A stretch of DNA of 64,000 bases from positions 7,776,041 through 7,840,040 of the forward strand of contig CM048849.1 of the NCBI GenBank assembly GCA_026545225.1, in the 5' to 3' direction. Each line of letters opens with the position of its first letter. Within the stretch, counting starts at the first letter, position 1. Under the pieces are notes generated by a model, which did not search any database, was not told the origin of the DNA, and worked only from the letters and a program-made list of their open reading frames with translations. The DNA is from Cornus controversa. Its lineage: Eukaryota > Streptophyta > Magnoliopsida > Cornales > Cornaceae. A program made the translations under genes and the position numbers. Positions 1 through 64,000 of the stretch are shown here, one piece after another.

Positions 1-1937
1 TGGTCATGGTGGTCATGGTGGTTTCAGCCACCTATGGTGGCTGCCGTAGTTTGTTAAGCTAGAATGGTGATAAGTTGGTATTGGAAATTGAATTGGTTTG
101 GGTTTCGACTGTAGCTCGGTTTTAGTTGAGCTTCACATAGTTAATGCATGGTGGTCCAAGGTGGTGGAAGCGGATGGTCGATTATAGGTCTGCTCACGGT
201 TGGCTTCGGCTGTGAAGAATGAAGAAGATGAATGTGGGTTGTTTGGCAGATAATAGTTTTGGCAGCTTGGGCTGGGCCTTGTTCATGGAGATTGGACTTG
301 TTGTATAGGCTTAGTGTTTGGACAATCATGGTTTGGGCTAGATAATTATTTTTGGTCTACCTATTTTTATGGGTCTACATTATATATTGGGCTTGAAAAT
401 AACGATTTGTGATTTGGGCCCTCATTAATGGCAGGCTTGGACTTTAGAATTGGGTTGGATTTAAATTTGGGTTTGGTTTTCAATTGATTTCATATTGGAT
501 TACGGTTGACTTTGGCTCAGAAAGTGGATAGAAATGGGCTAAAATTGGTGTAGTAGTGGTTACCTTGTTTGGACCACGGTTTGGACTTAGGCAGAGAATT
601 ATTTGGATCAGTTGTTGTGGCTTGTATGGATGATGCCATAAGCTGAGCAATTAATGTGATTTGGGACTTCTACAAGGATTTGAGGTGGGGGTATTCCTTC
701 CTCCCTAACGTCAATTCTATAGGAATTATGTGGTTTCCTTGGTGGGTTAGCATGCATAATAGAGTTGGCATTTGGGCTTTAAATTCCTAGTAGCTCTTGT
801 GAAAATTGCATGCTAAATTTGAGATATATGTATATGTGCTCTATGTGACAATTATGGGACTTGTAAACATGCATGATATTCTTGAGATGATGCTATGTGT
901 ATGCATGAGTTTATGTTTATTTAAAGTAAGTGAATTCATGTAAAATGTATGGTTTTGAAGAATGTATGCAAGTTGTGGTTAGCTATGATTATCCATGAAG
1001 TGTAAGCATTGTACATAAATATGTTGCATACATAATGTTTGACAAAATGCTTATGTATATGAATTAAGTTGCATGATTAAGCATTTATTGCTTGGAATTG
1101 CCTATGTGATGGAAATTGCTTACGTGCATTTAGTGAATATGCTATATATGTTTAAAATGCTATAGCATATGCCATGTAATCAATAGGGATGCCATGACTT
1201 GCATTCATGTAGGTCAGCGTCGAGTTGGCGCTTAGGTGGGGTTGGGGTATCTCTACTAAGCCACCATGGTGCTCACCCCGGTCCCCCCAACATTTTTCAG
1301 GTTATGTATCAAGGGTGGATTGAAAGGACTCGAATAGAGTATGTTAGTCACTTGGATATCTTTTTAAGATTATGTTTAAACTATGTTATGGTAGCTATCC
1401 ATGCCGACTTGTGGCATGTGACATTAATTGAGGCTATAATTACATCATTATATGTGTAATTTGTACATTCCATTTGATGTATGTATATGAGACAGACATT
1501 CAGGGACTAAGTTATATTTTAATTGTATTATGCATGTTATAGGAATGGATTAGATAACAATTGAGAGATTAGAATGGCCATTAGGGGGGGGGACACGTGC
1601 CCAAAAGTGTCCATTTTGAAATTAAGATGTGTATGATGTGGGGACACGTGCCCAAAAGTGTCCATTTTGAATTTGAGGTAGGAATGACATATACAATGAT
1701 TTATGTTTAAATTGGTGATGTATAGTTTTCTTGATAAATACAGAAAATTAGAAGTGCATGGATTTTGATGGTTATATTGTGAGCGTTGGAACACGAGATT
1801 TCTTGCAAATAATAGAAAATTTGGGATTCTATGATTAGGTTGTGATATATTGTGAGTGGTTGATATCAGGGTTCATACTCGAGATTTGGGTCAATCTGGG
1901 GGAGTCCCGGTGGTCTGGGTCCCAAGGCGTGACACTG
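1..1937 (+). repeat. Ty3/gypsy LTR-derived DNA, copy 1, 3' end at 1937
   Basis: This stretch is noncoding. From about 1020 it parallels 21720-23517: shared landmarks are the 'GCATATGCCATGTA' stretch near 1166, the 'GGCGCTTAGGTGGGG' stretch near 1226 and the G-run plus 'GGACACGTGCCCAAAAGTG' near 1590. The end, 'GGGGGAGTCCCGGTGG' then 'GGCGTGACA', is the 3' end seen on the other plus-strand LTRs. The LTR start was not found. The first 660 bases are TGG-rich and unassigned. Confidence 0.6.
1586..1676 (+). repeat. Short tandem duplication inside LTR copy 1
   Basis: The block 'GGGACACGTGCCCAAAAGTG' plus 'TCCATTTTGAA' occurs at about 1590-1622 and again at about 1640-1672, separated by about 17 bp. 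The related LTR at 22562-22600 has only one copy, so the duplication is private to this LTR. Each copy contains the G-box-like palindrome CACGTG. Confidence 0.75.
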
Positions 1938-2508
1938 AGAGACTATAGAAAAGATTAAAGTGATAAGGCAGTGGTTGCTTATTGCTCAGAGTAGTCAGAA
2001 AAGTTATGCCGATAGAAGGCAGCGGCCTTTGGCATTTGAGGTGGGGGACAATGTCTTCTAAAAGGTCTCACCACGAAGGGGTTTGATGAGATTTACGTGT
2101 AGTGGCAAGCTATCGCTATGGTTTATTGGTCCGTTCGAGATATTAGATCATGTGGGTGAGGTTGCATACCACTTGGCATTGCCACTGTAAATGTCAAGTA
2201 TGCATAATATTTTCCATGTTTCAATATTGAGAAAGTATGAACTGGATCATTCACATGTGTTGGATTGGACAGATTTTGAGGTGGAGGAGGACGTGTTGTA
2301 CGAGGAGAGGCCAATTCAGGTTTTAGACTCTAGAAATCAAGTGATTCGGGGCAAGACCCTTCCATTAGTCAAAGTCCTTTGGAGGCATCATGGAGTCAAT
2401 GATGCAGGAGCATCCGAGTCAGATGATGCTGAGCTGTCAGATGACACGTTGATGGCACTGAAATATCTTGAGTTGGCAGATCAGCGTAAAGATGGCAGGA
2501 AACTGTGA
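1938..2508 (+). pseudogene. Ty3/gypsy integrase C-terminal remnant
   Basis: The translation gives the tail of a gypsy integrase: a 'QKSYADRRQRPLAFEVGD' stretch, then from 2191 'MSSMHNIFHVSILRKYELD' and the 'PLVKVLWRHHG' end, which is the usual C-terminal signature of plant gypsy pol. Stops interrupt the frame near 2058 (F*KVSP) and at 2188 just before the MSSMHN stretch. It directly abuts the LTR end at 1937, so most of the internal region (gag, protease, RT, RNase H, integrase core) is missing. I read this as a large internal deletion in a plus-strand element. Confidence 0.85.
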
Positions 2509-3093
2509 CCTTGTCACTAATTAGGGTATTTTTGGATGCGTTTCAGTATTTTGGCCATAACTTTGGCTACAGGTGTCAGAATCGCCTTTATGACCATAAA
2601 GCTGGGTGTGTATTTTTTCGAGGCCAAAATTCACTGTTTTCCCCTCCGAATCCCTAATTTTAGTTATTTATTTCCTTTTTTAGTAATATTTCTTTTGCCA
2701 ATTAGGAAGTGATTCTGGACTCGATTTGGGCCAGATTTTTGGTAGCTTCCTTCTTTTATTTCGTATTTTATTTTGGCACGATTATTAGGATTTTGCTATT
2801 TTTGGTAATGTTGACCAGTTTCAGCTATATAGCCCGGCTTGTGGGTTGATGTTAAGACACTTTTGATTTTGAATAATAATATAGAATACCAGAGACTTTT
2901 CTCTGAGTTTTTTGGGCAATTCTCGTGCTTTCTTTCTGTTTATTTCTATTGCTTTAGCCTACAGAATAATTACTATTTTGTCCAGCGTTAGTCAAGGAGG
3001 CTACGTGGGAGCGGAAGCAAGATATCCTTAGTTGTTTACCACTTGAGATATGTTTCTAATTTCGAGGAAGAAACTCTTTGAAGGTGAGGAGGT
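2509..3093 (+). mobile_element. Gypsy 3' untranslated region with polypurine tract
   Basis: This is noncoding spacer between the integrase remnant and the next LTR. It ends in a polypurine tract (GAAGGTGAGGAGGT, about 3080-3093) immediately before the LTR start TGTAGAGACC at 3094. The same arrangement occurs, reversed, at 6345/6346 in the minus-strand element. Confidence 0.75.
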
Positions 3094-3821
3094 TGTAGAG
3101 ACCGGGTCCAATTTTAATCAATTTTCTTTTTATTCATCACTTTAGTCATAAATGCAATTTAAATGATGTTATGTATGTTTTAAATGTGATAACCATGTTT
3201 AGAAACTTGTTTAGAGGTTATGGAAAATTTTGGAGCGTTTAGCAAAATTTGAGAATTTTAGGTTGGTGAGGCCTAGGACGCAAGATCGGGCAGGCCCAAG
3301 AATCCAGAAATTTTTTGGAAAATATTTATTTTTGGTTTTGAACCAAATGAAATTTTTAAAGAGTTAAGGAAGTAATTTTGAAGTCGTAACCGCTTTCGAA
3401 ATCAAAAACAGAGGTCGGAAGGGTACGTTAAGTGGCCCAAGGCATTTTGGTCATTTCGAGCCTTAGATATTATATATATTTAAGGCTGAGAATCCCAACC
3501 ATTAGAACATTCTCCCAACTCTCTCTCCCTTCTCTTCCATTTCATTTCTTTCATTCTCTCTTCATTTCGAAGGCCGTAGGCTTGGATTTATAAGTTGTTG
3601 GTACGCGACAAGGGCTTCGATTTGAACTGAACAAACATGGATTTTTGCAAGGTAGAACTTAGAGGAATTCTTGAGGATTTGCTAGAAAGTCTTTAAATTC
3701 GAGGTAAGGGTGTTTCTTCCTTCTTATTCCTCAATTTTAGGGTTTTGGTGATATTGAAAATGTATTGGTTAAGTTGGGTTGAGTTTAGCATGTATGTGAG
3801 TATGTTAGGGTTGAGTGATTT
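3094..3821 (+). repeat. Start of plus-strand gypsy 3' LTR, interrupted
   Basis: It begins TGTAGAGACCGGGTCC just after a polypurine tract and aligns by eye with the reversed start of the minus-strand LTRs (6345 and 13485 read backwards): the same AGGTCGG-AAGGGTACGTTAAGTG region, then a CT-rich leader near 3510-3570. It is cut at 3821 by the minus-strand gypsy element and resumes at 13491. Confidence 0.8.
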
Positions 3822-6345
3822 TGTCACGCCCCAATTTCTTACTCCTGGGAACTGAGGATGAACATTGTTTTCACCTCATCATCTCCTATCTCAAATCTCA
3901 ACTTAAACCATTCAATTGTGGAAGTTTTTTGTACGTACACCATTATACTGGCTAATACTCATCAATACCCCTCATGATGGACTCCATATTGGTTCTACAC
4001 ATATAAACTATCAAATTTCAGAACTCAACTTCTTATGTGATTGGAATTTGAATTTCAAACCCATATCATTGGAAAGAGGATTCAAAAATACTTGATTTAA
4101 AAAGAAAACACTCAAATTCGATCTAAAACAAAGAAGTTATACCCGATTGAAGTTTTGACATATTTCTGACTTTACAGTAAATAGTGACTTCGATTGTGCG
4201 AAATCTTAGTTTTGATTGTGCAAATTTTTTGCACAATCGAAGTGTTTGCAAAGTTCTTGCAAATTTTGTTGACATTTGGAACTTTAAAACTCTGTAATTT
4301 TTTGCACATGCCAAATGGGGGTTTCGCATATGCGAATTTTCCCCTGCAGAAACCCCAAAAACTAAGATATCTCGCAACCAATTCGCACAATCGAAAATGG
4401 GTTTCGATCATGAAAAATGGCCATTTTGAACATGCAAAATGCCTTCTCCTGCACCTTCTACAACCTTATACATTGTCCATTTTGAACCCAAATCTCAACC
4501 TAACAACCTAAGATCATTCATTCCACATATAAATCATTTTCAAATGCTATACCATCATAAACATACTCTAACTTATACATTTGAATCTCAAATCTTTCAT
4601 AATCATAAGGCGTAAACATTGAGATTCCAACAAAATGTCATATACATTCATTCCTTAAAGTGTGCATATGCCACATGTGGTACTTACATTTGAAATCTAC
4701 ATACATCAAGATAAATCAAATGTAAAGACAGCATCTTAACATAGTCCACATGCCACAAACTGGCATGGATGTCTATCTATATGATCAAAAGGTAGAAATC
4801 TAAAAGAACTCAAAAGTCCACCCATGCACTCTAAGCCTCATCCTCTATGGGAGCTTTATCTGAAAATTTTGGGAATGGGGGTGAGCATACAATTACGCTC
4901 ATAGAAATCATCCACTCGATTCTACCTTAACTCAAACAGCCATGCATGAATGCAAATGAAATCTCTACATAGCTACATGACAAAATCTATGCGTTTCAGC
5001 CTTAAAACATTCAAGTTTTGGAAATCATGAACGATGCTTCACACTTCAATATATAACAACTTGAATGAATTCACAACTCGTAAGTAAACTCACACCATGT
5101 ATACTAAAAATCAATTCCACTAAGGACTTCGTTTGTCACAATCCATAGTAAGGGTTTCTTTGAAATCACAAACTCTACTTACGCTTTTCAAGCAACTAAC
5201 CTGACGAAAGTGACACCTGCTTGGCCAAGTTTTGGGTCTTGCACGCAAGGGCTCCGGCCCTTCTTAATTCTCACACATGCCCTAAAAATTACGCTTTTCA
5301 CATAATGTACACTTATCACATAAATGCATAAAATTCACAATTCTCACATATTGCATTTTATCATATAATGCACCACAACTCAAGATTATCACAATTCTCA
5401 TTAAATACACAACATAACCAAGTTAATGCATGTCATCTTCAAGCTTGTCATAATGAAAATCACTCATTTCATGTGTAATCACAACCAATGCATTTTTAAG
5501 GAAAACTCATTTCATGTATTTTTCTCAACTTATGGAATCAAAACTCACACAATTCCTCAAATGAACACAATCATAATATGCATTCATAAACCTCACCCAA
5601 TCATGCATCATATATATAATCTCAATATATATATACATATATAAACAAAAACTTAATTCACAAAAATATCCAATATATGTTTCATGTCACAAGTAAGGGA
5701 CCTATAAAATCAAAATAAAGCAAGGATTCACACCCCTAACTCAAATCTTAAGCTTAGAAGATAAGTTCCCAAATTTTTAACTCTTTTCACCTTGTCAAAA
5801 ATCACTTTTGTTCGGTTTAAAGTGACGCCCTTAGCCCAAGGAACAATCAACCCTTCTTCAGGAAATCTCAAATCCAAGTACAAAGTCTCCAAAATTCAGA
5901 GAGAAGGGAGAAAGATGAAGTGGGAGAGTTAGAGAGAGAGAGATTTCTGGAAAATGAAATATCCCAGCCCCTCCCAAATATTTACATCTCCTTTTGGGCG
6001 TAAAATGCCCCCAAGTCACTTAATGTACCTTCCCGACCTCCATTTTTGATTTTGAAAGTTCCTACAGTCTCAAAATCACTTGTTTAATTCTCTAAATATT
6101 TCGTTTGGTCCATAACAAAAAATCATATTTTCTCAAAAAAAATTTGAATTCCCAGGCCCACTAGACCTTGTCCCGGGGCCATGTCAACCCAAAAGTCAAA
6201 CTTCACCAAAACTTTCCAAAACCTTAATACAACTCTCCAAACATGTTTCCCACAATTAAAACATGTCAAAAATCATTTAAAATGCAATTAGGGTGAAAAT
6301 GATGCTTAAAATGGAAACGGGTCAAAATTGGACCCGGTCTTTACA
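3822..6345 (-). repeat. 3' LTR of the nested gypsy element (2524 bp)
   Basis: On the plus strand it reads TGTCACGCCCC ... GGTCTTTACA. It contains a repeat cassette at about 4140-4440 (words such as CGATTGTGCGAA and GCACAATCGAA), an AT-rich middle and a GA-rich leader near 5930. It pairs with 10967-13485. Confidence 0.92.
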
Positions 6346-6361
6346 ACCTCCCAACCTTCAA
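6346..6361 (-). promoter_or_regulatory. Polypurine tract of the nested gypsy element
   Basis: Read on the minus strand this is a purine-rich GAAGGTTGGGAGGT immediately before the 3' LTR start (TGTAAAGACC). It is the expected primer for plus-strand DNA synthesis. Confidence 0.75.
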
Positions 6362-6439
6362 GAAATTTTGTCCTCGAAATTAGAAACATTACCTCAAGTG
6401 GTGAACAACTCAAGGTACTTTGAGCAGACTTCTTGTTCC

Positions 6440-9384
6440 CGCTCCCACATAGCCTCTTCTCTCCGTGATATCTCCAAAGTACTTTGATCAATGGAATGGT
6501 CTTACCCCAAAGTACTTAGTCTCTAGTATCCAGAATTTGAGTTGGCCTCTCGTCATACAATACGTCCTCCTCCACCTCAAGGTCTATCCAATCAAGTACA
6601 TCTGAAGGATCCAGTTCATACTTTCTTAACATAGATACATAGAAGGTGTTGTGTACACTTAACATTTGCGGTGGCAAAGCCTAGCGATAAGCAACCTCTC
6701 CAACTCAATCTAAAATCTCAAATGGTTCGATAAATCATGGCGCTAGCTTGCCTTTATGACCAAACCTCATCAAACATTTTTGTGGTGAGACCTTTAAGAA
6801 GACATGGTCTCCCACCTCAAACGCTGAAGGTCATCGTCTTCTATCGACATAGCTTTTCTGATGACTTTGAGCCGTAAGCAATTGTTGTTGTATTACTTTG
6901 ATCATCTCCGTAGTCTCTCGAACTAAATCTTGCCCTAAGGAAACTGTCTCTCCGACCTCGGTCCAACAAACAGGTGACTTACACAGCCTACTATACAAAG
7001 CCTCAAATGGAGCCATCTCAATGCTAACATAATAGCTATTATTGTATGCAAACTCCACCAATGGAAGGTGATCCTCCCAACTGCCCTAAAGATCAAGTAC
7101 ACACTGCCGTAACATATCCTTTAGAATCTGTATAGTACGCTCAGACTGGCCATCCGTCTGAGGATGAAAAGTTATACTAAAGTGGAGATTTGTATCTAGC
7201 ACTGTCTAGAAACTCTGCCAAAATTGAGATGTCAATCGTGGGTCTCTATCCAAAATAATAAAAATTGGCACACCATGAAGCCAAAAGATCTGCTCAATGT
7301 ATAATCTACTAAAAGTATCAACATCATCGGTCATTCTAATAGGAATAAAGTGAGCCACCGTAGTCAATCTGTCTACAATGACCATACTACATCGTGACTC
7401 TTCCTCAACCTTGGAAGCCTCGTCACAAAGTCTATAGTGACATGCTCCCACTTCCACATTACCACAGGCAATGGCTGTAACAACCCCACTGGCCTCTGAT
7501 GCTCGACCTTCACTTTTTAACAAGTGAGGCACCTCACTACAAACTGAGCTACACCCTTTTTCATACCTTTCCACCAATACTATTAGCGTAGGTTATGATA
7601 CATCTTGGTACCAGCTAGATGTACTGCAAGCCTCAAGTTATGAAACTCTCTAAGGACTTCCTCTCTACAAGTTAGGGGAACAAACATCTTTCCATTGAAT
7701 TCCATGCTCTCATCTAAATGAACTATCCATCCTTTCACCTCTTCGCCACCCAAAATTCGAGTGAGAATAGCCTCCATCTCACCATCCTTTCTCTGCTCCT
7801 CCATTACTCAACTCAATAAGGTTGGTTTAGCAATAAGAGTGAAAGGTGTTACCGGTCCATCATCCTCAGTAAAATATAATCCCATTTTTGAGATATCTTC
7901 TATCATCTTCCACTCCCGTATAGTTATGCTTGCCAAGTTACCATGTGACTTCTGACTCAATGCATCTGCTACTACATTAGCCTTTCCCGGATGATATTAT
8001 AACTCGAAATCATAGTATTCCATGAACTCCATCTACCTCTGTTGCCTCATATTCAAATTCTTTTTGTGGAAAAAGGTATTTAAGGCTCTTATGATCCAAG
8101 AACACTTCAAACTTCTCACCATAGAAGTAATATCTCCACACTTTGAGTGCAAAGATCACCGCTGCCAATTCCAAGTCATGTGTATGTAATTCTGTTTGTG
8201 TATTTTCGTGAAGCATCACAATAGATTGTGTACCCCAACCCACGTTCTGAAATGATCAAAATATGCGTCCAAGTCAAACGACTTTTCAATTCCAAAAATG
8301 CATGCTCGCAAGCATCATTCCACACAAATTTCACTCGTTTTTGGGTAAGCCTTGTCATTGGTGCCACTAACCTCAAAAAGTCTTTCACGAACCTCCAATA
8401 ATATCTACCTAATCCCAAGAAATTTTGTATTTCAAATATGCTCTTAGGTCTTTCCCAACTCATCACCACCTTTATCTTGGATAGATTTATGGAAATCCCT
8501 CTTTTGGACACAACATGCCCAAGGAATTTTACCTCCGCTAGCCAAGACTCACACTTCTCGTATTTGGCATACAATTGTCATATAATTGGTTCTCTCTTAG
8601 AAGTTGTAATACTATCCTCAAGTGACCCTTATGCTCCTCTTCCGAAGATGAGTACACTAGGGTGTCATCAAAGAACACAACCACAAACTTATCCAAATAC
8701 ACATTGTACACTCGATTCATTAAATCCATGAATCCTGCTAGTGCATTCGTCAAACCAAATGGCATCACCAAGAACTCGTAATGTCCATATCTTGTGCGAA
8801 AAGCGATTTTCTAAATGTTCAATTCTCTAACCCCCAACTGGACATATCTAGATCTCAAATCTATCTTTGAGAAACATTTAGAACCCTTCAAGTTTTGGAG
8901 GCAACTCTGTCAAGTCCCCTGGAAATACATCCAAAAACTCATACAATACGAGGAACTCCTCATGTGTCCCATCATCACCATCAACTAGCAAGCTTGCTAA
9001 GAAATACCCAAGTCCTTTTTAATCACTAGGACTATTCAAAGACAACAAGTAGAAGTCATCTCGCTCTCCTACAAAACAAATACTAACACCCTCCGATGTA
9101 CACAAGGTCACTCTCCCCCGATAACAATTAATATTGGCTTTAAAAGTGGATAGCCAATACATACCCAATATCATATTGAAATTGACCATATCAAGGAGAA
9201 TAAAATCAAACACTAGTCGGTGTCCCCCAATATCGATCTCGCAAGACCGATATACCCTATATAAGGTCACTCTACCACTAACTAGTGTATCAATGGATAA
9301 AACTGAGTCCAAGGATGACACATCCAACCCCAAAGCACAAGCAAATGTATATGAAATGAATAAATGTGATGCACCCGAGTCCAC
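6440..9384 (-). pseudogene. Gypsy pol polyprotein, broken (protease, RT, RNase H, integrase)
   Basis: Read right to left. Aspartic protease: 9384-9019, starting MDSGASHLFIS and including the LVFDFILLDMVNFNMILGM stretch. Reverse transcriptase: 8830-8300, with [10 protein letters not shown] and a catalytic loop [11 protein letters not shown] (usual form F/YxDD). RNase H: about 8320-8010, with IYCDAS and the [13 protein letters not shown] stretch. Integrase: 7804-6440, with a zinc-binding lead-in, [29 protein letters not shown] and MVEFAYNNSYY. The frame shifts several times. The RT fingers are missing: the protease-RT spacer (ELPPKLEGF near 8900) joins almost directly to DLRSRYVQLG near 8850, implying an internal deletion of several hundred bases. 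It cannot make an active polymerase. Confidence 0.9.
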
Positions 9385-9499
9385 TAAAACCCTAGCCTAC
9401 GAGCTAGATACAAGAAATATACCTCGAACCACTAACGGTCTTGCCGAGGTCTTAGTTGGAGCAAGAGTGAAGGCACATCCCTGTGCTCTCTAGTCCTGC

Positions 9500-10659
9500 T
9501 GCCTAGTACCCTGATACCCTGACTGCTGGCTAGAAGCACCAGACGTGACTCCTCTAGCCGGTGCCCAAGAACTCTGTATTGATGGCACTGTCTGTGGCGG
9601 TGGCAATGACCTAAAGCCTAACTGTGGAGTAGTAGGCTACGTAGAACGTTGTTGTGAACTAACCCCCCCCCCCACTCTGTGTAAGAGGACAATTCCAACT
9701 AATGTGCCCCACTTGCTGATAATGGACACACTTCTTATCTGTCATAGAAGTAACATGTCCTTGAGTACATTCAGCCATTTTATGTCCGAGCTTCTGGCAA
9801 TTAAAGCATATAATTATAGACCATGAAGATCCAATAGGTATAGTCACTGATGGTGTTGATTGGATTGTTTTTCCTTGTGAGAATGACCCACCATCCTTTT
9901 GCTTCTTCCTAGCACGATTGTCTAGAAGGGACCCTGTGCTCCTCATTGGTTATTTGCTTATCTTATTCTATAATTATCATTGTCGAACTCCTCGGCTATT
10001 AATGCTCTCTCCACCACTACCGCTTAGCTAGTCAAACCCAAGACCACCACTCGATCCTATATAAAGGTTCGCAACCCTCTTATGAACTGTTTTATCTTCA
10101 GCTCTTTCATTAGGATCATTACTCGTGCAAAACAAGCCAAAGATATGAATTTGGTCTCGTATTCTATCACTATCATTGAGCCTTGAACCAACTCATAGAA
10201 TTCTTGCCTCAGTTTGTCCTTTACCATCACCAAAAAGTACTTCTCAAAGAAAAGCACTCGGAACATGTCCCAATCCATCATCTTGATGTCATAGTAGTTC
10301 CTTAGGAATTTTCACCAATGTTTGGCCTCATCCTTAAGGTAATGAGTAGCCACTTTCACCCTTAGGTCCTCCTTTATCTAAAGCACAGTAAGAAGTGTAA
10401 CCATTTCTTCCAACTAATATTTTGCTACCATAGGATTATACCCTCCTGAATATGATGGTGGACTATGATTCTTGACATGTCCTAACTCCGTGATTATTCG
10501 ACTAGGAAGAGTTACTTTTGGTGAAGCTTGTGTCGCTTAAGTTTCCTCTTGAGCCTCCCTAGCTATTTGCTGTATGGTCGCAGCCATATCGCACATAAAT
10601 CGATCTCCATCTATAGGAGCTACTACTGGTGCTCCTCCACGAGCTCTACGAGGTGGCAT
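9500..10659 (-). pseudogene. Gypsy gag, broken
   Basis: The start MPPRRARGG at 10659 is typical of plant gypsy gag. The capsid-like stretch 10281-10057 (MDWDMFRVLFFEKYF ... LRQEFYEL) matches the retrotransposon gag core. At 9830-9680 two CCHC knuckles follow each other: the first, CFNCQKLGHKMAEC, keeps all four ligands; in the second, CVHYQQVGHISWNC, the second Cys is replaced by Tyr. Stops and frameshifts separate these blocks. Confidence 0.82.
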
Positions 10660-10948
10660 CTTACTATATTGATAACAAGAAGATACTTTAAAAAAATCCA
10701 ACTTGTCATTGTCCCATTTCTATTCATGCACACTCACAACATGCTAAGTTACTTCAAAATAGCATGTTATATCAAACAAGTAAGCACCTAAGCATTTCCA
10801 CGTAATATGCACTAGCTTAGTCTTAACTTACACTCAAAAATCTCAAAAATATGAACATAGCCTCCAATTCACAATTCTATAAATCATCAATTCCTTTAAT
10901 TCAAAATGTGGTTCAACCGTTTCCCATCATCCTTAGGTATTCCAACTT

Positions 10949-10965
10949 AGAGCTCTAATACCAAG
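10949..10965 (-). promoter_or_regulatory. Primer-binding site (tRNA-Met type) of the nested gypsy element
   Basis: Reading the minus strand out of the 5' LTR, the element continues ACTTGGTATTAGAGCTC. TGGTATTAGAGC differs at one position from TGGTATCAGAGC, the complement of the initiator tRNA-Met 3' end used by many plant LTR elements. Confidence 0.8.
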
Positions 10966-10966
10966 T

Positions 10967-13485
10967 TGTCACACCTGATTTCTGACTCCTGGGAACCGAG
11001 GGTGAATAGTGTTTTCACCTTATCATCTCCCATATCAAATTTCACCTTAAACCATTCAATTACAGAAGCTTTCTGTATGTACACCATTATAGTGGCGTAT
11101 ACTCATCAATACCCCTCACAATAGCTTCCACATTGGTTCTACACAAATAAACTACCATATTCCAGAACTTAACTCCTTATGTTATTGGAATTTGAAGTTA
11201 AAACTCATGCCATTGGAAAGAGGATTCAAAAATACTTGATTTAAAAAAAAATCCACACTTAATTCTGATCTAAAACAAAGAAGTTATGCTCGATTGAAGT
11301 TTGGACAAATTTCTGACATTGTTATGAATAATGACTTCAATTGTGCGAAATCTTAGTTTCGATTGTGCAAATTTTTTGCATAATCGAAGTGCTTGCAAAG
11401 TTCTTGCAAAAAATTTTAACATTCGGGACTTTGAAACTCTGTAATTTTTTGCACATGCGAAATGGGGGTTTTGCACATGCAAAATTGACCCTACAGAGAC
11501 CCTAAATACTAAGATATCTCACAACCAATTTGCACAATCCAAAATGGGTTTCCCATTTCGTACATGTGAAATGCCCTCTCCTGCACCTCCTACAACCTTA
11601 TGCATTGCCCATTTTGAGCCTAAATCTAAACCTAACAACTTAGGATCATTCACTCTACATATAAATCATCTACAAATGCTATACCATCATACACATACTC
11701 TAACTTATAAATTTGAATCTCAAATCTTTCATAATCATAAGGTGTAAACATTAAGATTCTAATAAAACGTCATATACATTCATTCCTTTCGTTTATGTTT
11801 GAAATCTATACACATCAAGATAAATCAAATGTAAAGACAACATCTTTAACGTAGTCCACATGCCACAAACTGGCATGGACATCTATTTACATAATCAAAA
11901 GGTAGAAATTCAAAAGAACTCGAAAGTCTGCCCATGCACTCTAAGCCTCATCCTCCATGAGAGCTTTATCTGAAAAAGAGTTTGGGGAATGGAGGTGAGC
12001 ATAAAACTACGCCGAATAGGAATGATCCACCCAACTTTACCTTAACTCAGGTAGCCATACATGAATGCAAATGAAATCTCTATATAGCTACATGACAATA
12101 TCCATATGTTTCACCCTTAAAACATTCAAGTTTTGAAAATCATGAATGATGCTTCACATTTCAATATATAACAACTTGAATGAATTCACAACTCATAAGT
12201 TAACTCACACCACGCATACCGAAATTCAATTCAACTAAGGACTTCGCTTGTCACAATTCATAGTAAGGGTTTCTTCGAAACCACAAACTCTACTAACGTT
12301 TTTCGGGCTACTAATCCGACAGAAGTGACACCCGCTTGGCCAAGTTTGGGTTTTACACCCTACGGCTCTAGGCCCTTCTTAATTCTCACACATGCCCCAA
12401 ATATCATGTTTTTCACATAATGTGCAGTTATCACATAAATGCATAAAATTCACAATTCTCGCATATCGCATTTTATCACATGATGCACCACAACTCAAGA
12501 TTATCACAATTCTCATCAAATGCATAATATAACCAGGTTAATACATGTCATCTTCAAGTTTGTCATAATGAAAATCACTCATCTCATGTGGAATCACAAC
12601 CAATGCATTTTTAAGGAAAACTCATTTAATACATTTTTCTCAATTCATGGAATCAAAACTCACACAACTCCTCAAATGAACATAATCATGAAATGCATTC
12701 ATAAACCTCACCAAATTATGCATCATATATATAATCTCAATATATATATATACATATATACACAAAACCCTAATTCACAAAAATATCCAACATATCTTTC
12801 ATGTCACAAGTAAGGGACCTATAGAATCAAAATAAAGCAAGGATTCACACCCCTACCTCAAACCTTAAGCTTATAAGCTAAGTTTCCAAATTTATAGGCC
12901 TTTTAACCTTGTCAAAAGTCACTTTTTTTTTATTCAAAGCGATGCCCTTAGCCCAAGGAACAATCTACCTTTCTTCGGGAAATCTCAAATCCAAGTGCAA
13001 AGTCTCTGAAATGTAGAGAGAAGGGAGAGAGATGAAGTGAGAGAGTTAAAGAGAGAGAGAGAGATTGCTGGAAAATGAAATATCCTAGCCCCTTCCAGGT
13101 ATTTATATCTCCGTTTGGGCACAAAATGACCAAAATGCCCCCAAGTCACTTCACGTACCTTCCTGACCTCCGTTTTTGATTTCAAAAGTTCCTACAGTCT
13201 CAAAATCACTTCCTTAATTCTCTAAATATTTTGTTTGGTCCATAACAAAAAATCATATTTTTTAAAAAATATTTGGATTCCCGAGCCCTCTAAACCTCAT
13301 TCTAGGGCCCCATTAACCCAAAAAATCAAATTTCACCAAATATTTTCAAAACTTCTGAAAGCCTTAATACAACTCCCCAAATATGTTTTCCATAATTAAA
13401 ACATGGAAAACATCATTTAAAATTCAATTAGGACAAAAATGATGCTTAAAATGGAAACTGGTCAAAATTGGACCCGATCTCTACA
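10967..13485 (-). repeat. 5' LTR of the nested gypsy element (2519 bp)
   Basis: On the plus strand it reads TGTCACACCTG ... GATCTCTACA, colinear with 3822-6345 with many substitutions and small indels. The primer-binding site lies just inside its inner end. Confidence 0.92.
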
Positions 13486-13804
13486 GATTTTATCTTTCCC
13501 CTCTTATTATGTGTTATACACATTAATTTGATTCATATTGTGATATATGATGAAATGAGAGATTATACATGCAATGTGTATGAAATGAGAATATATCTAG
13601 TTATGTTGTGTATTGTATGCATATGTGAATAATATGCATGTAGTGAAACATATATGTGACTATATGGAGAATGTATAGATGAAATGTATGCTAGAAGTCA
13701 TATGTCATAAGAATGTGCATTAAAGATCATTAAAATCATATGTTATGTGATATATATGCTTAATATGCATGTATAAGTAATTATCAGAGAATTGTCTAAG
13801 TGGG

Positions 13805-14073
13805 TCATACATGGGGTTCGAAGTTGCCCAACTATGTTACAGAAGTGGTAAAAATACCCACTAAGGTATGACCTTCGGAGTTGCCAACTCATACCAAAGC
13901 TAATGCCTAGAAATCAGAGTTGTCCAAGGTCTTGTGACCATCAAAGTTACCCACTCACAATGGCAAGACCGATATATTGCTGGGATAGTATGATTATTTG
14001 GAGTTGTCCTAATCATATGGGTGTCATCAGAGTTGTCCAACACCACATGATCGTCGGAGTTAACCAATCATGT
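13805..14073 (+). repeat. Array of hairpin units with a shared loop and different stems
   Basis: About seven units share a core close to TCRGAGTTGYCCAA. Flanking bases form inverted arms that differ from unit to unit: GGTATGA/TCATACC (13865-13871, 13889-13895), GGTCTTG/CAAGACC (13928-13934, 13964-13970) with TTGTGA/TCACAA inside it (13932-13937, 13955-13960), TATGATTA/TAATCATA (13989-13996, 14010-14017), GGTGT/ACACC (14020-14024, 14040-14044) and ACATGAT/ATCATGT (14045-14051, 14067-14073). The units centred near 13822 and 13920 have weak arms. A related LTR at 21791-21846 has two such units. Function unknown. Confidence 0.75.
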
Positions 14074-14703
14074 TTATGTATCAGATTATGATCAAAAAAG
14101 ATGTAAATATCTTGATGTTTATGTGTTTTAACTGTTAAGTATGTTTTATGGATTAAATGCACACTTGTCGAATTGTATTTATGATTGATCGAACATAAGA
14201 ACATTAAATATGTCATGTAGTGTAGCGACATCATGGTTGCATATCATATAGGTCGGTACTGGGTTGATGCTTAGGTAGGTTGGGGCATTCCTACTAAGCT
14301 CATTGATTTGCTCACCCTTCTCCCCCCCTTTTTACAGATAAGGCACCGATGATAGATGGGACTTGAACATCCAAATGGAGTTCCTTGTGGCTTTTTGGTC
14401 TTATTTTGGATATTGTATCTAATGTTATCCATGTCGACTTGTGGCATCTTAATTTTTGAAAATGTAGTTATAGTTGCCCTACGTGTACTTTTGGACCATT
14501 ATGTATGTGTTTCATATGATGACTATGAACTTAGAGAATTATATCAATGAAATGTATGATTTGGATAAAATTTAGGGGGTTTATGATTTTGTAGCATTCA
14601 TTATGTTACAATGATGTATGGATTGATTTGTAGACTTGAAATGTGTTTGGATGTGAGTTGTATAGAACTAGTGAAACACTTGTGAATTTTATAGGATTTG
14701 CAT

Positions 14704-14892
14704 TTGAGGGGTTACGATGCATCACAATCCCCATTACAATGCATCAAAATTCAGCCATGCATCGAAGGTCCATGAATGATGTATCGTAGAAATGTAGGAA
14801 AATTAGGTTAGAAAATAGTAGATTTCCCATGATTTTATGAGGCATCTCCGATGCATCGTAACCATGATTATGATGTATCGTAATCCATGGGA
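14704..14892 (+). repeat. Cassette of ATGCATCG-like short repeats in LTR
   Basis: The words GATGCATCACAATCC, CAATGCATCAAAATTC, CATGCATCGAAGG, GATGTATCGTAG, GATGCATCGTAACC and GATGTATCGTAATCC recur within about 190 bp. They resemble in style, but not in sequence, the cassettes at 22917-23030 and 4140-4440 of the other LTRs. Confidence 0.65.
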
Positions 14893-15057
14893 ATGTCATC
14901 AATAAAGCTATGTTTGGACAGGTGTGTAAGGTCAAACGTGACTACCCGAATTTTTTTTTTCTTTTTCAAATTATAGTTACAGATCGGTGACTTTTAAGCA
15001 TGATTAGTCATTTAATGACGTGCTTAGTAGATTTAAATAATCCTTTTTATGTTTTCA

Positions 15058-15065
15058 GTTACGGG
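15058..15065. repeat. hAT target-site duplication, left copy
   Basis: GTTACGGG here and again at 21091-21098 directly flank the terminal inverted repeats. Eight bases is the diagnostic duplication length of hAT elements. Confidence 0.95.
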
Positions 15066-15079
15066 TAGGGGTGCACACG

Positions 15080-15215
15080 GTACGGTTCCTCACGGTTCTT
15101 GGAGGAACCGGAACCGTTATCAACGGTTCCTAATTTTTGGAACCGGAACCGGAACCGTTAAGGTTCGGAACCGAACCGCGGTTCTCGGTTCGGTACGGTT
15201 CCGAACCGCGGTTCT
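15080..15215. repeat. hAT left subterminal GGAACCG repeat block
   Basis: Dense direct and inverted copies of GGAACCG/CGGTTCC lie just inside the left end. The matching block is at 20884-21075. Paired GGAACCG clusters near both ends are typical of hAT subterminal transposase-binding regions. Confidence 0.85.
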
Positions 15216-16513
15216 TCATATTTTTTTATTTTTTATTTTTTTTTAAAATGATTCAATGAAGCTTAATGTTTAAAAATAGCACCCTACTGGAAACTTGCAA
15301 TTTGAAAATGAAGACCTTCAATTTCAGAGCAACTCAGCAAGCAATATACATGATTCATGATTTGATTCATACATGCACCCAATTTAATTCTAAGCCACAC
15401 AGGCCACAGCAACTCAAGCCCATACATGATATTACCATTTTCTACATGTCCTCATTTGACATACAAGTATACAACACAACAATTTCACTAGGGCGCCATG
15501 CATTTTACAAAGCAAAATGAAGCAGTAAAAAATTAACAGGTTCTTGTCTTCTTGAGTAATCTCAATAATAACATAAAATTCATAAACAACAGATTAACAT
15601 AAATTTTATAAAAAAATGACAATCTCATCTGCACTCTCCAAAACCATATCAGCAAGCAAGGAACAACACTTCATATTCCAATCCAGCAATCTACACATAC
15701 AAAAGAAACAAAGTAATTAAGCCCTTGTATGAGGGAAGCAACAAGTAATTTCAATAGAACATTTTTTCAACTATACATTGATTTAGGATATACTTTCAAA
15801 TATTATATGGTAGTTTAATTTCTCAAGCTTCAGATTCTTTTTTCAAGTTTCAGTTGGATATTAGAGACATGGGTTTTAGTATAACTAAATTTATATCTCT
15901 CCTATTATTATTATACTTAAAGAACAATCATTTCAACAAGGATCATGAATTGGGATTCCAATATTCAAGTTCCCAAATTTTATTAGCACCAATAAATAAA
16001 CAACTGAGGGAAAAACAGATGAGTCCAAATTTACAATGGATGACAATCTAAAGAAAATTGCCAACTCACTTGGTGACTTGATGTGGTTATTACATGAGCT
16101 TCATTAATCTCATGAAACTAGGGATTAATCAAACTCTCAAAGTAAAATGATCAACTAGAAGAGATCACAAAAGTTGAACAGACAAACTTGTTTTTAGTAA
16201 ACCAATTTTGATAGGCTCATGAAACAAGTAAATAAACTTATCCTGCAAACCCAATTAGAACAAGTACAATACATAGAAAAAACTATATTATACCCCCATA
16301 ACTCCATAAACATTCGGATGAACTATAACTCAAAGAGTCAGACGCCATTAAATAATATAACAATAATAATTCAAGATCCAAAGTACAAACTAGAGGAAGT
16401 GCAACAATATTCTTTTAAGTGCATAGAGCAGCCTTAAACACACTAATAAACAACCACAGAATTGGGGTTTAAACTTACTTGAGTCACGTGTTTCCTTTTA
16501 TCTCCTCACTTCC

Positions 16514-18660
16514 TCAAATAGTAGTTATTCCACTTATTTCTGCAAAATACACAGTTGGGGCCAATTAAATGATAAAAAAATACTTTAAAAGTAAATGATA
16601 CATATATGTATATATAAATGAATATTACCTGATTCAAGTGCTTCAATTTCAGCCATAGTTTCTTCCACTTGAACTGGGAGTGGTGTAGAACACAACCAAT
16701 CTTGTGTACAAATTAGGCATTCCACAAGTTTGGGACCAAGTGAACTACGGAATTGATCAAGAACACGACCTCCTGTACTAAAAGTGGACTCGAAAGCAAC
16801 AGTGGAGATAGGAATGGCTAAAACATCCCGTGCAATTTGAGAAAGAATTGAAAACCTTGGACTATTCACCTTCCACCAGTTCAAAATTTCAAACTTTGGA
16901 TAATTTTTTTCACAAGATTCTTCCAAGTACTTGTCTAGTTCCGATTTACCTATATCACTTTCTTCTTGTTCCAAATGCTTTTCAAAATCTGAAAGTGCTA
17001 TAAGATCACTCGCATTACCTTGTTGGTGTTGGTCAACCTCCATCAACTCATTAAGAACTAGAGTTTGAGTTTGATTTTGAGATGAAGTAACCAACTCCTT
17101 CTTTTGATACTCATCAAAAAGACGATTTATTGTCTCTGTTATCTTTTTCATGAGCTCATTAGTTAGAGTCGGTTCATAAACTTTGGAGAAACGATACCTC
17201 AAATATTTCAACTTACAACGAGGATCTAACACAATAGCAATGAATACCATTATATTCAACTTTTCAATTTTTCCCCAATACTTATCAAACTTACTCTTCA
17301 TTTTTTTTGCCATGGCACTTACAAAAGGATCCAAACTTTTTAACGATTCAACCAAATTACATTCAATACCACTAACTTCATGAAAGTACATATTAGAAGT
17401 GATATACAAAGAACCAGACAAGCGAACAGTGGCATCATAGAATTTTTTCAAAAATTGAACAAAAAATCGAGCATCATCCCAATCACTAGCATTAGGAGGT
17501 CCATCTTTAAGTTCTAAGATGAATTGTGATTCTTCATCTTCTAATATCTCAAATGCTTTTTGAAACTTTAATGCGGCAACTAGCATGAGATATGTGGAAT
17601 TCCACCTAGTTGGAACATCTAGACACAAAAAACTTTTACTTGCTATCTCCTCCTTGATTACACATTCCTTGAATTTTTGTTCTCTTTGTGGAGAACTCTT
17701 AATAAACTTCACCGTGCCACGAATTTGATTCAATGAATCTTTCATTTCACTTAACCCATCTTTCGCAATTAAATTGAGAATATGTGCACAACATCTCACG
17801 TGAAAGAACTCACCGCCTAACATGAAAGAGTCACTCTTCTTAAAAAGCTTTCTTTTCAAATACGCAACAGCAACATCATTTGAACTTGCATTATCAACGG
17901 TAAGAGTGCCTAATTTCTCTATACCCCATTCCTTCAAACAATCCTCCACAGCTCGACCAATTGCCTCTCCTTTGTGACTAGAAATCACACAAAAGTTTAA
18001 AACTCTTTTATGTAATTTCCAGTCACTATCAATAAAGTGAGCTGTGAGACACATATAAGATAGGTTTTGTAGTGAGGTCCATGAATCTGTAGTGAGACAA
18101 ATTCTTTGGTTTGAGTTCGACAAGCAATCCTTCAATTTCATTTTCATAGTAGCATACAATGCCAAACAATCCCTTGCCACTGTAGTACGTGACACAATCT
18201 TGAAGTTAGGTTGCAATACGCTACAAAAGTGACGAAAACCTTCTTTCTCTACATGATTAAAAGGTAACTCGTCTATAATGATCATTCTGGTAAGGGCTTG
18301 TCTACATACCTCTTGATCAAAACTCCAAACATTTAGGTTGCTACCCTCATTTTGTGTCCCCGATTGAAATGATAAAGTCTTTTATTTCTTGCCTTGCAAA
18401 TTATAGGGGTACTTGGAACAACTACTATTATGCTTTTTCAAAACACTAGTTCCATTGGCACTCACCCACTTAAAGACTCCATTACAATAGTTACATTTAG
18501 CACCATCTTCTTTCCCATCCTTAATAATTTTAGTAAAATGATCCCACATAATAGACTGACGACCCTTTTTTTTAGTAGAAATATCAGTTACCTTTTCAGT
18601 GGAAGAAGTAGTAATGGGTTTTTGAGTAACCTCATTGGGATCTCCTGTAGCACTTGACAT
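16514..18660 (-). pseudogene. hAT transposase with one in-frame stop codon
   Basis: DNA-cutting and joining enzyme of the surrounding hAT element. I start at the Met of MSSATGDPNEV (18660). An N-terminal BED zinc finger follows (IMWDHFTK, then CNYC and KKHNSSC), then a TAA at 18382-18384. The frame reopens at once and runs through the RNase H-like core (CLTTDSWTS, TLTVDNASSND) to the C-terminal dimerisation region (FEILNWWKVNSPRF, then AFESTFSTGGRVLDQFRSSL). A likely 89-bp intron (16540-16628, GT/AG) joins a short last exon ending at 16514. Total 686 codons counting both stops, a normal size. The stop sits in a linker and could be a single C-to-T change of CAA. Unless it is read through, the protein ends after the BED finger. 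Confidence 0.88.
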
Positions 18661-20443
18661 CCAACAATTACAAAAAATACAAAAAAAATACAAAAAAAAA
18701 ATCAGCTTATATGCTAATGTTAATGCAATTACTGGACACTAGTTAAATTAGCTTATTGCATGTGTAAATAGTGATTTAACATTTCATAAACATTAGAATA
18801 TGATGTGTTTTATTCTTATTCAGTTCATAATTTGCAAAATAAATTATATGCCACTTTATACATAATAAATTAATAATGTTAAAATTATGTGTAAAAATTA
18901 TATCTATCTACAGACTACAGTACGTCTTTCTCCACCAACAATGTTCCATGCATGTAAAAAGATAGACATAGAACCATAGAAATAGCCCATGCCAGCTGGT
19001 ATTATTAAACTGTGAATAGGAGCGAGGGAATGATCAGGTGGTGTATCAATTAACCATTAAGTTTATACTGATTTGTCATTTTGCTAGCTCAATTAATGTT
19101 GAATGAACCATGCATGATATCTGGGTTTATGTTTATAGAGTTACTATATATATAATTATATATATATATATATATAATTCCAACAAAAACTCCAACTTGT
19201 GATTAGATTAAACTTTTAATTTCTTTGTCTGCGGCAAATAAATGAAGTGTCAATACTAAAAGTTGGAAAGGAGTTGAAGAATATATATAGATATACCTAC
19301 GGTTGGTCGTTATTATAACTATTTTGATGAGAGTAGAGGCCTAGCTTGTTTTGTACAATGTTGCAACCTGCTGGTATATATATGACAGATTCCACTGGCT
19401 CATGCTAGCTGATGACCTAAGGAACTATGGACAAAAATGTAAGGGTGAAAGCTATTTCATCATTCATGTGAAATATCATTTAAGTTGACCACTTTTCCTT
19501 AAGTTGACCACTACTAGCTTTGAATTGGAAATCAATTAAGAATGCTCCAATGAAGAGCCTATATTTTGGAATAAGTCAGTTCCAAAATTAGAAGGGAAGA
19601 GGCATGATTGCATTGATTTAGGGTTATTGTGACTTAAGTAGGACATGGGTTGGCCTGGAGGGTTAAGATCATAAATGTAAAGGGTGCTACTGGTCATACC
19701 AAGGTTTGAATTGTTCTCTTTTAATTGGGCTACATAAGATTGAGAAATATTTTTATTCCTGCTTAAGTTTGGGCTAAAATATCATTTTGAATTTTGATCA
19801 AGTTGAACTCAAATTTTTACCCGATATTTATATACTAATACTACTATATTTATATAATTTGAACCTTGTTTCAATTTTTTTTTTCCTTTCTAATCATGAG
19901 AGAGATGTTTATTAATAGTTTTCCATTTCAACTTTCTATTTTCTTTCACTAAAACAAAAATAATCTACAGCAGCGATCAAAACCGCAATTAAAAATGCCT
20001 AAACCCTCTTGTTTATTTTCCACCATTTTCTCAGCAACCAACCAAAGGATCACAGACTCACAGTCACACGACTCACACGGTCACACCATAAGCAAATGGT
20101 GAAAAGGTCTAATCACACAAATCCATATTCATAACTTGCAGTTCATCTCTCAAAATGTTTAGTTTAGAAATGAAAAAAATGAAACAAATTACAATGTTTA
20201 CTCATCAATCAAAATTTTCATCTTTCAGAAATTTATATAGTAAATGCATACACACAGCCACACAGGACCTATTTTAAATCAATAAAGTCACAAAAGTAAT
20301 ATTTCAAGGCACAAAAGTAATATTTACCCTAACGGAGGAAGATGAGGAAACTGGTGAATCCGTGATTGAAGTCGAAAAGCTTCCAAAGTGGTGCTACGCC
20401 GGAGTCTGGAGATGCTACTGAATAGAGACCGAGTGAGTGAGAC

Positions 20444-20448
<5 letters not shown>

Positions 20449-20480
<32 letters not shown>
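20449..20480. repeat. (GA)n microsatellite inside the hAT element
   Basis: About sixteen GA units. On the transposase strand this is a CT-rich tract about 1.8 kb upstream of the start codon; it could belong to a promoter or leader, but nothing shows that. Confidence 0.9.
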
Positions 20481-20484
<4 letters not shown>

Positions 20485-20883
20485 CTAGATCTTGGATTTG
20501 TGCCAGAGTGACGGGTGATGGCTCACGCCGAAGATGACGAACAAACCGGTGTCACCGTGTCGGAGTGACAAACAAACGACTAGAATGAGGGTGAATGGAT
20601 CGGTGAAGAGGATGGATCGGTGAGGAGGATTGAGGAACAGACTCAACTGATTGACGATTTGGGATTATTTTCAGGAAAAGCGATCTGGTATTCCGGTGTG
20701 TATATCTCAGGCAAGGTCGAGGTCGGCCGTCTCTTGAGTTTTGACTATGTTGTTGCTGCTGGTTGGTGCGTACCATGCGTGTTAAAGATGAAGAAATTTA
20801 GGGTTATGTATAGAAAATCTGAATAGATAAGATAAGAGATAACTTAAATCATTATTATATTATATATATATTATATACATATT

Positions 20884-21075
20884 TACGGTTCCAATTTACG
20901 GTTCCGATTCCGGTTCGGTTCCAGGGAACCGCGGTTCCGGTTCGGTACGGTTCTACTAGCCTTAGAACCGGAACCGGAACCGTTGGCAACGGTTCCTAAT
21001 TTTAGGAACCAAAACCGAAACCGGAACCGTAGCCACGATTTGGTACGGTTCCCCCCGGTTCCGGTTCCCACGGTT
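20884..21075. repeat. hAT right subterminal GGAACCG repeat block
   Basis: Clustered CGGTTCC/GGAACCG words just inside the right inverted repeat, mirroring 15080-15215. Confidence 0.85.
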
Positions 21076-21090
21076 TTTTGTGCACCCCTA

Positions 21091-23517
21091 GTTACGGGCG
21101 TGGAACCGGAATGGATCCGAATAACTCAGGAGGTAACTACGGACACTTGAGAGTGGTGTAGGGGTGTGGATGTAAATTTAAGGGTATAAGTGAAGTTTTG
21201 GAAAGAGAGGAAATGATGGTTTGCAATTAGATGCAAAGTAACCATGACAAGGAGCAAAAAAATGAGAGATTGAGGGTTTAGTTGCAAAGTGGAATATATG
21301 AATTATATATATATGATATGTATGTATAGTAAGAGAGAAAAATATCAAATTTTTGAGGCTTCTCTCTCTCTTCTGTCCAGAGCTCTCTCTCTTTCACTAC
21401 AAAGTTTCCTTCTTCTCCTTAAGTGTCAATTCTATAGGTTGAATTGTGGGTTTCTTGGGGGGGTTCATATGCTAGGTAAAGTTAGGAGATTAGGTTTTCC
21501 TCTCCTTGTTGCATTTGTTATATGATTGCATGTTAAAGAGGTGATTTACGTATATTACATGTTATAGAGTTGATATAGTTATGATATGTATGAAGCTTTG
21601 TGGTAAATGTTATGTGAAGAGCATGATTTGGTGTTTCTTGAGCATGAAATTTGATGCCAAAGTGTAGAGCCTTGTAAATGTATGCAAATTTCATTATTTG
21701 GTGATGTTTGTGGTGTTGATATCATCCATGAACATGTTGCATACATGGGGTTTGATAAAATATCCTAAAGAGGGTTTTTCATTAAAAATATGACATGGTG
21801 CTTCGGAGTATGCCCACCCGTGTCTCTTTTGTTGGAGTTTGACAAATCATGAACTACTTGTGTGTGTGTGGTCTAGGTTGTCGAGTTAAACATGCATTGC
21901 TTGAAAGTATTCATTTGATAATGTTGCTCACGTGTTGAATATGCTATGTATGTCTAAATGCTCTAGCATATGCCATGTAGCCGATAGGGATGCTATGACT
22001 TATATTCATGTAGGTCGGCGTCGGGTTGGCGCTTAGGTGGGGTTAGGTTATCTCTACTGAGCTGCCGTGGTGCTCACCCAACTCCCCCCAATATTTTTTA
22101 GGTTATGCATCAATGGTGATGATAAGGACTTCCTAGTTCTTATGGAAGTTTTGGGAACTCAATTGGAGTATGTTGATCTTTTAGATATTGTATATTTGGC
22201 TATTCGTGCCAACTTGTGGCACGTTGATTATGTATTTGTAGTCATGGTAAGATTTTTAGCATTTTTGAAATTTATGCATGAAACCCCCGTAATGACTATA
22301 AACTTGGAATCCATTTGTATGGGGATGTATTTCTTGAACAAGGTTCATGTTTTGAAATATTTTAGAATGTAAAGTTATGACCTCTTCTCATGTTATGACT
22401 ATATGTATAGATTTTTCTCAAGTAAATGAGTTGAAAATGAAACGAAATCGATAGGTAATTTGAATGGAATGGATGATTTAGAATGCCAAGATTATTTCAT
22501 TCACATGTTATAAGTTGTGTGAATGTCTTCATGGCCATTAAGGCATTAGAGTAGCCATTTGGGGGGGGGGGGACACGTGCCCAAAAAGTGTCCATTTTGA
22601 GTTCATGGCGTTGATGGAATTTATATGTATAGAATGATAATTGTATTAGTTTCAATTTGATAGGTCATGGGTCTTGTTTGGACATAACTTGACAAAGATA
22701 TGCATGTTTTAGTGCAAGAGTTAGTAATCTGACCTATACCCATTAATTTGAGTATAACCCGAGTTTTGGTTGGTATTTTTAGATGATTCCAATTGGGTTA
22801 GATACTAGATATGTTGAGGATGATTCATGCCAAATTTCAAGTCAAACAGACTTGCGAATTGTGAGATATTTGAAGTTGGGATAAAGTTTTGGCTAAGATA
22901 GTGTTGCAGAATTTTGCCTGGGATTAACGGTGATCGATCCCCCTCTTTTACGGTGATTGATTGCCCCTGTAAAAGGCCAAAAACTAGCCTTGATCGACCT
23001 TGGGCGATCGATCCCCCTTTTACAGCATGCACTATTCAAATAGTGTTTTTATCCAACTTCAAAGAGGCATATCTCCTTTGTTTCAAATCGGATTTTGATG
23101 ATTCTTTTTTTTGAAATTGTATATTTTTAAACCATATTTCTAATGGTTTTATTTTTATACATTGATTATAAACTCACAATGAGTTATGCATTCGTATTTG
23201 TGGGATAGAAGCATTCGAAAGGTTGTATGGTTGAGGCCATTGAGGTTAGCTGATGTTGACTTGTGCATAGGTAATTATAAGTGGGTGACTAGGCTTCCAT
23301 GGTAATGAAAGGTTAAGATGGTCCATTAGGGCTTAATGGACAGATTCACCCTCAATTTTTGGGAGTTGGGAATCGGGGCGCGATAACATGGTATCAAAGC
23401 TTGATACTATCGCATGAGTGTGGTTAAGGTCGTTCATGGGGTTAAGTGAATGGATTCACACTCGGAATTCGGGTCGATCTCGGGGAGTCCCGGCTGTCCG
23501 AATTCTGGGGTGTGATA
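21091..23517 (+). repeat. Ty3/gypsy LTR-derived DNA, copy 3
   Basis: After the right hAT duplication the pre-insertion DNA continues. From about 21720 it parallels LTR copy 1: 'GCATATGCCATGTAG' near 21966, 'GGTTGGCGCTTAGGTGG' near 22024, a G-run then 'GGACACGTGCCC' near 22571, and the 3' end 'TCGGGGAGTCCCGGCTGTCC' followed by GGGGTGTGATA near 23516. Two hairpin units are at 21791-21846 and a GATCGATCCCC cassette at 22917-23030. No intact coding sequence was seen. Confidence 0.65.
22917..23030 (+). repeat. Cassette of GATCGATCCCC-like short repeats in LTR
   Basis: GTGATCGATCCCCCTC, GTGATTGATTGCCCC, TTGATCGACCTTGG and GCGATCGATCCCCC recur, separated by short spacers with TTTTAC. Directly downstream (23048-23140) the LTR matches the minus-strand LTR family, which carries an unrelated repeat word at the same place. 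Confidence 0.7.
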
Positions 23518-23630
23518 GAATGGTATCAGAGCTCTAGGTTGGAATGCCTAGGGACAACGGGGAATGGACATATCGCGTGTATAGTTGAGAAGGTTGGATT
23601 ATGTACTTGATACCAGAATGGTATCAGAGC
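23389..23630 (+). promoter_or_regulatory. Three tRNA-Met-type primer-binding motifs in a row
   Basis: TGGTATCAAAGC at 23389-23400, TGGTATCAGAGC at 23521-23532 and TGGTATCAGAGC at 23619-23630. The last two also share the following CTAGGTTGGAAT context, so the region just downstream of the LTR end looks duplicated with a 98-bp spacing. The first lies inside LTR-like sequence and has its own LTR-end-like 'GGGGCGCGATAACA' before it. Confidence 0.7.
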
Positions 23631-24830
23631 ACTAGGTTGGAATACTTAGGGGCGATGGGTAAGGGTTGAAGATTTTTGGATTGCTAGTAAAGCACTACGT
23701 TTGAAAAACCTAGGGTATCAAAGTCATAGGTTTGAATACCTAAAGACATAAGGAAATGGCCAAACCAACACGTAGTTTGGAAATAGGCAATGGCTGATAG
23801 TTGTCTAGACGATAGGTTTGATTTCCTATGGGCAATAGTGGAGTGATTAACTCAGTTTGAGTAATCATGAGGAAAGATCAAAGTGTTGATGTGAGAAACC
23901 GATTTCAATTTGGTATTACTCCCAAAGTTGGTTGAGTTTGGATTTTGACTTGATGATTCAATCTTATTGAGTGAGTAACGAATAGATACCGTAAGGAATG
24001 TTGCGAGTGTTTGAGTCCTTACAAATACTTAGGGGTTTATGATATGTGGATAGATTAGTAGGTGTTTACTAATTAGTACAGTGGATGAGAGTAGGTTGGT
24101 ATAAACCACTCTAGATATTCAATTATAGTATGAGTCAATATACTAGGGAAACCTAGGTCGTGTTATCACGTTTACTTAGACAGAAGATGAGCCGGGACCA
24201 TGCGTGGTCAAGGGTACTTATCTAGTGTTAGCTTAAGGGCTTGGGTATTGAGTTGTTAAGATGCATTACATGCCATATCATATATCCTATGTGCTTATTT
24301 GATTTAACATGCTATGTGTTATGTGTTATGTGAAATATATGACTTATGTGACAGTGCATTAACATTAGTGTTGCATTATGCATCATGTGGTCAATAGTGA
24401 CATGTAGTCACTGTGAGGTTTGGAGTTTAGTGGATTGTGATGTCGAAATAGACACGTGAAGATAGACTTCAAAAACACCAGTCTAGAGTTGATAGAAAAA
24501 GGGGTATGAATTACCTTGAAGATTCGAAACCAAGAGTTGGTATTTTAGAATTTGCGTTGCATTGATTGCATGATTATTGAGGATAGAATTTAGTCAAATG
24601 ACTAAGACAATTGGTGGTATTATGATACCGGGACTCTAGGCAGAGTATGTCTAAGGAGTGACTATTGAGATAGTCGGATTAAGACTCAGAAATGACCAAA
24701 TTCTTTGAGTGAATGGGTTCACACTTGGAATTCAGGTCGGTCCGGGGGAGTCCCGGTGGTTCGAATTCTGGGATGTGACATATAACTGAATCACTCACGA
24801 TTTTCGAGAGTCAAAAATTGGGGCGTAACA
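23518..24830 (+). mobile_element. Gypsy 5' leader and further LTR-end fragments
   Basis: Noncoding DNA downstream of an LTR end and primer-binding site. Two more LTR-end-like strings occur: 'GGGGGAGTCCCGGTGG' then GGATGTGACA near 24780, and GGGGCGTAACA near 24830. No gag or pol coding was recognised, so this is leader plus stacked LTR fragments. Confidence 0.5.
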
Positions 24831-25701
24831 TATACAAAGTCACATATATCAATCATATGTTAACAAATCCATACATATAACATGTATAAGCTCCCAACCA
24901 TCATATATCACAAGATATAATCATATATAACCTGCATTTAATTATAATGAAAGAGGAAAAAATCATACACACCCTTCCAAGCATGCTAAACTTAACCAAG
25001 CCCTCATAAACTCACCAATAACTTATAAATCGATGACTAAGAAAGAAGAAACACCTCTACCTCAAAATTGAAGCTTTTTTTAGCAAAAATCTTAAAAATC
25101 CTCCAAGCTTCACTTTATCAAAATCACACTTTGTTGGGTTCAAACCGAAACTCCCAACCCGTAGAACACTTTGTTCTCATTTGGCAACCTCCAAATCTAA
25201 GCTTAAAGCTTCCAAAATGTCAAAAAAAGAAAAAGAACTAAAGAGGAAGAGTGAGAGAGCAATCACCGACTGTTTGGTTAAGAGAGAATGAAGAAAATAT
25301 CCCAGCTCTTGATATTTTTATCATTTTGATTGTAAAAAGACCAAAATGCTCCTAAGTCACTTAACGTACCCTCCTGACCTCCGTTTTATTTATTTCAAAA
25401 ATAATTACAACTCTAAAATCACTTCCTTAACTCTTTTAACATTTCATATGGTCTAAAATCAAAAAATAATATATCATGAAAAAATATCTAGTCTCCCGAG
25501 CCCACCCGACCCGTTCCCAGGGCCCCGCTAACCCGAAATCCCAAAATGAGTCAATTGGCTTAGAAACATCCCCGGGCCTCTAAACAAGTCTCCAAGTACG
25601 TATTGCTTATATAAAACACATATAATATCATTTCACATCATTTATATAGCAATAAAATGGAATAAAAAGGAAATCGATCAAAATTAGACCTGATCTCTAC
25701 A
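24831..25701 (-). repeat. Gypsy LTR fragment, minus strand
   Basis: It ends ATTAGACCTGATCTCTACA at 25701, matching the outer end of the minus-strand LTR at 13485 (GGACCCGATCTCTACA). The stretch 25340-25560 (CCAAAATGCTCCTAAGTCAC, then the GACCTCCGTTTT and CCCAGGGCCCC regions) is colinear with 13130-13320. The opposite end is missing and runs into a plus-strand LTR end at 24830, so this is a truncated copy. Confidence 0.75.
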
Positions 25702-26541
25702 ATAAGGGTTCTGATTAATTTATTATTTACAATAATTCCCAAAGACTATGAAGAACACTCACCTCCAAGGGATGATACCTGCAAGAAGAGAACCCAATCA
25801 TATCTCTGACAACTGTAAAGCAAAGACACAAGGTTTCTCGGTCTAGTTTGGTAAGCGCACTATATTTGAGAGAGGGAAGGGAATGGAAGAAGATGTAATA
25901 GATTTAAGAAGGGGACAACACAAATAAGAGGAGATACAAACCAGAGCAGAGTTCTTGGGATTCGTAAACTAGAGGTGCAAGTTTTCTTGATTTGGTTTTG
26001 TGAGCACGGTATATTTGAGAGAGGGAAGGGAAGAATATACAATAGATTCAGGGTTTTCTACTTACAAATTGAAGGTTTTGCGAGGGAAGGGGACAATACA
26101 AACCAAAGCAAATTTCTTGGGACTTTCAAATTTGATTCGTACATAGTACTTGTAAAGTTTAAAGTTGTAATTGTATAGTATATTACTTTAAAATCATATA
26201 GTATATTTCTAATAATGCATACTTACTCATACATACAAATAGGTCAGTTAAATTTTTTTTACCTAGATGCGGACGTGGCATAAATTGCCTCCTTATATGA
26301 CATGGCTAGATCATAGTCACATTATGGGAACTGACTATAAGCCTCACTAGAGAGGATTTTTGTTGTGTTTGGCTCAAGAATGAGTGATCTCTCTTGGTTG
26401 ACAACGTGACAACTATGGTGGGAGAGAGTGGTAGGGGGCAATCAATGAGGGGTATATTGGTCTTTTTGAGTTGTCTGTTAATTTTACATAAGGAGTGCTA
26501 GCGAAAATCACTAGTGCGACTGTAGCTTAGCACTCGAAAAA

Positions 26542-26576
<35 letters not shown>

Positions 26577-26618
26577 ATATATTAAAAAATTCATGCAAAA
26601 AGGTCTCAAGTGCTGTGT
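25702..26618. other. Low-copy intergenic DNA with an imperfect tandem duplication
   Basis: No gene was recognised. Two related blocks lie at about 25845-25968 and 25985-26130: both contain TATTTGAGAGAGGGAAGGGA, then GGGGACAA and a CAAACCA...TTCTTGGGA stretch. The short open frames here are not convincing. A (TA)n run occupies about 26543-26580. Confidence 0.6.
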
Positions 26619-27850
26619 TTTCAAGACATTTTTTAACAAAAAATAATAAGCATGCTATCAAGATAGCAAGGACTTTGAAGATAACAAAGACATATGAAAA
26701 ATTTTGCCAATGACATTTTCATTATTTTCTACAAAATGTTGTCTATTTTATATTGGAACCAGTTACTTTTTTTAAGTCAAAATCATAGTTAAGTTTTCAA
26801 GACATCTTTCACAAAAAATAACAAGAATGCCATCAAGATAACAAGGACAATAAAAATAAGGGTTAAATTCACTAACCTCCCTGAGGTTTTGTCAAATTAC
26901 ACTCAATGAGACCGTTTGACATTTATTTCTTTTACCTCCCCTAAATTAATTTTTTAAGTGGCCAGAATAAATTTTAAGACTTGCACTATAATATCACATT
27001 ATATTTCAAATAGGGTAAAATACAATGACATCCCCTGAGATTTGCCGTAATTGCACTGACCTCCCCTGAGGTTTGCCATAATTGCACTGACCTTCCTTAT
27101 GATGATTTAAAATAATATTTTAGGACGATTTTACCATTCATCCAAATAATTTAATAAAAAAAAATCTGATTTCTAAAATGATATGTAGGCTTTCACGCAC
27201 ATGATACCACCAGTTCAATTGTTTTCGTCAACCTGTACCTGTGACTCACGACAAAACTCAACAACTCAGTCAATAGATCCGATCATATGTATGTGTTTGT
27301 ATATATATCACCATGATTGAAGATCTTTGAAAATAATTTGTGTGATATAATTTTTGGCGATTGATCAGATATGTTATGAGCAAGATCGAATATCAATGGT
27401 TGCCATGGGTGGTGATGGTGGTGGTGTAACAAGTGTACAAAAGAAGATTAGAAAGAGAGCGAAAGTATAATGCGGGCAAAATTTTCATTTTAAAAATCAA
27501 ATTTTTTTCAAGTGACGTCAGTGCAATTATAGCAAACCTCAGGGGATGTCATTGTGTTTTATCCTATTTGAAATATAATGTGATATTATAATCCAAGAAT
27601 AAAATTATCTTTTCATATTTAAAATTTACTCCGACCACGGAAAAAATGGATTTAGAGGAGGTGAAAAAAATAAAGGTCAAACGGGCCCTTCGAGAGTAAT
27701 TTGACCAAATTTAAGAGGAAGTTAGTGAATTTAACCCTAAAAATAGAGAGAGAAACAATTTTGAGAGTGAGTTTTTTTTTTTTTGTTATTTTGTACAATA
27801 TATTGTCTATTTTATATTGGGACCGACAATTAATTTTTTAAAGTCAAATT
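26619..27850. repeat. Tandem duplication later split by a MITE
   Basis: Copy A: 26619-26782, starting TTCAAGACATTTTTTAACAA and ending in TTGTCTATTTTATATTGG plus an AAGTCAAA tail. Copy B starts at about 26796 (TTCAAGACATCTTTCAC), is interrupted at 26860 by the MITE, and resumes after 27737 with TTGTCTATTTTATATTGG near 27802. The duplication therefore preceded the MITE insertion. Confidence 0.65.
26860..27737. mobile_element. Mutator-like MITE with long terminal inverted repeats (878 bp)
   Basis: It starts GGGTTAAATTCACTAACCTC and ends with the complement (GTTAGTGAATTTAACCC). The inverted arms extend inward about 230 bp on each side (to about 27100 and from about 27505). The flanks are TAAAAATAA and TAAAAATAG, a 9-bp duplication with one mismatch, as for Mutator-like elements. 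No transposase is present. Confidence 0.85.
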
Positions 27851-27983
27851 AATTGTTAATTACATGTCTGATTGGTTTTTCAATTATGAGTAAGGCGAGT
27901 GCCAACCGAGTCTGCTTCTAGCACTTTTCATTTTACATTACATCGGGGCATTTTAGTAATTGTATCGCAGGTAGTTAATTTTT

Positions 27984-28724
27984 GGGTAAATTACTCCCAC
28001 CTCCCCAAGAGTTTGCCTTAATTACTCTTAGATTAAAGTAGTAAAAAAAATTTGGTTAACCTCCCCTTAAGTTTGGTTGACTTTACTCTGACCACCCGCA
28101 CCGTTAGTTGACTGTTAGTAAAGCTAAAAGTTAGCTAATGCCCTTATATGATGTAAAAGGACAAAATTAACTTTATTATTAATCATATGAAATGACTACT
28201 TTAACCAAAAAAAAAAAATCATTACCTTCTTATCACTTTTGATTACAAATAATTAATAATTAATATTTTAATTTTAATATTAAATATAATAATTTACCAT
28301 TGAATATGTATAATTAATCAAATTATATAAAATATAGTTAATAAAATTTATATTATTAAAAACATATAGATAATGTCATATATATATATATATATATATA
28401 TATGGTAAAGTATTATATTTAATATTAAAATATTAATTATTAATTATTTGTAATCAAAAGTGATAAGAAGGTAATGGTTTGTTTTTTCTTTCTAAAATGT
28501 CATGGTTAAAGTAGTCATTTTATATGATTAATAATAAGGTCAATTTTGTCCTTTTACAGAATATAAGAACATTTTTGATATTTCAATTTATATATTTAAC
28601 TAACTTTTAATCTTTCTAACAGTTTCAAAATAAAGTCAATCAAATTTGAGTAGAGGTTGACCAATTTTTTTATTATTTTAATTTGAAAGTAATTAAGGCA
28701 AACTCCAGGTGGAGTAATTTACCC
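27984..28724. mobile_element. Mutator-like MITE upstream of the NEMF gene (741 bp)
   Basis: Ends are GGGTAAATTACTCCCACCTC and its near-complement GGAGTAATTTACCC, with arms of more than 250 bp facing each other across an AT-rich centre that includes (TA)n at 28379-28402. It is flanked by a perfect 9-bp duplication TTAATTTTT (27975-27983 and 28725-28733). No coding capacity. Confidence 0.92.
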
Positions 28725-28768
28725 TTAATTTTTTAAACTCTGAAAAGCGTACAGTAACTTTGCAGAAA

Positions 28769-28812
28769 GAGTAATTAAGCTAAACCTTATAGGCGTCGGG
28801 GGTAATTTACCC
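28769..28812. repeat. Orphan MITE terminal repeat in the NEMF upstream region
   Basis: GAGTAATTAAGC ... GGGGGTAATTTACCC resembles the right end of the 27984-28724 MITE (AAGTAATTAAGG ... GGAGTAATTTACCC), but lies outside that element's target duplication and has no matching left end nearby. It is probably a relic of a second copy. Confidence 0.55.
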
Positions 28813-28827
28813 ATAAAAATACTATAA

Positions 28828-28874
<47 letters not shown>

Positions 28875-28950
28875 TCGAATTGAATCGCCTCTTTCCTCAA
28901 GAACTCAAGAAACCTAACAGAACAGCACGAGAGAGAGAAGAAGATAGAAA
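28813..28950 (+). promoter_or_regulatory. Putative core promoter and 5' leader of NEMF
   Basis: A TATA-like TATAAATA lies at 28823-28830, about 120 bp before the start codon, followed by (TA)n to about 28871 and a leader with a GA-rich end (GAGAGAGAGAAGAAG) just before ATG at 28951. The transcription start is inferred only. Confidence 0.45.
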
Positions 28951-29949
28951 ATGGTGAAGGTTCGAATGAACACGGCCGATGTGGCCGCAGAGGTCAAGTG
29001 TTTGCGACGGTTAATTGGAATGCGTTGTGCAAACGTCTATGATCTCACTCCCAAGGTAATCAATCATATATATATATTTGTATATCTATATATCTATATA
29101 TATATATATTTATGTTTATGTATATGCATGTGTATTTTTGTTGACTTCCAGATTCTCCCAGCTGTTTTTAAAATTGTTTAGCTAAGTGATTAATTTTGTA
29201 TAAGATGAATTTAATATACTTCTGTTGATGATGTTGGTATTCACGAATTGATTGCAGACATACGTGTTTAAGCTTATGAACAGTAGTGGAGTTACTGAAT
29301 CTGGGGAGAGCGAGAAGGTTTTGTTGCTGATGGAAAGTGGTGTGAGATTGCATACCACTGATTATGTTCGGTAAGGCTCTCATTCAAAGCTTCAGAGACT
29401 ATTTAATTGCCGAGGAAGTTTAGGAAGTGGAAAGAAATTTGAACATTTATATGAATTGGCAAAGAATTGAGAATTCCACCTCCACCAACCCCCTCACCCT
29501 ATAAATAAAAATAAAATAAAATAAAATTTGTGACCCAGAGGAATCTAGAACTTCCACTTACTGAGTCCAGTATAATAACATGGCATTGTTGTGTTGAGTT
29601 GAGTTTTTCATTGGTAAGAATGCCCGCACAAAAAAAAAAAAAAGGTAAAAGAGAAAAAAGAGGAAAGTTGTATGTTTATAAGTCTGATGGAAAATAGTAA
29701 ACAAGGAAAAGAAAATGAAAAAGAAAACGAAAAGAATTATGAATACGAATGTGACCCATTTTAATACTAAATATTTGGCCCTTTATTGTTTATAGGGACA
29801 AAAGTAATACTCCTTCTGGGTTTACTCTCAAATTGAGGAAGCATATACGCACAAGAAGGCTTGAGGATGTGCGACAACTTGGATATGATCGGGTATGATC
29901 TTCGGGATTCTTCAATCTGTAGAAGTGCGTTGGCTTCTTGCTTGTTCTT

Positions 29950-29980
<31 letters not shown>

Positions 29981-32900
29981 TTATTTTATGTATTTGTTTT
30001 ATAATTTACCTTATTTTCAGATAATTCTCTTTCAATTTGGGTTGGGGACTAATGCACACTATGTCATATTGGAGTTATATGCCCAAGGAAATATCATCCT
30101 CTCAGATTCTGAGTTCACCGTCTTGACTCTTCTTCGGTCACATAGGTTGGTGATCCATGATGTATTTTCAATTGTTTTTGCACAGCAGTGTACATGTCAA
30201 TGCCATATCTATATACAAATTTAAATATTATTGTATGCACACATGCAATTGTGCTTGCGTGTTTCATTTTCAACCATCTAGATTGCATTGTAGAAAAATG
30301 AAACTGTTGTTGTCCTCATGGTAGTGGTACTCATTCACTGAGCACCATCAAAACATTGACCATGTTCTTTCAACTTGGCAGTTCATATTTGTTGTTAGTT
30401 TGGTCCAGAGTTTTAAATGTTTGGCAATCCTTAGAAGTGTAAATAAAATGTCACAAGAGCTAGGGCACAAGGTTCATAACTACTACTCTTTTACTACAGG
30501 ATGCTTACCTAGCCAACATTTAGATCTGGCTCTACCAAACCCTCTTAAGTTTCACAGCCTGCTTTTGGGACCTCCAAAGATTGATATATTGCTCGGCCCC
30601 CAAAAGTTTAATATTCGCCCCCTGATCAGGCCTTCCTATTTATACATGAGCCATCTCAAGTTTTCAGATTTACATAATAACCACCAGATATACGTTTCTA
30701 ACTTTCTATCTTTCCATTATGATTCAGACCTTAATTTTCATTTTAGAAAATGAGCAACTTTACCTATTTCCATAACCGCCTTCCCCTCTCCAATTTTCAT
30801 GAACTTTCTATTTCCATCAAACCACAGACATCATCAATGAAATTATATATTTTTTAAAATAATTTATTTACCTCTCAAGTGCTTATGGTTTAAATTTTTT
30901 GAGTAGTTTAAACATCAAGATATATCTAATCTTAATTTGATTGTGGAGCATATAAAAATTAGAGCAACTCAATTAATTTGATTTTATAAAAGGCTTTACA
31001 GTAGCATCCAAGTCTATTTAATTTTGAAATTATGTAATATAAAAGGAATAGCATATAACTTGAGTACTTCACTCCCAGCTAGAAAATATTCTAGCTCAGC
31101 CTCTGACTCTAGTTGTTGGCTTGCCTAGCTACACAACATACGACACATAAGGCCTATACTAGTAGTGGCAGCAGCAGCAGCAGTGATGAGTCTTCTGCTT
31201 TTACTCCTTACCAAGAATAGTATATGCCAACTGAACTGCGCGATTTGGTGATCGCAGAATGTTTGATTTATAGAGATCTTTTGAGTGCCACATAAAACAA
31301 TTTCAATTATTCATTTTAACTCATTACTGTTAATCTGTTTGTTTTTTTAATTGAAACCATTAAGTGTCCTGTTTAGGTGTCGGCATTCATTACATGCCAG
31401 TACAACAACATGAGATGATAATGGTAATAAATACAACTGAAATGGTGCTTAGAAGTGAAATGAAATGCCCAAGTACAGCTTAGGCAAAGCTAAAACATAC
31501 AAGAGCTAGAGCTGCAATGCCATCACTCCAAAATGTTTACTTATGTTTAGATAAGCTTTTAAGTGTTTGAAGCATCCACAAAGGTAAGAAAGAAATTCAT
31601 ATGCCTCCAGGATGTTGACTGGTCATGCCATTGCCTAGGGAGCTCCAATCAGTAATTATTTTGTTTATAGCTACCATGCTCATCCATTGCCTTTTCCATT
31701 ATTAGACATATCTTGGTTTTTGTCATATGAGCTGAATCCTTTGACAATATGGTAGTGACCATCTTTTTTTCCCACTCCCTAATAACTTCAGGGAGCATCT
31801 TGCTCTTTCTTCACATAGTTCTCGTTTTATGGCTCACATTTCTGCAAGCTAGGTAGATGATGATAACTTATCAATAACAGGGATGATGATAAAGGCTTTG
31901 CAATCATGTCACGCCATCGTTACCCAGTGGAAATTTGTCGAGTTTTTGAGCGAACTACCAGTACAAAGTTGCAGGCTGCTCTTACATCCTCAAAGGAACC
32001 TGATAAAAATAAAGATATAGAGGGTAGTGAATGTGGAAATAATGTGTCTAATGAACCAAAAGGAAAGCAGGGTGGCCGTAAAGGTGCGAAATCATCTGAG
32101 TCTAATAAAAATGCAAATGATGGTGCCCGTGCCAAGAAAGCCACATTGAAGGTTATTCTTGGGGATATATTGGGTTATGGGCCTGCACTATCTGAACATA
32201 TCATTCTAGATGCTGGTTTGGTTCCAAATACAAAAGTTGCTGAGGATTTCAAATTAGATGATGATACCATTAAGGCTCTGGCTCAGGCTGTTATAAAGTT
32301 TGAGGATTGGCTAGAGGACATTATATCAGGTGATAGAGTTCCAGAAGGCTACATTTTAATGCAACATAAAATTTTGGGGAAGAAGGACTGCACCTCATCA
32401 GAACCAGGAACTTCAGACCAGGTTACTTCTATTATTCTATGTAATAATTTTTTGTTTGTTTGCTCTGCAGCTGAATGACGTACATTTTTCTTTTTCTTTT
32501 TGTTTGATGGGCTTTAGTTAAGTGCCATATGTATGTATGAAAGACAGAAAGAGTGATTTATGATTTTGATTTTCTGTTGAATGGAAGTTTTTATATGTAA
32601 GTGTCCTCTTTTGCAGATCTATGATGAATTCTGCCCCCTATTACTGAACCAGTTCAAGTCTAGGGATTCTGTGAAATTTGAGACATTTGATGCGGCTTTG
32701 GATGAGTTTTACAGTAAAATTGAGACGCAACGGTCTGAACAACAGCAAAAGGCAAAAGAGGGCTCAGCCATGCACAAACTTAACAAAATTCGCATGGATC
32801 AGGTCTTTTATTTTATAATGTTTTCTTTGACTGGGAAGGACTCTAAATTGTTATCAGTCTTAACGCATAGAAATTGCATTTTGCTTTCTAGCCTTTCTGT

Positions 32901-35900
32901 TAGTTTCTTTTAAATTATGTTTTCAAAAATGCAAACATATCTATTACAATTTGAAGACTAATTTTGGATTTTCATCACTAGAAATCCATTGCCCTTTCTC
33001 TCTAGCTTTCCTGATTGGACTCTGCTCATGTCAATGTGAGATTATGTTCGTTGGACAGGGAATCGGTCACTATTGGGGATATTATGTGATTAACTGGTAT
33101 TCAAAATATATGATTCAAGTAGACAAGTTGAGAAAGAGATGGTTGAATCAAAATAATTTCATTTAAAGTTCTATTTCTGACAGAGGGCAATATGAATATT
33201 CTATCATGTTCTATCAACACACTAAGAGGTTCATACAATATATCCAGTGTGGAAGTAGGCCAACATATCTATCTTCAAAAGGAAGACTTTGTAAGTTTCA
33301 GTACTCGTACTGATATGGACTGCGAATCATTCAAATGGAAATTACATGCTCAAAGATGTTCATTTGTACGTGTATTATATATATCACAAGACCTATAAAA
33401 ACATTTCCGACCAGATCCATTTGTTAAAGAGCAGAGTGAATGAGAAAGATAACGAATTTTGAACCGCTAATGAAATAAAGAAGTATAGTTAGGAAGTCAA
33501 ATGGTTTATTTTTTGGGATAGAGGGAGTTGAACAGTTGAATCCTCACGATTTCTAAAATCAGTGGATTTTCCTTGAACAATTAAGCATGTGCAAGAAGAA
33601 AAAAGGACAAAAATTGATTGTAGGAGATGTATAGTTGTGAATAGAAGTATTAGAGCTCATTAAATTATAATAATTGTTGACTCGTTAAGAATTTTTTTTT
33701 TGATAAATAAAATTTTATAAAAGGCCCTCAAAAGTGGAGCGCATCCCAAGAGATGCACAAGCCAAAACTGGCCATTTAAATCTTTAGACTATCCACAAAA
33801 TCTACAAATTCCCCCACTGATTTACAATTCCTACCATTGACCCAAAAAAATAACGAATTCATGATGATGTATTTGAGAGACCAAATAGTAGACTCTTAGC
33901 CCTCAAAGGATCTAAATAGTAGACTCCTCGCCCTCAAAGGATCTCCTACTTCTCTCTCTCCACAAGCCCCACCATAAACAAAGGGGCGTGGCCCTCCAAG
34001 CATCCTTGGCTCGGCTCATTACTGTGCACCCTCTCCAAACCTCCATCACATCAACTGTAGATTTGGGGGATACCCAAACCATACTAGAAGCTGTCAAAAA
34101 CATGGACCACACATCTCTTGCCACAGGGCAAACATTAGATTGTGGGTCACTAACCTCCTTGTTTCTCTGCTTTCTTTTGATGATTTGGAATGGGATTAAT
34201 TAAGTGATGGGTCTTGATCCTTCTTGAAATTTAGATGGTGTGATTTATTAGTTATTGGACAATTTTGATTAGCTTTATTGTTTATACACAATGAATTTTT
34301 TATTATTTATTTATTTTATATCTATATAACGGGCTGAACTGGGTAGATTTTTATTCGGTAGTAGCCAGACCCTATAGGCATGTAGTCATATCAGCTTCCA
34401 CTGTGGGGTTTTCCCTTATTTCTTTTCAAAGCAAGAAAAAAAAAGTGGGTTTCATGTTGAATGGGATAGTAGAAGCCATAATTTTATGTAGATTTTGATA
34501 GCATTCACCAGAAAGCTGTAAAATGTGCTAAGTTGCAACTTGAAATGGAGGCGAAGCATTCTTCTTAGTAATATGTTAAAAAAACTTCCTGAATGTAATA
34601 TGTTATATTAATCGTCTTGTTGTTCAAGCTATGTGCCGACATTTATACTATAAGTCTATGACTAGGCTCTTGGATTCATATTGATATTTCTCAAAAGTAT
34701 TAGATATTTCAGCATCTATATTTATTTTTTGGAGTTGATGTTACTGATTTAACAAGAATATATTTCAATTGTTGATTTTTTCTGTTAATTATGAATGTTT
34801 TCTATGCTATGCTGTAGGAAAATCGTGTGCATACATTGAAGAATGAAGTTGATCGTTGCATTAAAATGGCAGAATTGATAGAATATAATTTAGAAGATGT
34901 GGATGCTGCAATTTTAGCTGTTCGTGTAGCTCTTGCAAATGGTATGAGTTGGGAAGACCTAGCTCGAATGGTGAAAGAGGAGAAGAAATCAGGAAATCCT
35001 GTGGCTGGTCTCATTGACAAGCTCTATCTTGAAAGAAACGGCATGACACTGCTGTTGAGCAACAATCTTGATGAAATGGATGATGATGAAAAGACACAAC
35101 CTGTGGATAAGGTGTGTCACTTCTTACTTGAAGTTCTAGTTTTGGCTTTTGTTTTTCTAACATCTGGTCTAGATTGAAGTAACCAAGCTTCAATCAAGTA
35201 AGCTTAAACACTTATTCATTCTGCTTCCTGTATAAGCATATATGTTTTACACACATGAAGTCAATCACGTGCATGCATTTGCATTTCCAATATTGTTCCT
35301 TGTCTTTCTTCAAGATGTCAAACGACTATATATCACCTTTGGAAACAACTGATGCTTGGGCTTTTTGACTTTTTTTTCTCTCTTTTTTTCCCCGGGTTGA
35401 TAATATCTCAATATTTCTTTGAAACAGTTTACTGCTGTTGCTATTAATTTATTTGTAACTATAAGCTCCCACTTACCTAATTAAATAAAAAGCGCACAGT
35501 ATTTTGACCAGAAACCTTATGATTAATATTCCATTGCTGTTTTTTCCACTTCTTAGGTAGAAGTTGATCTGGCACTTTCAGCTCATGCCAATGCTCGGCG
35601 ATGGTATGAATTAAAGAAAAGACAAGAGAGCAAACAGGAAAAAACTGTTACAGCTCATGAAAAAGCCTTCAAAGCTGCTGAGAGAAAGACTCGTCTCCAG
35701 CTTTCACAGGTAGTTGCAGATTTAGGTGTAGATTTTGTTGTCCCTGGTCAATGTGTGCTGCTGTATTAGTTTTGCGAAAATTCTAAAGCAAATTTTTTTC
35801 ACTGTCTTATGACATTTAATATATTTATAGATGGTCAGTTTACTTGTATTAATTTGACGTTTTATGGAGAATAGACCTTTGTATATCACTATATCCTGCT

Positions 35901-38900
35901 ATTCTTGTAGCAGTCATCATCCTATCATAGTAACTTGTAGAAGGTTTAGTAGGTAGATAATAAACATAATTTTGTTGGATCTGTTGAGGTTAAAGAATTA
36001 AAGACAATAGCAGTTCATGTGTTTTACATGGTAGGACTTTAGTCACAACTCTTCAAGAAAACAGATACCTTGTTCATTGAGGCTTACAAGCCATGCTACA
36101 AATTAAATAAATCAATTAAAAATAAAATGAAATTACATACATTATCAGCTTTCTTATCTAAAAAACTGTGGAGAGCTGCAAAAAGTTCTTAATTACCTGT
36201 TCGTTTGGTGCTGAGCGTTACCTGCAAAAGGGTTGACTTTTCCAACATGTATCTTTTTTTTTTTTATAGTGTGTATAGTACAAATCACTATGCGGAAAAG
36301 TTATTTCACACAGTTTACTCAAAGAAGAAAAATGATACATACTTCACATCACCTTGTTGGATATTGTTACAATCTATGTTTTCACTTAAGACGTCCCTAT
36401 AGAGTTGAAGTGTTACAGGATGGATCTCAGTGGAGCAAATGATGTCCCTGATTGGCATTATATCAGATTCTATGAGCACTGGTTTTGATTTACTTCACCT
36501 GAATCATTGACTAGCTGCCCAGCAAAAAAATAAAGTGAAAAATAAGAAGCAAAGAATGACTGACTACTCTGCAGATAACTATTTCTACTTACGTATGGTT
36601 GTTCTTTTAACTGTTATGTTAATCTTAGCCAAGTTATCTTTCATTAGTTAAATGCTTAATTCCTTTTCATTTTATATATACAGGAAAAAACTGTCGCTGC
36701 AATTACACATATGCGCAAAGTTCACTGGTTTGAGAAATTTAATTGGTTCATCAGCAGTGAAAATTATTTGGTTATTAGTGGACGTGATGCTCAGCAAAAT
36801 GAGATGATAGTCAAGCGTTATATGTCAAAAGGAGATCTGTAAGTGGGCATCAATAAAGCGTTATAGTTTTATGATTTTCCAGGAAGTTTTAGTATGTTCC
36901 AAAGAACACAATCTGGTAATATTAAATATGGGTGGAGGTGTAACGCTAGTAGTGGTTTTGAATTATTCTTTTCGAAAAAAATTTCTGAAAAAATGGCCTG
37001 TTTTCAGGAAGTGATAAAAAGTAGCCTTCCATATTAGTTTTGTTCAACATTTGTCTGGTAATATTAAATATGGGTGGAGGTGTAACGCTTAGTAGTGGTT
37101 TTGAATTATTCTTTTTGAAGAATTTTCTGAAAAATGGCCTGTTTTCAGGAAGTGATAAAAAGTAGTCTTCCGTATTAGTTTTGTTCAACATTTGAAAGTG
37201 ATCCAAACACCAACAATTTGCTGGGATGATATCTCAAATTGCAGAGGGATTATGATCTTAGATTAATGAATCTTTCTTCTTTTATGAACTGACATCCTTG
37301 AGAAAGGACTTTCTCCTTTAGTAACTTATCTTTACTAATATTTTCTCTTTCACTTGAATACAGCAATAGAAGTGATTTATCCCCATGTTGTGAAACTGAA
37401 ACAAATTTTAACTAACCTTAGTTCAGGATTTGTTGCCGCCCAACTTTGAATTTGTCAAAAAAAGTAGAGTTTCTAGGCAATGATTGTGTGAAATATAGAT
37501 GTCATATCTAATTTAATTCCTATCTGATTCATTTTTTTGTTCATTCTTGATGTCAAAGCGTTGTCCATTCATTTCCATGATTTCAGTGTTTATAGGTGTG
37601 CTAGTATTTTCTTGCCTTCTATGCAAAGTGAGGAGATAACATAATTTAAAAATAATGATACTTGAGATCCCCTTGACCTTTTATTTTTTTTCCTAATAAG
37701 ATAAGATCTGAACCCCCTAAAGTCTAAACTCACCTTTTCCTTTTACATGCTACGTGGGCAATTTTTTTTTTTTTTTTTTGAACCAGGACTTGGAACCAAC
37801 TCCACCTTTAGGAGTTACAGGAAATACTCCTCACACCAACAGCTTGTGGTGATGCCATTGCCATGCCTGCATCTCTACCATTATGCTGCTATGGCTTTAG
37901 CTAGATTGACATGAATTCTGCTCTGTCATAACTTAGCATGTTTATCTTGGCTTGCAAATTTGATAAGTATTTTTCAAGTAATATGGTTGTGCTGATATTG
38001 CTGATCTGATGACAACAGGTATGTCCATGCTGATCTCCATGGAGCTTCTAGCACTGTGATAAAGAATCACAAGCCTGAACACCCTGTACCCCCTCTCACT
38101 TTGAACCAGGCAGGATGTTTCACTGTAAGCTGGTTATCTTTCTATAATTTTTTTCTTGTTCATTTTGATTTACTGCATGTTCGTGGACAATTTGAATTTC
38201 TAGTCTATATTGTGATGTAGGTTTGCCACAGCCAGGCATGGGATTCAAAGATTGTCACTAGTGCTTGGTGGGTATATCCTCACCAGGTCAGTAAAACTGC
38301 TCCTACGGGGGAATATCTTACAGTTGGGAGTTTTATGATCCGTGGGAAGAAGAACTTTCTTCCTCCACACCCTCTTATTATGGGCTTTGGGATATTATTC
38401 CGTTTGGATGAGAGTTCTTTGGGATCTCATTTGAATGAAAGGAGGGTAAGAGGTGAGGAGGAAGGGATAAATGACATTGAAGAAAGTGGACATGTAGAAG
38501 AAATATCTGATTCTGATTCAGAGAAGGAAATCTCAGATGAAAGAAATACATATGAGTCACAGAGCATCCTAGATTCATCAATAGATCATTCTAAATCAAT
38601 ATTTGGGGGCTTACCTTCGGAAGTTAGCTATGATAATCACTTGGGTTCCACTGATGTGAAAAATGAATTTCCTGTTGAAGATCGAACTACCTTAAATGGT
38701 ATTGATAATGAAAACGTATCTGTAATTTCTGGAGAAAGTGTTCCTTCTGTCTCCCCGCAACTTGAAGATCTCATCGACAAGGCTCTTGAGCTTGGATCTG
38801 CTACTGCATCTGGTAAAAAGTATGGGCACCAAGCTTCTCAAATAATGTCAGCAGAGGAACATGATTGTGAAGAGAAGAAGGCAACAGCAAGAGAGAAACC

Positions 38901-39419
38901 TTATATCTCAAAAGCTGAAAGAAGAAAGCTCAAGAAAGGCCAGAGAAATAGTACTGTAGGTGCTATCATTGACCATGAAAAAGAAGAGAAAAGTAGTACT
39001 GGTGATGTGATTGTTGAACATGAAAAATATGAGATAGAAGACCATAATTATAGTGTCAATCAGCCTGAAGAAAATGTTGCAAATTCGAGGCCAGGTAGTG
39101 GTGGAAAAATCATCCGTGGGCAGAGGAGTAAACTCAAGAAGATGAAGGAGAAATATGCAGATCAAGATGAGGAAGAAAGGAGCATTCGTATGGCTTTACT
39201 GGCTGTGAGTTCCGCACTTTTACATCTTGCTCCTAACCTCTCACAATCTCTATCTTTCTATCTATGTATGGTTATATGGATTTGATGTTTCTCTTTGCAA
39301 AAATATTTAGATTATTGTTACAATCTGCTGCTTCCCTTAGTGGAACTGAAATTGGGCAACATTAAGTTTCTTGGAAACATGGACGAAGCCAGCATGGGCC
39401 TAGGCTGGCCCATTAATTA

Positions 39420-39452
<33 letters not shown>

Positions 39453-39537
39453 TGTAAAATATCACATAATGCCCCCCTAAAATTATCTTTTTGTAAAACT
39501 CTCTCTAAATCTTTCTTTCTTTTCCTTCTTCTTCATC

Positions 39538-39577
<40 letters not shown>

Positions 39578-42162
39578 CATTCGTACTTACTTGAAAATGG
39601 AGTTTGTTGGAATATTATATGTATAGGATTAATCTTAGAAGACTATCTTTAAGCATATATGGTCAAAATTATATTTTATTCTCTTCAAATAAATTTTCAT
39701 TCCCTTTCTTCAATTAAACCCTCATTTTTGTAAACAAGTTATTTTGACCATATATGCTTAAAGATAGTCTTCTAAGATTAATCCTATACATATAATATTC
39801 CAACAAACACCATTTTCAAGTAAGTACGAATGATTTTTATGAAATTGCTGTGATTTTCAAAAAAGAAAAAAATTGTATACTACCTGGGTTGATTTTTGTG
39901 GCCATAATCAAACTAACATGTCCAATATTGATTGTGACTCAGTGTTGTATATTAAAGCATAACGTGCCAAATATTTAACCAACACAACCACCACACCATC
40001 CTTTTATTAGATATTCCACTACACCATCGTAATTTCATTTAGTTGATTTTTTTTTTATCAAGTACACTGTGCTCCCCTGAAATGAAATCCTGGGTTCGTC
40101 CCTGCTGGGAAGATCAGAGGTACTTGACCATGCATGGTTTTTCTTGTTGAGAAATGAGTCTTTGCTTGAAATATTTTGTATGAATTTCCTTTCTTGACAA
40201 TGTTTGCCTAGGACTCCTAAAATATCCATTTTTACTAATTTGAGTGTCCACCACCAAAACCTTTGTTTAATCAGTTTTTAAAATATTTTTTTTTCAAAGA
40301 CAATATACTTCAAATGGTATCTTCACAAGAACAAAGTAATTTGAGGTGACTAAATGAGTGGCCAATAGAAGAATTGTTTTGATGCAAGTCATTGCCCTAG
40401 GCAAACTATGTGATGGAAACTTTTTATGTTTGTAATGGAGTCTTTCAGTCAATTTTTATTTATAATTATCAAATCTATAGATCTGAAATTTGAATAAATT
40501 ATATAAAAAACGTGCAACTAATTTTTGAAAAGATTTTATTGTGTGGCTTCATGTGACATAGTGAAGTTATTGGATTCTGGGAAAAAAAATTTGATACTTG
40601 TGAAATTAGCTGGCATGTTCCTTGTATCTAAGGGAAAAATATCATATACATAAAACACGCATTAAACTGCAGTTTTTTCTGGGTCTATGTTGTTCCACTT
40701 CTTGTTGTTAGTTATATACTCTAGTTGGCGAGTTTCCATAGCTATCAAACTTTGAATAACACTTACTCGAATACTAGTTGATTTTCTTCTTCTTTTTCCC
40801 AACTTTTGAATCAGTGAATGCTAATGCTGGTACATGAGTTTATATGTCTATCATGCTTTTGGTAATATATATTGGAATGTTCGTTTGATTTTATTCCGTT
40901 TGTCCAATTTCTTAATCTAGCTAGTGCTATGCTGATACTGAATTAGGAGATCTTGTCGTCTTCTACACTTGTTATATTAAGAATATGTCTAAGGATGTGG
41001 TAGTTTTCTTAGAAATACAACCATAAGGTTCTGTGAAGAACAAATGTTCATGCCCAATTTCCATCTTGTTGTCACCCTTATATCACTTGATTACTGACAA
41101 TATTAATAATTTACAGTCTGCCGGAAGAGTGCAAAAGAAGGATACGGACTCACAAAATGAGAAGGCAGTTGTTGGCAAAGGATCGGAAGTTGTTAAGGGT
41201 ATGTTTTAAGTTATAACATATGGAAATTCAAATGACAACTTTGTTACTTGATCTTTATATACTTTGTTCTGTGCCGAAAGTAGAATAGTTGATAATTTCA
41301 CATCGATGTGTGTCACCTCTTTGTTGGTGGTGGTTTTACAGTTATCTAGACTATTTCCTTGTGTAATGTCACGACTTGCTGCGGCGCGAGCCGCATGCGG
41401 CCTCCCACCAAGGGGTTTTTTCCAAAAAAAACAAGGGTAAAATGCTCTGATACCCCCTCATGTTTCCGTTTATTGCTCACGGATTAAACTTGTGAAAAAA
41501 AAGTGGTCAACCTCCCCTGAGGTTTGGTTGACCTTTCCCTGACACCTCCTACCTCCTGGTGTTAATTGACTGTTAAGGACGGAAGTCAACTAAATTGAAA
41601 ATTTAAAATGTCAAAACTACCCTTCATTGTTGCAAAATGCTCATTTTTGAAAATACAATTTTAACTTTAATATGTTGGACCATTATACCCTTTCATTACT
41701 TGGTTTACACTCTCTCCCTCAAATGCTACTGTGAATATACATATGGTAATATATATACCCCATGCTCAAACCAGTTCTGTGAATATACATATAGTAATAT
41801 ATATACCCCATGCTCAAACCACTTCTGTGAATATGCATATAGTAATATATATACCCCAATTTTATGCCAAAACCACCACTGGGCGGTGGAATTGGAAGGT
41901 TCATATTTACATATACACACACATACGTATAGGACCAAGTGCATGTAATCTAATGAATTACAATTAAAGGGTGTGTGAGGGTGAATAGAAGATTAAAATT
42001 GAAGACCTCGATGTGGCCTTTTGCGGCAGCAAAATATGGAGGAGAGTCAAGGCCCCAACCCCGAGCATCCAAAATTTCTGTGTTTCAGTTTTTGAAATCA
42101 AGGATCCCCGATAAGAGTTCGTTGTGCCCACGACTGAACCTCATATTTTAGTTGAATATATA

Positions 42163-42199
<37 letters not shown>

Positions 42200-44945
42200 G
42201 ATTTTGCACACAAGCACGTTATTTGTACTGAAATTCTGATTTTAGCTGAATAATTTTTGTTGATGATTAATTGGAGCCAGTGCACACAGGTTATGATTTG
42301 GGTTTTTTAGTTTATAATACTTCTTGAACATGGACCTGGTTTGTTACCATGGGCTTTAATGAATGAGAGAGAGAAGATAGAGACAAAAATAATAGAAAGA
42401 AGAGAGACCAGAGTGAGAGAGAAAAGAGAGACCAGTGGGAAAGAAAGAGAGAAGAGAAAACAAGTGGAAAAAAAAGAGGAGAAAATCAGTGAGAGAGAGA
42501 CCACCCATTGCAGATGAATCAGAATGTGGTGGTGAAGTGAAAAATTGTGGAATGATGAGGATTTGGGAATTGGGGTTAGGTGGTGATTGGCGAGGAAGCT
42601 TGGAGATGATTTCGAACGGGTGGCAGTGGAAAGTGGTTTGGGGAAATACAGGGGAAGTCCAATGAAGACTTTGAGTGAAACCACATCCTCTGGACCAATA
42701 TATATATATATATAATTAAAGATAGCAAATGGAGGAGGTGGTGGCAGTTGAGAGGTGGGGAAGAGAGAACATTGAAAAGTGGTTGGGGAAAATACAGGGA
42801 AAGTCCATTGAAGACTGAGAGTGAAGCCACATCCTCTGGACCAATATATATAATTTGTATTATAATTAAAGAGAAAATGGAGGAGGTGGTGGCAGTGGAG
42901 AGGTGGGGAAGAGAGAACATTGGAGGTGGTGCTGGTTGGTGGTTGAGTCTAAAGGGTTGTAATGTCGTGATAGAGAGGAAGAGAAAAAGGCAATTTTGTG
43001 AGATATTATTATGTAGAGACATCATATCAAGGGCAAAAGTGACTTTTCTTATTTCAGTGTATTACGTCAGCAATGATGCAGGGATCTGGGTAAATAAAGG
43101 AAGTAGTATAATGGTAAAAGTACATTTTCTGTTAAAAAACAAACGACTGCGAACTCTTACAGGGGGTGTCGGAGCAATTTTTTCACAAATTTAAGGGGGT
43201 GTCAGAGGGTTTTACCCAAAAAACAACTAATTTTATAAATTTTGAAATGGGATGTCAAGAAAAACAATAAAGTGATCTATAGTGTGTGTTTTTCAGTAAA
43301 AGGGTAAGTGACATTCAATTTAAAGTGTTTTTTTTTTTTTTTGGGGTCAAAGAATTAAACGCTGCTATATTGTGAGATAGTGGATGCGTTCTAATCCAGT
43401 GTCAGAATGTCTCCTGAAGGACCAAGAAGTAGCTCATAGAGACTATACCAGCTTTAATTTATCACTTGACACTGGCTTCAATTCTTTAAAAAACCATATT
43501 CAACGATTCAGAATGCACGATAGTTTATATTCTCAAAATCCGAGTTAATCCACACCCCCACTCACATAACTCATTCGGCATCCTTTGAATCCGGAGGATG
43601 TGTCATTGCTCATTTACATACCCCGTCTCTCTTTAGACGAACTCAAAAAAACCACTGATAAATATAGGTTGCATTTTAGAGTTGTATTGGACCATTTATA
43701 TCTGCGTGGAGGGAGATATTATCTTGTCAACTATTTTTAATTCACTGAAACAATTGTCATATTGACATGCTTAGTTCTTTCATTATCATTTTTACTTGTA
43801 CATTTTTTTAACATGTTGAGTTATTAAATCATATATATGGCGCACAGCAGGATGATGACATGGGTAGTCTGCATGGTGGCATGGCTGGAACATCAAGTCT
43901 TTATTATTTGTGAAAGTTTTAGCCCATACATGCTTATGGTCACATCTACTGTAAATAAATATAAATATATAGTTCGGATCAATTATTTCTTGGTATATAT
44001 ACAGTGTCCATGTTTTTCTCCACTTTTTGGTTAAGATCAATAGTAAGCTAGCTTTTAATAATATATGTATAATTTTAACATACATTTGCTTCTAATGGCA
44101 GGCCTTGATGATGCTCCAAAATTATGTTATAAATGTAAAAAGCCAGGTCATCTGTCTCGAGATTGTCAAGCACACCTAGAAGCAGCAGCTGTGCATGGTC
44201 ATGCAAATGGTGGACTCAAGGATAATCCCAGCACCAGTTTGGATAATACTGCTAATGAGATGGACAAGGTAGCCATCGAGGAAGATGACATTCATGAGAT
44301 AGGTGAAGAAGAGAAAGGGAAATTAAATGATGTAGATTACTTGACCGGTAATCCAGTGCCTAATGATATTCTCCTATATGCTGTGCCTGTTTGTGGTCCT
44401 TACAACGCGCTGCAATCATATAAATATCGTGTTAAGATAATTCCTGGCACGGCAAAGAAAGGAAAAGGTATGTAATTTATTCAATTTTCAGATTTTTTCT
44501 TCTTTTTATAATAATTCACTACTTGCTTATTTATAGTTTTCCTTTTTGTGGCCAAATATATATATATTTTTTATCAGTGAATGTATTTTTCAATTATATT
44601 TTCTTAATGGAAAGAAATTCAGTACTGCTGTGGAAGTTCACTCACTGTTTATATTCTCAGACGATTGTGATTGATATGTGACCCTCATATGAACAGTTAA
44701 ACTGCTATCTTGTTGACTTCCCTTTTTCATTAATCATTTTCTATGCAGCTGCAAAAATGGCGATGAACTTGTTCAATCACATCCCAGAAGCAACAAACAG
44801 GGAGAAGGAATTGATGAAGGCATGTACAGATCCTGAGCTGGTTGCTGCAATTATTGGCAATGTGAAAATCACAGCTGCAGGGCTTACTCAGTTGAAGCAA
44901 AAGCAAAAGAAAGGCAAAAAGACCAACAAGAAACTAGAAACTTAG
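28951..44945 (+). CDS. NEMF/Rqc2 homologue, ribosome-associated quality-control factor
   Basis: Binds 60S subunits that still hold a stalled peptidyl-tRNA, recruits the Listerin ubiquitin ligase and directs C-terminal tailing (known for the family). Fourteen exons keep one frame with GT/AG borders: 28951-29055, 29258-29370, 29796-29892, 30021-30145, 31881-32421, 32617-32802, 34818-35111, 35557-35709, 36684-36838, 38019-38124, 38221-39204, 41117-41198, 44102-44467, 44749-44945; 1167 aa. Residues 1-470 are NFACT-N ([18 protein letters not shown]), with D10 and D104-R105 at the places of the Asp and Asp-Arg needed for tailing in yeast Rqc2. Next come charged helices (390-538, probably coiled coil), NFACT-R (about 541-660, [13 protein letters not shown]), an acidic linker, a CCHC knuckle (C989, C992, H997, C1002) and NFACT-C with a Lys-rich tail. 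The knuckle matches the plant form of the family. No break was seen. Confidence 0.96.
29949..29974. repeat. (TA)n microsatellite in NEMF intron 3
   Basis: A pure TA run between exons ending at 29892 and starting at 30021. It lies 46 bp upstream of the exon 4 acceptor, so its length could affect splicing; that is inference. Confidence 0.85.
33692..34140 (-). mobile_element. LINE (L1-type) 3' fragment in NEMF intron 6
   Basis: The minus strand encodes a stretch typical of the C-terminus of plant L1 ORF2: [17 protein letters not shown] ... [18 protein letters not shown] then SFEGEE. It is followed by a 3' tail that ends in a poly(A) run, seen as ten T at 33692-33701 on the plus strand. It is heavily 5'-truncated, as is usual for LINEs. 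A 31-bp local duplication (about 33884-33948, TAGTAGACTC ... CCCTCAAAGGATCT) is inside it. No target duplication was identified. Confidence 0.75.
36905..37196. repeat. Tandem duplication (unit about 145 bp) in NEMF intron 9
   Basis: Two adjacent copies, about 36910-37053 and 37056-37196, each starting TCTGGTAATATTAAATATGG and containing GGCCTGTTTTCAGGAAGTG, then TTTTGTTCAACATTTG. They differ at a few bases and indels. Confidence 0.85.
39378..40112. mobile_element. Possible degenerate insertion in NEMF intron 11
   Basis: The left edge reads GGACGAAGCCAGCATGGGC and the right edge, reversed, reads CAGGGACGAACCCAGG. These partly complementary ends are like those of repeats often seen in plant introns. 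In between are two (TA)n tracts and the hairpin at 39575-39835. The class is uncertain and no target duplication was found. Confidence 0.3.
39575..39835. mobile_element. Hairpin MITE in NEMF intron 11 (261 bp)
   Basis: The left arm AATCATTCGTACTTACTTG onward is almost perfectly complementary to the right arm ending CAAGTAAGTACGAATGATT. Arms are about 95 bp with few mismatches, around an AT-rich loop of about 70 bp. Transcribed in pre-mRNA it would fold into one long stem. It is flanked on the left by (TA)n, so the target duplication cannot be read. Confidence 0.8.
41435..43217. mobile_element. Mutator-like element in NEMF intron 12 (1783 bp)
   Basis: Ends GGGTAAAATGCTCTGATACC and GGTGTCAGAGGGTTTTACCC are inverted repeats, flanked by a perfect 9-bp duplication AAAAAACAA (41426-41434, 43218-43226). 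The left arm includes AACCTCCCCTGAGGTTTGG, shared with the other MITEs here. The interior has three tandem 48-bp units (about 41729-41860) and two copies of a roughly 120-bp block (42637-42705, 42771-42850 and neighbouring purine-rich DNA). No transposase was found; the interior may be captured host DNA. Confidence 0.9.
41729..41860. repeat. Three tandem 48-bp units inside the Mutator-like element
   Basis: Each unit contains TGTGAATATACATAT (or ATGCATAT) then AGTAATATATATACCCC; the first two continue ATGCTCAAACCA. They are nearly identical, so the amplification is recent relative to the element's arms. Confidence 0.85.
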
Positions 44946-45098
44946 TCAGCGAAAGATAAAGTTCGAAAACCAAGCTCCATATTGACAACTCTGTACAAGA
45001 AAAATGAATGATATTGGTCTCTAATCCAGTCTTTACTGCAAGTTTGCTATCATCTGTTTGATGTAGAATGTCACAAAAAATTTTGTTTCTATACATGT

Positions 45099-45104
45099 AA
45101 TAAA
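45099..45104 (+). terminator. Putative polyadenylation signal of NEMF
   Basis: AATAAA lies 154 bp after the stop codon at 44945 and is followed by a T-rich stretch. It is the only canonical hexamer noticed in the near downstream region. Confidence 0.5.
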
Positions 45105-45166
45105 GATTTTTTTTTTTTTTTCGTGCTTATTGCACTACCCTATTCATTATTGAATACATTTGGATA

Positions 45167-45571
45167 TGACTGCAAATGAACCGAGCCGAGCCAAACCAAG
45201 CTTGAGCTTGCTCAGGCTCATGACGAGCTCGAAAAGCTGAGATCAAGCTTGGACTCATTATTTTGAGAAGCTCGGGCTTGGCTTGGCTTGTTTAATTAAA
45301 AAAATTTGTTCAGGCTGGTGTTCAAGATTGTTTTAGTTCGTTCATGAATGTAAACAAACCTACACAAGCCTATGTTCATGAATGTATTCACGAGCTTACG
45401 AGCCCTAAATGAGTTTTATACGAGATTAAAATAAGCTCATGCTCATCAACCTACACAAGTTGAGTTGGGATCGGCTCGTTTATTAAACAAGTTTAAAACA
45501 CAAACTCGAGCTCGACCTATTTGCTTAATGAACGAGTCCGAGTCTGGGAGCTCGGTTCATTTGCAGCCCTA
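45167..45571. mobile_element. Degenerate non-autonomous hAT-type element
   Basis: The ends CTGCAAATGAACCGAG and CTCGGTTCATTTGCAG are inverted, and the interior is full of GAGCTCG/GCTTGAGCTTG words, the usual look of a widespread plant hAT-derived repeat. No 8-bp duplication can be recognised, so it is old. Confidence 0.65.
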
Positions 45572-45908
45572 TCAGTTGAATCTTAATTGACGTTGATAGT
45601 TTTCTTTTTATACCTCTATTGCAAACCCCACTTTTCTAGAGCACTATAGATTAAGAACAAATTAGGTATCGATACAGTATTATTTATGTTATGGATATGA
45701 TAGTCCAATGTGTTGGGATTAACACTTTCCTGAGAAGCAGACGTGAGATCATGTTTGATTAAGAGCACCGGAAGACTATAAGGAATAGATTGGATATAGA
45801 CCTAATCTTTGAAATTATTTGCACAAAGTAACTGCTCTTTAAGATTTGAACTTTTGTTACACAAATAGTTACCATTACACTCTAGTGCACATAGGATCAA
45901 TATTAGTA

Positions 45909-46551
45909 CGGGATAATTACACTTACCTCCCTTCTAGTTTGATTTTATAACACTTACCTCCCCTGTGTTTTGGAATATAACACTTACTCCCCTCTAGTTT
46001 GCACATTGGTAACAAATACCCCCTTTTGTCAATCAAACTAACGGTTGCTAATATCATTAAAATTTAATCTTAAAAGGACAATTATACCCCACTATGAGCC
46101 ACCATTTTGAGCAGACCCACTTCGGACCTTCAACCATAGCAACATCACTTCCAGAAGAGTCACCACCCACCACCTGCACCATCAACAATCACCATTGAAA
46201 CCACTGCCGAGAAGACCCAGCTCTAGCCAAACCACTAGCCACTACCATCCCAATGCCATCCCATTGCTGAGAAGACCCAGCTCCGGCCAAACCACTAGCC
46301 ACTACTATCCCAATGTCGGAGCTGTCATTGAAATCGAGACTCGCTAACTTCAGTTGCAACATTTTTGAGGGTATAATTATCCTTTTAAGATTAAATTTTG
46401 ATGATATTAGCAATAACTGTTAGTTTGATTGACAAAATGGTATATTTGTTACCAATGTGCAAACTAGAGGGGGGTAAGTGTTATATTCCAAAACACAGGG
46501 GAGGTAAGTGTTATAAAACCAAACTAGAAGGGAGGTAAGTGTAATTATCCC
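45909..46551. mobile_element. Mutator-like MITE between the two host genes (643 bp)
   Basis: Arms of about 170 bp: left GGGATAATTACACTTACCTC, right GAGGTAAGTGTAATTATCCC. Flanked by the 9-bp duplication ATATTAGTA (45900-45908 and 46552-46560), with one extra C at the left border. The centre contains a tandem duplication (about 46207-46254 and 46270-46318, AGACCCAGCTCYRGCC with CAAACCACTAGCCACTAC). No coding capacity. Confidence 0.88.
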
Positions 46552-46918
46552 ATATTAGTAATTACTTTTTATTTTAACATTAGACTAGAACACTTCCTAT
46601 GTAAAATCCATTAATGAAAGCCATTAGCTCAGTCAATGCTATGGTTAGAGTGTCAGCTAGCAGGGGCAAGACTGCATATTGCATTCAAACAGACAATCAG
46701 AGGTCCTTGAATAAGCATAGTAACTGTACTGATATTGTGGCAGGCCTATGAGCACATGCATATATAGAGCAAGCACCCAAGCCACAGATCATTACACAAG
46801 AATGAAGGTGTGGTCTATTTAGCTCAACGACTTGAGTAAAAATTTTACCAACCACCCTTTTGAAAGAAAAATAATGTAACTACAAAAATAACAAGAAAAA
46901 GGATTATGTAACTTTCAA
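46552..46918. other. Intergenic DNA downstream of RPS1
   Basis: Presumed 3' flank of the minus-strand gene. A weak SINE-like 'TTAGCTCAGTCAATG...GGTTAGAGTG' string lies near 46623. No clear polyadenylation signal or gene was seen. Confidence 0.4.
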
Positions 46919-49900
46919 TCAAGAATCTACAGCAGTAGGAATATCGCTCAAATCTAGACCCTCTGCAGGCAAGTCTGTAGTAAGCGGACCTAATATCCCA
47001 TCCGAGTTCAGTGTCAATCCACTCTGCAAAAGTAGGGAGAGAGACCGAATTAGGTTCAGCAAGGTTGAGTAACTATATATCAGACACATCCATAACAAGA
47101 ATCAAAAACCTAGCAATGATTTATGGGATATGCCGAGACATTGAAATAGAAGTCTAATGCAGTATCATAACACTGACCAAATCTTAGTCACCCAACCAGT
47201 AAAATCTATACCCACTGCTATGTAAGTAACTGATATGATGCATACCCTTGAAATAAATTGACCTGAATAAAACAACATGACCATTTCTATGACAAGAAAA
47301 AGGCAAACTTTACCATACCCATCATCAGTAATTCTGATACTGCTGAACGACATACAAGTAAAATAGCTAGAGAATAGAGAGAGAGGTTGAATTTTGATTT
47401 GGACAATTTTTATGATAAAGGTAGCAAACAAAAGAAGAGGGAAATAGACCAATTACAGCAACGTAAGTTTTGCATTCGTTACTTGGAAAGATCCACCGCT
47501 GTTCAATAGCATGGAGAACTAAAACCTTCGTTTTATTTATTTATTTATATATCTTGTCAACTACTTTCTTTTCTTATTTGCACTGAGAGAAAAATAAAAT
47601 AAAAAATGAATCAAAGGAATACTGAACAGATACCTCAGGCTGGAATCTCAGCATGTCAGCACGAGCCATAGCCTCTGCTTGAGCTATTCTCTGCCTGAAT
47701 GTCTGGGCCATCTCCTCCGCCTGTCCAAGAAAAAAAAAAACTTTTACAGTTATATCTCTACCCAAATAAGGCTGGAAGGAAGACATGTAACATAAAGGGC
47801 TAGCCCAATGCACGAGGCTCCCACCATTGCTGTTTCCACTTTCGACTATATCTCTACCCAAATAAGGCGGGAAGGAAGACATGTAATATATTAGAGATCA
47901 AAAAGGAACTGAAGTGAACTAACACAACTATATCCAGATGATCTAATTACAAAATATTGGTCATATCAAAATCCTCATCAACTAACATTAGTCAAATCTC
48001 TAGAAAGAACAGAGAAATAAAAACAAGAATAGAGAAGATAAAAGTTTTCAATTAAAAATTACCTTCTCAAAAACAAGCTTTGGATTGCGAATCATGTCTC
48101 CGGGAGTAGGTTCTAACTTCTTAGTCGAGAGACTCACCCGGCCTCTCTCACGATCATGGCTCAGTATCATGACCTACATCAAAAGAATTATTATATAAAT
48201 AATTAAATATTAATTTCTAAGGATGGACAGATATTTTCAACCAAGGGCTTCAAGAATTTATCATAGGCATACCTTGAGAGTGTCGCCAGGTTGAAGGACT
48301 GTTGCGATGTCCGAGACACGATCATGACTGATCTGACTGACATGGAGAAGGCCATTTATTCCACCAATGTCGATGAAGGCACCATATGGTTTCAGGCTCT
48401 GGACAGTGCCAATGACGACTGATCCAATTCCAAGCTGTGCCTGGCTGTCAGCCATGGCTTTACGGTTACTCAGGACGAGCCTAGACTGTTCCTCATCTAC
48501 CTCCACAAACTTAAGAGGAAGCTCCTTTTCAAGAAGCTCCTCTGCAACAGATTTCTGATACAAATAAAAAGCAATAGTAATGACCCTGGAATTCAAGATA
48601 CCACTAAAGCTATGTTTGGTAACATTGATTCGGTTCCTTGAAATTGGAGGAAAATTAGTTCAAACTTTTAATTAATTTTCCTCTCATTCCAATTCCAAGG
48701 GACCTGTTCCATGCTCCCAAATGCAACACAAGTGATAAGTCTAATTAGAAATCAAAAGTAAATTAATTACGAAGTTGAATAGGAAAAAAGGATCTAATGT
48801 AAAAGAAAGGAACTCAATTTAATGATACCTTGTCACAAAAATTGTGGGAAGAAGAAGAGAAGAGAAGAAAAGAATCAAATACTACGATTCTGAAATCATT
48901 CAGAATAATGCACAAGCTCGTTGAATAACTTACATCATTTGCATAACAATATTCCATACCAAGGCTAAAAGACTCAATCCAATTAAGTCCATGGTATATT
49001 GTTAACATCACAGCCATTCAGCTGTATAATATATATGTACATGTATGTCGTTTCAAATTATACTATCACAAGGGCAGAAGATGAATATAACCAGCTTCTA
49101 TTCGATTCAGCAAAAACACCAGAGACTATCATTTGTCAAAAATATTCATTATATTTTCATTCATCCACAAAAAACACTGCCATTTTTGACTGGATGGCAT
49201 ATAGTGACAAAAATGGCACAGAAGATCAGGGACTTGAACTTCTTCATAATTGAAATGGAAATAATTTATTGCTCTTACAACAAACCTTCCATTTTTATTT
49301 TATATATATATATATATATATATATTTAAAAGCCTTTCAGAAATACTCTAACAATATAAGCATATCAAAGTCTCTAGATTGACTTGTCAAATGTGATGTG
49401 TTCATGCGCCAAACGCTGAGGAGAAAAACCAAGTTCGCGCCAAATCATAACATAGAGTGACATATAATCTGGCTCTAATTCATGACTTCTTTTTTGCTTT
49501 GTAAGAAATATAGGAGAATTTTGCTTTAGTGAACAAAGTAACAAACGGGATTATCAGATTTGTTGCAGAAAATCACATGGGGAATGATGACTTCAATTAT
49601 AAAAGAATTATTAATGGAAATGTGCATATCGTGTGGACTGTGGAGGAACTAACCGTCGATATCTGTGAGAATGGAACAAACCCACGGAGGCCCTCCACCA
49701 CTGCCACCAGTCCGCCTTTGTTTGCACCGACAACCTGCATACATGCTCGAAGAAACAGGAGCAAAACTAAGTCATTCAAACAACAAACTTTTAGCATGCA
49801 TATAGTACAAGGCAGATAATCAGATTTGACAGCAGGAAAATGTCATAACAAGGGACTCAATGAAAGCAAAAGTTGCATCGTGTAATAAACCAACAAGCAT

Positions 49901-51355
49901 ATGATCTTAGGAGCACTAAGAATGATACTCATTAACTTTGCATTATACCTTTGTCCAATTTGACTTACTGGACAGGGCATTCATAATTTACAAATTATGT
50001 TCAAAACAGAAAGGAGAAAAATAAATAAATAAAGTCATAATTTCTGCCTTGCAAATACCCACCTTACCCTTGACAACAACATCTTCAGCTTGAAGCTGTC
50101 TACATCGTTCCCATGCAAGGTCATACTGGATTGACCGTAAGCTCAAGATTAAGCTATCATCGGCTTCAATTTCCCCAATAATTACAAACTCCGCTGTCAA
50201 ACCAGGAACTATGCCTGCCTCTTCAACATGCTTAATATTGTGAATGCATGCTTCTCGGACAGGTAAATGTGCTGAAGATTTGGCAGTAATGTCAACTAGT
50301 GCTCCATTATTGTCTGTACAGAATACTGTTCCTCTGACCTAAAGAAAGCATTTGAATGGTCATTACATATGTAACTAAACAAGAACAAATCATAAATGGT
50401 TGAGAAAGAAACGAACACATGTGAGTGTCATGCACCTAAACCCATCTATGCTCAATGAAGGCAAAGCATTTTGGAGAAACATCCACGATTAGATACATCC
50501 AACACCAAGGAGATCAAATTATTACCGTTCCATTTGAATTTCCAAAATAATTAGCCTTTGAAAAACTGTAAAACTTCACCCCAAATGGCCTGATAGGCTC
50601 AGCTGAGTCAATATCATGGATTGTGCGGGGCTCTAGTTATGAAAATACAGGATCCACAGCTTTAATTTCTCTTCTTCCTTTACATTTCTTTTTTCCTAGC
50701 AACCAAACGAACTCCAGAAATAAATGACCTCAATAACTCCAATTTATCAATCATTCCATAAAATTAAAATCCCAGGAAAACATTTAACCCCGTAATGGCA
50801 AACATAAATTTTATCAATTAAATAGCACATTACCACTAGCGAATTCTGAAACCCATCAACTGATTCACACCATTGGCACCTAATTCTATGTTTTTTTAGT
50901 AGAAAATTCTAAAGATAAATAGAATAGGAAAGTGTTTGTAAGTTTGTCAGAGAGACATTTAAGATCAAACCCATCAACTAATAACATTCTACTATTTGAA
51001 ATTTTGAACAGAATATGTATACATATAAATATATGAGTGGATGTATATAGCAGACCTTGGTGCCAATTTCGGAATTGAAGTCGTACTTGTCGAGGGCGGA
51101 GTGGAAGTCATCGGCAGTGAAGGAGACGCCTTCGAGTGGGACTGTACGACACCTCTCGTAGGCTTCTTCAAACATCTCTTTGAGTCTCTGTCTCTCTTTG
51201 GTCTGTGCATTCGATATGGCCACTGCCGAAACTATTCTCACCAAATTGGGCTTTTGGGTTTGCTTTGTAGAGTAGCTGTTGAAGGGTTTCAAGAGCCTAG
51301 AGGTGGAGAGTGGTGGGCATTTCAGGCCACCGAACTGCTGTGCCAGAGACGCCAT
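46919..51355 (-). CDS. Plastid 30S ribosomal protein S1, nuclear-encoded
   Basis: Component of the chloroplast small ribosomal subunit that helps mRNA bind for translation initiation (family knowledge). Seven exons read right to left with GT/AG borders and one frame: 51355-51056, 50338-50063, 49734-49654, 48554-48273, 48173-48063, 47720-47634, 47023-46919; 413 aa, the size usual for plastid S1. The first 40 or so residues ([20 protein letters not shown], then Ser/Lys-rich, no acidic residues) look like a transit peptide. Three S1 RNA-binding repeats follow: about 97-165 ([19 protein letters not shown]), 183-250 ([27 protein letters not shown]) and 261-334 ([30 protein letters not shown]). A Gln/Glu-rich helix ([20 protein letters not shown]) and an acidic tail end the protein. 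No defect was seen. It converges on NEMF. Confidence 0.96.
47748..47892. repeat. Direct repeat in RPS1 intron 5
   Basis: TATATCTCTACCCAAATAAG followed by GCTGGAAGGAAGACATGTAA occurs at about 47752-47791 and again (GCGGGAAGG) at about 47847-47886, 95 bp apart, separated by a stretch with GAGGCTCCCACCATTGCTG. It resembles a repeated-element fragment of unknown class. Confidence 0.7.
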
Positions 51356-51359
51356 TTGA

Positions 51360-51363
<4 letters not shown>

Positions 51364-51397
<34 letters not shown>
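51364..51397 (-). promoter_or_regulatory. CT-repeat leader just before the RPS1 start codon
   Basis: On the gene's strand this is a pure (CT)n run of about 17 units ending only 8 bases before the ATG, so it must lie in the 5' untranslated region. Such CT tracts are frequent in plant leaders; an effect on translation or transcription here is inference. Confidence 0.6.
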
Positions 51398-51399
<2 letters not shown>

Positions 51400-52244
51400 C
51401 TAGTTTGGGTTTTAGTCTATGGATTGCTTGGATAAGGTGATAACGCGAGAGAGGAAATGTTGAGAGTCCGAGAGATCACTTGGGTCAAAGGAGATTTGGG
51501 TGCAATATGGACGGGTTAATCCGAATTCATGAGTTGGGTTTATATTTCTAGTAATATTTTATGCCATTTTCACATATCTATATTTATTTTTTGGAAATAA
51601 GTGTTTAATAACCCAAATCTATTTTTAAATCAGTTTATAGTGTTGTTAGTTTATTAAAATATTCACAACTAAAGTCTAACTTGTTTATATTTAGAACCTG
51701 ACCCAAATTATACCCGACTTGAGACTCAAGCTAGATTCATGGGGATGGGGTAGCATTTTTGGGAGCATTAGAGTTTGAATTGAGTGTTTTATAGCTTATA
51801 TTTTTTTTCCACTTCATTAATATAGCAAACAAAATACATTAATATACGAGTGTTCTTTATGATTTATACTTACCATCTTCATAAACATCACATGTAGCAA
51901 ACAAATTAAATAGAAGAAGATGGAGGGACAAAAGAATACCCGACGAGACAAGTCATTCTGTCATCCATAGTTATGAGTTTTAAATTGTAAATGTAGGGCT
52001 AGTTGGAATTTGGGCCGACCACCAGGGAGTTTGGCACATGTGGGCCTAATCTAGCTCAATAGCTGGATAGGCTTGTTTTAGAGGCTGATCTAACCCTAGT
52101 TCAGTGATAGATTGGAACAAGCCACTCAAAACAGAGTTGGATAAAACAGGGTACTGCTTTGGGCCTTGGCTTGCCAAACTTGCACTCTAAGATAAAGGTT
52201 GTTTAATATCAACCATAAATAGGCCATAATTCATAGGATCCTGT
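51398..52244. other. RPS1 upstream region, no gene
   Basis: The presumed RPS1 promoter lies in the first few hundred bases; no reliable TATA box or known element was picked out. The stretch 52000-52200 (GGGCCGACC, GGGCCTAATCTAGC) looks like old repeat DNA. The last five bases, CCTGT (52240-52244), are the left target duplication of the palindromic retrotransposon. Confidence 0.5.
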
Positions 52245-52426
52245 TGTAGACATTAAAAAATTATATGATAGACCCAAAATACAATTTGGGTTTATTTTCA
52301 GTTTAGCCCATTTTAAAATATGGCCCAATGAGTCAGATAATTTGAAACCAGACCCACCACAAATAAATGAGTTATGGACTGGTCTAAATTGTCTAAGAAG
52401 TCAAAACCCACTTGAAAATGGGTCTA

Positions 52427-52467
<41 letters not shown>

Positions 52468-52910
52468 AATTATCAAAATTATCATAAAAGATAATTATAG
52501 GATAATTATTAAAAAAAAAGAAAGTTACAAATCTACCCCTCCGATGAGCCTATAAATAAAGGTCCAGAGGTGGGAGAAGAGAGCCCGGAAGATTCTCAGA
52601 AAAAGTTGAAGCTCTGCAGAACTCTTCACTCAAAATCCAAAACTCCAAAGCATCTAAACCCTGAAGGAAAAGAACAACAAGCACATCATCCACGTGCCGT
52701 TCTTCACCAAAGTTTCAATCCAACTCAAGATCAAGCTCTTGCAGCCCTTAAAGCCGGATTACCAAGGAGATCGAATCAGAGGACCTTATCTTCATATTTC
52801 TTTTGTAAAGATTTACAGAGGATTGTACCCTTTTTCTTGAATCAATAAAAATTGTTTATTTGTCACTAATTTTCGTTCTTAGATTTTCGGACACGAAATT
52901 TGTGTGTACA
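52245..52910 (+). repeat. Left complete LTR of the inverted dimer (666 bp)
   Basis: From TGTAGACATT to TGTGTGTACA. It includes an (AT)n tract at about 52434-52462 starting just after GGGTCTAAT, and a promoter-like TATAAATAAA at 52551-52560. The right counterpart is 62217-62874. Confidence 0.9.
52551..52560 (+). promoter_or_regulatory. LTR TATA box, left arm, directed inward
   Basis: TATAAATAAA within the LTR, about 350 bp before the internal region. The mirrored copy is at 62567-62576, so both promoters point toward the centre. Confidence 0.65.
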
Positions 52911-52916
52911 AATTTC

Positions 52917-52934
52917 TGGCACGCCCGGTGGGAC
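52917..52934 (+). promoter_or_regulatory. Primer-binding site, left arm
   Basis: TGGCACGCCCGGTGGGAC begins six bases after the LTR end, the position and TGG start expected of a tRNA-complementary primer site. I did not assign the tRNA. The right arm has GTGCCA in place of the CGTGCCA complement (TGGCACACCCGGTGGGAC when read on its strand), one change. Confidence 0.65.
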
Positions 52935-52995
52935 ATCTCTGCCTCTCATCTCTGTCTCCTACATCATACCTCCAAAACTCTGTTCATCAGAATTC

Positions 52996-55359
52996 ATGGC
53001 TCCTCCCAAGGTTCAGACGACAAACAAGAAAAACTCAAAAGAAACCGCTGCTGCAATGGCTAACACCAAAGTTGCCGCAAGCAATGACAAGAACACTAGG
53101 AACCTGTCAAGTGCCAGCAGCACCTCAGCAGGTCCTATAACGCGTAGCAAGACCAAAGCAATTGCTTCGCTCAAGAATCAGCAAGATTTGGTAAAAACCA
53201 ATCCTGCTAAACCAATGGATGTGAAAACTAAATATGTTAACACCATTGATCCTCAGGGGGCAAGGAACTCTAACGTAGTTTCAGAAAATTCGGCGCCACC
53301 ACATTCACCCCACTCTATCTCTGACGCCAACTCTAGCGTCGGTTCGCTCTCAGAGTCGTTACTTGAGATTTCAGAGCAATCGGTCCCTTCAAAGAATGTT
53401 GGCCCTCAAGGTCTTTCCTATTCAAATGTTGTCGTAGCTATGATGACTGGAACAACCTCGGTGGAAGACCAACTCGCAGTCATGGCGCGCGCAATCGAAA
53501 ACCTCACAAAGATTGTTGAAAAGAAGGACTTGCAGATCATCGTGCTAATGAGTAAGCTTGAAATCCAAAATCCTAACAAGTCAACACATCTACATGCGAA
53601 TACTTCAAATTCATCTCTTCAAGGTGTCCAATCAAAAGATCGTCGTCATACATTTGTGTCAGGACACATGGCTGACGAAACTAACCCTGCTTTGCCAGTC
53701 GCTTTGTTATCTGTCCAACAGTTGTAAGATATAATAACGAATACAATCCGAGCACAGTATAGCGGCGCCCCTCAAAGCACTCTTGTGTACTCAAAACCCT
53801 ACACCAAAAGAATTGACAGCTTAAAGACGCCAGTGGGATATCAACCGCCAAAATTCCAACAATTTGATGGAAGAGGCAATCCCAAACAATATGTTGCACA
53901 TTTTGTGGAGACCTGCAATAACGCTGGCACCGAAGGGGATCTCTTGGTCAAACAATTTGTTCGTTCCCTCAAAGGGAATGCATTTGATTGGTACACGGAC
54001 CTCAAAGTTAGAAGTATTGACTGTTGGGAGCAGATGGAGCGAGAGTTTCTTAACCGCTTCTACAGTACTCGTAGAACAATAAGCATGCTAGAACTCACTA
54101 GCATGAAACAAATTAAAGACGAGCTTGTGGTCGACTATATCAACTGCTGGCGAGCTCTAAGTCTTGATTGCAAAGACCGTCTTTCTGAAGTATCAGCAGT
54201 CAAAATGTGTATGCAAGGCATGCACTAGGAGCTTCTTTACATTCTGCAAGGAATCAAGCCTCGTACGTTTGAAGAATTGGTTACTCGTGCCAATGATATA
54301 GAGCTCAGCATAATAAGTCGTGGTGCAAAGGCTTTTGCCTTTCCCAATCTGTCTGACAACTGTCTTAAAGATGAAGAGGTTGAGTCTGAAGAGGAAGAGG
54401 AAGACGAAATACTTCCTAACTCGGACGATGAAATAAATACATCTTATGTTACAAGTATCGTCTCTAACGACTTGTATCAAAAAACACATCGTGTTCCTTC
54501 CGTAACTTCATCTGATAGTTCTCGATTAAATAAGACATTAAGTCAAGAAAACCTTGATAGAAGACTGAACAGACAGGGGGCAAACCTTCCATACAAGACT
54601 CATTCCCAACTCTCTCACATGAAATATCCTTGGCATGGGGGCAAGATTCACAGCTGTCTTTTAAAAAGGCCTACACATTTTATCAAATCTAGAAATAAGA
54701 AAGAAGTCCCAAGAAGGAAACAAGAAAAATAAAAGAATAACCAAAATGACGAATCTGAAGGATTTGTGTTGAAGATGCGGTATCGGAATAATCCGTCAAA
54801 TTTTACTCAAACAACTTCAAGTAAAAGAGTTCAAAATACTGTGCTTGCCTGGAGGCCAAAGAAGAATACTCAAGAAGGGAATGATTATAAAAAGATCTCG
54901 CAAGAATCATGGCCCAGAAATACACGAGTGATGTCTCAACAGTCACTTTCTCGAACTGTCTCTGACAATCAGCGAAACGAAGGTCTCGAAAAAGAAAGCG
55001 AGGAACAAGAACAAAATCGTTTACAATCCCAGATGGAACGAGAGGGTCAAAAAATTAAAAGACTAGAAAAAGAAAAAGTGTGGGGACCAAAGCCCGAAGA
55101 TGCTGTCTGGATCGAATCTCGTAGCGGAATAAAAGCATATTGGGTGAGGTTCAATCCTCCTGCATCAACCACGACAAATGAAATACCTCTTCCTTTTGGG
55201 TGGGGAGACGAGTTCGAAGACGATGTTTCTTCTCAAGTACGAGAAGAGTATAATGAAGAAATAAAACAAGAAGAAAATCTTCAAATTGACGCTGAGCTGA
55301 TTCACACCTTTCAACACAAGTTTGGACTGTCTCCTGAGTCTTGCAAAGCTAAAGACTAA
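52996..55359 (+). pseudogene. gag of the left arm, one frame with three stops
   Basis: From the Met of MAPPKVQ a single frame runs 788 codons to 55357-55359, interrupted only by TAA at 53725, TAG at 54226 and TAA at 54730. The N-terminal third is Ser/Asn/Lys-rich. The middle (about 53830-54220) is the retrotransposon gag core: PPKFQQFDGRGNPKQYVAHF, then LVKQFVRSLKGNAFDWY and WEQMEREFLNRFY. The C-terminal part is charged. No CCHC knuckle or pol follows. The right arm shows CAA at the 53725 and 54730 positions, so those two stops are private to this arm; the TAG is shared. Confidence 0.88.
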
Positions 55360-55371
55360 GTAAAGCTAAAA

Positions 55372-55915
55372 GTGCTCCCCGATATGAGCCTAAACTGTCG
55401 ATGATACTCTATGACACGAGTATAAACTGTCTACAAAAAAAAAAAAAACACTCCTTGACACGAGTATAAACTGTCTACCAAAAAAAAAAGGATGATACTC
55501 TATGACACGAGTATAAACTGTCTACAAAAAAAAAAAAAAAACTCCCTGACACGAGTATAAACTATCTACCAAAAAAAAAAGGATGACACTCCTTGACACG
55601 AGTATAAACTGTCCACCAAAAAAAAAACACTCCTTGACACGAGTATAAACTGTCTACCAAAAAAAAAAAAAAAGAGGATGACACTCCTTGACACGAGTAT
55701 AAACTGTTTACCAAAAAAAAAAAAGAGATGACACTCCTTAACACGAGTATAAACTGTTTACCAAAAAAAAAAAAAAAATACTCTTTGATACGAGTATAAA
55801 CTGTCTAAAAAAAAAAAAAAAAAACACTCATGACATGAGTATAAACTGTCTGCATTAAAAAAAATAATAATCACTCCTTGATATGAGTATAAACTATCTT
55901 TACAAAAAAAAAAAA
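55372..55915 (+). repeat. Tandem array 1, left arm
   Basis: About eleven units of 35-55 bp, each CTCCTTGACACGAGTATAAA then CTGTCTACC and an A-run of variable length. The mirror array on the right is at about 59375-59815 with about nine to ten units. Confidence 0.9.
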
Positions 55916-56004
55916 AAATTTGAAGCTTGCAAGAGAAGAGTTGGGTGACCTGACCTGCCGCCGAGATATTGACGGATGTCTGCTGCATCGTGGTGATTTG
56001 GCCT

Positions 56005-56525
56005 GACCCCGAAGGGACAGAAAGAGTGACACCGAAGTGCACTAAGGGACCCCGAAGGGATGAGTGACACCGAAGTGCACTAAGGGACCCCGAAAGGACA
56101 ATAAGAGTGACACCGAAGTGCACTAAGGGACCCCGAAGGGACAGTAAGAGTGACACTGAAGTGCACTAAGGGACCTCGAAAGGACAATAAGAGTGACACC
56201 GAAGTGCACTAAGGGACCCCGAAGGAATAGTAAGAGTGACACCGAAGTGCACTAAGGGACCCCGAAGGGACGAGTGACACCGAAGTGCACTAAGGGACCC
56301 CGAAGGGACAATAAGAGTGACACCGAAGTGCACTAAGGGACCCCAAAGGGATAATAAGAGTGACACCGAAGTGCACTAAGGGACCCCGAAGGGACAATAA
56401 GAGTGACACCGAAGTGCACTAAGGGACCCCAAAGGGACAATAAGAGTGACACCGAAGTGCACTAAGGGACCCCGAAGGGACAAAAAAGTGACACCGAAGT
56501 GCACTAAGGGACCCCGAAAGGACTA
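56005..56525 (+). repeat. Tandem array 2, left arm, 12 units
   Basis: Twelve copies of a 38-45 bp unit: GTGACACCGAAGTGCACTAA then GGGACCCCGAAGGGACAATAAGA with a variable tail. In the right arm the array (59147-59372) has only five. Units contain the internal near-palindrome GTGCAC. Confidence 0.92.
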
Positions 56526-56904
56526 ATGAATGGCGTCTGAAACTCCATATTATGAGAAAGACGATTTGACTTGCAAGAATTGAAAAAAAATATATATTTG
56601 AAACTTGCCAAGAAAAGTTGAGTGACTTACGTAAAGATATCTTCCTCAATGAGTTCGATAGATCTATTCGTCGTTCCAGAGACAGCACAAAATTCGAGCA
56701 GGGCCCACAAGTGAAATCTGATCTGAAAAAAATAGATTTGATTAATAGCGGTTATGGAAGACAAAGTTGTTACTAAAGAAAAATGTTCCTTTCAAAGTTT
56801 AAGGACATATATATTTTGTTGCAAAAGTTTATAATACAAGTAGTTGTGTAGCAGAGATGGTGTGGTGCTATAATGTCTTCTAATGAGATCTTGTGTTCAA
56901 ATCT

Positions 56905-57247
56905 ACCAAGCACCAAAAAAAGAAACTTTATTCCTTTTACACATCAAAGGAAAAGAGAAGGAAGAAAAAAAAAAGAGAAAAGAAAAAAAAAAAAAAAAAA
57001 GAAGAAGAAACAGGCGTGAAAAGAAGAAAGAAATAAAGAAAAAAAAAAAAAGTCAACGTGAAGAGAAGAAAAAGGAAAGAAGAAGTGTCGTGAGGCGCTG
57101 GAGGAGGAGAAAGAAAGAAGAAACTGTCGTGAGGTGCTGGAGGAGAAAGAAAGAAGAAAAAGAGAAAAAAAAAAAAAAGAAGAAGAAAGAAAAGAAAAAA
57201 AAAAAAAGAAGGAAAAAGAAAAAGAAAAAGAAAAAGAAAAGAGAGCT
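56905..57247 (+). repeat. Homopurine (A/G) block, left arm
   Basis: Nearly all A and G for about 340 bp, e.g. runs of AAGAAGAAA, with a few C-containing islands (GTCGTGAGGCGCTGGAGGAG). Open frames across it encode only Lys/Glu/Arg and are not genes. Mirror block at about 58365-58735. Confidence 0.9.
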
Positions 57248-57296
57248 TACAGTTGCTGGAATTCATGAAATTTCTGAAGTGTAGGCTACATATATA

Positions 57297-57560
57297 TAGT
57301 GGTGAGTTAATCCTATTTGACATAGGATTTTCAATACTCCAATTCCGTTTGAACATGGAAAACAGCAAATCCTATTTGAAATTGGATAAGGAAAAAAAAT
57401 TCTATTTGCAATAGGATTCTCAAGTCTTCAATTCCACTTGGACCAGAAAAAAAAAATCCTATTGGCAATAGGATCCTCAAGTATTTGATTCAACTTGACA
57501 AAGAAGACATCCTTTTTGCAGTTGAATTTTCGCACAAAAAAAAAAAGCAAAATTTAAATA
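57297..57560 (+). repeat. Diverged repeats upstream of the polypurine tract, left arm
   Basis: Three or four units of about 65-75 bp: TCCTATTTGACATAGGATTT, then TCCTATTTGAAATTGGA, TTCTATTTGCAATAGGATTC and TCCTATTGGCAATAGGATCC. Most contain a short inverted pair (TCCTAT ... ATAGGA). Mirrored at 58050-58310. Confidence 0.75.
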
Positions 57561-57610
57561 CTTCAAGTCCCGCTTTAAATACGTGACAAACTCAACATGG
57601 CACGAGACTT

Positions 57611-57625
57611 AAAGTGGGGGCAATT
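57611..57625 (+). promoter_or_regulatory. Polypurine tract, left arm
   Basis: AAAGTGGGGGCAATT immediately precedes the LTR start TGTAAATATT. Mirror at 57985-57999. Confidence 0.8.
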
Positions 57626-57984
57626 TGTAAATATTAAAAAATTACATGATATACCCAAAATACAATTTGAGTTTATCTTCAGTTTAGCCCACTTTAAAAT
57701 ATGGCCCAATGAGTCAGATAATTTGAAGCCAGACCCACCACAAATAAATGAGTTATGGGCTGGTCTAAATTGTCTAAGAAGTCAAAGCCCACTTGAAAAT
57801 ATTAGACCCATTTTCAAGTGGGCTTTGACTTCTTAGACAATTTAGACCAGCTCATAACTCATTTATTTGTGGTGGGTCTGGCTTCAAATTATCTGACTCA
57901 TTGGGCCATATTTTAAAGTGGGCTAAACTGAAGATAAACTCAAATTATATTTTGGGTATATCATGTAATTTTTTAATGTCTACA
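57626..57984. repeat. Fused 3' LTR fragments forming the palindrome centre
   Basis: Left fragment 57626-57800 (first 175 bp of the LTR) meets right fragment 57801-57984 (first 184 bp, reversed). The 9-base spacer ATTAGACCC (57801-57809) separates the perfect arms ACTTGAAAAT and ATTTTCAAGT. Neither fragment continues into the (AT)n tract that follows GGGTCTAAT in the full LTRs. Confidence 0.93.
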
Positions 57985-58364
57985 AATTGCCCCCACTTTA
58001 AGTCTCGTGCCATGTTGAGTTTGTCACGTATTTAAAGCGGGACTTGAAGTATTTAAATTTCGCTTTTTTTTTTTTGTGCGAAAATTCAACTGCAAAAAGG
58101 ATGTCTTCTTTGTCAAGTTGAATCAAATACTTGAGGATCCTATTGCCAATATGATTTTTTTTTCTAGTCCAAGTTGAATTGAAGACTTGAGAATCCTATT
58201 GCAAATAGAATTTTTTTTCCTTATCCAATTTCAAATAGGATTTGCTGTTTCCATGTTCAAACGAAATTGGAGTATTGAAAATCCTATGTCAAATAGGATT
58301 AACTCACCACTATATATATGTAGCCTATACTTCAGAAATTCCATGAATTCCAGCAACTAGCTCT

Positions 58365-58740
58365 CTTTTCTTTTTCCTTTTTTTTTTCCTTCTTTTTTTC
58401 TTTTCTTTCTTCTTCTTCTTTTCTTTTCTTTTCTTTTTCTTCTTTCTTTCTCCTCCAGCGCCTCACGACAGTTCTTCTTTCTTTTTGTTTTTTCACTTTT
58501 TTTTTTCTTCTCTTCTTTCTTCTTTTTTTTTTTTCTTTCTTTCTTTCTCCTCCTCCAGCGCCTCACGACACTTCTTCTTCTTCTTCTTCTTCTTTTTTTT
58601 TTTTTTTTTTTTTTCTTTTTTTCACTTTTTTTTTCTTTTTCTTCTTTCTTTCTTCTCTTCACGCCTGTTTCTTCTTCTTTTTTTTTTTTTTTCTTTTCTT
58701 TTTTTTTTTCTTCCTTCTCATTTCCTTTGATGTGTAAAAA
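58365..58740 (-). repeat. Homopyrimidine (C/T) block, right arm
   Basis: Mirror of the left purine block; long CT and T runs with islands containing CCTCCAGCGCCTCACGACA. Together with the left block it could pair across the palindrome. Confidence 0.88.
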
Positions 58741-59146
58741 AAACAAAGTTTCTTTTTTTGGTGCTTGGTAGATTTGAACACAAGATCTCATTAGAAGACA
58801 TTATAGCACCACACCATCTCTGCTACACAACTCCTTGTATTATAAACTTTTGTAACAAAATATATATGTCCTTAAACTTTGAAAGGAACATTTTTCTTTA
58901 GTAACAACTTTGTCTTCCGTAACCGCTATTAATCAAATCTATTTTTTTTCAGATCAGATTTCACTTGTGGGCCCTGCTCGAATTTTGTGCTGTCTCTGGA
59001 ACGACGAATAGATCTATCGAGCTCATTGAGGAAGATATCTTTACGTAAGTCACTCAACTTTTCTTGGCAAGTTTCAAATATATATATTTTTTCAATTCTT
59101 GCAGGTCAAATCGTCTTTCTCAGAATATAGAGTTCCAGACGCCATT

Positions 59147-59372
59147 CATTAGTCCCTTCGGGGTCCCTTAGTGCACTTCGGTGTCACTGTTATTGTCCCT
59201 TCGAGGTCCCTTAGTGCACTTTGGTGTCACTCTTTCGTCCCTTCGGGGTCCCTTAGTGCACTTTAGTGTCACTCTTATTGTCCCTTCGGGGTCCCTTAGT
59301 GCACTTCGGTGTCACTCGTCCCTTCGGGGTCCCTTAGTGCTCTTCGGTGTCACTCTTACTGTCCCTTCAGTA
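59147..59372 (-). repeat. Tandem array 2, right arm, 5 units
   Basis: Mirror of 56005-56525, reading TTAGTGCACTTCGGTGTCAC with TCCCTTCGGGGTCCC. Only five units remain or were gained. Confidence 0.9.
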
Positions 59373-59374
59373 AG

Positions 59375-59815
59375 ACTTTTTTTTTTTTTTGTAGACAGTT
59401 TATACTCATATCAAGGAGTGTTTTTTTTTGGTAAACAGTTTATACTCGTGTTAAGGAGTGTCATCTCTTTTTTTTTTTGGTAAACAGTTTATACTCGTGT
59501 CAAGGAGTGCCATCCTCTTTTTTTTTTTTTTGGTAGACAGTTTATACTCGTGTCAAGGAGTGTTTTTTTTTTTTGGTGGACAGTTTATACTCGTGTCAAG
59601 GAGTGTCATCCTTTTTTTTTTGGTAGATAGTTTATACTCGTGTCAGGGAGTTTTTTTTTTTTTTTTTGTAGACAGTTTATACTCGTGTCATAGAGTATCA
59701 TCCTTTTTTTTTTGGTAGACAGTTTATACTCGTGTCAAGGAGTGTTTTTTTTTTTTGTAGACAGTTTATACTCGTGTCATAGAGTATCATCGACAGTTTA
59801 GGCTCATATCGGGGA
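59375..59815 (-). repeat. Tandem array 1, right arm
   Basis: Mirror of 55372-55915: GTAGACAGTTTATACTCGTG then TCAAGGAGTG with T-runs, nine to ten units. Confidence 0.88.
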
Positions 59816-59831
59816 GCACTTTTAGCTTTAC

Positions 59832-62131
59832 TTAGTCTTTAGCTTTGCAAGACTCAGGAGACAATCCAAACTTGTGTTGAAAGGTGTGAATCAGCTCAGC
59901 GTCAATTTGAAGATTTTCTTCTTGTTTTATTTCTTCATTATACTCTTCTCGTACTTGAGAAGAAACATCATCTTCGAACTCGTCTCCCCACCCAGAAGGA
60001 AGAGGTATTTCATTTGTCGTGGTCCATGCAGGAGGATTGAACCTCACTCAATATGCTTTTATTCCGCTACGAGATTCGATCCAGACAGCATCTTCGGGCT
60101 TTGGTCCCCACACTTTTCCTTTTTCTAGTCTTTTAATTTTTTGACCCTCTCATTCCATCTGGGATTGTAAACGATTTTATTCTTGTTCCTCGCTTTCTTT
60201 TTCGAGACCTTCATTTCGCTGATTGTTAGAGACAGTTCGAGAAAGTGACTGTTGAGACATCACTCGTGTGTTTCTGGGCCATGATTCTTGCGAGATCTTT
60301 TATAATCATTCCCTTCTTGAGCATTCTTCTTTGGCCTCCAGGCAAGCACAGTGTTTTGAACTCTCCTACTTGAAGTTGTTTGAGTAAAATTTGACGGATT
60401 ATTCCGATACCGCATCTTCAACACAAATCCTTCAAATTCGTCATTTTGGTTATGCTTTTGTTTTTCTTGTTTCCTTCTTGGGACTTCTTTCTTATTTCTG
60501 GATTTTATAAAATGTGTAGGCCTTTTTAAAAGACAGCCGTGAATCTTGCCCCCATGCCAAGGATATTTCATGTGAGAGAGTTGGGAATGAGTCTTGTATG
60601 GAAGGTTTGCCCCCTGTCTGTTCAGTCTTCTATCAAGGTTTTCTTGACTTAATGTCTTATTTAATCGAGAACTATCAGATGAAGTTACGGAAGGAACACG
60701 ATGTGTTTTTTGATAGAAGTTGTTAGAGACGATACTTGTAACATAAGATGTATTTATTTCATCGTCCGAGTTAGGAAGCATTTCGTCTTCCTTTTCCTCT
60801 TCAGACTCAACGTCTTCATCTTTAAGATAGTTGTCAGATAGATTGGGAAAAGCAAAAGCCTTTGCACCACGACTTGTTATGCTGAGCTCCATATCATTGG
60901 TATGAGTAACCAATTCTTCAAATGTACGAGGCTTGATTCCTTGCAGAATGTAAAGAAGCTCCTAGTGCATGCCTTGCATACACATTTCGACTGCTGATAC
61001 TTCAAAAAGACGGTCTTTGCAATCAAGACTTAGAGCTCACCAGCGGTTGATATAGTCGACCACAAGCTCGTCCTTAATTTGTTTCATGCTAGTGAGTTCT
61101 AGCATGCTTACTATTTTACGAGTACTGTAAAAGCGGTTAAGAAACTCTCGCTCCATCTGCTCCCAACAGTCAATACTTCTAGCTTTGAGTTCCGTGTACC
61201 AATCAAATGCATTCCCTTTGAGGGAACGAATAAACAAAATGTGCAACATGTTGTTTGGGATTGCCTCTTCCATCAAATTGTTAGAATTTTGGCGGTTGAT
61301 ATCCCACTGGCGTCTTTAAGCTGTTAATTTTTTTGGTGTAGGGTTTTGAGTACACAAGAGTGCTTTGAGGGGCGCCGCCATACTGTGCTCGGATTGTATT
61401 CGTTATTATATCTTGCAGCTGTTGGACAGATAACAAAGCGACTGGCAAAGCATGGTTAGTTTCGTCAGCCATGTGTCCTGACACAAATGTATGACGACGA
61501 TCTTTTGATTGGACACCTTGAAGAGATGAATTTGAAGTATTCGCAGGTAGATGTGTTGACTTGTTAGGATTTTGGATTTCAAGCTTACTCATTAGTGCGA
61601 CGATCTGCAAGTCCTTCTCTTCAACAATCTTTGTGAGGTTTTCATGACTGCGAGTTGGTCTTCCACCGAGGTTGTTCCAGTCATCATAGCTGCGACAACA
61701 TTTGAATAGGAAAGACCTTGAGGGCCAACATTCTTTGAAGGGACCGATTGCTATGAAATCTCAAGTAACGACTCTGAGAGCGAACCGACGCTAGAGTTGG
61801 CGTCAGAGACAGAGTGGGGTGAATGTGGTGGCGCCGAATTTTTTGAAACTACGTTAGAGTTCCTTGCCCCCTGAGGATCAATGGTGTTAACATGTTTAGT
61901 TTTCACATCCATTGGTTTAGCAGGATTGGTTTTCACTAAATCTTGTTGATTCTTGAGCGAAGCAATTGCTTTAGTCTTGCTACGCGTCATAGGACCTGCT
62001 GAGGTGCTGTTGGCACTTGACAGATTCCTAGTGTTCTTGTCACTACTTGCGGCAACTTTGGTGTTAGCCATTGCAGCAGCGGTTTCTTTTGAGTTTTTCT
62101 TGTTTGTCATCTGAACCTTGGGAGGAGCCAT
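59832..62131 (-). pseudogene. gag of the right arm, more damaged
   Basis: Mirror copy of the left gag, from MAPPKVQ at 62131 to the same SPESCKAKD end at 59832. Damage: TAG near 61751 (GAG to TAG), TAA in place of CAA in the PPKFQQFDG stretch near 61280, a deletion of about 54 bp near 61237 that removes VETCNNAGTEGDLL from the gag core between short TTTTGT/TTTGTT repeats, and a one-base loss in an A-run near 60300 that shifts the frame. It shares the TAG found at 54226 (here 60962-60964). Confidence 0.87.
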
Positions 62132-62216
62132 AGATTCTGATGAACAGAGTTTTGGAGGTATGATGTAGGAGACAGAGATGAGAGGCAGAGATGTCCCACC
62201 GGGTGTGCCAGAAATT

Positions 62217-62659
62217 TGTACACACAAATTTCATGTCTGAAAATCTAGGAACGAAAATTAGTGACAAATAAACAATTTTTATTGATTCAAGAAAAAGGGT
62301 ACAATCCTCTGTAAATATTTACAAAAGAAATATGAAGATAAGGTCCTCTGATTCGATCTCCTTGGTAATCCGGCTTCAAGGGCTGCAAGAGCTTGATCTT
62401 GAGTTGGATTGAAACTTTGGTGAAGAACGGCACGTGGATGATGTGCTTGTTGTTCTTCTCCTTCAGGGTTTAGATGCTTTGGAGTTTTGGATTTTGAGTG
62501 AAGAGTTTTGCAGAGCTTCAGCTTTTTTTGATAATCTTCCGGGCTCTTTTCTCCCACCTTTGGACCTTTATTTATAGGCTCACCGGAGGGGTAGATTTGT
62601 AATTTTCTTTTTCTTTAATAATTATCCTATAATTATCTTTTATGATAATTTTGATAATT

Positions 62660-62696
<37 letters not shown>

Positions 62697-62874
62697 CCTA
62701 TTTTCAAGTGGGCTTTGACTTCTTAGACAATTTAGACCAGCCCATAACTCATTTATTTGTGGTGGGTCTGGCTTTAAATTATCTGACTCATTGGGCCATA
62801 TTTTAAAGTGGGCTAAACTGAAGATAAACCCAAATTGTATTTTGGGTCTATCATGTAATTTTTTAATGTCTACA
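62217..62874 (-). repeat. Right complete LTR of the inverted dimer (658 bp)
   Basis: Read on its own strand from TGTAGACATT to TGTGTGTACA, with the (AT)n tract at about 62664-62692 and TATAAATAAA at 62567-62576. It differs from the left LTR by scattered substitutions and repeat length. Confidence 0.9.
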
Positions 62875-62965
62875 CCTGTATTTTATTTTGTTTGATTTAT
62901 TTTAATTTCCTGTCTTAGGTCCATGTTATATTACAAGGACATGAACCCTCCACCTTGCACTTTGG

Positions 62966-63352
62966 TGTTGGACTTTGGGTTTGGATCCAAATTGGGGCAT
63001 CCATGGGTGGCCTGATTAAGAAACCATAATGTTTATATTGGGGGTTAAGAAATAAGACAATATAAATATGTTATATTGTCTAATTTCTAGAGATGCAAGA
63101 TATGCAATATATCTTACAGATACATAGTCTAGAAAATCTCTCTCTTTCTCTCTCAATTGTCTTGGAGATCAAAGAAGAAGCTCTTGGACTATGGGTTTAA
63201 GAATTACACTTGTTTTCGTAGTGTAGTTCCACCACGAGATCGAAAGAGGCTTCAAAACACGTGAATCAATCGGTTTGTTTATCCTTTGGGTCAAAAGCTA
63301 TATCAAGGTAACCCGATTCGCTTTCGTAATAATTAATATTTTTTTTTTTACA
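62966..63352 (+). repeat. Probable Ty1/copia-type LTR (387 bp)
   Basis: Starts TGTTGGACTTTG and ends TTTTTTTACA, with TG/CA borders and a TATA-like AATATAAATATG near 63061. A tRNA-Met-type primer-binding site follows. A copia assignment rests on LTR size and this arrangement only; the start is a best guess. Confidence 0.5.
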
Positions 63353-63353
63353 T

Positions 63354-63365
63354 TGGTATCAAAGT
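63354..63365 (+). promoter_or_regulatory. Primer-binding site after the probable copia LTR
   Basis: TGGTATCAAAGT, complementary to the initiator tRNA-Met end apart from one or two positions, one base after the LTR end. Confidence 0.6.
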
Positions 63366-64000
63366 CATATGGGTTGTTTTCGTGCATAATATGCCTTTGA
63401 ATGATTAAAGCATGCTTAGAATAAATTTGTGGGAATTTATTACATGAAAATAATGTTTATTTTGTAAAAAATTCATATCTCATAAAATAGACATCTGTTA
63501 GGGCTGATTTTTAGTATGTTGTAGCCCCTATTCATGTTATTATATTTGGAAATTTTCGTACAAATTTTTTTTATATTTGCATAATTTGGATGTACGGTTT
63601 ATGAGAGATGAGTCTAGAAAGTTTTGGATCGAACCAGGATTTTTAGGAAAAAGATGAATTGCAGATTTTTTCCTTGTCCACTCTCACCCGAGAGAGTGTA
63701 GTTCACCACCATAGGTACAAGGCTCTGATCAACCTAACGACCACACCAATAGGTAAAGGATAAGCAATCGATCATAATGGTGGTCATCTCGTTGCTAAAG
63801 GAGGCCAAAAAGGTGGCACTTGGGTCCCACGCATTGCTCAACTCTTCCACACGTGTCACAAGCAGAAAAAAGGGAGGGGGGTTACTCATATGGCCACTTG
63901 CGCCAGGTGGCTCGTGCAGTACTTCTAGGGGTTCCATTTTTGGCCCCGTTTTTTCCAATGTCCTTGGAATTTTATTTTCAATTTTTCTATAATTTCAAAA
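63366..64000 (+). mobile_element. Leader region of the probable copia element, runs off the window
   Basis: Noncoding DNA downstream of the primer-binding site. No gag start was recognised before the window ends; short open frames on both strands are unconvincing. Confidence 0.35.

Follow-up and report, generated by a model that had tools for sequence, protein, structure and literature searches.

The window, that is, the whole 64,000-nucleotide stretch of Cornus controversa DNA analysed here, contains at 52240..62879 two inverted arms of one LTR retrotransposon family that meet tail to tail and whose long inverted repeats are 94-98% complementary (Table 1). The sequence-only reading had claimed an inverted pair with one common CCTGT duplication and with U3 at both outer ends; the former was confirmed base for base and the latter through exact LTR termini on each side. 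On the left, CCTGT (52240-52244) is followed by TGTAGACATTAAAAAATTA, and on the right, TAATTTTTTAATGTCTACA runs up to position 62874 and is followed by CCTGT (62875-62879). Tandem repeats, which in the internal region of arm A have units of 43 bp and about 47 bp, account for most of the length difference between arm A (5556 bp) and arm B (5074 bp). The reading frames of the same internal region (52911..57610) are positional counterparts of the gag frame of ordinary copies, and TATAAATAAA at 52551..52560 (plus strand), spotted by eye, is what we take to be a possible TATA box of arm A.

Table 1. Features of the unit at 52240..62879 (window coordinates) and, in the last row, the other two-headed loci of the genome.
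Feature	Position	Strand	Remarks
Left target-site duplication CCTGT	52240..52244	.	identical to 62875..62879
Arm A, whole	52245-57800	+	5556 bp
Arm A, complete 5' LTR	52245..52910	+	666 bp, TGTAGAC...GTGTGTACA; bounds taken from ordinary copies
Arm A, probable primer binding site TGGCACGCCCGGTGGGAC	52917..52934	+	assigned from position alone
Arm A, internal region	52911..57610	+	reading frames, tandem repeats, purine-rich tract
Arm A, polypurine tract AAAGTGGGGGCAATT	57611..57625	+	same motif precedes 8 ordinary 3' LTRs
Arm A, truncated 3' LTR	57626..57800	+	U3 bases 1-175 only
Tail-to-tail joint	57799..57801	.	edge of U3 (AT)n tract; AT shared (2 bp); 9-nt loop
Arm B, whole, inverted	57801-62874	-	5074 bp
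Arm B, truncated 3' LTR	57801..57984	-	first 184 bp of U3
Arm B, polypurine tract	57985..57999	-	read from sequence
Arm B, internal region	58000..62216	-	inverted-repeat and alignment comparison
Arm B, complete 5' LTR	62217..62874	-	658 bp, U3 end outermost
Right target-site duplication CCTGT	62875..62879	.	identical to 52240..52244
Other two-headed loci	C2:21908876, C3:42154304, C8:27425526		U3-U3, matched 5-bp flanks

Ordinary copies in the same genome bear out the build that had been presumed normal, one outer end being U3 and the opposite end U5. A matching 5-bp duplication flanks six of the seven two-LTR elements examined, the seventh (L009) having an altered U5 end and no matching duplication. 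The family LTRs have TG...CA ends, and a polypurine tract lies directly upstream of the 3' LTR in the window arms as well as in the ordinary copies. The window unit is like an ordinary LTR retrotransposon insertion in its LTRs, polypurine tract, probable primer binding site and 5-bp duplication, and in the gag of a sister copy, but U3 forms both of its outer ends where an ordinary insertion shows U3 at one and U5 at the other, and it consists of two inverted arms with inverted outer LTRs and with both 3' LTRs cut off instead of two complete direct LTRs per element. Foldback DNA transposons are defined by inverted termini without retroelement signals; the window arms carry a polypurine tract, an LTR and a probable primer binding site, and this classification was rejected. 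As regards coding content, gag (PF03732, E = 5.4e-13) was detected in the ordinary copy L014 and in none of the five window frames at least 150 aa long, while protease, reverse transcriptase and integrase gave nothing above the cut-off among these five frames, seven of the ten L014 frames (80 aa or more) and two of the six L009 frames (150 aa or more). The family looks gag-only, its gag being of the Ty3/gypsy type, and therefore its enzymes would come from another element.

Of the 4976 sites aligned between the two arms, 173 are different (149 transitions and 24 transversions; K2P 0.036), and the repeat number differs as well. Palindromic reads are a known sequencing artefact, and the palindrome could accordingly have been assembled from a folded long read, but such a read would not bring these differences and, alone, would put no target duplication on the far side, making this explanation highly improbable. 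In a 17-row tree (the earlier set plus the six best other matches), arms A and B are sisters (support 89/86, K 0.035), and the next nearest copy, L041, lies at K 0.049 and 0.058 from them; the support was 100/99 without L041 and fell to 89/86 once the six copies, including the closer L041, were added. The four U3 copies inside the unit show pairwise K values of 0.023-0.060, bracketing the divergence of the arms. The two 3' U3 copies (A3 and B3) have two changes in common that are missing from A5 and B5, which count against a simple reverse transcript, as the latter predicts none.

A genome-wide check for same-family pairs with matching outer 5-bp repeats, which the sequence-only reading had proposed, returned at least three more U3-U3 units with their own identical 5-bp flanks (L030, L031, and the C8 unit). 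Specifically, among the 325 listed of the 344 outer U3 ends counted, there are six convergent pairs with a spacing of up to 30 kb, and the 5-bp flanks are identical in four of these (CCTGT, CTTGT, CATCA, and CACAC), for which the chance probability is about 6e-11. With the window excluded, three of five pairs match (P = 3e-8); the C8 unit was known prior to the survey, and hence we also calculated the value with both excluded (two of four pairs, P = 1e-5). The C8 flank, CACAC, is low-complexity. Same-strand pairs within 30 kb among the same 325 of 344 ends number nine vs. about 1.0 expected. We rejected the excess of convergent pairs as evidence since same-strand pairs are equally enriched; the family therefore clusters generally, and weight is placed only on the flank matches.

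This clustering, together with two of the six convergent pairs that look like independent events, gives some ground for reading the window unit as two separate facing insertions with a chance flank match. The C1 pair has flanks ACAAT vs. GTCTC, and its minus element has its own exact GTCTC/GTCTC; the C7 pair has flanks ATCGT vs. GTGAC, and its minus element (GTAAC/GTGAC, four of five bases) is probably an ordinary insertion. For the window unit, we find this reading very hard to credit, given that a random 5-bp flank match there has a chance of 0.0014, the arms are nearest relatives, and four of the six pairs match. The argument that separate insertions would leave their own duplications held up as well, the unit having neither a U5 outer end nor a second duplication.

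The four units differ in their interiors. Only the window unit has near-symmetric breakpoints; L031 consists of a nearly bare LTR joined to a 3.4-kb arm, with an ambiguous joint at or near a U5 terminus, and the C8 unit has several internal joints. In the LTR tree, the outer LTRs pair up in L030 (100/100), L031 (100/99), and the window (89/85). The arms of the C8 unit (L011 and L012) are sisters by internal sequence (100/100), and the LTR tree does not resolve its outer LTRs into a pair; the distance of the arm B 5' LTR of the window to a partial C8 LTR (0.0359) is slightly below its distance to the arm A 5' LTR (0.0376). L018/L019 (C1, GTGAT vs. GTTAT, about 11 kb apart), only a candidate for a single element, was left out of the count of ordinary elements. 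At least two outward U5-U5 pairs lie within 40 kb among the 200 listed of 472 U5 ends (mainly on C1 and C2, and followed by a base other than T): C1:47219785/47235374, rejected for its flanks (GCTAT vs. GATAC), and a second pair 28.5 kb apart.

It is also conceivable that an ordinary insertion acquired its palindromic form later, through inverted duplication or break repair, and such rearrangement probably occurs in the family. L025 (C1:104621930-104631483), whose interior is scrambled, has GTTAT at both outer ends, but these are one U3 and one U5 end and about 100 bp of the left flank recur inside the element, so that it was classed as a probable chromosomal rearrangement and not as a two-headed unit. 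At the window unit, the flanks beyond the LTR termini match in inverted orientation at 7 of 12 bases (the stretch covered by the repeat extension), which we take as chance, and therefore no host flank is visibly duplicated. The ending of the palindrome at both LTR termini without a flank copy, the matching 5-bp repeat adjoining a U3 end where U5 is expected, and the existence of four such units make a later rearrangement improbable here. When 400 bp of each flank were joined as an empty site, both flanks were found together nowhere among the 40 scored of 138 candidates in the same genome; on the right, a different repeat starts 86 bp beyond the duplication.

At the centre of the unit, PPT-U3 (57611-57800) abuts U3-PPT (57801-57999), with the 3' U3 stopping at 175 bp in arm A and 184 bp in arm B, on the border of the (AT)n tract in U3. 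On the strand of arm B, the joint reads ...GAAAAT-GGGTCTAAT-ATTTTC..., a 21-bp stem with a 9-nt loop. A 481-bp query over this joint had only half-length matches elsewhere among the 40 scored of 1884 candidates, and the right joint of the C8 unit had no second full match among the 40 scored of 3138; both searches are lower bounds, with most candidates outside the scored set.

Collectively, there is good support for the unit having inserted as a whole, namely the shared 5-bp duplication, the exact termini, the lack of a visible flank copy, the mutually nearest arms of matching divergence, and the three further units. The case rests mainly on the flank matches, and the lower tree support left our assessment unchanged, as arms A and B are still nearest to each other. 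We consider it reasonably probable that the window unit arose when a palindromic, two-headed LTR-retrotransposon cDNA integrated in a single event. The earlier proposal that integrase inserted an inverted-dimeric cDNA thus stands as far as the single insertion is concerned, while the joining of the tails before integration is favoured but unproven, because two sister cDNAs whose tails became joined only later would end in an identical structure. Under this latter scenario, two sister cDNAs of one particle each give a U3 end, and their tails are trimmed and end-joined by the host after integration, which yields the same 5-bp duplication, two U3 ends and related arms, and fits short-homology joints at variable places. 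However, the tails in the window end no more than about 10 bp apart at the (AT)n tract, which would be unlikely if they were trimmed independently, unless the tract is a breakage hot spot, and the several joints of the C8 unit look more like pieces joined beforehand; we view this scenario as unlikely, though as a serious contender. Neither the tail symmetry nor the C8 joints are decisive, and the order of joining and integration is not legible in the final sequence.

For the favoured two-headed cDNA, we envisage that a cDNA would retain its left (U3) terminus and lose its right end during or after reverse transcription, and that its tail would be joined, through template switching or short-homology end joining, to a sister cDNA made in one and the same particle or, alternatively, to itself by fold-back, for which the self-complementary (AT)n tract of U3 would be the turning point in the window. 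An integrase from another element may then treat both U3 termini like the U3/U5 pair of a normal cDNA and would make the usual 5-bp staggered cut.

Several known processes share elements of this model. An autointegration product has, by definition, an LTR terminus attached to an internal site; the window joint lies inside U3 on both sides, and we rejected this classification. In autointegration, aberrant cDNA likewise arises before chromosomal integration, but there the target of the activated cDNA 3' ends is the viral DNA (PMC2644782), whereas the window joint lacks an LTR terminus and the unit has become part of the chromosome. Host end joining also acts on viral DNA ends in aberrant retroviral integration, where host enzymes join one end; the account given there is of long host deletions, inversions and duplications and no short clean repeat, whereas both ends are clean in the window (PMC5041404). 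Foldback inversion in yeast similarly turns a self-folded single strand, via hairpins, into an inverted duplication, but is described in that source as a chromosomal rearrangement and not for retroelement cDNA (PMC7467729). Finally, the antisense nested self-insertion reported for EVD in Arabidopsis has opposite-orientation LTRs of one family and potential for hairpin or double-stranded RNA, yet it splits the host element, as opposed to one 5-bp duplication enclosing the whole palindrome (PMC11624286). Our searches of the open-access PMC literature turned up no description of a U3-U3 palindromic LTR insertion, and annotation based on direct LTR pairs would likely miss or split two-headed units.

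The unit provides natural evidence that the integration machinery of a retroelement can perform paired insertion with two identical U3 ends, and it points to a route of reverse-transcription failure with chromosomal palindromes as its outcome. Hairpin or double-stranded RNA would be expected from an inverted copy whose two promoters face inward; in maize, Mutator is silenced through hairpins that arise from tandem or nested transposon insertions, and LTR hairpins are discussed as a possible silencing trigger (PMC11624286). It is tempting to hypothesize, albeit tentatively, that LTR retrotransposition regularly yields two-headed insertions as a side product, in which U3-U3 palindromic cDNAs made in the particle would be inserted by integrase with a normal duplication, at about 1 in 100 insertions of this family, each leaving a hairpin locus with two inward promoters that could set off small-RNA silencing of the entire family.

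The unit is built as the sequence-only reading had described it, and its limits, 52240-62879, proved correct to the base: CCTGT, a plus-strand LTR element (arm A, 5556 bp), the same element inverted (arm B, 5074 bp), and CCTGT again. Each arm runs from a complete outer LTR through the internal region and the polypurine tract (PPT) into the start of a 3' LTR only, of which the first 175 bp stand in arm A and the first 184 bp in arm B, both arms breaking off at the edge of the U3 (AT)n tract; no 3' R-U5 sequence was seen within the unit. The two sides of the joint have 2 bp in common, the joint as a single strand forms a 21-bp stem with a 9-nt loop, and a schematic U3 end with an AT tail folds on itself (z -3.3). 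Internal tandem repeats, with a 43-bp unit and, nearby, a ~47-bp unit, differ in copy number between the arms and hold most of the difference in arm length. The flanks beyond the LTR termini show an inverted match at 7 of 12 bases, which we take as chance. A U3-U3 unit of this kind departs from a standard insertion, in which one outer end is U3 and the other U5.

The component parts are those of an ordinary LTR family. In the ordinary copies read from the source genome (771.7 Mb, 61 contigs), the LTR is ~660 bp long (TGTAGACATT...GTGTGTACA), downstream of the 5' LTR come AATTTC and a probable primer binding site, and AAAGTGGGGGCAATT stands directly before the 3' LTR (8 of 8 copies shown). Seven ordinary elements had both of their LTRs within the sequence retrieved, and six of these are surrounded by a matching 5-bp duplication (Table); in the seventh, L009, the U5 end is altered and the duplication is not visible. 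The LTRs of each ordinary element are separated by K2P distances (K) of 0.005-0.026. A 719-aa frame of the ordinary copy L014 matched Retrotrans_gag (PF03732, E 5.4e-13); because searches of reading frames (five from the window, 7 of 10 in L014, 2 of 6 in L009) turned up neither a polymerase nor an integrase domain, the family provisionally looks gag-only, and its enzymes would come from elsewhere.

Table. Features of the LTR family and their flanks (window positions refer to C5:7776041-7840040).
Feature	Position	5-bp flanks (left/right)
Window unit	52240-62879	CCTGT/CCTGT
Arm A (+)	52245-57800	
Arm B (inverted)	57801-62874	
Outer U3 copies	52245-52420; 62699-62874	
Central U3 copies	57626-57984	
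Tandem repeats	55344-57273	
43-bp repeat (arm A)	55962-56510	
L030 (U3-U3 unit)	C2	CTTGT/CTTGT
L030 right-arm junction	~6145-6156	
L031 (U3-U3 unit)	C3	CATCA/CATCA
C8 unit (L020-L022)	C8:27425526-27444746	CACAC/CACAC
C8 unit, middle	~27432100-27436800	
L032 (pair)	C7	ATCGT/GTGAC
C1 pair	C1	ACAAT/GTCTC
L025 (scrambled copy)	C1:104621930-104631483	GTTAT/GTTAT
Array of U5 ends	C1:86561944-86662221	
L041 (further copy)	C10:4099980-4101655	
L010 (ordinary)		ATAAT
L013 (ordinary)		GTGGG
L014 (ordinary)		CACAT
L015 (ordinary)		GATGT
L016 (ordinary)		CTCGT
L017 (ordinary)		ATCCT

The sequence-only reading had suggested searching the genome for further tail-to-tail pairs, and three other U3-U3 units with identical 5-bp flanks were found (L030, L031 and the C8 unit). 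Outer U3 ends were sought as C, G, A or [ACG]T before TGTAGACATTAAAAAATTA (93, 90, 42 and 119 ends, respectively; 325 listed of 344 were used), which passes over TT-preceded (PPT-linked) ends and those that differ anywhere in the 19 bases. Within 30 kb or less, these ends formed six convergent (U3-U3), one divergent and nine same-strand pairs, with ~1.0 of each orientation expected under uniform positions; since the same-strand pairs are also in excess, the family clusters generally and the convergent count is no evidence by itself. Flank identity has a random probability of 0.0014 per pair, and four matches in six ~6e-11. The window pair was given beforehand and the C8 pair was known before the survey; the values are 3e-8 without the former (3 of 5) and 1e-5 without both (2 of 4), and the C8 match weighs less because CACAC is a CA run. 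The two non-matching pairs look like independent neighbours, since their minus-strand partners have duplications of their own (an ordinary element with GTCTC/GTCTC on C1; GTAAC/GTGAC, alike at 4 of 5 bases, on C7), and the four matching pairs look like single insertions.

The other units vary in build. L031 consists of an LTR, the 5' part of the internal region and repeats (3.4 kb), then an inverted LTR ending at or a few bases from its U5 terminus. In L030, an older unit (outer LTRs at K 0.138), an LTR is joined to an inverted truncated element between locus positions 1049 and 1359. Its right arm has LTR position 505 abutting internal position 137, the R-U5 end and primer site being absent; this would be a deletion or perhaps a spliced leader. 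The C8 unit (19.2 kb, two U3 ends) contains several element pieces in both orientations: on the left LTR positions 1-447 are joined to an inverted internal region, on the right U3 positions 1-95 to an inverted LTR from position 658, and among the further pieces between them lies a middle part with no match to the query pieces. Where a joint could be traced by eye to the single base (in the window and at both ends of the C8 unit), 0-2 bp are common to its two sides; the L031 joint is placed to within a few bases.

The two window arms are closely related. Because their divergence (K 0.036; 4976 sites, 149 transitions, 24 transversions) is comparable with that among the four U3 copies of the unit (K 0.023-0.060), they appear to be about as old as the insertion, a loose fit given the small U3 sample (~176 sites). 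A first tree, built on ~1.7 kb of internal sequence and including nine other copies, made A and B (B over the first 996 query positions only) sisters at 100/99; with the six best other genome matches of arm A added and B used over the whole stretch, they were sisters at 89/86 inside a clade with L041 at 100/99. In the enlarged set A and B are still nearest to each other (K 0.035), the next nearest being L041 (0.049 from A, 0.058 from B). L041, the nearest copy outside the window, has a long branch of its own (0.035), and it and the arms perhaps come from one source element. Where eight or more of the nine other copies (a set without L041) carry the same base, A and B share 25 changes, with 15 in A only and 12 in B only. 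Both internal trees place the C8 arms, L011 and L012, as sisters (100/100). In the LTR tree, the LTRs are sisters in 7 of 7 ordinary elements and in L032, as are the outer LTRs of L030 (100/100), L031 (100/99) and the window (winA5 and winB5, 89/85), winB5 being slightly closer to a partial C8 LTR (0.0359, 487 sites) than to winA5 (0.0376, 660 sites); the outer C8 LTRs are not resolved as a pair and are nearest by distance to other LTRs of their unit. Two changes are common to the central U3 copies and absent from the outer ones, which does not fit simply; a mixed template may explain it, or conversion of one arm by the other close to the centre.

Around each unit there is one 5-bp repeat, with two native U3 ends and closely related arms, and the arrangement recurs. 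The single repeat and native ends support insertion as one unit, as proposed earlier; that the cDNA was already dimeric when it integrated is the favoured reading. A cDNA keeping its left end would be joined tail to tail, and we favour this as preceding integration because the window arms stop within ~10 bp at a self-complementary tract, as fold-back would. Its main competitor, which would leave the same finished sequence, is two-donor integration with the tails joined afterwards. Fold-back alone would give a hairpin with one duplex end, and therefore hairpin copying or a second molecule must be assumed too; the other units have asymmetric joints, which are compatible with fold-back through a large loop as well as with end joining of sister cDNAs. 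Published papers describe hairpin fold-back for yeast chromosomes (PMC7467729) and deal with antisense nested insertion (PMC11624286), autointegration (PMC2644782) and aberrant integration (PMC5041404); full-text searches of open-access papers (PMC) brought up no palindrome that has two U3 ends and a clean target duplication.

Rearranged copies probably also occur. The scrambled copy L025 has a U3 end on one side and a U5 end on the other, repeats ~100 bp of its left flanking sequence in its interior, and looks like a chromosomal rearrangement or break repair; nothing comparable to this flank copy is present in the window unit. On C1, nine U5-end sites of the LTR, all on the minus strand, lie ~13.8 kb apart in eight cases with the ninth 3.5 kb on, and resemble a tandem array whose 13.8-kb unit contains the LTR end.

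The four U3-U3 units account for 8 of the 325 listed outer U3 ends. By this estimate, crude because the denominator includes solo LTRs and rearranged copies, roughly one insertion in 100 among copies still matching the 19-base end would be of the U3-U3 kind.
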